From positions 1-36,523 of the forward strand of contig JACRLG010000030.1 of NCBI GenBank assembly GCA_016235345.1: 36,523 nt of DNA, written 5' to 3'. The translations under genes were made by a program, and so were the position numbers. This document shows, piece after piece, positions 1 through 36,523 of this stretch. Numbering within the stretch: position 1 is the first letter of the stretch; every line of letters begins with the position of its first letter. This DNA is from Deltaproteobacteria bacterium (lineage in GTDB: Bacteria; Desulfobacterota; Desulfobacteria; Desulfobacterales; Desulfatibacillaceae). The notes under the pieces were generated by a model, which worked only from the letters and a program-made list of their open reading frames with translations, ran no database searches and was not told the DNA's origin.

Positions 1-71
1 GTCACGCCCTCGCAGTCCGCCTCCTTCAGAATCCCGATAATCTCTTCCTGACTGAACCGCTTCACCTTCAT
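1..71 (-). CDS. IS3-family transposase OrfA, N-terminal fragment
   Basis: The minus strand carries an ATG at 71-69 preceded by a strong AAGGAGG ribosome binding site at 84-78. The frame runs off the left edge after 23 codons. The peptide starts MKVKRFSQEEIIGILKEAD, the typical opening of IS3/IS911-type OrfA proteins, whose N-terminus is a helix-turn-helix DNA-binding domain that recognises the IS ends. The assignment rests on this short N-terminal signature. The gene reads away from the tail genes to its right, consistent with an IS inserted into the prophage. Only the start is visible, so completeness of the element cannot be judged. Confidence 0.75.
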   Translation of the reverse strand, partial: MKVKRFSQEEIIGILKEADCEGV

Positions 72-121
72 CAAAATCCTCCTTCCCGGTTTTAGAGGAT
101 TCTAACATATCAAACGGTCCA
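1..121 (-). mobile_element. Right-hand end of an IS3-family insertion sequence
   Basis: The outer boundary is inferred. Reading the minus strand, the sequence starting at 121 is TGGACCGTTTGATATG, an IS3-like TG start placed 50 bases before the transposase ATG. An open tail-protein reading frame with no start codon of its own begins directly on the other side (122). The other IS end and the target duplication lie outside the window, so the boundary may be off by a few bases. Confidence 0.55.
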
Positions 122-445
122 GTTTTTGGGGAGCAGGGCAGCGGCTTTTCGGCCAGCTTTATCGGCAGCCGCACCATCACCGTCAATCTGGATCCGGCGG
201 CGGTTCTGGCCGCCACAAAGGACTGGTATGCGGAATGGGTGGCGGGAACCACCTTTGCGTTTACGGCCACCGTGGGGGCCACAGCGGGAAACAAGATGAT
301 CCTCACCGCCCCGGCGTTGCAGTTGCAGAACGTCACCACCGGCGACCAGTTGGGCCTTCTCACCGAGCCCATGGAGTGCCTGGCGTGCGGATCGAGCGGG
401 GATGATGAGTTCAAGGTCACGTTTGATACAGACGTGGCCGAGTAA
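122..445 (+). pseudogene. Phage major tail (tube) protein, C-terminal part, cut by IS
   Basis: The frame is open from the inferred IS boundary at 122 to a TAA at 443-445, about 107 codons, with no plausible start near its beginning. The residues (FIGSRTITVNLDPAAV near the start, then LQLQNVTTGD and a final DDEFKVTFDTD) look like the C-terminus of a siphovirus tail tube protein. That fits its place immediately before a tail assembly chaperone and a tape measure gene. An internal ATG at 239 could give 68 residues but has no convincing ribosome binding site. I infer that the IS separates this fragment from its N-terminal part. Family assignment is by position and general character, not a diagnostic motif. 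Confidence 0.6.
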
Positions 446-568
446 AGATTGACTGAAAACGCGAATAGCTGTGTTGCGCGGCGGGGCCGATTCCGTCACG
501 TACCGTAAGTACGCTTGACTCATCGGCCCCTTGCGCGCCTTGCTCTTCATCGTTTTCAGCCAATCTTT
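444..568. repeat. Palindromic intergenic element, copy A (in prophage)
   Basis: The 18-base ends AAAGATTGACTGAAAACG (444-461) and CGTTTTCAGCCAATCTTT (551-568) are inverted repeats with one mismatch. Inside, GC arms around 475-490 (GGGGCCGAT) pair with 521-530 (ATCGGCCCC). The centre holds GTCACGTAC CGTAA GTACG. The left end overlaps the stop codon of the tail fragment, and the element fills the space to the tail chaperone. Motifs shared with copies at 17808 and 23621 are the start AAAACGCGAnnnGCTGTGT, the centre GTCAYGTA...AGTAC, and the end TTCATCG..TTTT. Confidence 0.8.
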
Positions 569-610
569 AAATGCCGGGTTACCTACGGTTTAAAAAGGAT
601 TGCAACAGCC

Positions 611-958
611 ATGAAAATATTTATTGGACAAAAAGATTTCGATATCCGGGGCCTTACCCGAAAAGAGGTGTTCGGGTTCAAGGGCCGGGGGATCACGTTT
701 CAAAGCGCCCTCGATAAAATGGACGAGGAAAGCCCGGACGTGGACGAGATTCTAAGGGCCTGCACGGGCGAAGACCCGGCGGGCCTCACGCCCCACGAGG
801 CAATGGTCCTCATGGTGGCGGCCTCCAAGCTCACCTTCATGGGGGAAACGGACGCGGGAAACTTTCTGCGGTCGCTTTCGACTGGTTTGCCGGGCGGCTC
901 CGTCGATGCGACCGATGCGAAACCCGAAGACCCGGCTGCGGAAAACGGGGAAGCGTAA
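611..958 (+). CDS. Tail assembly chaperone (gpG-like)
   Basis: This 115-residue acidic protein sits between the tail tube fragment and the tape measure gene, the invariant place of siphovirus tail assembly chaperones. These proteins coat the tape measure protein during tail assembly and are absent from the virion. I chose ATG 611, with AAAAGGA at about 592-598, rather than the upstream in-frame start at 515, which lies inside a palindromic repeat. The protein opens MKIFIGQKDFDIRGLTRKE and has a helical core (PHEAMVLMVAASKLTFMG). A slippery heptamer at 856-862 lies in the correct phase to give a longer -1 frame product. The function is inferred mainly from synteny plus the frameshift architecture. 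Confidence 0.7.
   Translation: MKIFIGQKDFDIRGLTRKEVFGFKGRGITFQSALDKMDEESPDVDEILRACTGEDPAGLTPHEAMVLMVAASKLTFMGETDAGNFLRSLSTGLPGGSVDATDAKPEDPAAENGEA
856..862 (+). other. Programmed -1 frameshift heptamer GGGAAAC
   Basis: In the frame of the 611 gene the codons are GCG GGA AAC, giving G GGA AAC, a canonical X XXY YYZ slippery site close to the GGGAAAG of phage lambda G/GT. The -1 frame is open from 718 to the TGA at 1165-1167 with no stop, so a slip here yields a fusion of about 185 residues. This is inferred from sequence; frameshifting was not observed. Confidence 0.6.
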
Positions 959-1167
959 AGGGCAAGACCTTTTACGACCGGCGGGGGGAGGTGGCCGCGT
1001 GCAGCGGCCACCTGGTAACCCCGGAGTTTGAGGAGGCCATGCAAGCCTACAACTGGCTCCAAAAGGGTTTTTTACCGTTTGGGCCAAGCGTCTGGGAACA
1101 CCCGAACAGGATGTTGGAAGCGCTGGAAATACTCACCAAGGCGGCGGAAGATGGCGAGAAAAAATGA
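863..1167 (+). CDS. -1 frame extension of tail chaperone (gpGT-like)
   Basis: The -1 frame continues from the slippery site at 856-862 to TGA 1165-1167, adding about 101 residues to the first 84 of the chaperone. The more distinctive part runs from VKGKTFYDRRGEVAACSGH through TPEFEEAMQAYNWLQKG to LEALEILTKAAEDGEKK, which looks like a genuine folded, helical protein. There is no well-placed start with a ribosome binding site for independent translation; the internal ATG at 1039 would give only 42 residues. In lambda the T extension contacts the tape measure protein, and here the frame overlaps the tape measure start (1151) by 17 bases. The residues just after the shift are Arg/Cys rich and may be a linker. 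Confidence 0.55.
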
Positions 1168-3916
1168 ATTAGAGCTTGTCATAAAGGCCGACGCCGACCG
1201 CGCCAAGGCGGCTTTTAAATCTTTTGGGAAAGATGCGGCTGACGCCCTGGATGGCATAAGGTCCAGGGCGTTTTCCGCCCAAACGGCGCTGGTAAGCCTG
1301 GCCGGTGGCGTTACTATGGGGGCCATAGCCAAGGGCGGCCTGAATATCGCGGCCAGCTTTGAGCAACTACAAGCATCCTTGAACACCATAACCAAGGGCG
1401 AGGGCACTCGCTGGTTTGCGGAGTTAAACAAGTGGGCCATCGAGATGCCCATAAATACCGAGGAGGCTATAAAGGGCTTCTCAAAAATGCGGGCCATGGG
1501 TTTAAAGCCCGCCATAGCCGACATGACGGTGCTGGTGGACACCGCCGCCGCCGTGGGCGGCGACAACGTGATGGATTCATTTAATGGGATCGTCACCGCT
1601 CTTGGCCAGATGAAAACCAAGGGCAAGGCCAGCGCAGAAGAGCTGATGCAGCTCGCGGAACGCAACGTACCTGTTTTTGAAATTTTACGCGAAAAGCTCA
1701 ATTTAACTCAGAAAGAGCTGGGCAATATCGGCAACGCGGGCCTTGATGTTGACCTCGTCATAAAGGCGCTTCTTGAGGGCATGGCCGACCGCTTCGGCGG
1801 GCAATCGACCAAAATGAACCAGACCTGGAACGGCATGTGGGAGAACATGAAGGCCACCGTGGCCGAATTCTCTCGTTATGTCATTACCGAAGGCGGCGCA
1901 TTTGAGGAGCTTAAAGGCCAACTGAAAGGCGTGACCGCAGAATTTTCCAGTTGGGCCGAGGTAAATAAGAACCTGATTGCCCAGGAATTGCCGAAATACA
2001 TCAAGGAAATAACCGACACGGCCAAGGGCATCGTTTCCTTTGTTGACGCGGGTGGTTCCGGTTTGGCCGGGGCCGGGGTACTGGGTTATCTGTTTTTTGG
2101 CGCGGGCGGGGCCGCCGCCGTTGTGGCGGGCTTTGCGGCCATCGACGGGGCATCCAAGGCCATTGCCGGGCCGCAAACGGCAAATGCCGTGACCCTGAAA
2201 AAGATAGAGGAAATCGAAAAACTGCGGGCCAACCTGGCCAGCGAAGTGAAAATAGGCCCAAGCATTTTCGGCTATTCAAAGGCCGAAATAGCCGAAATGG
2301 CGCGCGGCGTGGCCGCCTACGACAGACAGCTTTCGGCCCTCAAAGCAAGCCTTGTCGAAACGAAAAAGGTCGTCGCCTCCACCCCCATAAGCACCGCGCA
2401 GGTAATGCGCGGCGACTATTCCGCCGCCCGCGTTGCCGACCCGGAAAAGGCGGTTAAGGAAGCCGAAAAAGCGGCCAAAAAAGCGGCCAGTGCCGCGAAA
2501 AAAGCCACCGACGAGGCCGCGAAAGCTACCAAAGACGCGGCCCAGAAATACATGGATGAATGGGGCGGAAACGGGGCCTGGGGCAAAGCCTACGAAGTGG
2601 CCGCCGAAGCATCTGTGCAGGCCGAGGAGGACCGCTACGAGGCGTGGAAAGCGGCAAGTGACCGCCACATGGCACAGATCGCACAGGCGGCGGACGACGC
2701 TTTCAAGGCCGCCAACCCATCAATGGATGAGATCGAAGCCTGGGCCGCCGATTATACTGGCGCTTATGCTGCCATGTACGCTGATACCGAGGCGCTTTCC
2801 AGCCAGCGGTACAATCTGGAGCTTGAACAGCTTCAAAAGCAGCGCAAGGCATTTGTGGACCTTACGGGCGACGAAATAAGCGCCCAGGCCTGGTTCAACG
2901 GCAAATCCAAAGCCCTGTGGCGCGACTGGGCCTACACATCCGGCGGGTTTGTGGACGGGGTGAAGGCGGCCTTTGATGAGCTTTCCGACGAGCAGGTGAA
3001 GTGGGGCGCTGTCGGTTACGAGGTGGTGCGGGACTTTGCCGAAAACAGCAGGGAGGCTGTATCGAATCTGCTTTTCGACGGCATCACCGGCGAGCTGAAA
3101 GACTTCGCGGATTATTGGGAAGCCACCTGGAAATCCATGCTCCGCACCTTTACCGACGTGCTTGCGGACATGGCCGTCAAGTGGGCCACGTCGAAGCTTT
3201 TCGGCGCTTCGGGCGGCGGTTCGCTTTCGGTGGGCGGCGTGGCGTCAAGCGCGGGCGGCTCCCTGGTTTCGGGCCTTGCCAACAGCGTTTTGGGCAAGGG
3301 CGTTTCCGCCGTGGCGGGCTGGCTCGGCATCGGCGGCGGTACGGGCGCGGGCATCGGGCTTGCCAGCACTGCCGGCACCCTTGGCACCCTGGGCGTGGGC
3401 ACGCCCGCCCTGGACGCCCTGGCCGCAAGCGTGACGGCAGAAACCGCAGGGGCCGCCGGGGCCATGACGGCGCTCGGAGTCTTGGGCACGGCGGCTGGAA
3501 TCGGTGCCGCAGTGTTCGCGGTTGGGAAAATCATGGACCAGGTGCTTGGATCTGACCCCACAAAGCCCTGGAGCTTCGACGTTTATCGGGCCGGGGCCGC
3601 CGGGCTCGCCGGGCCGCTGGCCATTGGCGGGAACTCCACGGTTACGCCCGATGTGCCCATGACTCCCGAAAACTTCGCCTACTATTCCAGCCCCGCCGGA
3701 ATGAAGACCTGGCGAAAGGCCATGCTGGCCAAAAACAGGCAGGTGAACGATGCGGTTAAGGCGGCGGGCGTTGAAACCGCCGTCAACATCACCGTCAACG
3801 GCGTCGTAACCACCGACGACGTGGGCACCTGGGCGGCTGACCTGGCCGCCAAAAACAACGTGTTCGGCCTCACCAGCTTTGCCAACACCAAAACGGTAAA
3901 AGCGGGGCTCCAGTAA
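1151..3916 (+). CDS. Tail tape measure protein
   Basis: This protein of 921 residues sets tail length and helps DNA entry in siphoviruses. I chose ATG 1151, giving MARKNELELVIKADADRAK, over the upstream in-frame start at 1028, which would overlap the chaperone extension much further. Residues about 65-265 form a lambda gpH-like tape-measure N-terminal domain (SFEQLQASLNTI, then KASAEELMQLAERNVPVFEIL). A hydrophobic Gly/Ala-rich segment lies near 305-330 (GVLGYLFFGAGGAAAVVAGF), followed by a Lys/Ala-rich coiled-coil stretch (AEKAAKKAASAAKKATDEAA). Near the C-terminus, TWKSMLRTFTDVLADMAVKW resembles the conserved gpH tail, and a low-complexity Gly/Ala region follows. The stop overlaps the next start as TAATG, implying translational coupling. 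Confidence 0.88.
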   Translation: MARKNELELVIKADADRAKAAFKSFGKDAADALDGIRSRAFSAQTALVSLAGGVTMGAIAKGGLNIAASFEQLQASLNTITKGEGTRWFAELNKWAIEMPINTEEAIKGFSKMRAMGLKPAIADMTVLVDTAAAVGGDNVMDSFNGIVTALGQMKTKGKASAEELMQLAERNVPVFEILREKLNLTQKELGNIGNAGLDVDLVIKALLEGMADRFGGQSTKMNQTWNGMWENMKATVAEFSRYVITEGGAFEELKGQLKGVTAEFSSWAEVNKNLIAQELPKYIKEITDTAKGIVSFVDAGGSGLAGAGVLGYLFFGAGGAAAVVAGFAAIDGASKAIAGPQTANAVTLKKIEEIEKLRANLASEVKIGPSIFGYSKAEIAEMARGVAAYDRQLSALKASLVETKKVVASTPISTAQVMRGDYSAARVADPEKAVKEAEKAAKKAASAAKKATDEAAKATKDAAQKYMDEWGGNGAWGKAYEVAAEASVQAEEDRYEAWKAASDRHMAQIAQAADDAFKAANPSMDEIEAWAADYTGAYAAMYADTEALSSQRYNLELEQLQKQRKAFVDLTGDEISAQAWFNGKSKALWRDWAYTSGGFVDGVKAAFDELSDEQVKWGAVGYEVVRDFAENSREAVSNLLFDGITGELKDFADYWEATWKSMLRTFTDVLADMAVKWATSKLFGASGGGSLSVGGVASSAGGSLVSGLANSVLGKGVSAVAGWLGIGGGTGAGIGLASTAGTLGTLGVGTPALDALAASVTAETAGAAGAMTALGVLGTAAGIGAAVFAVGKIMDQVLGSDPTKPWSFDVYRAGAAGLAGPLAIGGNSTVTPDVPMTPENFAYYSSPAGMKTWRKAMLAKNRQVNDAVKAAGVETAVNITVNGVVTTDDVGTWAADLAAKNNVFGLTSFANTKTVKAGLQ

Positions 3917-6303
3917 TGGGCAACACCGTTTTCATAAAAGGCCAGAACATTGCGGCCAATATTTCAAGCGTTTCCAGCCAGGCCGGGCCGCGCTGGCCCG
4001 CGCCTTTGGCCGGGGCTTCCAACGCCGGGCAGTTCTCGCCCGGCATAAGCGGCACCCCTGCCGATTACGTTTACAGCGGCACCGCAACCGGCGACGGGGC
4101 GGGCGGGGGAACAACGGTTGTGGATTCCGTCCTGGCCGTGTTCGGCGACAACTGGTTTATCGGGGCGACCCTCGCCATCACAAGCGGGGCCTGCTCCGGG
4201 GAATCAAAAACTGTAACCGATTTTGCCCAAGCCACCGGAACCCTCACCACGGCGGCCTTTACGGCCCAGATCGTGACGGGCGTAACCTTCACCCTCACCC
4301 TTGCCTATTCCAGCCGGGATTTTCGGCTTGAACTCATTGCGGCGGGCGACGCGGGCAACGCCACCTTTAAATTCTCCCACGACGGCGGAACCAACTGGTT
4401 CGGGCGCAAAAGCCCGACCGCCACGGGCTGGATAGCGCCCGTTCTTATCTCCGCCGGGCTTTCCACGGATAAGGCCACGGGCATCATCCAGGCCGCCAAC
4501 GGCGACGTTGTGGCGGTTTACGTTTCAAGCGCCACAATGGCCCGAAGGTCCACAGACGGCGGGCTTACCTGGGGCGCGGAAATCACCATTTTCGGCTCGC
4601 ATTACCGGCCAAAGCTCTGCCTTTTGTCCTCCGGAAGGCTTTGGTGCTTTGCCCGGGACGACGCGGCCTATTCCGACGACAACGGGCTTACCTGGACCAA
4701 CCCGGCCCTTACCGGTTTCGGCACCCTCTTATTAAGCGGTGCCGTGGAACTGGCAAACGGCAACCTGGTCGCCTGTGCCGATAACGGAAGCGCCGTTTAT
4801 GCCCGGATATCCACGGACGGCGGGTTTTCGTGGAGCGACGAAATCACCGTGGCCGCAGACGCCAACGAGCAGGTAAGCTCGGTGATCGAGGTGCTCGCCA
4901 ACGGCGACGTTGTTATCGCCTATTCCACGGACCAGGACTCGGTTGGCGATTACGAGATCAAGTGCAAAATCAGCTCGGACGGCGGCTCCACCTGGGGCGC
5001 GGCAGTGGATGTAATGAACATCCTTTCCGATCTCACCTATCCGGCCCTGGTCAAAGACGTGAACGGCGACATGCTCTGCGTGGCCTGCGAGTCCGGCGGG
5101 GGCATGGATATCGTAAACAGTTACGATAACGGCGCTGGCTGGGCCAACCGAAGCAATATCTACGGCGGGGCGGTAAGCTGGAAATGCGCCTGCCTTGCCC
5201 TGGTGAACGGGCAGATTTTCGCGGGCTACGAGGACGCCAGCCAGAATTTTTACTTTGTGCGCGCCGGGTTTTGGGAGACCTACGCGGCAAACGCCGCGCC
5301 GGTTGCCGTGAATCTGACGCCCCAAACGCTCGCCTGCGGAGCCTCCATCATCTGGAACGGCGGGGCCGGGGTGATCGGCGACACTTTCAGCCTGGAAGCC
5401 GCCTACGATTATGGGGCCGAAAACCTGTTTACGGACTCCCCAAGCTCGCCCTGGAGGACGGCAACCGACAACGCGGCCCACACCGTTGTTTTTGACGCCG
5501 GGGCAAACGCCCGCTTTTACATTGACGGGGCCGCGATATTTGGATCCAACGTCCGCAAATTGAAAATCCAGATGCACGCCTCCGATTCCTGGGGCGCGCC
5601 CTCGGTATCCGAGGAGATTGATCTTTCCATCGCCACAGGGGCCATAGACGCCGTGGCCGCGAACTGGATCAAGGACACGTCACTTTTGGCGGCTTACGTG
5701 GATCACGAGCTGGCCGGAAAGTATTTCACCGCCACCAGCGGCACGGATAGCGGCCTCGTGTGGAAAATCGCCGACAACCAGGGCGATTACATCATTCTGG
5801 ACACCACTACGGCCCACAACCTGGCCAACTCCGACACCTTCGCCATTTACGGCACGCAAAAGGCCAAGACCTTCACGGGCGGGGTTTACCGCTTTGTGCG
5901 GGTCTTGATCGAGGCCCAGCAGACAGCCGAAAATTACTACTCGGTGGGCTATCTGGCCGCCGGGCTGGCCGTTACGCTTGCCCATTGTTTTTCAACCGGC
6001 TGGGGCCTTACGGACGTTTTGGACCGGGAGCTTATGCGGACTCCCTCCGGAGGACTGATCGCCGTTTCCGGCCCGGCCAAAAAGCGCCGGATATGGACCC
6101 TTGTCTGGCCCGCATCCACCACCGCCCGCGCGCAGATCCGCGCCCTGGCCGATATCGTTCTCGGCGGCAACCTGGCCTTTATTCCCAACAGTTCCGCCCT
6201 TGCCGATGTTGCCCTGGTAAAAATCACGGGCGATCTGCAATCCACCCAGGCTGTCGGGTCCGCTTTCAACTTTGGGCCTGTGATCCTTGAGGAGGTGCTG
6301 TAA
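3916..6303 (+). CDS. Tail protein with BNR (sialidase-like) repeats
   Basis: This 795-residue protein follows the tape measure gene, where distal tail or tail-tip proteins are encoded. BNR/Asp-box motifs appear near residues 154 (SHDGGTNW), 212 (STDGGLTW), 254 (SDDNGLTW), 299 (STDGGFSW), 353 (SSDGGSTW) and 402 (SYDNGAGW), which marks a beta-propeller of the sialidase-like type. Asp boxes are structural and do not show sialidase activity. I did not identify the Arg triad of true sialidases. The C-terminal 150 residues look like a separate tail domain. A likely role is receptor or surface-glycan contact. There is no signal peptide, and both ends are coupled to neighbours by TAATG overlaps. Confidence 0.65.
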   Translation: MGNTVFIKGQNIAANISSVSSQAGPRWPAPLAGASNAGQFSPGISGTPADYVYSGTATGDGAGGGTTVVDSVLAVFGDNWFIGATLAITSGACSGESKTVTDFAQATGTLTTAAFTAQIVTGVTFTLTLAYSSRDFRLELIAAGDAGNATFKFSHDGGTNWFGRKSPTATGWIAPVLISAGLSTDKATGIIQAANGDVVAVYVSSATMARRSTDGGLTWGAEITIFGSHYRPKLCLLSSGRLWCFARDDAAYSDDNGLTWTNPALTGFGTLLLSGAVELANGNLVACADNGSAVYARISTDGGFSWSDEITVAADANEQVSSVIEVLANGDVVIAYSTDQDSVGDYEIKCKISSDGGSTWGAAVDVMNILSDLTYPALVKDVNGDMLCVACESGGGMDIVNSYDNGAGWANRSNIYGGAVSWKCACLALVNGQIFAGYEDASQNFYFVRAGFWETYAANAAPVAVNLTPQTLACGASIIWNGGAGVIGDTFSLEAAYDYGAENLFTDSPSSPWRTATDNAAHTVVFDAGANARFYIDGAAIFGSNVRKLKIQMHASDSWGAPSVSEEIDLSIATGAIDAVAANWIKDTSLLAAYVDHELAGKYFTATSGTDSGLVWKIADNQGDYIILDTTTAHNLANSDTFAIYGTQKAKTFTGGVYRFVRVLIEAQQTAENYYSVGYLAAGLAVTLAHCFSTGWGLTDVLDRELMRTPSGGLIAVSGPAKKRRIWTLVWPASTTARAQIRALADIVLGGNLAFIPNSSALADVALVKITGDLQSTQAVGSAFNFGPVILEEVL

Positions 6304-7850
6304 TGGACGCCCTTTCCGCCGCCCTCAAGGCCGCCCAGCGCGGGCATTTGGTTTTGGAAATAATCGCCCCCAACGGGGACGTTTACCGCTTCGCCGAGCG
6401 CGACATCCAGGTGGAGGACACGGGCGGGCCGCGCCTTTTCAAGTGCGCCCTAACGTCCTCGCTCTCCGTGGCCACCAACTTTGATTTCCGCACCCCAAGC
6501 TACGCGGTGAGCAAGGTCAACGTGGCCATTCGGAACGACGGGCGCTTGCAGGATGTTGACCTGGACGGCAGCCGGGCCAGCGTTTATCTGTGGGCCGAGG
6601 GCCTTACGTGGACGGAAATCGAGGCCGCCGGGCTTCTGTTTTCCGGGGCCTTTTCCATGGACTCCTGGGACCGGTCCATCCTTTCGGCGACCCTGACGGA
6701 CGATACTTTTGACGGCCTTGGGGAGATTCCGGGGGTGATAATTTCCGCCGATACCTGGCCCGATCACCGGGTTGAGGGTGGGGCCGGGAGCGTGGCGGGT
6801 TTGGCCGCGCCCCTGGTGCTGGGCGATTTCCGCCGGGGCGTGCCGCTGGTCTGCGTGGACACGGTCAACTTTAAATATCTTGCGGCCCTTGGCCTGCCCG
6901 AATCCACGGACGCCGACTATAACTCGGTGATCGAGGCGGTTTACGATAAAGACGGCGCGGCCATCGGCGCGGCCAATTTCAGCCTTGCCGTGGGGCCGGA
7001 TGGAGAGGGTAACGTCTGCGCGGTGTTCACGTTTATTGCGGATCAGGCGGCCAGCGAGCCGCTTTCCTGCTCCCTAAAGGGCCTTGCCGATCGAAGCGGC
7101 AAGTTTGCTAAAACCGCAGGCGATCTGGTGAGCCATCCGGCTGACCTGGTTCATTATCTCTTGGCCAATTTTTCGCGCCTTACCCCGGATAAAATCGACG
7201 TGGGGGCCTTGAAGACCCTTCGTTCGGCCCTCACAGGCGTCAATTTCGGGGCCGTTGTAAACGAGGCGAGCACTGTGCGGGACGTTTCCGCCCGCTTCCT
7301 TTCCCAGTGTTCTGCGGCCCTTGTGGCGCGAAGCGGCAAGGTGGGGGCTGTGGGCCTTTTCCCTGACGCAACGGTCAGAAAGGCCATTGATTCAGCCACC
7401 CAAAGCATCGCCAGAAGCGCCTCTTTCGCCCGCACGCCCCTTGACATGCTGGCCAACGACATCACCGTCAAATACGCCTACAACCCCTTGCAAAAAGCCT
7501 ACGAGGGCGTGTTGACGCGCGGGAAAAAGGAGAACGCCGAAGCGGATAAAAGCCAGTTCCGCCACGGCAAAAAGAGCCTGGTCTTGGAGTGTCCGGACGC
7601 CCGCGACGCCGACACGGCGGCCACCCTTGCCGACCGGTTTCTGACTCTGAACGCGGGTCGCCACGATCTTTTGGATATAACCCTGCCCATCTGGGAGGGC
7701 GCAACCCTGTTGGAGGGCGACGCGGCGGAGATTACCATCCCGGAAGGCCCTTCCGCCGACGGCGCGGGCTGGAACGCGGAAAAAATGATCCTGGTGAGCC
7801 GGACCATCACCGGAACGGGGGTCCGGCTAAAGTTCTGGCGGGCCGCGTAG
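6303..7850 (+). CDS. Putative tail-tip / hub protein
   Basis: This 515-residue protein begins in a TAATG overlap with the preceding tail gene. It lacks a signal peptide and membrane segments. The N-terminal 150 residues are beta-rich (VLEIIAPNGDVYRFAERDI, then SVATNFDFRTPSYAVSKVN). The middle has a Gly-rich segment ending APLVLGDFRRGVPLVCVDT, and the C-terminal part is beta-rich (HDLLDITLPIWEGATLLEGD). Position after the tape measure and distal tail genes suggests a hub or baseplate component at the tail tip. I do not recognise a specific family. It is the last gene of the tightly coupled structural block. An intergenic repeat follows, and the next genes are secreted proteins. Confidence 0.5.
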   Translation: MDALSAALKAAQRGHLVLEIIAPNGDVYRFAERDIQVEDTGGPRLFKCALTSSLSVATNFDFRTPSYAVSKVNVAIRNDGRLQDVDLDGSRASVYLWAEGLTWTEIEAAGLLFSGAFSMDSWDRSILSATLTDDTFDGLGEIPGVIISADTWPDHRVEGGAGSVAGLAAPLVLGDFRRGVPLVCVDTVNFKYLAALGLPESTDADYNSVIEAVYDKDGAAIGAANFSLAVGPDGEGNVCAVFTFIADQAASEPLSCSLKGLADRSGKFAKTAGDLVSHPADLVHYLLANFSRLTPDKIDVGALKTLRSALTGVNFGAVVNEASTVRDVSARFLSQCSAALVARSGKVGAVGLFPDATVRKAIDSATQSIARSASFARTPLDMLANDITVKYAYNPLQKAYEGVLTRGKKENAEADKSQFRHGKKSLVLECPDARDADTAATLADRFLTLNAGRHDLLDITLPIWEGATLLEGDAAEITIPEGPSADGAGWNAEKMILVSRTITGTGVRLKFWRAA

Positions 7851-7878
7851 CCCATCACCCCGGCAATCCGCCATATTC

Positions 7879-7907
7879 CGTCATACCGGCGAAGGCCGGT
7901 ATCCAGG
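7879..7907. repeat. VIPAKAGIQ-type REP-like repeat
   Basis: The sequence CGTCATACCGGCGAAGGCC and its continuation to CCAGG match the widespread dispersed repeat whose spurious translation is VIPAKAGIQ. It forms an 8-bp stem, ATACCGGC (7883-7890) with GCCGGTAT (7895-7902), around the loop GAAG. It lies between the hub-like gene and the first secreted-protein gene. Only one copy is seen in the window. Confidence 0.8.
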
Positions 7908-7939
7908 CTTTTGAATCTTCTTTGAAAGGCCGTTTAAAC

Positions 7940-8362
7940 ATGAAAAAAATCCTTCTCGCCCTGCTCCTCCTGGCCCTGGCCATCCCCGGCATGGCCAACG
8001 CCGCCGCCACAACCGGCGTGGTGACCCTTCTTAATGCCCAGGCCATCAGCGCCGGGGACACCTACACCAGCTCCACCGTCAACCTTACCAACGCCGAGGG
8101 CCTGATAAGCTGGTACATCGAGCTTACGGGCGATGGAACGGCCAGTTTCGTTTATCAGACCAGCAACGACGGCGTTTCGTTCGCCGAACCGGAGGGCGTG
8201 ACGGCGGTTGTTTCGGGCTTCACCAAGACTTCCGGAGGGAGCGCCAACGGCAAGGCGATGGAGCAGATCAGCGTTGAGTTCGCCCGCTACATGCGTGTCC
8301 TTGTCACCGAAACAGGGGGTGCGGAGGCAATAGCGGTCACCCTCAAAATGGCTGTGCGATAA
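7940..8362 (+). CDS. Small secreted protein, paralog 1
   Basis: This 140-residue protein starts at ATG 7940, where the translation becomes MKKILLALLLLALAIPGMANA, a textbook Sec signal peptide with cleavage expected after ANA. An upstream extension of the frame would read through the repeat at 7879. The mature part is about 118 residues, Thr/Ser/Gly-rich and probably beta-sheet, ending YMRVLVTETGGAEAIAVTLK. It is clearly related to the next gene: both have 'TYTS(S/A)' after the signal, a 'QTSNDG' or 'QVSVNG' strand, and the same ending pattern. Export to the periplasm or surface is inferred. The function is unknown; signal peptides are unusual among phage tail-locus proteins. TTTGAAAGG about 20 bases upstream is a weak ribosome binding site. 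Confidence 0.75.
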   Translation: MKKILLALLLLALAIPGMANAAATTGVVTLLNAQAISAGDTYTSSTVNLTNAEGLISWYIELTGDGTASFVYQTSNDGVSFAEPEGVTAVVSGFTKTSGGSANGKAMEQISVEFARYMRVLVTETGGAEAIAVTLKMAVR

Positions 8363-8398
8363 CCCGAACCTTCTACCATTATATAAGGAGCCTTCCCC

Positions 8399-8794
8399 AT
8401 GCGAATTCTTGCGATCCTTTTCTGCCTTGCCCTCCTGGCCATTTCCTCCCCCGCTTTTGCCGCCGAGCCTGCCACGGCCCTTGTGTGCGAGCAGGCCGCC
8501 ATTGCGGGTAATTCCACCTATACCAGCGCCCCCATCGGCGTTTCCATGGCCGAGGGCTTTTTCACGCTTTCCGCCCGGCAGGATGGAACCGGCCCCGTCA
8601 CCATCGGGTATCAGGTCTCCGTCAACGGCCTCGATTGGGCCACGCCCGATGGAGCAGAGGCCATTATCACCGATATGGGCGATGGCATCAGGATCACGGC
8701 CTTCGACCCGGTTTACGCGCCCTGGCTGCGGATAATCGTTTCCAACACCGGCACATCCGAGGTGCTGGCAACCGTGCGCGTAGCCTACCGGTAA
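8399..8794 (+). CDS. Small secreted protein, paralog 2
   Basis: This 131-residue protein has a clear signal peptide (MRILAILFCLALLAISSPAFA, cleavage after AFA) and an AAGGAG ribosome binding site at about 8383-8388. The mature domain parallels that of the gene at 7940: TYTSAPIGVSMAEG against TYTSSTVNLTNAEG, and LRIIVSNTGTSEVLATVRVA against MRVLVTETGGAEAIAVTLKM. The two therefore look like a tandem duplication that has diverged. I see no enzyme motif. The genes are 36 bases apart and lead into a third exported protein, so all three may form one secreted-product cassette. The function is unknown. Confidence 0.75.
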   Translation: MRILAILFCLALLAISSPAFAAEPATALVCEQAAIAGNSTYTSAPIGVSMAEGFFTLSARQDGTGPVTIGYQVSVNGLDWATPDGAEAIITDMGDGIRITAFDPVYAPWLRIIVSNTGTSEVLATVRVAYR

Positions 8795-8803
8795 GGGGGG
8801 ATC

Positions 8804-9886
8804 ATGCTCGATCGAATCAAAAACGGCACGGCGTTTCTGGTGTTCGCGGTCCTTCTGTGGCTGGCCTGGTTTGTCTGGCCGGGGCCGGTGCGGGCCGCCG
8901 ACACCCCGCTCATGCCCGTGGATTACGAAACGTCCACCCTGGGTGTCGATTATTCCACCATGCAGGAGTGGGTCGCGGCAAAGGTAGCGGCGGTCGATAT
9001 GGTCACCGCCCAGAAGGGCCAGGTGTTAATTCTTCCGACCGGCACATACGCCGACTGGTGCGAGATACCCCAAAGCGCAACCACCAACAGTGACTATTTC
9101 ATCGTCATCAAGGCCGCTGACGGAGCTACGGTAACAATTGCTCCAACGCTCGAAGCACATATTGGCAACTACATTAACACTTATCATTATACGTTTGCGA
9201 TATGGGCTGACTACACCAAAATTATTAGCATTAACGTCGATTGGTCCGGCGTCAATACCGTTAACCCGACCTACTCGCACACTCCGTTTTTAGGCCATTC
9301 AACAGCGGCTTACACGCGCCTTATCAACTGCACCGCCAAAAACGTAAATCCCTCCGGCGGGGCCGGTTATCCGATGCTTTTTTTTAACCAGCCGGGGACA
9401 GGGCTCATCAATTGCGCCGTGAGCGGCTCGCCATACGGTTTCCTTTTTGGCAGTGGAACAAGCGAGTGCTTTACATACAACTGTACTTTTCGCGGGCCTG
9501 GAATTGGGTATTACAATTCCGGCGCGGTGGCAATATCCAAAAATTGCCTCAACTCCGAGTCCGGCACCTGGACCGGGGACTGGACCAAAACCACCTGCCT
9601 GGACGCCACCCCCACGTGGCTTACCGGCACCGAGTTTGATCTGGATCCCGGCGACACAACGGCCCTTGGCCAGGGCACCGACCTTACCGCAGACGGCACC
9701 TTTGCCTTCAGTTACGACCGCAACAACGACACCCGCCCGACCCTGTGGTCAGTCGGTGCCGACGATGCCGCCGCAGAGGAGCCCGAACCCGAACCCGAAA
9801 CCCCGGCAGTGCGCTACAAGCCCTGGGCGCTTGGCCCCTGGGGTGCCGGGCCGTGGAACGGGGCGGGAACGGGTGGGTGGAAATAG
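8804..9886 (+). CDS. Secreted or anchored beta-helix-like protein
   Basis: This 360-residue protein starts 9 bases after the previous gene, with GGGGGA just upstream. Residues 10-32 form a hydrophobic signal or anchor (FLVFAVLLWLAWFVWPGPV, then RAAD). The body (about 50-290) has the short repeated strands, Asn/Cys turns and 'LINCTAKN ... LINCAVSG ... YNCTFRG' spacing of a right-handed parallel beta-helix, as in pectate-lyase-like and tail-spike proteins. An acidic hinge (EEPEPEPETPA) precedes a Trp/Gly/Pro C-terminus (GPWGAGPWNGAG) that may be a surface-binding or assembly tag. A phage tail spike would not normally carry a signal peptide, so a lysogen-expressed surface protein is an alternative. 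I see no catalytic signature. Confidence 0.65.
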   Translation: MLDRIKNGTAFLVFAVLLWLAWFVWPGPVRAADTPLMPVDYETSTLGVDYSTMQEWVAAKVAAVDMVTAQKGQVLILPTGTYADWCEIPQSATTNSDYFIVIKAADGATVTIAPTLEAHIGNYINTYHYTFAIWADYTKIISINVDWSGVNTVNPTYSHTPFLGHSTAAYTRLINCTAKNVNPSGGAGYPMLFFNQPGTGLINCAVSGSPYGFLFGSGTSECFTYNCTFRGPGIGYYNSGAVAISKNCLNSESGTWTGDWTKTTCLDATPTWLTGTEFDLDPGDTTALGQGTDLTADGTFAFSYDRNNDTRPTLWSVGADDAAAEEPEPEPETPAVRYKPWALGPWGAGPWNGAGTGGWK

Positions 9887-10027
9887 AAAAGGAGAGCAGG
9901 CAAGGAGGCTTCTTCCCTCCCCACGAATGCGATGCGCTAACATCGCAAACCAGCCGTAGCCGCTGCTCCCCAGCCCTCGAGGGCGAAGGGGATATAGCAC
10001 CATAGCCACGGCCCCACAAGGGGGAAT

Positions 10028-10930
10028 ATGAGCCTTCAAAAAACAGCCGGGACAATCGTTTCCGGCCAGGAAAAGTGGTGGGTCAAACAGGGCCTTGAAA
10101 GCCCTGTGGTTTCGGTCGAGGACTTTGAAAAGGGTATGGGGCGCGTGCCGGATGTGGTGGGGGAATTCGGGTATTTTCCCTCCTCCATTTTGGTTCTTTC
10201 GCGGCCCAAGGCCCTTTTTGATTATCTGGCGGACGTGGGCCGCCCTCAAAGGCACATCGCCAACGCCTATCACACGCCCATAGGCGCTTCAATCTTCCCG
10301 CCAGCGGCGTCATGGTTCTGCATCAAATACTGGAGTTGTAAGGGCGACGTGGTTCTTGACCCCTTCGGCAACCGGGCCAACATCGGCCTTGTGGCCAACT
10401 GGCTGGGACGCCGGGTGATTTTAAACGACATCGCCCCGTCCTACTGCCGTATGATGGAGGACGCCGGAGAGCGCCGCGTAAATCAGGATCTGCCCTGGAC
10501 GGTTTTCAACCGCGACGCCGCAAACCTTTCCGAAATCCCCGATTCCAGCGTCGATCTTATTCTTACCGGCCCGCCTTACCACAACGTGGAGCCGTATGAA
10601 AAGGTGCCCGGCCAGGCCAGCAGCTTTCGGACCTACGCTCAATTTCTGGCCTGGTATGGCCGCGTAGCGGCCGAATTGCACCGCCTGATAAAGCCTCAGG
10701 GCTACTGCATTTATAAGGTGGGAGACTGGCGCGTAAAAGGCCGCATCGTGCCCTTTACCTATGACACGCAACGGGTTTTCGCCGAAGCCGGATTTATTTT
10801 GCACGATGTTCTGATCTGCGTGGAGCCCGCGCCTTTGGGCGGAGGCTGGTCATGGGCTTCAAAATGGCGTTCGCGCTACGTTTCAAAGGCACATCAGACC
10901 GTTTTTGTCTGGCGCAAAGAGGACATTTGA
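10028..10930 (+). CDS. DNA methyltransferase-like protein, atypical motifs
   Basis: This 300-residue protein has the layout of amino-group DNA methyltransferases in which the SAM-binding motif comes first. Residues 111-116 read DPFGNR where DPFxGxG is usual, followed by GLVANWLGRRVILNDI. Residues 180-186 read TGPPYHN where (D/N/S)PPY is usual. A Gly at the first position of that catalytic motif is unexpected, and the motif-I glycines are partly replaced. No restriction endonuclease gene is nearby, so this is an orphan enzyme or a relative with another substrate. Phage methyltransferases often protect phage DNA. The following gene starts 2 bases after the stop, suggesting a functional pair. 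The fold assignment is firm; activity is uncertain. Confidence 0.75.
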   Translation: MSLQKTAGTIVSGQEKWWVKQGLESPVVSVEDFEKGMGRVPDVVGEFGYFPSSILVLSRPKALFDYLADVGRPQRHIANAYHTPIGASIFPPAASWFCIKYWSCKGDVVLDPFGNRANIGLVANWLGRRVILNDIAPSYCRMMEDAGERRVNQDLPWTVFNRDAANLSEIPDSSVDLILTGPPYHNVEPYEKVPGQASSFRTYAQFLAWYGRVAAELHRLIKPQGYCIYKVGDWRVKGRIVPFTYDTQRVFAEAGFILHDVLICVEPAPLGGGWSWASKWRSRYVSKAHQTVFVWRKEDI

Positions 10931-10932
10931 CC

Positions 10933-11490
10933 ATGCGCATTATCCGCCTTCCAAACGTCAAAACCATAAGGGCCGAGGTGATCCGAGACAGGCTTCCGCC
11001 CGGAACCAGGCGCATTGTCTGCCTTTCCTGCGGCAACGCCACCAGGGCGCTTGAGGGCGTTATAAAAGGCGTTCCGGTCATAAAGCTGGATTCCGAAAGC
11101 CCGGTTTCAGCCCGCCGGGAACTTTCGGCCCAGGAGATTCAAACCTATTTTGGACCGGAAAGTTTTAACGCCACAAGCGGTTATCTGCCCTTGGATTTGA
11201 CAGCCGAAATCGGGCAGCGCCTCATGGCATATATACCGGAACTTCTGGAGGGCGACCGTCTTTACGTGCCCTGCGGAAGCGGGGAAACCATAGCGGCCCT
11301 GTCAAATTACATTCCTTTGGCCCGCATGACCGCCGTAAGCGCCCTTTATCCGCCCATAGAGGCAATGGGGCCGCTTTACCGCTGGCTCGCCGCAAACATG
11401 AAAACCGTCAACGTGGGCCGGGTGAATTCGGTCGCCGAGGCTCTCAGGCTTGCCGCCAGAGGCAAGGGTTTTGCTTTGTGCTGGGAGTGA
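10933..11490 (+). CDS. Unrecognised protein paired with methyltransferase
   Basis: This 185-residue protein starts at ATG 10933, right after the TGA of the methyltransferase gene; an in-frame upstream start at 10852 would overlap that gene. I do not recognise its family. Visible landmarks are RRIVCLSCGNATRALEGV near residues 28-45, YFGPESFNATSGYLPLDL in the middle, and RLYVPCGSGETIAALSNY near 108-125, a Gly-rich loop after a strand that could bind a phosphate or cofactor. There is no signal peptide or membrane segment. The overlap-like spacing suggests it works with the upstream protein, for example in DNA modification, but nothing in the sequence proves that. Confidence 0.65.
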   Translation: MRIIRLPNVKTIRAEVIRDRLPPGTRRIVCLSCGNATRALEGVIKGVPVIKLDSESPVSARRELSAQEIQTYFGPESFNATSGYLPLDLTAEIGQRLMAYIPELLEGDRLYVPCGSGETIAALSNYIPLARMTAVSALYPPIEAMGPLYRWLAANMKTVNVGRVNSVAEALRLAARGKGFALCWE

Positions 11491-11519
11491 TGACTTCATA
11501 CGTATTTTGTGGTATGAAT

Positions 11520-11538
11520 GCCCCCTAAACAAGGGGGC
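11520..11538 (+). promoter_or_regulatory. Hairpin containing the Shine-Dalgarno of the TIR gene
   Basis: GCCCCC (11520-11525) pairs with GGGGGC (11533-11538) around the loop TAAACAA. The right arm contains the AAGGGGG that is the only ribosome binding site for ATG 11546, so the folded mRNA would hide it. Translational repression is inferred from sequence alone. Confidence 0.45.
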
Positions 11539-11545
11539 TACCACA

Positions 11546-12925
11546 ATGGCAAACGAAGAACATCTCGCAATACTCAGGCAGGGCGTCGAGGTCTGGAATA
11601 AATGGCGGGAGGACAACCCTGATATAAGGCCGGATCTTGAGGAGGCTGATTTTGCCGGAGCCGACCTGTCCGAAATTGATCTCGGCAACGCATACCTGTT
11701 AAAAGCCAACCTGAAGGGGGCGAATCTCTTCAAAGCCTACCTCCATCATGCTTATCTCAGCGAGGCGGACCTTACGGGGGCCAACCTTTGCGAAGCAAAC
11801 CTTGCCGAATCGGATTTGGTGGGGGCTTATGCCAATGGGGCGGACTTCGCCGATGCGGAACTTAGGCATGCCGAGATTTGGGATGCGAACTTCAGCGGGG
11901 CGGATCTAAGTTGTGCGTCGCTTTTTAGTTCAGACCTTGGTTATACAAACTTTAGCAAGGCAAACTTGCGGCAAGCGGACATCAGTAAAGCAGACCTCCA
12001 TTTTACAGATCTTGGAGGAGCCAAGCTTTGCGAGGCGAATTTTGAGGAAGCGAACCTTAACCTGACGAACCTGCGCGGGGCGGATCTTGAAAACGCAAAC
12101 CTGCAATATGCCGATTTGGGCCGGGCTGACCTGCGCCTTGCAAACCTCAAAGGGGCCGACCTCCGCAATGCAAGGCTGAACGGGGCGGCATTGTTAACCA
12201 CATGTTTCGAAAACGTGAAACTTGCCTGGACCTCCTTTTCATTCATGGACTTAAGACAGGCCAAGGGTCTTGATACCGCCTTCCATTTCGCTCCCTCCCA
12301 TGTGGACATCCACACCCTGTATCGTTCAGAAGGCGAGATTCCCGAAGCCTTTTTGAAGGGCGCGGGAATCGGCTCCAAATTCATATCCCGCATCCCGTCA
12401 AGTTTTTCGGGCAAGCCGGTCCGGGCTTATTCCTGCTTCATCTGTCACTCCAGCAAGGACAGGGATTTTTTGGAAAAACTGCGGTCCGATCTTTACGCAA
12501 ACGCTTTTGAATGCTGGCTGGAGCTTTCGCCCAAGGAAGACGGGCCTTGGCGCGCTATAGAAATGGAGGAGATGGCAACCCGCTTCGACAAGCTGTTGCT
12601 CGTTCTTTCGGATACCAGCCTTGGCGAAAATTGGATCGATGGTCAGCTCCTCGGCCTGATCCGCGAGGATGAGGACAGAAATAATCGCCGCAAGCTCTTC
12701 TCAATCCGGCTGGCGGACGAGGATGCGGTTGGTGCCTGGAAATGCGATGACAGAGGAAAGGACATGGCCGCCTGGGTCCGTGAGGGGGCCATCCACGATT
12801 TTTCAACCTGGAAGGACCACGGATCTTATACGAGGGCCTTTGACAGACTTTTAAAAGACCTTCAGGCCGAACCCAAGACCAATCCGATAATAAATGAAGA
12901 TTTAACGGGCTATCAAGGCGGGTAA
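11546..12925 (+). CDS. Pentapeptide-repeat protein with C-terminal TIR domain
   Basis: This 459-residue protein starts at ATG 11546. Residues 1-35 (LRQGVEVWNKWREDNPDIRP) are the usual lead-in of such proteins. Residues about 35-240 are A(D/N)LxxA-type pentapeptide repeats forming a quadrilateral beta-helix. Residues about 291-435 are a TIR domain (YSCFICHSSKDRDFLEKL, then FDKLLLVLSDTSLGENW and FSTWKDHGSYTRAFDRLL). Bacterial TIR domains often cleave NAD+ in anti-phage defence. In NAD-cleaving TIRs the catalytic Glu lies four residues after a conserved Trp; here W363 is followed at that place by Q367 (WIDGQ). The protein may thus be catalytically dead, a decoy or a scaffold. It is the last prophage gene, the usual place for lysogenic cargo. 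Confidence 0.85.
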   Translation: MANEEHLAILRQGVEVWNKWREDNPDIRPDLEEADFAGADLSEIDLGNAYLLKANLKGANLFKAYLHHAYLSEADLTGANLCEANLAESDLVGAYANGADFADAELRHAEIWDANFSGADLSCASLFSSDLGYTNFSKANLRQADISKADLHFTDLGGAKLCEANFEEANLNLTNLRGADLENANLQYADLGRADLRLANLKGADLRNARLNGAALLTTCFENVKLAWTSFSFMDLRQAKGLDTAFHFAPSHVDIHTLYRSEGEIPEAFLKGAGIGSKFISRIPSSFSGKPVRAYSCFICHSSKDRDFLEKLRSDLYANAFECWLELSPKEDGPWRAIEMEEMATRFDKLLLVLSDTSLGENWIDGQLLGLIREDEDRNNRRKLFSIRLADEDAVGAWKCDDRGKDMAAWVREGAIHDFSTWKDHGSYTRAFDRLLKDLQAEPKTNPIINEDLTGYQGG

Positions 12926-13044
12926 AAAGGGGTTTAAACTGGTCGCAAATCAACCATAAATCAGTCCCAAATCAACCGGCGCGTTACAGGAAGCGGGAAA
13001 ATTTTAAAGTGGGGACAGAGTGGGGACAAAATAGCAAATATTTT
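12926..13044. other. Prophage end region, probable attachment arm
   Basis: Between the TIR gene and the tRNA terminator there is no gene. It holds direct repeats CAAATCAACC (at about 12944 and 12969) and GTGGGGACA (at about 13011 and 13020). Short direct repeats beside a tRNA end are typical of integrase arm-type sites at prophage ends. This is an inference; the matching attachment site would lie left of the window. Confidence 0.4.
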
Positions 13045-13075
13045 AAAAAGGGGCTACGGCCTAAGCCGTAACCCC
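13045..13075 (-). terminator. Rho-independent terminator of tRNA-Arg
   Basis: On the minus strand the sequence after the tRNA reads GGGGTTACGGC TTAG GCCGTAGCCCC TTTTT, a 10-of-11-bp stem with a U-run. It starts 11 bases past the CCA end and marks the end of the tRNA transcript. Confidence 0.8.
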
Positions 13076-13085
13076 TTGATATAAT

Positions 13086-13162
<77 letters not shown>

Positions 13163-13951
13163 TAAATATTGAATATTTTGAACTTGCGGATATCGTTCCA
13201 TGATGAGCGCAAGCCTGCCGAGCCTCAAACATAAAAATTGCAGACATAAACACAAGAAATTGAAAACATATAACCACAAGAAATTATAGATAAACACAAG
13301 AAATTGAAAATAAAACACAAAAAAAGAGACATCAACTCAATATTAAGCTGAACATGTTCCTTTTCCTTTTTCAAGGAAAGCCCTATGGGGGAAAAAGCGC
13401 CCCGATCTTCCTCAGCCACTATTTTCCGTAAAGCGGAGAATGGAAATAAATTGCGCCCCGATAATAAATTGAAAACACAAATACAAAAAAATGTAGCTGC
13501 AAGCCAAAATAGTGTCGTCCGAGCCCAAAAAAATGGAGGCCACGCCCCAAAAAGTTGAGGAAAGGGCCTGAAAACAAAGGCGCTGCTCTCGAAACTGGAC
13601 ACGCGGGCCTAAAAGTTTTTCCGAGCCGTTGCATACAATAAGCGCAACGCTTTTGTCCAATAAAAATCCTGGCCGAAGATTAACTTGCTCAACTTCCGCG
13701 TTTTCCCGCCATAATTTCAAGGCCCTGTCAAATTATGCGCATGAAGGACGGGTTTGTGAAGAAAGGGCCGGATTCGGTAGCGTATGTCAATCAGCAGTCA
13801 GGAAAAGGTTGAAAAGGAAACTTGCAGGCGATGGGGCGGACTTTGCGTGCTGGACTTTGGCGCGATTTCGTGTATTTTTATAGGATATCGGATATGCGCC
13901 GGAAGCGTTCCTTTGCGCCCAACCCATAATTTAAATGGAAAACAGAAAGCC
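13163..13951. other. AT-rich spacer without a convincing gene
   Basis: This 789-base stretch is richer in A and T than its surroundings and has no coding-like frame. The minus-strand frames here are Phe/Leu/Cys-rich and derive from A-rich repeats on the plus strand. It contains the short CACAAGAAATT repeats at 13251-13310. The first bases also carry the promoter region of tRNA-Arg on the minus strand, and the last 150 may hold the promoter of the 13952 gene; I could not choose a promoter with confidence. Confidence 0.5.
13251..13310. repeat. Short direct repeats CACAAGAAATT
   Basis: CACAAGAAATT occurs at 13251-13261, 13275-13285 and 13295-13305, so the starts are 24 and 20 bases apart. The first and third copies extend to CACAAGAAATTGAAAA. 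The spacing is too irregular and the units too short for a CRISPR array. Possible binding sites or remnants of simple-sequence expansion. Confidence 0.6.
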
Positions 13952-14950
13952 ATGAAACACGCCCGGATTTTCGCTGCGGCCCTCGCCCTGCTGATTCTGG
14001 CCGCGCCGTCCTACGCCTACGAATCATCCATCTACGGAAGTAACACCCACGTGCTGGGCCTTAACGACACCAAGGGCGACGCACGCATCCTTTGCTACTC
14101 GGGGCTTGTGAAATCGCTCTGCCAGAGGGTGGCGCAAGCCCTTTCGAGAGACCCGGCCATTGTATCCGCAGGAGTGACCAAAGACGAGCTTTTTTCAAAG
14201 CTCCCGTTTCTGTTGAAGGTCGAGGTGATGGGGGAATCCTTCGGCGTTCACGGTGACGACATAGCCCTTACCATGAACGGCAGGGCGGACGTGAGCACGG
14301 TCGCCATAACCGCAGCCATGGTCCGCATGAAGGGAGACGTGGCTTATCGGGCGGAAGTCGCGGCGGGGCTCGAAAAATTCGCCCGCCTGGAAAGGGACGT
14401 GCGCAGCCATCAGGCCCGGCTTTCAGCCGAAACTACGGGCCTGGCCGTTCCTGTCGCCAGTCCTGCGGCAAATCCCGCAGTTTCCATTGCCGCCTCCCAG
14501 CCTTCGGGAACAAGCCCGGTGGCGGCGGTTGCCGTGGCGGCTCCCGTGACCGCGTCCGGCCCGGTCCTGGCGGCCCCGGTTGTTCCTGCAGCAATGCCCG
14601 CGCCCGGTGTGGAAATCCCGAAAGCTCCGGCTTTCGCCGTTGCGACTGCTCCGCCGGTTGCCGAAGCCGCCGTGATGGACGAAAAGGCCGTTTTCCCGAT
14701 GTCCTTTCCCGCAGCCGAGGCTCCCGAAGCCCTGTACACCCTCCGCTCCGGGATGAGCTACAGGGACATGCTGGAAACCGCCGGAGCCCCGGCCCAGAGG
14801 TCGGAATGCGGAAACAAGGTCTTCTACAACTACGCCAACGTCTGGGTCTATTTCAACGACGGGGAGCTTGTGGGCTACCTTCTGATGGAAAACTGGAAGG
14901 GGCCGTGCCATCCTTATGTTGGCTTCATGGGGGAAATACTCTACTTCTAA
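13952..14950 (+). CDS. Secreted protein with Ala/Pro/Val-rich linker
   Basis: This 332-residue protein starts at ATG 13952, giving MKHARIFAAALALLILAAPS, a Sec signal peptide with cleavage expected near AYA; the longer in-frame start at 13784 would bury it. The N-terminal domain (about 22-155) includes ILCYSGLVKSLCQRVAQAL. A low-complexity Ala/Pro/Val linker spans about 165-260. The C-terminal 80 residues (LRSGMSYRDMLETAGAPAQR, then ECGNKVFYNYANVWVYFNDG) resemble the small BamE/SmpA-like domains that follow linkers in periplasmic proteins, but this match is weak. There is no lipobox. The gene is followed at once by a long palindrome. Function unknown; a periplasmic location is inferred. Confidence 0.75.
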   Translation: MKHARIFAAALALLILAAPSYAYESSIYGSNTHVLGLNDTKGDARILCYSGLVKSLCQRVAQALSRDPAIVSAGVTKDELFSKLPFLLKVEVMGESFGVHGDDIALTMNGRADVSTVAITAAMVRMKGDVAYRAEVAAGLEKFARLERDVRSHQARLSAETTGLAVPVASPAANPAVSIAASQPSGTSPVAAVAVAAPVTASGPVLAAPVVPAAMPAPGVEIPKAPAFAVATAPPVAEAAVMDEKAVFPMSFPAAEAPEALYTLRSGMSYRDMLETAGAPAQRSECGNKVFYNYANVWVYFNDGELVGYLLMENWKGPCHPYVGFMGEILYF

Positions 14951-14951
14951 C

Positions 14952-15006
14952 GCATGTCTGAAAACGCGAGCTGCGCTGACACAGCAGCTCGCGTTTTCAG
15001 ACATGC
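14952..15006. repeat. Perfect palindrome, copy D of the palindromic family
   Basis: The 23-base arms GCATGTCTGAAAACGCGAGC... (14952-14974) and 14984-15006 are perfectly complementary around a 9-base loop. The minus strand carries the family start motif TGAAAACGCGAGCTGCTGTG followed by TCAG. The downstream sequence GCCTTTTTCAATGGGCTGATA (15017-15037) resembles that after copy C (GCCTTTTTCGACGGGCTGATA, 23742-23762). It lies between the 13952 gene and lnt and may act as a terminator, though no U-run follows. Confidence 0.8.
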
Positions 15007-15053
15007 TTGATATTCAGCCTTTTTCAATGGGCTGATAGATTTGGCCATCAGTC

Positions 15054-16622
15054 ATGCATCGTTCATTTCCCCGCCCCGACTTTGTCTCCTGGTTCTGGGC
15101 CGCGCTTTCAGGGCTTTTGCTGGCTGCGGCCTTTCCCAAGACCGGCTGGGACTTCCTTTCATGGGCGGCTCTGGTTCCCCTGTTCTGGGCCGTTAACCGC
15201 AAGACTCCCAGCCAGGCGGCCCGCTTGGGCCTTGTTTTCGGGGTGGTCCATTTTTCACTGGTGGTTTATTGGGTCGTCATCGCCATGACCGTTTACGGCG
15301 GCGTGTCATATTTGCTTGCAGGGCCGATTCTGATTCTGATGGCCGCGTTCCTGGGCCTTTACCCGGCCATGTTCTGCCTTGTGACCCGCTGGTGCGCCGC
15401 AACCCCCATGCTCTTTCTGGTTGCCGCGCCTGCGAGCTGGGTGGGCCTTGAGTTCGTGCGCCTTCATTTTCTGACCGGTTTTCCCTGGTGCAGTGTCGGC
15501 CACGCCTTCTACATGCGCACGAGCCTTATACAGATTGCGGACATCACGGGCGTTTACGGGCTTTCGTACCTCGTAGTGCTCGTGAATGCGGCCATCTTCG
15601 TTGCCCTGTGCACGGCCCGGAAAATCCCCGTGTTCGGGCGGAACGCCTCCTTCAAAACAGCGGTTTTCGGGCTTGGGACGGCGCTGGTCCTTCTTTCCGG
15701 GGTCCTGGGTTACGGAAAATGGCGAATGGCGGAGACGGACGCCCTGGCCGCCAAGGTCGAAAAGGTCAAGGTTGCGGTCATCCAGGGCAACATCGATCAG
15801 GCCGTGAAGTGGGACCCCTCCTATCAGGCCGCCACCATTGAAAAATACGAGGCCCTTACAAGGCTTGCATCGAGGGGAAAGCCCGACATCGTTATCTGGC
15901 CCGAAAGCGCCATGCCCTTTCATTTTTTGCGGGAGAGCCTTTACACGGAAGATGTTTTGGCGCTTGCGCGGGAAACCGGTGCCAGCCTCCTTGCCGGGAG
16001 CCCCTATTGCGAGCCTGACGGTGAAGGCTGGAGGTGCTTCAACCGCGCCTATCTCGTCTCCCCGGATGGTTCCGTAACCGGCCACTACGACAAGGTCCAC
16101 CTGGTTCCCTGGGGCGAATACGTGCCCCTTAAAAAATGGATGCCCTTCATCGAAAAGCTGACACAGGAAGTGGGGGATTTCGAGCCGGGCCAGCCGGGCA
16201 GGGTGCTTTATGCGGGAAAAGCCAAAATCGGCCTTGGAATCTGCTACGAGATAATTTTCCCGGCGCTTTCACGCAAGCAGGTGGAGAACGGGGCAAACAT
16301 TCTGGCCACCATAACCAACGACGCCTGGTACGACCGCTCTTCCGCCGCTTACCAGCATTTTGCGATAGCCTCCTTCAGGGCGGTTGAAAACAGGCGGGCA
16401 CTGGCAAGGGCCGCGAATACAGGCATTTCAGGTTTCGTGGACCCATGCGGAAGAATCGGCCAAACCACCGCCCTTTTCACCGACGCCTGGGCCGTGGTGA
16501 AACTCCCCCTTCTTGAAAGCCGGACCGTCTACAGCCGTGTGGGGGACCTGTTCTCCTGGCTCTGCGCCATATCCGCCCTTTTCCTCATTCTTTTGGGCTT
16601 CAAAAAGCGCCTCGATTCGTGA
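15054..16622 (+). CDS. lnt: Apolipoprotein N-acyltransferase
   Basis: Lnt transfers the third acyl chain from phospholipid to the N-terminal cysteine of lipoproteins, the last step of lipoprotein maturation at the inner membrane. The 522-residue length is normal. Residues 1-220 contain several hydrophobic membrane helices (FWAALSGLLLAAAFPKTGWD at the start). Residues about 235-490 form the nitrilase-like periplasmic domain. The catalytic triad is visible: E284 in IWPESAMPF, K347 in YDKVHLVPWGEYVP, and C397 in GICYEIIFP. A last membrane helix (DLFSWLCAISALFLILLGF) anchors the C-terminus. Outer-membrane lipoprotein sorting normally needs Lnt, so its presence fits a didermic bacterium. prfB follows after 80 bases. 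The start has no strong ribosome binding site. Confidence 0.95.
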   Translation: MHRSFPRPDFVSWFWAALSGLLLAAAFPKTGWDFLSWAALVPLFWAVNRKTPSQAARLGLVFGVVHFSLVVYWVVIAMTVYGGVSYLLAGPILILMAAFLGLYPAMFCLVTRWCAATPMLFLVAAPASWVGLEFVRLHFLTGFPWCSVGHAFYMRTSLIQIADITGVYGLSYLVVLVNAAIFVALCTARKIPVFGRNASFKTAVFGLGTALVLLSGVLGYGKWRMAETDALAAKVEKVKVAVIQGNIDQAVKWDPSYQAATIEKYEALTRLASRGKPDIVIWPESAMPFHFLRESLYTEDVLALARETGASLLAGSPYCEPDGEGWRCFNRAYLVSPDGSVTGHYDKVHLVPWGEYVPLKKWMPFIEKLTQEVGDFEPGQPGRVLYAGKAKIGLGICYEIIFPALSRKQVENGANILATITNDAWYDRSSAAYQHFAIASFRAVENRRALARAANTGISGFVDPCGRIGQTTALFTDAWAVVKLPLLESRTVYSRVGDLFSWLCAISALFLILLGFKKRLDS

Positions 16623-16653
16623 TATGGCGTAAGGCAGGCATTTGCACCCGCGT

Positions 16654-16669
16654 CGGATCGAACGATCCG
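16654..16669. other. Small perfect hairpin between lnt and prfB
   Basis: CGGATCG AA CGATCCG is a perfect inverted repeat (a 6-bp stem if the loop is GAAC). No U-run follows, so a classical terminator is unlikely. It could be an operator in the prfB leader or have no function. Confidence 0.3.
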
Positions 16670-16702
16670 TTCATCATTCAATATTTGGAATTGGAGGACA
16701 TC

Positions 16703-17798
16703 ATGGATTTGGAACTCGCAGTCAAGGAACTTTCCGCCAAACTCGACCGGCTCAAGGAGCATCTTTGACGTAGCCGGAAAGGAGCTTCGGCTTCACGAAA
16801 TAGATTCCCTGATGGCAAAGGACAATTTCTGGGACGACCAGGAAAAATCCACGGCCCTTATGCGTGAGCGCACCGACGCGGTGAACGCCGTTGATGGCTG
16901 GAAGGCGCTTTTCTCCTCACTTGCCGATGCTACGGTTCTTCTGGAGCTCGCCCGTGAGGAAAAGGACGAGGAGTCCCTGTCCGAGGTTGAAAAGGAGTTC
17001 ACCCGCATAGACGCCCAAATCCGGGCGCTTACCCTAAGCCGGATGCTTTCCGGGGCGGATGATTCGCTGGGCGCGATAGTCTCGGTTAACGCCGGGGCAG
17101 GGGGCACCGACGCCCAGGACTGGGCCGAGATGCTGCTTCGCATGTATCTGCGCTGGACCGAGCGCAAGGGCTACAAGACCGAGGTGGTGGACCTCCAGCC
17201 TGGCGACGAGGCTGGCATCAAGAGCGCCACCTTCACCGTGGAGGGCTTGAACGCTTACGGATATCTCAAGCTGGAGGAGGGCGTCCACCGGCTGGTGCGC
17301 ATCTCGCCCTTCAACGCGGCGGCCAAGCGGCAGACCTCCTTCGCCTCGGTTTCGGTGTTTCCCGAAGTGGAAAACAATTTCGACGTGGCCATAGAGGAAA
17401 AGGACATCCGCATAGACGTTTTCAGGGCCAGCGGCGCGGGCGGCCAGCACGTCAATAAAACCAGCTCCGCCATCCGCATAGTGCATCTTCCCACGGGAAT
17501 AGTGGTTTCGTGCCAGCAGGAAAAAAGCCAGCACCGCAACAAGGATTTGGCCATGAAGGTTCTAAAGGCCAGGCTCTACAAGCGTGAGAAGGAAAAGCAC
17601 GAAAAGAAGATGCAGGACGCCTACGAGATGAAAGACGACATAGCCTGGGGCAACCAGATACGCTCCTACGTGCTTCATCCGTACCAGATGGCCAAGGACC
17701 ACCGGATAAAACTGGAAGTGAGCAACGTAAATTCGGTTCTGGACGGAGACCTGGACCAGTTCATGGAGGGCATACTAATGGCCGGGTTGTCCGACTAG
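16703..17798 (+). CDS. prfB: Peptide chain release factor 2 (programmed frameshift)
   Basis: RF2 ends translation at UGA and UAA. The coding sequence is 16703-16765 joined to 16767-17798 by a +1 shift at the in-frame UGA 16766-16768, giving 364 residues, close to the usual 365. ATG 16703 has TTGGAGG upstream. After the shift the protein continues [20 protein letters not shown]. The codon-recognition tripeptide SPF is at residues 201-203 and the GGQ peptidyl-hydrolysis motif at 246-248 ([16 protein letters not shown]). Reading only from ATG 16812 would drop the N-terminus. Because this genome also uses UGA for selenocysteine at 21970, RF2 competes there with selenocysteine insertion. Confidence 0.96.
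16754..16769 (+). promoter_or_regulatory. prfB +1 frameshift site
   Basis: AAGGAG (16754-16759) is an internal Shine-Dalgarno placed 3 bases before CTT TGA C (16763-16769), the same arrangement as the E. coli site. When RF2 is scarce the ribosome pauses at UGA, CUU slips to UUU, and full-length RF2 is made. This autoregulation is well established for the family. Confidence 0.95.
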
Positions 17799-17807
17799 CG
17801 CCCGTAT

Positions 17808-17913
17808 AAAAACGCGAACTGCTGTGTCAGGCATCGCATCCCGGCTCGGTCACGTATAAAAGAGTACGCTCCCTCGCCGCTCGCTTGCCTTCCTTGCATT
17901 TCATCGCGTTTTT
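17808..17913. repeat. Palindromic intergenic element, copy B
   Basis: AAAAACGCGA (17808-17817) and TCGCGTTTTT (17904-17913) are perfect inverted ends. The motif ACTGCTGTGTCAG follows the left end, the centre is GTCACGTATAAAAGAGTACG, and CTTCCTTGCATTTCATCG precedes the right end, the same as copy C. The element starts 10 bases after the prfB stop and lies before the DUF3795-like gene, 115 bases away. Confidence 0.8.
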
Positions 17914-18027
17914 GAAAATTGACATCCAGGCTTGGTTTTCAGCCGTTTGTCCCGGTCTGTTAAAAGAGTCCGCCACCAAGCACGATACTCGCAAGAATAC
18001 CACTTCGGGAAAAGGAGAGGAGCAGCC

Positions 18028-18471
18028 ATGAACGAGAACTGGATAGCTCCATGCGGCCTGTGGTGCGGGGCATGCGGAATCGCCGTGGCCCATGCGTCGG
18101 GGAACGAGCGGCTGAAGGAAAAGCTGGCCCCGGTTTACGGCGTAGCGCCTTCGGACATGGTCTGCGAGGGTTGCCGCTCGGAAAACCGCTTCGTGTTTTG
18201 CCAGGCCTGCGCCATACGCTCCTGCACCGAACAAAAGGGCTACAAGGGTTGCTTCGAGTGCAACGATTTCCCCTGCGCCACGGTGAGCGAATTCCCCCAC
18301 CCGGTGGCCCGCAAGGTGATGCTCCGTGCGGTTCCGCGCTGGAGGGAACTGGGGACCGCCGCCTGGATAGCGGAAGAAGAAGCCCGCTACGCATGCCCCG
18401 GCTGCGGCGCGCGCCTCATGAGGGGCCAGGGCCGCTGCCCCGGATGCAAGGAGCCGGTGAACCCGGACTGA
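18028..18471 (+). CDS. Cys-rich DUF3795-like protein
   Basis: This 147-residue protein starts at ATG 18028 with AAGGAGAGG upstream. It begins APCGLWCGACGIAVAH, the hallmark of DUF3795 proteins, and has further Cys pairs (CEGCRSENRFVFCQACAIRSC, then GCFECNDFPC). A C-terminal zinc ribbon follows (YACPGCGARL...GRCPGCKEP), with two CPGC knuckles. Metal or iron-sulfur binding is therefore likely, in the cytoplasm. DUF3795 proteins are common in anaerobes and have no settled function. The next gene starts 4 bases after the stop, so it is probably co-transcribed with the ATP-grasp and HD genes. Confidence 0.85.
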   Translation: MNENWIAPCGLWCGACGIAVAHASGNERLKEKLAPVYGVAPSDMVCEGCRSENRFVFCQACAIRSCTEQKGYKGCFECNDFPCATVSEFPHPVARKVMLRAVPRWRELGTAAWIAEEEARYACPGCGARLMRGQGRCPGCKEPVNPD

Positions 18472-18475
18472 CGGC

Positions 18476-19288
18476 GTGGATTCCACAAGACTCGTAAGCC
18501 TTCATCCCCATGTTTTGGGGGACGCCTTCATCAGGCTCTCGCCCGGAAAGATTTTTTCCGGCCATGAGATTGATCTTTTGAGCAGGGCAGGGGCCGTGGT
18601 GGTGCCCCAGAACGTGAAGGCATGGCAGTACCGCGAGATCGCGTCCCTTTGCCCACGGGTTTTTCCCGATTACCGTAACCGCTTCGGGTTCGAGGGAAAA
18701 TGCGGAAATCTGGCGCTCTTCGAGAAATTCGGACTTCCTCATCCCGAAACCAGGGCTTACGGCAACGCGGAAGATTTCCAGACCGCGCATCCGAAAAGGC
18801 CGCCCTTCGGCTTTCCCTTCGTTATGAAGGCTGATCGGGGCGGCGGCGGAAACGGCGTCTTTCTCATCGGAAATGATGAAGACCTAAAGGCCGCCCTTGC
18901 CCTCTTGGGCTCCCGGCCTTTCGTGGCCCAGAAATTCGTGGACCACCAGGGGGCGGACCTTCGGGTTGTGATTCTGGGTGACGCCCTCTACCCCTACTGG
19001 CGGGTGCAGGACGACAGAACGGAGTTCCGCAACAACGTTGGGCGCGGAGCCCGCATCTCCCATGATTTCGAGCCCGGCCTGACCGATCTGGGCATAAGAG
19101 CGGCGGCCATGCTTGGAACGAGGGCGGGAATCGACTGCGCAGCCGTTGACGTTCTTTTCGACCGGGGTTCAAAGGCTCCCAAAGCGCTTCTGGGCGAGGT
19201 GAATTTCGTGTTCGGGCGAAAGGGCATGGGCGGAACTAATCGTTTTCGTGAACTTTTCAGGCAGGCCGTCAACCGATGGACCCGATAG
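18476..19288 (+). CDS. ATP-grasp family protein (RimK-like)
   Basis: This 270-residue cytoplasmic protein has ATP-grasp features: GFPFVMKADRGGGGNGVFLI (residues about 108-127) is the nucleotide-binding strand and Gly-rich loop. FVAQKFVDHQGADLRVVILG (about 145-165) contains the adenine-pocket strand and the conserved D-R. LLGEVNFVFGRKGMGG (about 240-255) has the metal-binding E and N. Such enzymes join a carboxylate to an amine using ATP, as in RimK or glutathione synthetase. The substrate here is unknown. The first 90 residues (LVSLHPHVLGDAFIRLSPG) are not a family I know. The gene overlaps the following HD-domain gene by 13 bases, so the two are translationally linked. Confidence 0.8.
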   Translation: MDSTRLVSLHPHVLGDAFIRLSPGKIFSGHEIDLLSRAGAVVVPQNVKAWQYREIASLCPRVFPDYRNRFGFEGKCGNLALFEKFGLPHPETRAYGNAEDFQTAHPKRPPFGFPFVMKADRGGGGNGVFLIGNDEDLKAALALLGSRPFVAQKFVDHQGADLRVVILGDALYPYWRVQDDRTEFRNNVGRGARISHDFEPGLTDLGIRAAAMLGTRAGIDCAAVDVLFDRGSKAPKALLGEVNFVFGRKGMGGTNRFRELFRQAVNRWTR

Positions 19289-19827
19289 ACGTCATACAAA
19301 ACTTTTACGACAAGGGCAGCAAGTCCTACCGGGTGCTTGTGGAGCACAGCCGACAGGTGGCGGACCTTGCCGTAAACATAGCGGTGCGCCTTCAACTTTC
19401 CGAGTCGTCCCGCACCTTTATATATGAAGCCGCCATGCTGCACGACGTGGGCATCATAGGCACGGACGCCCCCAAGCTGGGCTGTTTCGGGGATGACCCG
19501 TACATCAGGCATGGGGTCATCGGTCGGGCCATGCTGGAAGGCATGGGGCTTGACGCCCACGCCCTGGTGTGCGAACGTCACGTTGGGCTTGGAATCACCG
19601 CCTCGGAAATCGCCCTGCGGAAACTGCCCCTGCCGTGGAGGGAGATGGCCCCCCTAAGCCTGGCGGAGGAGATAGTCTGCTACGCGGACAAGTTCTTCTC
19701 CAAAAACGGAAACGCGGGCGGCGTGAAAAAGAGCCCGGAAGCCATAGAGGAATCCTTCAGGCGCTACGGCGTCGAGAGCCTGGGCCGCTTCGCCCTGTGG
19801 CGGCAAAGGTTTGGAGAACCCGGCTGA
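19276..19827 (+). CDS. HD-domain phosphohydrolase-like protein
   Basis: This 183-residue protein carries an HD domain: the early His in VEHSRQVADLAVNIA (near residue 23), the HD pair in AAMLHDVGIIG (near 57), a later His in YIRHGVIGRAML and another in CERHVGLGI, then a final Asp in EEIVCYADKFF. All metal-binding positions expected for HD hydrolases are present. Typical substrates are nucleotides or phosphate esters, but the substrate is unknown here. The C-terminal part (SPEAIEESFRRYGVESLGRF) is helical. It overlaps the ATP-grasp gene by 13 bases and ends the short operon that starts at 18028. rpiA follows after a 152-base gap that contains a candidate promoter. Confidence 0.85.
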   Translation: MDPIDVIQNFYDKGSKSYRVLVEHSRQVADLAVNIAVRLQLSESSRTFIYEAAMLHDVGIIGTDAPKLGCFGDDPYIRHGVIGRAMLEGMGLDAHALVCERHVGLGITASEIALRKLPLPWREMAPLSLAEEIVCYADKFFSKNGNAGGVKKSPEAIEESFRRYGVESLGRFALWRQRFGEPG

Positions 19828-19912
19828 GAGGCTTTTTGCGGGTGGAAGGCGCTATGCCGCTTCGCCCTGGCCGGGTTATTTCCGGTAATTTTTTACAATG
19901 GTCAAAAAAAAC

Positions 19913-19941
19913 TTGCCGTTTGGGGTTCACTCCGGTAATAG
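19913..19941 (+). promoter_or_regulatory. Candidate sigma-70 promoter of rpiA
   Basis: TTGCCG (19913-19918) and TAATAG (19936-19941) are separated by 17 bases, and the rpiA start is about 38 bases downstream of the -10 box. Both boxes differ from consensus in two positions, so this is tentative. Confidence 0.35.
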
Positions 19942-19979
19942 AAGATAAACCCAATCGGTAACATTTCAGGAAAACAGCC

Positions 19980-20675
19980 ATGACAAAGACCGAAGAATAC
20001 AAGCGCATGGCCGCCGAAGCGGCGGTTGAGGCGGTGAAGCCGGGAATGGTTGTGGGCCTCGGCACCGGAAGCACGGCCAATTACGCCATAACCCGCATAG
20101 CCAAGCTCCTAAAGAGCGGTGAACTCACCGACATAATTGGCATTCCAAGTTCCGTTCCCACCAACGACCTCGCAAGCTCCCTTGGGATTCCCCTTGCCAC
20201 CTTCGCAGACCACTCCGTCATAGACATCACCATAGACGGGGCCGACGAGGTGGACAAGGACCTGAACCTCATCAAGGGAGGAGGCGGGGCGCTTCTGCAG
20301 GAGAAAATTCTGGCCCAGGTGAGCCGCGAGGTCATAATCATCGTGGACGAGGGCAAGCTCTCCGACAAGCTGGGCACAAGGTTCCCGCTTCCGGTGGAGG
20401 TGGTCCCCTTCGGGCTTCACACCGAAAAGCGCTTCCTGGAAAGCCTGGGAGCCAAGGTGAGCCTGCGGGAGAACGTCATCGCCAAGCCCTTCCGCACCGA
20501 TCACAGGAATCTCATTCTGGACGCCGAATTCGGCCCCATAGACGATCCCTACGCCCTGGCCGAAAAACTGTCCCGGCGGGCCGGGGTGGTCGAGCACGGC
20601 CTTTTCCTGGGAGTCGCCACGGAAGTGGTCGTCGCAGGCAAAAACGGCATAACCCGTCTCAAGAAAAAGGGCTGA
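19980..20675 (+). CDS. rpiA: Ribose-5-phosphate isomerase A
   Basis: RpiA interconverts ribose 5-phosphate and ribulose 5-phosphate in the non-oxidative pentose phosphate pathway. The 231-residue length is normal. Family motifs are all present: VVGLGTGSTANYAI (residues about 22-35, phosphate loop), TIDGADEVDKDLNLIKGGGG (about 82-101, catalytic Asp region), then ALLQEKILAQ and VDEGKLSDKLG. The start ATG 19980 has CAGGAAA about 12 bases upstream. A strong terminator follows, so it may be a single-gene transcript. The fused transaldolase/phosphoglucose isomerase at 30870 belongs to the same carbon-metabolism network. Confidence 0.97.
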   Translation: MTKTEEYKRMAAEAAVEAVKPGMVVGLGTGSTANYAITRIAKLLKSGELTDIIGIPSSVPTNDLASSLGIPLATFADHSVIDITIDGADEVDKDLNLIKGGGGALLQEKILAQVSREVIIIVDEGKLSDKLGTRFPLPVEVVPFGLHTEKRFLESLGAKVSLRENVIAKPFRTDHRNLILDAEFGPIDDPYALAEKLSRRAGVVEHGLFLGVATEVVVAGKNGITRLKKKG

Positions 20676-20699
20676 CAGGCGAACATATAAATGCAGTCG

Positions 20700-20736
20700 G
20701 CAAAGGGGGGGCTTTCGGCCCCCCTTTGCTTTTTTC
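20700..20736 (+). terminator. Rho-independent terminator after rpiA
   Basis: GCAAAGGGGGG (20700-20710) pairs with CCCCCCTTTGC (20719-20729) and is followed by TTTTTT. The 11-bp stem is perfect. It separates rpiA from the formate dehydrogenase genes. Confidence 0.9.
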
Positions 20737-20820
20737 CGGGGGATTTATTTCCGTCAAGGGTTTTTCTTTCCTTCCGGGTTTGTTTTTCCTGAATTCCGCA
20801 ATTTGGTTCCTCCGCCGTCG

Positions 20821-20849
20821 TTGACAAATCCTGGCCTTTTGGCTATGGC
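20821..20849 (+). promoter_or_regulatory. Candidate promoter of the formate dehydrogenase genes
   Basis: A consensus -35 box TTGACA (20821-20826) is followed after 17 bases by CTATGG (20844-20849), a poor -10 box. It lies just after the rpiA terminator, and an AGGAGGAA ribosome binding site follows about 10 bases before ATG 20911. The -10 box is weak, so confidence is limited. Confidence 0.4.
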
Positions 20850-20910
20850 TTCCGTAAGACGTATTGAAAGTTTTCATGTCTTCCATAAACCGAGGAGGAA
20901 ATAGTCAAAG

Positions 20911-23610
20911 ATGGAAAGGCTTCCAGAAATAACCATCAACGGGACGGCCTACCCGTTCAATAACGGCGAGACCATTCTGTCGGTGGCGAAACGAAACGGA
21001 ATAGACATCCCCACCCTGTGCCATCTGGCCAAGTGTACGCCCACCGGCGCGTGCCGGATCTGCGTGGTGGAGGTGGAAAAGGCCCGAACCCTCATGGCCT
21101 CGTGCTCCCTTCCGGCGGCGGGCGGAATGGTGGTTCAAACCGAATCGCCCAAGGTGGTGCAAAGCAGGAAGCTCATCTTGGAGCTTCTGCTGTCTTCCGG
21201 CCAGCACGACTGCGTGACCTGCACAGGCGCGGGCGAGTGCAGGCTCCAGGAGCTCTGCATGCGCTATGGCGTCACCGGCAAGAAGTTCGCCCCGACGCCT
21301 CCCCGTTACGCGCCGGAGGCCGAGAACCCGTTCATCATGCGGAATTTTTCAAAGTGCATCCTTTGCGGGCGCTGCGTACAGGCCTGCAACGAGGTCCAGG
21401 TCAACAACGCCATAAGTTTCGGTTATCGCGGCAAAAGGAGCAAAATCGTGGCTGCGGAGGACATTCCCCTGAAGGATTCCCAGTGCGTGTTCTGCGGCGA
21501 GTGCATCGAGGCCTGCCCCACCAATGCGCTGATGTACAAGAACGCCAACGTGAAAATCAGGCCCTGGGAAGGGCAAAAGGTGCGCACCACCTGCTCTTAC
21601 TGCGGCGTGGGCTGCCAGATGTGGCTTCACGTGCTCGATAACAAAATCGTCAAAGTAACGGGAGTGGAGGAGTCCGGCCCCAACCACGGAAGCCTCTGCG
21701 TAAAGGGCCGCTTCGGCTACGATTTCGTGGGCCACCCGGATCGTCTCAAAACCCCGCTCATCCGGGAAGGCGAAACCTTCCGGGAAGCGTCCTGGGATGA
21801 GGCCCTTGACCTCGTGGCCAAAAAACTCGGAAACGTGCGCGACGCCAGCGGCCCGGACTCTATAGGCGTGCTAACCTCCGCAAGGGTTTCCAACGAGAGC
21901 AACTACGTGGTCCAGAAGTTCGCAAGAGGGGTGCTTAAGACCAACAACGTGGACCATTGCGCGCGACTCTGACACAGCTCCACCGTGGCCGGTCTGGCCA
22001 CCGCTTTCGGTTCCGGCGCAATGACCAACCCCATCTCCGACATCGAGCTTGCCCAGGTCATACTGGTCACCGGCTCCAACACCACCGAGAATCACCCGGT
22101 TTTGTCAACCTACGTGAAACGCGCCGTGACCCAGAAGGGCGCGAAGTTGATCGTGATCGATCCGCGTGAAATTCCCCTCACCCGTTTCGCAACAAAGTGG
22201 CTGCGTCCCAAGCCCGGTACGGACATCGCCTGGATCAACGGCTTTTTGCACGTGATCTTCAAAGAGGGACTGCTTGACGAGGAATACGTCAAGGCCCGCA
22301 CCGTCGGCCTTGACGACGTCAAAAAGGTGGTGGAAAAGTACACCCCCGAATACGTGGAGTCCATCACGGGCATCACGGCTGCCGATCTCGTGGAAGCCGC
22401 ACGGCTTTATGCGGGGGTAAAGGCCGCCAGCATACTCTACACCATGGGCATCACCCAGCACATCTGCGGCACCGATAACGTCAAAAGCCTTGCGAACCTC
22501 GCCATGGCCTGCGGCAACGTGGGCGTTGCCGGCGGAGGCGTCAACCCCCTTCGCGGCCAGAACAACGTGCAGGGGGCCTGCGACATGGGCGGGCTTCCCA
22601 ACGTGTATTCGGGCTACCAGGCCGTGAACAACGCGGCTTTCAAGGAGAAGATGGAAAAGGCCTGGGGAGTTACGGGCCTATCAGAAAAGGTCGGTCTCAC
22701 GGCCACCCAGATGATACCGGCGGCCCATGACGGCTCCTTGAAGGCCCTCTACATCGTGGGGGAAAATCCGCTTGTTTCGGACCCCGACGTGACCCACGCG
22801 GAAGCCAGCTTAAGGCACCTGGATTTCCTGGTGGTAGAGGACATCTTCCTCACCGAAACCGCCAAACTCGCCCACGTTGTGCTTCCTGCGGCCTGTTTCG
22901 CCGAGGCCGACGGAACCTTCAGCAATACAGAGCGCAAGGTCCAGCGGGTGCGCAAGGCCGTGGAAGCGCCGGGCTCCGCCAAGGCCGACTGGGAGATCAT
23001 AGCCGAAATATCTGGCCGCATGGGTTACCCCATGAACTACCGCAACGCCTCGGCCATTTTCGACGAGATGGCGCAGGTTACGCCCTCCTACTGTGGCATC
23101 AATTACGATCGCCTGGAAAAGGACGGCATCCACTGGCCGTGCACCGGAAACGACCATCCGGGAACGCCCTGCCTGCACGTGGACAAGTTCGCCTGCGGCC
23201 TGGGGGTCTTTTCCGCCGTGGAGTGGACCCCGCCCGCCGAAAGCCCGGACGCGGAATATCCGCTCACCCTCACCACGGGCCGGGTGCTGTACCATTATCA
23301 TACGGGAACCATGACCATGAAGTCGGCGGGCCTTAACGCCCAATCCCCGGAATGTTTCGTGGAAATCGCCGCAGCCGACGCCAGAGATTTGGGAATCAAG
23401 GACGGCGAGATGGTGAAGGTCACATCCCGAAGGGGCAGCATAACCGTGAAGGCGAAGGTTTCGGGCATGACCGACAAGGGCACGGTTTTCGTTCCCTTCC
23501 ACTGGTCCGATGCCGCCGCCAACAGGCTCACCAGCGCGGAAGCCCTGGACCCCATCTGCCGGATTCCCGAATATAAGGTGGGGGCGGTGAGGATCGAACT
23601 TTCGGCATAA
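20911..23610 (+). CDS. fdhA: Formate dehydrogenase catalytic subunit, selenoprotein
   Basis: FdhA oxidises formate to CO2 (or the reverse) at a Mo/W-bis-pyranopterin site. The gene is one frame of 900 codons including an internal UGA at 21970-21972, read as selenocysteine 354 in DHCARL-U-HSSTVAGL. Order of domains: an N-terminal [2Fe-2S] ferredoxin (TLCHLAKCTPTGACRICVVE), a His/Cys cluster (HDCVTCTGAGECRLQELC), two [4Fe-4S] motifs (CILCGRCVQACNEV and CVFCGECIEACP), the [4Fe-4S] of the molybdopterin domain (CSYCGVGCQM), then the pterin-binding domains ending near VFVPFHWSDAAANRLTS. This NuoG-like N-terminus fits electron transfer to the two partner subunits downstream. There is no Tat signal, so it is cytoplasmic. 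Split annotation at 21972/21985 would be an error. Confidence 0.95.
21970..22012 (+). promoter_or_regulatory. Selenocysteine UGA and SECIS hairpin
   Basis: UGA (21970-21972) is followed by the stem GTGGCC (21985-21990) / GGCCAC (21996-22001) with the loop GGTCT (21991-21995). Counting the U of UGA as 1, the loop G and U fall at 23 and 24, exactly as in the E. coli fdhF SECIS, whose loop also reads GGUCU. SelB binding to this loop directs selenocysteine insertion. Confidence 0.95.
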
Positions 23611-23620
23611 CAGCCTGTCC

Positions 23621-23723
23621 AAAAACGCGAACTGCTGTGTCAGACTGCGCCGGGCGGGTCGTCATGTACGAAAAGTACTATTCCTTCCCGCCCGGCTTGT
23701 CTTCCTTGCATTTCATCGTTTTT
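23621..23723. repeat. Palindromic intergenic element, copy C
   Basis: AAAAACGCGAACTGCTGTGT at the left end is identical to copy B. The GC arms CCGGGCGGG (23651-23659) and CCCGCCCGG (23688-23696) pair perfectly. The centre is GTCATGTACGAAAAGTACTA. The right end is CTTCCTTGCATTTCATCGTT, again as copy B. It lies between fdhA and the NuoE-like gene, so it is likely transcribed within the operon. Confidence 0.8.
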
Positions 23724-23825
23724 ATCCAGGCTTCATATCAAGCCTTTTTCGACGGGCTGATAAGGCCGGTTTCTATGGATGACGGCATAACTACGGGACA
23801 TAAGGCTTAAGGGAGACTTTACGCA

Positions 23826-24329
23826 ATGGCTCAAACCAACGGAGTGACGAAACCGGATATCGAGGACGTCACCTTTGAAATGTGGATAAAGATCGACGAC
23901 ATCGCAGCCGAGTACAAGGGCAGGCCGGGCTCCACCATTCCGGTTCTCAGGCTCTGCCAGGAAACGGTGGGTTATCTTCCGAAGCCCCTTCTGGGCTACA
24001 TAGCGGACAAAATGGGCGTGGCCAGAAGCGAGGTCTTCGGCGTTGCCACCTTCTATGCCCTTTTTTCCATGACCCCCAAGGGCCGCCACACCATAAGGGT
24101 GTGCGAAGGAACGGCCTGCTACGTGCGCGGGATCAAGGAAGTCATGGACCGCATTAAGAACCAGTACAAGATTCCGGTCGGCGGCACCACCGAAGATCGC
24201 CGCTTCTCCCTGGAATCCGTCCGCTGCCTGGGAGCCTGCGGCCTGGCCCCGGTGGTGGTGGTCAACCACGACACCTACGGCGCGGTGACTCCGGAGAAGA
24301 TGGACGAGATTCTCACCAGATACGAATAA
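23826..24329 (+). CDS. NuoE/HydC-like [2Fe-2S] subunit
   Basis: This 167-residue protein is a thioredoxin-like [2Fe-2S] subunit of the NuoE/HydC type. It carries electrons between the NAD-binding flavin subunit and the catalytic subunit. The N-terminal helical part includes GSTIPVLRLCQETVGYLPK and GVARSEVFGVATFYALF. The four cluster ligands are in VCEGTACYVRG and RCLGACGLAP, in the order and spacing expected for the family. The start ATG 23826 follows AAGGGAGA. It sits between fdhA and the NuoF/HydB-like gene, so the three probably form one soluble complex. The 215-base gap after fdhA holds palindromic copy C and no gene. Confidence 0.92.
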   Translation: MAQTNGVTKPDIEDVTFEMWIKIDDIAAEYKGRPGSTIPVLRLCQETVGYLPKPLLGYIADKMGVARSEVFGVATFYALFSMTPKGRHTIRVCEGTACYVRGIKEVMDRIKNQYKIPVGGTTEDRRFSLESVRCLGACGLAPVVVVNHDTYGAVTPEKMDEILTRYE

Positions 24330-24458
24330 GTCCGGAAAGAGTGAATCTTCGCCCTGCCAAAAGCCGGGCCAATGAAATATGGATCACGGAGCTTTTCCAG
24401 CCCTTATTCCCCCTCCATTATGACGGGGGCTGCGGAGGAAAAGCAGGAGGACAACGAA

Positions 24459-26345
24459 ATGCCAAACGCGGAAAAAACCGCAAAACCGATGGGTCGGCGA
24501 GTCAATTCAATCGATGAGCTGGAAGCCTGGCGCAAGGAGGTCATTGACGGCCTTGACCCCAACCGCCCCCTTATCGTGGTCTGCCACGGCACCGGGTGCG
24601 TTGCCGGCGGAAGCCCCTTTGTCACCAAGGCCCTGAAGGCGGCTTTGGAAGAAAGCGGCGTGGCGGCTGATTTGGCCATTGAAGTCAAGACCACCGGCTG
24701 CCAGGGTTTCTGCTCCAGGGGGCCGCTGGTTTCCATCTATCCCCAGGGCATATTCTACCAGCAGGTGAAGCCCGAAGACGCAGATGAAATAGTCAACGAA
24801 ACCGTGAAGAACGGAAACCTTGTTGACCGCCTCCTTTACAAGGACGCCAAGACCAACCAGTATATTCCCAAGATCGACGACATTCCCTTCTATAAGCTCC
24901 AGCACAGGCTGGTGCTCAAGAACTTCGGAACCCTGGACCCCTGCTCCATTGAAGATTCCCTGGCCTCCGGCGGTTACAGGGCGCTTTCCAAGGCCCTTCT
25001 CACCATGACCCCGGACGGGATAATAGATGAGGTGAAAACCTCCTACATCAGAGGCCGTGGAGGCGCCGGTTTTCCCACGGGCCTCAAGTGGCGCTTTGCC
25101 CGCGACGCCCAGGGTGACGTGAAATACGTCCTTTGCAACGCTGACGAAGGCGATCCAGGAGCCTTCATGGATCGCTCCATCCTGGAGGCCGACCCCCACG
25201 CGGTCCTCGAGGGCATGGTGATAGCGGCCAAGGCCATAGGCTCCCACCAGGGCTACATCTATTGCCGCACCGAGTATCAGCTGGCCATCGAGCGCATGAA
25301 CATCGCCATCGCCCAGGCCAAGGAAAGCGGGCTTCTTGGGAAAAACATCCTGGGAAGCGGCTTTGATTTCGACCTTGAAATCTACGAGGGCGCGGGAGCC
25401 TTCGTGTGCGGCGAGGAAACCGCCCTCATGGCTTCCATCGAGGGACGCCGTGGAATGCCACGCCCAAGGCCGCCTTTTCCGGCCCACCAGGGCCTCTGGA
25501 AAAAGCCGAGCATCCTGAACAACGTGGAAACCTTCGCAAATATTGGCCGCATCATTTATGAAGGCGGCGCGGCATACGCGGCGGTGGGCACAGAAACCAG
25601 CAAGGGCAGCAAGGTTTTCGCCCTTTCCGGCGTGGTGAACAACATCGGCCTCGTCGAGGTGCCCATGGGCATTCCCATACGCACCATAATAGACGACATT
25701 GGCGGCGGCATTCCCAAGAAGAAGAAGTTCAAGGCCGTTCAACTCGGCGGGCCATCGGGCGGCTGCGTTCCCACAGATCATCTCGACACCGTTATAGATT
25801 ACGAGGAAATCGCCAAGGTGGGAGCCATCATGGGCTCCGGCGGCATGATCGTGATGGACGAGACCACCTGCATGGTGGACATGGCGCGCTTTTTCATGGA
25901 ATTCATCCAGGACGAGTCCTGCGGCAAGTGCACCCCCTGCCGGGAAGGCACCCGCCGGATGCTGGACATCCTGGAGGGAATCTGCGAGGGCAAAGGAGAG
26001 CCCGGCGACATCGAGAAGCTGGAAGAGCTTTCCGAGGTCATCAAGGAGAGCGCTCTTTGCGGCCTTGGCCAGACGGGGCCCAACCCGGTGCTTTCGACCC
26101 TTCGCTATTTCAGGCACGAGTACGAGGCGCACATCTACGAAAAACGCTGCCCGGCCAAGCGCTGCGCCGCGCTTTTGAAGTTTGAGATAGATATAGAGCT
26201 TTGCAAGAAGTGCGGACTTTGCGCCAAGGCCTGCCCGCAGAACACAATCATCTGGCAGAAGAAGGAAGTGGCCTTCCTCAACAAGGACGGCTGCGTGCAG
26301 TGCCTTTCCTGCTACTCGGTCTGCCCCAGCGGGGCCATATTCTGA
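24459..26345 (+). CDS. NuoF/HydB-like flavoprotein subunit with extra FeS domains
   Basis: This 628-residue subunit binds NAD(H) and FMN. ATG 24459 has AGGAGGA 7 bases upstream and is preferred over ATG 24372, which lacks a site. Order: an N-terminal thioredoxin-like [2Fe-2S] domain (CHGTGCVAGG ... TGCQGFCSRGP), the NuoF core with the FMN/NAD loop (RGRGGAGFPTGLKW, then CNADEGDPGAFMDR and GEETALMASIEGRRG), an SLBB domain, the [4Fe-4S] module (SCGKCTPCREGT ... ALCGLGQTGPNP), and a C-terminal two-cluster ferredoxin (CKKCGLCAKACP, CVQCLSCYSVCP). This architecture is that of HydB in electron-bifurcating hydrogenases and formate dehydrogenases, so ferredoxin may be a second partner besides NAD. Bifurcation itself cannot be read from sequence. 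Confidence 0.93.
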   Translation: MPNAEKTAKPMGRRVNSIDELEAWRKEVIDGLDPNRPLIVVCHGTGCVAGGSPFVTKALKAALEESGVAADLAIEVKTTGCQGFCSRGPLVSIYPQGIFYQQVKPEDADEIVNETVKNGNLVDRLLYKDAKTNQYIPKIDDIPFYKLQHRLVLKNFGTLDPCSIEDSLASGGYRALSKALLTMTPDGIIDEVKTSYIRGRGGAGFPTGLKWRFARDAQGDVKYVLCNADEGDPGAFMDRSILEADPHAVLEGMVIAAKAIGSHQGYIYCRTEYQLAIERMNIAIAQAKESGLLGKNILGSGFDFDLEIYEGAGAFVCGEETALMASIEGRRGMPRPRPPFPAHQGLWKKPSILNNVETFANIGRIIYEGGAAYAAVGTETSKGSKVFALSGVVNNIGLVEVPMGIPIRTIIDDIGGGIPKKKKFKAVQLGGPSGGCVPTDHLDTVIDYEEIAKVGAIMGSGGMIVMDETTCMVDMARFFMEFIQDESCGKCTPCREGTRRMLDILEGICEGKGEPGDIEKLEELSEVIKESALCGLGQTGPNPVLSTLRYFRHEYEAHIYEKRCPAKRCAALLKFEIDIELCKKCGLCAKACPQNTIIWQKKEVAFLNKDGCVQCLSCYSVCPSGAIF

Positions 26346-26368
26346 CCGTTTTCCAGATAGCCTGATTC

Positions 26369-26420
26369 ACGCAAGGGGGGGGCTGGCGCAGGAATTTTCT
26401 GCGTCAGGCCCCTTTTGCGT
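26369..26420 (+). terminator. Long hairpin after the formate dehydrogenase operon
   Basis: ACGCAAGGGGGGGGCTGGCG and the following CAG pair imperfectly with CTGCGTCAGGCCCCTTTTGC and the following GT around GAATTTT. It starts 24 bases after the HydB-like stop. No U-run follows, but TTTT lies within the descending arm. A terminator or 3'-end stabiliser is likely. Confidence 0.45.
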
Positions 26421-26608
26421 AATGGGAAATCGAGCGGATAAAATCCGGGCCTGCGAAAACTCCACCCGCCTTTGAAGCGCGGACTGGTCAGTATTCATAC
26501 TTTTGCGGGATTGCATAAATTGCAAACGCCATGATATTGCTAGGGCAATTGGCATGAAAACTTGAAATTTAAGGAAAATGCTTCAGCTCGGTTTACCGGG
26601 GGCAAACC

Positions 26609-27664
26609 ATGCTGCCGAAAGAAGAGCTTGCCGAAGCACGTATTCTTATCATTGACGACGCTCCGGAGATAGTCCGGCTCCTCACCTTTTACCTTAACGC
26701 CGAAGGGCTGAAAAACGTAAAAGGCGTAACAGATTCGCTGAAAGCCCTTGATGTTTACAGGGATTTCCAGCCCCACCTCGTTATACTTGATCTGATCATG
26801 CCCGTGAAGGACGGTTTCTCCGTCATGGAGGACATCAGGCGGCTCGATCCCGACACGTCTGCGGTTCTTGTGCTCACCTCCCAGAAAGAACAGGCCATCC
26901 GTATCCAGGCTCTCAATTCGGGGGCCAGGGACTTTCTCACCAAGCCTTTTGACAGGGCCGAGGCCCTCGCCCGCATAGCGAATCTTCTGCAGATGAGCCT
27001 CCTCTACGGCAGGGTGAGGGATCAGAACAGGCACCTTGAGCGCGTTGTGGCCCAGCGCACCAGGGAGTTGCAGGAAACGCGGTTTCAGATAATCAAGCGT
27101 CTGGGCAAGGCCGCCGAATACAAGGACGAGGACACGGGGCTCCACATCATGCGCATGAGCCGCATGTGCGGCCTTCTGGCCTACCTGGCCGGCCTTCCAA
27201 TCGACCGGTGCGAGCTTATGGAGCAGGCCAGCCCCATGCACGATATAGGGAAGATAGGAATTCCCGACCACATACTTCAAAAGCAGGGCTCCCTCACCCA
27301 CGACGAATACGAGGTCATGAAAACCCATACCACCATAGGCGCGGATCTGCTTTCGGGGGACGACTCGAAGCTGTTGCAGGTGGCGGGTTCCATTGCCTTG
27401 AACCATCATGAGCATTGGGACGGCAAGGGTTATCCGTCGGGGGCCACAGGGGAGGAAATACCCGTCGAAGGACGGATCTGCGCGATTTGCGACACCTTCG
27501 ACGCCCTGACATCCAGGCGGCCATATAAATCCCCCTGGACACCCGTGAACGCCGCTGCGGAACTCCATAATCTGAAAGGCCGGAATTTTGATCCCCAGCT
27601 GGTTGACACCTTTCTGGAGCACCTTCCGGAAATGGTAGAGGCTGTGGAGGATATTCACGAATAA
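26609..27664 (+). CDS. Response regulator with HD-GYP domain
   Basis: This 351-residue cytoplasmic protein has a receiver domain at about 11-125: the acidic pair D16-D17, phosphoacceptor D61 in VILDLIMPV, and the conserved Lys near 112 in LTKPF. A coiled-coil linker (RDQNRHLERVVAQRTRELQE) follows. The output is an HD-GYP domain at about 160-345, with HDIGKIGIPD starting at residue 211, NHHEHWDGKGYP ending at 276, and the other His ligands present. Such proteins degrade cyclic di-GMP when phosphorylated, affecting motility and surface growth. No histidine kinase gene is adjacent, so the partner is unknown. Start ATG 26609 has CGGGGGC upstream. Confidence 0.95.
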   Translation: MLPKEELAEARILIIDDAPEIVRLLTFYLNAEGLKNVKGVTDSLKALDVYRDFQPHLVILDLIMPVKDGFSVMEDIRRLDPDTSAVLVLTSQKEQAIRIQALNSGARDFLTKPFDRAEALARIANLLQMSLLYGRVRDQNRHLERVVAQRTRELQETRFQIIKRLGKAAEYKDEDTGLHIMRMSRMCGLLAYLAGLPIDRCELMEQASPMHDIGKIGIPDHILQKQGSLTHDEYEVMKTHTTIGADLLSGDDSKLLQVAGSIALNHHEHWDGKGYPSGATGEEIPVEGRICAICDTFDALTSRRPYKSPWTPVNAAAELHNLKGRNFDPQLVDTFLEHLPEMVEAVEDIHE

Positions 27665-27805
27665 GAAGGTTTGAGACCCCCCCGCCTGCCAGCCAACTGC
27701 ACGCAATCCGTCCTTCTATTTTAATCAGATTTATGGCATAGATTGTTAATCGTTTGAAAAACCGGCAAGCAATGCGGCTCAATGCTTTCTTGGGGGAACA
27801 TCGCC

Positions 27806-28528
27806 ATGTCCACAGGAAAAGGCAGGACGGTCCGGCTCCTGGTCCTCGCTTCAGCCGCCGCCGCCATCGGCCTTTTTTTCGCATCGGGCCTTCACCGCCA
27901 TTTCACTCTTGAGCAGGCCGGGCTTTACCGGGAAAAATTCTCCCATGCATACTCATCGGACACCTTTTTCGTAATCGCCTTATATTTCTGCGTTTATGTC
28001 GCAGCAACGGCCCTGTCCCTTCCCGGGGCGGCCATTTTGTCGCTTTTGGGCGGGGCGATTTTCGGCCTTTGGGCAGGAGTCGTCATAGTGTCCTTCGCCA
28101 GCAGCCTGGGGGCCCTGGCCGCCTGCGCCCTCTGCCGCTTCGTTTTTCGGGACTGGGTGGAAAAAAAATTCGGCGAGCGTCTTGTCGCGATAAACCGGGG
28201 CATTGAAAACGAGGGGGCCTTCTACCTTTTCGGCTTGAGGCTGGTTCCGGTCTTCCCGTTCTGGCTGGTGAACCTTGCCATGGGGCTCACCTCCATGCGC
28301 CTTCGTACCTTCTACTGGGTTTCCCAGCTGGGAATGTTTCCGGCCACGGTGGTCTTCATAAACGCAGGGAAAGAGCTTGGCCGGATAAGGAACACCTCTG
28401 ACATACTTTCGCCAAGCCTCTTCCTGTCCTTCGCCCTTCTGGGGCTTTTGCCCCTGGCCGCGAAAAAGGGCCTTGGCTGGTTGAAAGCCAGACGAATGAA
28501 ATCGGGCCCGCCGGATAACCCAGTGTGA
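27806..28528 (+). CDS. TVP38/TMEM64 family membrane protein
   Basis: This 240-residue integral membrane protein begins at ATG 27806, with TTGGGGGA upstream; an in-frame ATG at 27782 is an alternative. It has a first helix (LLVLASAAAAIGLFFASGL), then the VTT (DedA-like, SNARE-associated Golgi) domain with the marker LSLPGAAILSLLGGAIFG and the Gly-rich pair G(A)IFGLWAGVV, FGLRLVPVFPFWLVNLAMG in the middle, and more helices to the C-terminus. The family includes lipid scramblases and proteins of membrane homeostasis; the exact function here is not known. It lies 39 bases before a FAD disulfide reductase gene, an arrangement seen in many bacteria, so the two may act together. Confidence 0.9.
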   Translation: MSTGKGRTVRLLVLASAAAAIGLFFASGLHRHFTLEQAGLYREKFSHAYSSDTFFVIALYFCVYVAATALSLPGAAILSLLGGAIFGLWAGVVIVSFASSLGALAACALCRFVFRDWVEKKFGERLVAINRGIENEGAFYLFGLRLVPVFPFWLVNLAMGLTSMRLRTFYWVSQLGMFPATVVFINAGKELGRIRNTSDILSPSLFLSFALLGLLPLAAKKGLGWLKARRMKSGPPDNPV

Positions 28529-28567
28529 GCCCTGCCGACTTTTTGAGGAAAAGAACGGAGCAAGACC

Positions 28568-30010
28568 ATGCCTTACGACTACGACATAGGAATAATTGGC
28601 GCAGGGGCCGCAGGGCTTTCGGCTGCTGCCGGGGCGGCCCGTTTCGGGGCCAGGACCCTTTTGCTGGAAAAGGAGAAGATGGGCGGGGACTGCCTTCATT
28701 TCGGCTGTGTTCCGTCCAAGACCCTCATAAAATGCGCTTCGGTTTATCACGCCATGAAGACAGCATCCCGCTACGGGCTGCCTTCCGTGGAAGCGCCGCC
28801 CGTGGATTTCGGGGCGGTTTCCAGAAGAATCGAAGAGGTTGTGGAGAAAATCCAGGAGCACGACAGCGCGGAGAGGTTCCAGAGCCTTGGGGTGGACGTG
28901 GTTTTCGGCTCGGCCCGGTTTTCCGACGAGCACAGGGTGGAAGTGTCGGGAAAACGCCTGTCCGCCAAAAACTGGCTCATCGCCACCGGCTCATCGCCCC
29001 TGGTTCCGCCCATACCTGGGCTTTCCGAAGTCCCCTTTCTCACCAACCGCGACCTTTTTTCCCTGTCGAAACTTCCCGCCTCCCTTGCAATACTGGGGGC
29101 CGGACCCATAGGGATCGAGATGGCCCAGGCCTTTGCCCGGCTTGGATCAAAGGTCTCGGTGATCGAGATGGGAGGCCAGATTCTGCCAGCGGAAGACCCG
29201 GACATGGCCCTTATCATTATGGACCGTCTGAAGGCCGAGGGCGTGGACTTCATCATGGGGGCAAAGGCCGTTTCAGTGGAGCGCGCCGATGGCGGCGTGG
29301 CCGTCAACCTGGAAAACGCGGACAAGACCCCTGGCCGGGTTATGGCGGAATCGCTCCTGGTGGCGGTGGGAAGAAGCCCCAACACCGAAGGGCTTGGGCT
29401 TTCGCGGCTCGCCATTTCATCCACGCGCGGCGGCATAACCGTGGACGGGCACCTTCGCACGGACCGGGCGAATATCTATGCGGCGGGCGACTGCAAGGCG
29501 GGCTTGAAGTTCACCCACGTGGCAGGCTATGACGCATCGATCTTTTTGACCAATTCAGTCTTGCACCTGCCCCGCAAAAGCGATTATACCAGGATACCCT
29601 GGTGCACATACACGGATCCCGAACTCGCCTCGGTTGGGCTTAACGAGAAGAGGGCCAGGTCAGCCAACGAGAAGTTCAGCGTGATCGTAGAAGAATTTTC
29701 CTCCAACGACCGGTTTCTGGCCGAAGGCGCGGCCAGCGGGCGCATCAAGCTCATACTGGGAGAACAGTCCAGGGTGTTGGGAGTCCAGATAGCGGGCCCC
29801 CACGCCGGGGAGATTCTTTCCGGCTGGGTCGTGGCTCTGGCCGGAAACGTGGGCCTTGCGAAAATGGCCGGGGCCGTTTTCCCGTATCCCACCCTTTCGG
29901 AGATCGACAAGAAGGTTTCCGGCAAGGTTTTCGAGCCAAAAATTTTTTCAGACACCGTAAAAAAGACCTTGCGCCTGCTGTTCCGCTACAAGGGACAGGG
30001 GCCGGGATAA
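28568..30010 (+). CDS. FAD disulfide oxidoreductase (mercuric reductase-like)
   Basis: This 480-residue enzyme of the pyridine nucleotide-disulfide oxidoreductase class I type has the FAD loop GIIGAGAAGLSAAAG (residues 8-22), a redox-active disulfide C42-C47 in GGDCLHFGCVPSKTL, the NAD(P) loop AILGAGPIGIEMAQAF (about 178-193), and the second FAD motif NIYAAGDCKAGL (about 302-313). The C-terminal dimer domain has FPYPTLSEIDKK, where dihydrolipoyl dehydrogenases have HAHPTLSE, so the catalytic His is replaced by Tyr. It is therefore not a standard lipoamide dehydrogenase, and no MerA heavy-metal domain or C-terminal vicinal Cys pair is present, so mercury reduction is unsupported. Position after the TVP38 gene suggests a membrane-linked role. 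Confidence 0.88.
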   Translation: MPYDYDIGIIGAGAAGLSAAAGAARFGARTLLLEKEKMGGDCLHFGCVPSKTLIKCASVYHAMKTASRYGLPSVEAPPVDFGAVSRRIEEVVEKIQEHDSAERFQSLGVDVVFGSARFSDEHRVEVSGKRLSAKNWLIATGSSPLVPPIPGLSEVPFLTNRDLFSLSKLPASLAILGAGPIGIEMAQAFARLGSKVSVIEMGGQILPAEDPDMALIIMDRLKAEGVDFIMGAKAVSVERADGGVAVNLENADKTPGRVMAESLLVAVGRSPNTEGLGLSRLAISSTRGGITVDGHLRTDRANIYAAGDCKAGLKFTHVAGYDASIFLTNSVLHLPRKSDYTRIPWCTYTDPELASVGLNEKRARSANEKFSVIVEEFSSNDRFLAEGAASGRIKLILGEQSRVLGVQIAGPHAGEILSGWVVALAGNVGLAKMAGAVFPYPTLSEIDKKVSGKVFEPKIFSDTVKKTLRLLFRYKGQGPG

Positions 30011-30067
30011 ACTCCCCTTAATAATTGCGGAAGCACTGTTTGGAATGATGCGCCAAGGAGGACAGTC

Positions 30068-30814
30068 ATGACACTGAAGGCCCGGCTCCTGCCGTTGCTC
30101 GTATTGCTTCTGCTGGCCTTTCCGGTGGCGTCCCCGGCTTTTTCCGAGCCTGACAACGGCGTTTACGCCGGGCTTTTGGACCGCCACAACAAAAAGGGCG
30201 TTTTGGACTACAAGGGGCTCAAAAGTGAAGAGGCCCTGCTCGACAGCTACCTCGCAGTTCTTGCCAGGGTGAAGCCGGACGAACTGCCCCGCGACTCCCA
30301 ACTGGCCTTTTACATCAACCTTTACAACGCATCCACCATCAAGCTGGTTCTTTCGGAGTATCCCGGAATTAAAAGCATAAAGGACGTGGGCGGCTTTTTC
30401 GGCCCCTGGAAGAAGAAGTTCGTGAGGCTCGGCGGAAAAACCGTGACCCTTGGACACATAGAGCACCAGATACTGCGCCCGCGCTTCGCCGACCCCCGGG
30501 TTCATTTCGCCCTGGTGTGCGCATCCAGGGGTTGTCCGCCGCTTTTGGGCGCGCCTTACGAGGGAAGTCTCGTCAACCGCCAGTTGGACGAGGTGGTGAC
30601 GGGCGCGGTCAACGATCCTGCCCGTACCTACGTGAAGGATGGCCGCATTTACGTTTCCAGGATTTTCAAATGGTTTTCGGGCGACTTCGGCAAAGACCCC
30701 ATAGGATTCGTGGAGCGCTATGCCAGGGGGCATCTGAAGGAAGCCATCGCCGGGTCCAGAAAGGACCTTAAGATCGAGTATCTCGAATATGACTGGTCGT
30801 TGAACGGCCGCTGA
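30068..30814 (+). CDS. Secreted DUF547 family protein
   Basis: This 248-residue protein has an AAGGAGG ribosome binding site and the signal peptide MTLKARLLPLLVLLLLAFPV to about residue 28 (PAFS-EPD), so it is exported. The mature part is a DUF547 domain: LAFYINLYNASTIKLVLSEY (about 81-100), GHIEHQILRPRFADPRVHFA and LVCASRGCPPLLGAPY (about 145-160), ending RIFKWFSGDFGKD. The conserved Cys pair and His are present. DUF547 proteins have no agreed activity, although a papain-like relation has been proposed. It follows the TVP38 and FAD reductase genes by 57 bases, and the three may form one operon connecting membrane and periplasmic redox functions. Confidence 0.88.
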   Translation: MTLKARLLPLLVLLLLAFPVASPAFSEPDNGVYAGLLDRHNKKGVLDYKGLKSEEALLDSYLAVLARVKPDELPRDSQLAFYINLYNASTIKLVLSEYPGIKSIKDVGGFFGPWKKKFVRLGGKTVTLGHIEHQILRPRFADPRVHFALVCASRGCPPLLGAPYEGSLVNRQLDEVVTGAVNDPARTYVKDGRIYVSRIFKWFSGDFGKDPIGFVERYARGHLKEAIAGSRKDLKIEYLEYDWSLNGR

Positions 30815-30869
30815 TCCCAAGGCCGTTTTCGTCCGATAGCTTTTTCACGCGCTTTTGCGGGAGGCTTCA

Positions 30870-33686
30870 ATGTCCAAACTTCACGAATTGGCCAAGGTCG
30901 GCCAAAGCATATGGTTCGACTTCATAAGGCGCGACCTTTTAACCTGCGGCCAGCTTTGCTCCCTTGTGGAAAGCGGGGTCTGCGGGGTTACGTCCAACCC
31001 CGCCATTTTCGAAAAGGCGATACTTTCCTCCGATTCCTACGATGCGGACATCCTTCGACTGGCCCTTTCCGGCAGGTCCGTGGAGGAGATTTACGAGGCC
31101 CTGGCCGTGGCGGATATCTCGGCTGCCGCAGACGTCCTTTTGCCCGTATACGAAAAATCCGGGGGCGCGGACGGTTTTGTGAGCCTGGAGGTGAATCCGG
31201 CCCTGGCCAATGACGCGGCGGGAACCGTGGCCGAGGCCAAAAGGCTTTTTCTTGCCGTCAACCGGCCCAACCTCATGATAAAGGTCCCCGCCACAAGGGC
31301 GGGCCTGGCGGCCATCCGGGAACTCATCGCAAGCGGAGTGAACGTCAACGCCACCCTTTTGTTCGGATTGGAAAACTACCGGGAAACGGCCCAGGCTTAC
31401 ATGGAGGGGCTGAAACGGCTCGTGGCCCAGGGGCCGTCGGTTCCGGGCGGCCACGCCGCAAACCGGGTAGCCTCGGTGGCCTCGCTTTTCGTAAGCCGCC
31501 TGGACACGGCTCTTGACGGCATCCTGATTCAAAAGGGGGCCGGGGAGCTGGCGGGCAGTATGGCCGTGGACAACGCCAGGGCCGTCTACCGCGCTTTCGG
31601 TGAAATCTTCAAAGGCCCTGACTGGGATGGCCTGAAACAGGCCGGAGCCCGCGTTCAGAAGCTCCTGTGGGCCAGCACCGGGGTCAAGAACCCGAACTAC
31701 CCGGACACCCTTTACGTGGATGCCTTAATCGGCCCGCATACCGTCAACACCCTTCCCCCGGCCACCCTGGAGGGCTTTCTGGATCACGGCTCGGTATGCG
31801 AATCCGTGACCGGGGGCCTCGATCTGGCCCTTTCACGCCTTTCGCGCCTGGCTTCGCTCGGAATCGATCTTTCCGAAGTGACGGAAAAGCTCCAGCAGGA
31901 CGGGCTCGATCAGTTCATGAAGGCTTATGAATCCCTCCTGGCCGGAATAGGAAAGAAACGCGACGCCCTGGCGGGAAACGGCGAAGGCGTGCTTTTCCAG
32001 CTTGGCCGCTTAAAGCCCGCAGCCGACGCGGCCCTTGGCGATCTTCTTATAAAGGACGCAGTTGCGCGCATCTGGGCCAAGGACCACACCCTTTGGAAGG
32101 ACGATCCCAAAGAGATTTCAAACCGCTTGGGCTGGCTCTTCTCGCCCGAAAAAATGAAACCCGCCCTGGGTGAGATAACGGCCTTCGTGGACGAGGTGAA
32201 AAAGGCCGGTTACACCAGGGCGCTTTTGTTGGGCATGGGCGGAAGCAGCATGGCCCCTGAGGTCTTCCGCAAAGTTTTCGGAGTCCGGGAGGGCTTTCTC
32301 GACCTCGACGTCCTGGACAGCACCGATCCTGCGGCGGTTCTTGCAAAGGCCGGGTGGGCGGAGCCGAAATCCACCCTTTTTATCGTTTCCACGAAAAGCG
32401 GCGGCACGGTGGAGACGCTTTCCTTTGCCAAGTACTTCTACAACAGGGCCCTTGAAGCTCTTGGGCCGGAGGAGGCCGGAAAACGGTTCGCGGCCATAAC
32501 CGACCCAGGAAGCAGCCTTTCCGAAATGGCCGAAAGGCTTAAGTTCCGCAAGTGCTTCTTAAATGACCCGGACATAGGCGGGCGCTACAGCGGGCTATCT
32601 TTTTTCGGGCTGGTCCCCGCTGCCCTCGTGGGCGCCGACGTGGGAAGGCTCCTTGAAAGCGGCGCAAGGGCGGCTTCGGAAGCAAGGAAGACCGGGCGTG
32701 AAAACACGGCCCTGGTGCTGGGCGCGGCCATGGGCGGCCTGGCCCTGGCCGGAAGCGACAAGCTGACCCTGGCTCTGTCGCCAAGGCTCTCCGCCTTCGG
32801 GGCCTGGGCCGAACAACTGGTGGCCGAAAGCCTGGGAAAGGAGGGTAGGGGGGTGGTGCCGGTGGACGGCGAAGCCCTGGGAAGCCCCGAAACCTATTCG
32901 TCCGACCGCTTTTTCGTATCCCTGGGCCTTGCCGGTGAGGAAAACTGCGAAAAGGCCCTGGATGCCCTTTCCGCCGCTGGCTTTCCCGTTGCCCGCATAA
33001 GGCTTTCAGAGCCTGAGGAACTCGCCGGGGAGTTTTTCCGATGGGAAATGGCCACGGCCATCGCCGGGGCCGCGCTTTCGGTGAATCCCTTTGATCAGCC
33101 CAACGTGGAGGCTGCCAAGGTCCAGTCACGCGAGGTGATGGCGGCCTTTGCAAAAGACGGCGTACTTCCGGATGAAGCGCCCCTTTTCAGCCAGGACGGG
33201 ATCGGAGTGGTTGCGGATTTTTCGGCTGCCACCCTCACCCACGCCCTTTCGCGCTTCTTCTCGGCTGCGGCCCCTGGCGAAGTTTCGGGAAAGGGCAGGG
33301 CCTATGCCTCCATCCACGCCTACGTGCCGCCCAGCGCCGAAACTGACGCGGCGATAGCAAGCCTCCAGGAGGCCATAAGGCGAAGGTACGGGGTTGCGGT
33401 CACCAGGGGCTACGGCCCAAGGTTTTTGCACTCCACCGGCCAGCTTCACAAGGGAGACGCGGGAAACGGCCTTTTCATCCAGATAGTGGGGAGCATTGAC
33501 CGCGACACCCCGATTCCCGCAGAGGCTGGAAAGCCCGAAAGCGTCATGAGCTTCGGAGTACTTCGCGCGGCCCAGGCCCTGGGCGACGCCAAGGCGCTTA
33601 GAGCCAACGGCAGGAGGGTGGCCCGCTTTCTGGTGGGAACGGACGCAGCATCGGCCACGCGCCTGATTGCGGAAAACCTTGGTTGA
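30870..33686 (+). CDS. Bifunctional transaldolase / glucose-6-phosphate isomerase
   Basis: This 938-residue fusion starts at ATG 30870, with GGGAGG upstream (a TTG at 30855 is less likely). Residues about 1-365 are transaldolase: GVTSNPAIFEKAI (near 35-47) and the active-site Lys in NLMIKVPATRAGLAAI (near 140), then NATLLFGLENY. Residues about 375-938 are phosphoglucose isomerase: LLGMGGSSMAPEVFRKVFG, VSTKSGGTVETLSF and GGRYSGLSFFGLVP, and near the end PRFLHSTGQLHKGD. Fusing these two enzymes links fructose 6-phosphate made by transaldolase directly to glycolysis and the pentose phosphate path. Such fusions are known in other bacteria. No other pentose phosphate gene is adjacent; rpiA is 10 kb away. 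Confidence 0.96.
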   Translation: MSKLHELAKVGQSIWFDFIRRDLLTCGQLCSLVESGVCGVTSNPAIFEKAILSSDSYDADILRLALSGRSVEEIYEALAVADISAAADVLLPVYEKSGGADGFVSLEVNPALANDAAGTVAEAKRLFLAVNRPNLMIKVPATRAGLAAIRELIASGVNVNATLLFGLENYRETAQAYMEGLKRLVAQGPSVPGGHAANRVASVASLFVSRLDTALDGILIQKGAGELAGSMAVDNARAVYRAFGEIFKGPDWDGLKQAGARVQKLLWASTGVKNPNYPDTLYVDALIGPHTVNTLPPATLEGFLDHGSVCESVTGGLDLALSRLSRLASLGIDLSEVTEKLQQDGLDQFMKAYESLLAGIGKKRDALAGNGEGVLFQLGRLKPAADAALGDLLIKDAVARIWAKDHTLWKDDPKEISNRLGWLFSPEKMKPALGEITAFVDEVKKAGYTRALLLGMGGSSMAPEVFRKVFGVREGFLDLDVLDSTDPAAVLAKAGWAEPKSTLFIVSTKSGGTVETLSFAKYFYNRALEALGPEEAGKRFAAITDPGSSLSEMAERLKFRKCFLNDPDIGGRYSGLSFFGLVPAALVGADVGRLLESGARAASEARKTGRENTALVLGAAMGGLALAGSDKLTLALSPRLSAFGAWAEQLVAESLGKEGRGVVPVDGEALGSPETYSSDRFFVSLGLAGEENCEKALDALSAAGFPVARIRLSEPEELAGEFFRWEMATAIAGAALSVNPFDQPNVEAAKVQSREVMAAFAKDGVLPDEAPLFSQDGIGVVADFSAATLTHALSRFFSAAAPGEVSGKGRAYASIHAYVPPSAETDAAIASLQEAIRRRYGVAVTRGYGPRFLHSTGQLHKGDAGNGLFIQIVGSIDRDTPIPAEAGKPESVMSFGVLRAAQALGDAKALRANGRRVARFLVGTDAASATRLIAENLG

Positions 33687-33706
33687 TGATTGCGGCTTTA
33701 TGACAC

Positions 33707-33747
33707 GGCGGAAGGCCCTTTTTTTGACCGGGCTTTCCGCCTTTTCT
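33707..33747 (+). terminator. Rho-independent terminator after tal-pgi
   Basis: GGCGGAAGGCCC (33707-33718) pairs with GGGCTTTCCGCC (33730-33741), 12 pairs including one G-U, followed by TTTTCT. It ends the fusion gene and separates it from the cold-shock leader. Confidence 0.85.
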
Positions 33748-33778
33748 ACAGGGGTTAAAAAAAATACCGGAAAAAAGT

Positions 33779-33807
33779 TTGACAGGTACATTTTTTTCTT
33801 GTATTAA
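33779..33807 (+). promoter_or_regulatory. Strong sigma-70 promoter of the cold-shock gene
   Basis: TTGACA (33779-33784, perfect -35) and TATTAA (33802-33807) are 17 bases apart, with an AT-rich spacer. The expected transcription start near 33814 gives a leader of about 260 nt before the cold-shock gene. Confidence 0.8.
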
Positions 33808-33813
33808 TGATTC

Positions 33814-34072
33814 TAGTGTGGTAGAAAATTTTTTATTCGGCGATGCATCGGTTAAGTTCGACCACGAAATTAGCTTCGCATGTTCGGATCCATAAGGAGT
33901 ACCCCCCATCCGTATCCCACCCTTGGAGCTCCTTTGGTTTTCTCCACCAGTAATTTCGGCGAGGAAATTTGTCCCGCGCCGGGATGTTTCGGCTGCGCAC
34001 GGCGTGCGGCCGGTTAAGTCGGGCCGTTTTTCTGGCCCTCGGTAACTCTCATCAGCAGAAGGAAAAGAAGTC
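33814..34072 (+). promoter_or_regulatory. Long 5' leader of cold-shock gene
   Basis: The leader of about 259 nt contains no gene. Near its end, CGGCC (34007-34011) can pair with GGCCG (34022-34026), followed by TTTTT, a terminator-like hairpin. The GGGCC at 34021-34025 can instead pair with GGCCC (34034-34038), and CGCAC/GTGCG around GGC competes upstream (about 33996-34008). Such alternative folds suit a temperature-responsive leader, as known for E. coli cspA, but no sequence match to that leader is claimed. Confidence 0.5.
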
Positions 34073-34285
34073 ATGGCGGATCGTGAAACAGGCACGGTAA
34101 AATGGTTCAACGAGAAAAAGGGTTTTGGTTTCATTCAGCGCGACCAGGGAGGCGACATCTTCGCTCATTACAGCGCCATCCAGTCTTCGGGTTTCAAGAC
34201 CCTCGCCGAAGGCCAGAAGGTGGAGTTCAAGGTGGTAAACAACGCCAAGGGACCGGCGGCTGAAGGAATCGTGGTTGTGGATTGA
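34073..34285 (+). CDS. Cold-shock protein (CspA family)
   Basis: This 70-residue single OB-fold RNA chaperone has both nucleic-acid-binding motifs: KGFGFIQ (RNP1, residues 16-22) and DIFAHYSAI (RNP2-like, residues 28-36); the usual FVH is replaced by FAH. It begins [19 protein letters not shown], typical of the family. CspA-type proteins bind single-stranded RNA and melt structure after temperature drops or in general growth. AAGGAAAAGAAG lies just upstream of ATG 34073. The strong promoter, long leader and downstream terminator show a single-gene transcript. FAH in place of FVH is the only oddity. Confidence 0.96.
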
Positions 34286-34324
34286 TCCGCATCGCGGCCT
34301 GATTTGAGATTCAACTGTTTGAAA

Positions 34325-34368
34325 CACGACCGGCGGGGCTCTTCAGCCCTTCCGGTCGTGTTTTTTTT
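34325..34368 (+). terminator. Rho-independent terminator after cold-shock gene
   Basis: CACGACCGG (34325-34333) pairs with CCGGTCGTG (34352-34360), with further inner pairs GGGCT/AGCCC around CTTC, followed by eight T residues. This is a near-ideal terminator. Confidence 0.93.
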
Positions 34369-34471
34369 GCGCCCGTTCCGTCGTCCTTATAGAGGAATCG
34401 CCTTTGTTGAAGCTCTATACCAAGTTGCGATCGAAGCAAGCGGTAATAAATTGTGTTGGTATTATCACGCC

Positions 34472-34571
34472 CGTAGGGGCGACCGGCGGTCGCCCTTGGT
34501 AATGGCGTTGACGGATTCGCCTGGACCATCGCTTAAAAGAAAAAGGCGGGTGACCACCGGTTGTCCCTATG
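34472..34571. repeat. Inverted pair of GTAGGGGCGACC-type repeats
   Basis: CGTAGGGGCGACCGGCGGTC and the following GCCC (34472-34495) is a known type of dispersed hairpin: GGGCGACC (34477-34484) and GGTCGCCC (34488-34495) around GGC. The sequence at 34545-34571 is a diverged copy in reverse orientation (its complement starts CATAGGGACAACCGGTGGTC), differing mostly by transitions. The two enclose about 50 bases. No gene is present between the cold-shock terminator and the methyltransferase stop. Confidence 0.6.
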
Positions 34572-34621
34572 TGCTACATTATTCATATAATGTTACTGCT
34601 TGAATGCAACTTGCTATTACT

Positions 34622-35407
34622 CTAAGCCTTTATCCCCCTCATCACTATCCATCTCGGCGTTTCCAGTATCGGCCTCACATCAGAAAAGCCTGCGGATCGA
34701 AACATCACGGACAACTGGTCGCGGGTGAACGAGCGGATGCCCATGAGGCTTGCAATGGCTGACTGGACAGCCGGGATTATTCCTCCGCCCTCGCCCACTG
34801 CGGCCACGGTGAAGCGTCCGCCGGTCGCGAGCACCCGGCCCGCCTCGCTCACGGCCAGGGCCGGGTCTGGGAAAAGGTGGAGCGCGCCGCAGAGGTTCAC
34901 GGCGTCGAAGGAGGCGTCGGCAAAGGGCAGGGCAAGGGCGCTGGCCCTCACGAACGAGACGTTGGAAAGCCCCTCCGTTTTCGCCCTTTTTGCGGCGTAC
35001 GAGAGCATCGGGCGCGACAGGTCCAGGCCCACCACGCTTCCCCTGGGCACCTTGACGGCCAGGGGCCTCGTGTAAAGGCCGGAGCCGCAGGCTATGTCCA
35101 GAATTCTGGAATCGGGCAAAGGCGCAGCGGATTCCAGGACCGCCCTGAATTCGGAGTCGAAATCGATCCCGGCAAGACAGGAAAAGGCCGGGCCCTTGCG
35201 CCAGAGTCTGCTTTCATAAATGGACACCACCCAGGCCGCCTGCATGAAACGCTGGGCAACGCCGGGGCGTATCACAAGGCTTGGGGCAAGGTCGGGTACG
35301 CCGTTTTTTGCGTCGTAAAGGGCTTCGCATTTGCCGCACGACGCGGTCAGGTCACCGATTTCAATGCGCCCCTTTCCGCATGAAGGACACACAAGTTCCA
35401 CGCCCAT
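34622..35407 (-). CDS. Zn-ribbon class I SAM methyltransferase
   Basis: This 261-residue protein begins at ATG 35407 (GGGGAGGG upstream on the minus strand), which places the zinc ribbon at the N-terminus: CPSCGKGRIEIGDLTASCGKC (four Cys, split over residues 7-27). An in-frame extension to 35497 lacks a ribosome binding site. The methyltransferase domain has motif I ILDIACGSGLYTRPLA, VVGLDLSRPMLSYAAKRA, and then FADASFDAVNLCGALHLF and GGRFTVAAVG. This is the UbiE/Methyltransf_11 class; a zinc ribbon at the front also occurs in RlmA-type rRNA methyltransferases, but the overall sequence is not close enough to assign a substrate. It reads against the cold-shock gene. Confidence 0.85.
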   Translation of the reverse strand: MGVELVCPSCGKGRIEIGDLTASCGKCEALYDAKNGVPDLAPSLVIRPGVAQRFMQAAWVVSIYESRLWRKGPAFSCLAGIDFDSEFRAVLESAAPLPDSRILDIACGSGLYTRPLAVKVPRGSVVGLDLSRPMLSYAAKRAKTEGLSNVSFVRASALALPFADASFDAVNLCGALHLFPDPALAVSEAGRVLATGGRFTVAAVGEGGGIIPAVQSAIASLMGIRSFTRDQLSVMFRSAGFSDVRPILETPRWIVMRGIKA

Positions 35408-35493
35408 AAAAGCCCTCCCCAAGCGATTTTTGATTATTGCCGGAAGCGCAGTCCGTTTGAATAAGGAAAAAGAACCAGCCCCATATATCAGGG

Positions 35494-35916
35494 TCATTGC
35501 GCCTTTGGCGCGGCTCCGGCCCCCTTCAGCAAATCATTGTCCGAAACAGGGTCGTGAAAAAGGACCCGTCCGTTCTTCATCACGCGCCCTGCCCGGTCAA
35601 GTTCATCCCGCCCGCAGCGCAGAAGCCTGTCAGCCGTGAGGATAAAGCCGTAAAGCGCCCTCCGCCGGGCGAAGCACTGTCTGGAATAGGCCGAGCACGA
35701 CGGCTCCATGGGACAGGTTTGGCCCGAACCGGGCGAGACGAAGGACTGATAAAGTTCCAGGGTGAAATCGAAGCCCGCGCCTGCCGAATCCTCTTGGGCC
35801 GCATGTCCGGGGGCGTCCCAGGGCCCTTTCATGGGGTCATTGTCCGCCTTGGAAAAGCTGGCGGAAAATAGGGCGGCCAGAAAAAGCATAAACAGGATTT
35901 TCAGTGGTTTTTGCAT
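35494..35916 (-). CDS. YidD-like protein with signal peptide
   Basis: This 140-residue protein carries the YidD (membrane protein insertion efficiency factor) motifs: LYQSFVSPGSGQTCPMEPSC, then SAYSRQCFARRRALYGF and RLLRCGRDELD. In most bacteria YidD is about 70-85 residues, lacks a signal peptide and lies between rnpA and yidC. Here it is longer, starts with a clear signal peptide or anchor (MQKPLKILFMLFLAALFSAS) and is far from those genes, so this is a stand-alone, possibly exported variant. The role in membrane insertion is doubtful for an exported form. The start ATG 35916 is 86 bases upstream of the methyltransferase in the same direction, making co-transcription possible. Confidence 0.82.
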   Translation of the reverse strand: MQKPLKILFMLFLAALFSASFSKADNDPMKGPWDAPGHAAQEDSAGAGFDFTLELYQSFVSPGSGQTCPMEPSCSAYSRQCFARRRALYGFILTADRLLRCGRDELDRAGRVMKNGRVLFHDPVSDNDLLKGAGAAPKAQ

Positions 35917-36462
35917 GATTTTCGGGATGTTGCGAAAAAGCGGGAAAACCGGCGAAAAACGGCCTTTCCGGCCTCATTTCAGGAAAACGGTTTTCGATGG
36001 TTGAACCGGACCAGGGAAGCCCTGGCCGGCGCGCGGCCTGCCAAGGAGAAGTCCTCTTACTTATGACCGGTCGCCTCTGTTTTTGCAAGACGGTTTTTAA
36101 ATCCGCCTCATATTTTTCCGGGCAGGCCCTCCTTCAAGGTGAAAGTGTGTTCCTTGTTGCATTCGCTGTCCACAGGTGTTATGGTATACATGTAAACCCG
36201 TAAGGTATCAAAAAGTCCAGTGTGCCGGTCATAGCCGGTCTGTTCGGAATTCGCCCGTCCGTAATCCTCCTTCATGCGGTTTTTCCACGGGTCCGGCCCG
36301 TATTTTTATGATGTAATCAAAAATATATTCATCTTTTATTTAACACAATTCGACTCGCAGCGTTTACGGACCCATGCCATGACATGAACCCATCTCAAAA
36401 ATATTGAGATGTGTACCAACTAGTTACTAGATTTTTTGTAAGGTCTATGGCATATACTAATG
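35917..36462. other. Intergenic region before IS5-type transposase
   Basis: No gene is supported here. It contains two perfect or near-perfect hairpins: CCGG A CCAGGG AAG CCCTGG CCGG (36006-36029) and CATCTCAA AAATA TTGAGATG (36391-36411). The second lies near the probable start of the IS5-type element and may be part of its end or a terminator in front of it. The left part must hold the promoter of the minus-strand genes; I could not place it. Confidence 0.45.
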
Positions 36463-36523
36463 ATGGACCTTACAGACGACCAATGGAATAAAATCAAGGG
36501 GTTGATTTCGGATTCCCCCAAAA
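36463..36523 (+). CDS. IS5-type transposase, N-terminal fragment
   Basis: ATG 36463 opens a frame that runs off the right edge after 20 codons. It reads MDLTDDQWNKIKGLISDSP, the standard opening of IS5-family (IS427/IS1031-like) transposases, commonly MDLTDEQWxxIxPLIP. The IS left end is not resolved; it must lie between about 36390 and 36462. The assignment rests on the N-terminal motif only. Confidence 0.75.
   Translation, partial: MDLTDDQWNKIKGLISDSPK

Follow-up and report, generated by a model that had tools for sequence, protein, structure and literature searches.

The window analysed here, meaning the whole stretch of DNA under study, corresponds to a complete contig of 36,523 bases (C30) from a genome of 4.01 Mb. 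It carries a gene encoding a protein in which pentapeptide repeats precede a TIR domain, together with the features listed in Table 1. Phage genes lie to the left of this gene, and to its right comes a tRNA-Arg followed by genes taken as the host's, one of which (15054–16622) is present in nine out of nine genomes of the host's taxonomic family. The tape measure gene on the phage side has no match at 1e-10 in the eight other genomes of that family, some of which are incomplete. The pentapeptide-repeat/TIR gene thus lies beside phage genes, of which the tape measure gene is absent from those genomes, as expected of prophage cargo; this supports the prophage setting proposed in a preliminary description of this DNA. 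The scan of window proteins turned up no integrase, and searches for an att repeat gave none, the 3′ end of the tRNA-Arg being without a second copy in a window whose left end is also the contig end. With phage genes on the left, host genes on the right, a tape measure gene absent from the family genomes and no att repeat, the locus is best taken as a prophage or a prophage remnant, one end of which is unseen. The tRNA-Arg is a possible but unproven integration site. When the stretches upstream of lnt were compared in four relatives, the neighbouring 388-aa gene was seen only in that of the congener (L088) and a tRNA in none of them, so that integration at this tRNA is not settled.

Table 1. 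Features of the pentapeptide-repeat/TIR gene and its surroundings (positions in the window; residues are those of the 459-aa protein).
Feature	Coordinates	Strand	Evidence or remark
Tail tape measure protein	1028–3916	+	Pfam TMP_3 1e-18; phrog_973 2.5e-19
DNA methyltransferase with phage relatives	10028–10930	+	Pfam N6_N4_Mtase 4.8e-18; phrog_12517 (unknown function) 7.8e-36; phrog_498 (DNA methyltransferase) 4.3e-22
Pentapeptide-repeat/TIR protein, 459 aa	11546–12925	+	ORF list, Pfam; start matches the MANxEH-type start of relatives
N-terminal helices and pentapeptide beta-helix, residues 1–235	11546–12250	+	Pfam PF00805 (Pentapeptide) 1e-50
Conserved linker of the family, residues 236–292	12251–12421	+	14/16 conserved columns kept
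TIR core with accelerated change, residues 293–388	12422–12709	+	Longest terminal branch; TIR_2 39.6 bits
Cys300, Ser in 31/31 other two-domain members	12443–12445	+	40-row alignment
BB loop region, rewritten, residues 325–336	12518–12553	+	Alignments, rate test
W363-I-D-G-Q367, WxxxE position, Gln replacing the catalytic Glu	12632–12646	+	Alignments
C-terminal part, residues 389–459, conserved motif IxDFxxWKDHxxYxxAFDRLLKDL	12710–12922	+	8/9 conserved columns kept
tRNA-Arg(tct) adjoining the phage block	13086–13162	-	Putative integration site

In the viral contig search, no relative of the protein or of its TIR domain was confirmed; the TIR of the related locus L002, used as query, gave none either, and that of L015 gave two. 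Neither the family TIR, with L002 as query, nor the TIR studied here matched any phage record; the whole protein had 408 matches among phage records, none of them spanning more than 80% of the query; the 40 listed of these 408 fall within residues 1–304, mainly on the repeats. Two viral relatives, weak and partial, were found for the tape measure protein and none for the methyltransferase. A 212-aa ORF without clear family (10852–11490) overlaps the end of the methyltransferase gene. Elsewhere in the same genome, on contig C35 (L035, 1438–2677), a tRNA-Leu adjoins a phage integrase gene on the reverse strand (Pfam Phage_integrase 9.2e-21), and part of the locus shows 83% identity to the end of the tRNA-Arg region of the window; the locus may be a second integrated element or else the other end of this prophage.

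The protein fits a pentapeptide–TIR two-domain family, with the repeats, the linker, the TIR and the C-terminal motif all present, and it is 31–47% identical to 16 relatives. A purine-rich run, AAGGGGG, can be seen by eye a few bases 5′ of its ATG. By a simple motif count, repeat-like motifs lie N-terminal of the TIR in all 31 other two-domain members. Its Pfam TIR_2 match (8.3e-10) reaches 39.6 bits for a cut-off of 28, against 89–92 bits in L015, its nearest relative by tree, and in L073 and L074. Every score against the Qnr and MfpA gyrase-inhibitor models is far under the NCBIfam cut-off, and PADLOC-DB gave no clear model match for the protein, the better of two weak ones being to ThsB of Thoeris (E 0.027). 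The gene is in single copy in its genome and has one match (46% identity) in the eight other host-family genomes. Four other TIR_2 proteins above cut-off are encoded in the same genome, with architectures that differ by sequence.

Two structural models of the protein reach moderate confidence (mean pLDDT 70.7 and 71.8), the first with low-confidence patches at residues 74–95 and 195–215. Confidence is also moderate in the TIR, with block pLDDT values of 53–82 in the first model and 47–93 in the second. The N-terminal part resembles pentapeptide solenoids (Z up to 22.9). For the TIR, the 50 matches listed for this moderate-confidence model have Z scores of 11.6–13.7, with 12.8 to BtTir and 13.7 to a SPARTA TIR. 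Such a predicted fold is expected and proves little, because relatives sat in the modelling alignment.

A first alignment comprised 19 rows, the protein and 18 relatives. The main one has 40 rows, of which 32 are two-domain proteins, including the one studied here, and eight carry long C-terminal extensions; 15 partial matches (L007, two L008 pieces and L058 among them), identical copies and matches below 25 bits were left out of it. The sampling covers one phylum in depth and other phyla through 13 loci and viral contigs, and the class and order genome searches overlap. The preliminary description had read a Gln in place of the catalytic Glu in W363-I-D-G-Q367, and alignment of the homologs bears this out: the column is Glu in 18/18 other rows of the first alignment and in all 31 other two-domain members of the second. 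The Gln367 codon is CAG (12644–12646), which a single base separates from a Glu codon. The Trp of the WxxxE motif is retained by the protein, as by 28 of the 31 other two-domain members and 14 of 18 rows in the first alignment. Solved structures lead to the same register. With the protein alone as query, phmmer pairs Gln367 with the second Glu of W-T-E-Y-E in BtTir (7uxr), in an alignment that is gapless from Trp324 to Gln367 and has a single one-residue gap near residue 307. The family profile sets the same column on the Glu of W-T-N-Y-E in AbTir. A different Glu taking over the catalytic position would have overturned the reading; the phmmer alignment with BtTir places none of the protein's Glu residues there.

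The same description had pointed to CHSS where SYSS is usual, which holds for one residue only. Cys300 is unique among the two-domain members, since all 31 others have Ser, whereas His301 is ordinary, being found in seven of them (Tyr in 21, Phe in two, Asn in one). Two features looked for in a TIR NADase, the Glu four residues after Trp and the betaA Ser, are therefore both replaced, by Gln367 and Cys300 respectively. The protein retains W363, G333 and the second Ser, S302. At the position of AbTir R151, the family profile has Lys and the protein, as read by eye in the alignment, Glu310.

The change extends well beyond these two residues. Taking as conserved the columns with at least 80% agreement in the other two-domain members, and classes of columns set after inspection of the alignment, the protein keeps only three of the eight pocket columns, where each of the other 31 keeps six to eight and the eight longer proteins two to six. 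Elsewhere in the TIR core, 16 of 21 conserved columns are kept; the linker and the C-terminal part are given in Table 1. Sliding identity shows two troughs, at about residues 320–345 (BB loop, alphaB) and at 360–382 (CC loop, alphaC), between which the strand DKLLLVLS is retained. In the sliding intervals that cover residues 327–348, mean identity to the other members goes down to 0.08, the values for L015 being 0.54 and 0.48. The loop preceding the WxxxE position is thus changed in composition, as had been noted, but the longer loop attributed to the relatives was not found: W324–K349 aligns without gaps against most of them in the first alignment, where inspection by eye leaves room for an offset of about two residues between loop and helix. 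The losses cluster in BB loop/alphaB and CC loop/alphaC, regions that in known TIR NADases are those of the NAD site and of assembly. Among the sampled sequences, this rewritten TIR is shared by no close relative.

On a fixed tree, the terminal branch of the protein for residues 293–388 is 2.11, the largest of 40, against 0.12 for L015, with which it pairs at a support of 60. For the flanking segments the branch is 0.60, seventh largest of 40, against 0.27 for L015, which means that the flanks also change about twice as fast as those of L015. Only L049, which belongs to the longer proteins, exceeds the resulting TIR/rest ratio of 3.5, with 3.7. Relative-rate tests against L015 were run with 13 outgroups chosen by hand from 30 possible ones. 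In the TIR core, they count 28–45 changes specific to the protein and 1–6 specific to L015, with p from 1.3e-9 to 2.2e-5 and the same outcome for 13/13 outgroups. The linker shows an excess on the same side with 12 of the 13 outgroups, mostly non-significant (significant with two and not with 11), and the C-terminal part reaches significance with one outgroup and not with the other 12. Fisher tests of the TIR versus the rest give values below 0.05 with nine of the 13. By these rate tests, the change in the TIR is beyond chance. A frameshift artefact was considered and rejected: other frames of the TIR stretch score no better, and the block 332–343 is near or below zero in all frames. No clear shift in base composition was seen either (GC 0.53–0.54, GC3 0.58–0.66).

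Characterised bacterial TIRs are mostly NADases, and the other members of this family, judged by their conserved WxxxE, look like TIR NADases. Two viral contigs (L073 and L074) carry relatives with Pfam pentapeptide and TIR_2 domains, 61–63% identical to the linker and TIR of L015 and with the Glu kept; Pfam finds both domains in L015 too. In L074 the gene is preceded by those for the major head, tape measure and tail-completion proteins, and the L073 contig encodes a primase and the small subunit of a terminase. L015 itself lies on a 6-kb contig with an MMPL transporter, one ORF without family and one further ORF outside the scan; its TIR part has a PADLOC match to PDC-S66 (5e-16). In L093 (985–7157, overlapping L039), 105 bases separate a Gabija pair (GajA 1.6e-217, GajB 9.3e-257) from the pentapeptide–TIR gene that follows it, which in turn precedes a gene with a sub-threshold SIR2_2 match. 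At L002, L094 and L095 the neighbours are housekeeping genes. Because viral or Gabija settings are seen in some members and housekeeping neighbours in others, a defence role of the family can be inferred but is no general result. The part of the literature searched contains no tested system with this architecture, which does not prove that none exists.

Some members depart from the usual layout. In L005 (6001–8366) and L008 (374–2556), the pentapeptide–TIR gene is followed by a pentapeptide/ion-channel-like gene; the two ion-channel-like genes are 40% identical, with Ion_trans_2 in L005, and the L008 TIR is without the betaB-to-alphaB stretch while the Glu is retained. A 544-codon frame in L006 (4346–5977), beside a second pentapeptide–TIR gene, has two TIR_2 stretches flanking pentapeptide repeats. 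The eight longer proteins (L004, which is the L055 protein, L049, L051–L054, L056 and L062), from the same order and a Desulfobacteraceae MAG, form a clade of frames of about 720–855 codons with pentapeptide repeats, the family linker, an eroded TIR and some 356–378 extra residues, in which Pfam finds cNMP_binding and DUF4388 in the four of the eight that were scanned (L004, L052, L053 and L054). The catalytic Glu is kept in six of the eight and replaced by Ala in L054 and Met in L062; the betaA Ser is lost in five. These eroded TIRs suggest that this kind of loss may have occurred more than once, in a number of events that the trees do not settle.

According to PMC11374754, the NADase activity of AbTir and TcpC requires equivalent Ser and Glu residues: it is lost in AbTir E208A and inhibited in AbTir S140A and in the TcpC S176 mutant. 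R151 of AbTir is also required, and its BB loop, alphaB and alphaC shift conformation upon ligand binding (PMC11374754); the paper makes no mention of E208Q. Loss of NADase catalysis in the present protein is well supported at the sequence level, by the absence of both the Glu and the betaA Ser and by the rewriting of the BB-loop and alphaC stretches. An active NADase in which the Gln is tolerated would be in keeping with the retention of W363, G333 and S302, but the inactive E208A and S140A forms of AbTir (PMC11374754) make this the least credible of all readings. Hardly more credible is a new enzyme whose rewritten pocket takes another substrate or uses another acid: the change does centre on the pocket, and a TIR fold is predicted all the same, but Glu and betaA Ser were lost together and, for want of a close relative, no new acid can be named as conserved. 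Import of the TIR segment by recombination from a distant TIR gene is improbable too, even though the rate change is bounded near the edges of the TIR and a tree of the TIR segment alone groups the protein with the eroded long proteins (support 50), a grouping that may be long-branch attraction. The best BLAST matches of this segment among the compared loci are two-domain proteins (L001 at 5e-16, L074 at 2e-15), above the long proteins (best 9e-10) and unrelated TIRs (best 1e-8), and GC is even.

The explanation that we favour, and hold to be probable, is that of a catalytically dead TIR, or pseudoenzyme, carried as prophage cargo and retained for a non-enzymatic job. The prophage, or its remnant, would have carried the pentapeptide-repeat/TIR gene, whose TIR would have lost NAD cleavage in this lineage while the protein was kept for another role. 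In the likeliest form of that role, the solenoid and the kept C-terminal face of the TIR would bind a partner, which could be a TIR protein or a ligand of the solenoid itself, and the bound protein would scaffold or cap an assembly. Relaxed decay, already envisaged in the preliminary description, is a possible but clearly weaker account, according to which a TIR that has become dispensable is drifting, either because the pentapeptide part alone matters or because the whole gene is being lost. It would explain the longest TIR branch of 40, the raised rate in the flanks, where the comparison with L015 weighs in its favour, as well as the single copy and the one match in the other genomes of the host family. 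It is disfavoured by the intact 459-codon frame and by the excess of change in the TIR core; the retained frame, core strand and C-terminal motif argue against simple decay. A neutral TIR branch would predict about 10 stops (2.11 x 96 sites x 0.052 stops per missense, on a branch near saturation), and about three would be expected from a cautious count of the 62 visible differences from L015, with a chance of zero near 0.05. The stop-codon count and the weaker acceleration of the flanks favour a retained function over decay, in a suggestive rather than decisive manner.

A special form of the favoured pseudoenzyme reading, about which we are rather doubtful, is a dominant-negative cap or decoy that would join TIR assemblies by its C-terminal face, its changed BB loop blocking extension and so blunting TIR-driven NAD loss. 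A decoy competing for TIR partners, as the preliminary description had suggested, is possible, and a one-sided cap acting through the kept C-terminal part fits this idea best, because the BB loop and alphaC, both assembly surfaces, are the rewritten parts. According to PMC12847820, the BE interface sets the BB loop of one TIR against betaE, alphaE and the DD loop of its neighbour, and SpbK mutants altered in the BB loop and in alphaC have neither NADase activity nor a defence effect. It is therefore conceivable, if speculative, that a TIR whose BB loop is changed and whose C-terminal part is kept could cap an assembly. The four other TIR_2 proteins of the host could be partners. Against this, the partner is only putative, the other host TIRs differ in architecture, and alphaC, the second assembly surface, is rewritten as well. 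It is unlikely that the prophage made a TIR NADase into a chain-terminating cap by destroying its BB-loop side and catalytic site while keeping the C-terminal acceptor face and the solenoid, thereby poisoning competing defence TIR assemblies. Such a cap, if real, would be a TIR-based inhibitor of TIR immunity. More generally, a TIR in a phage setting with a rewritten pocket, set beside the related L015 protein that keeps its active site, offers a natural test of whether prokaryotic TIRs can act as pure interaction modules or inhibitors.

Among solved structures of known systems, the family profile matches AbTir and BtTir (PDB 7uwg, 7uxu, 8g83; 7uxr) best in sequence, BtTir being the best for the protein alone. 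They share with it the TIR fold and an alignable WxxxE position; the protein differs by its Gln for Glu, its Cys for the betaA Ser, its rewritten BB loop and its fusion to a pentapeptide solenoid. Its relatives at L015, L073, L074, L039/L093, L001 and L002 have the same domain order and linker but retain the Glu and the Ser, whereas the long cNMP_binding/DUF4388 proteins resemble it in linker and eroded TIR and differ by their extra residues. MyD88 and TIRAP are non-catalytic TIR adaptors, in which the TIR serves as a binding module. Both appear in the family profile search and are comparable to the protein by analogy, as TIR binding modules, no close kinship being claimed. SpbK of Bacillus subtilis, set against it by description and not by sequence (PMC12847820), is alike by analogy only, through a sensor part joined to a TIR and a phage–host setting; unlike the protein described here, it is an active NADase and has another N-terminal domain.
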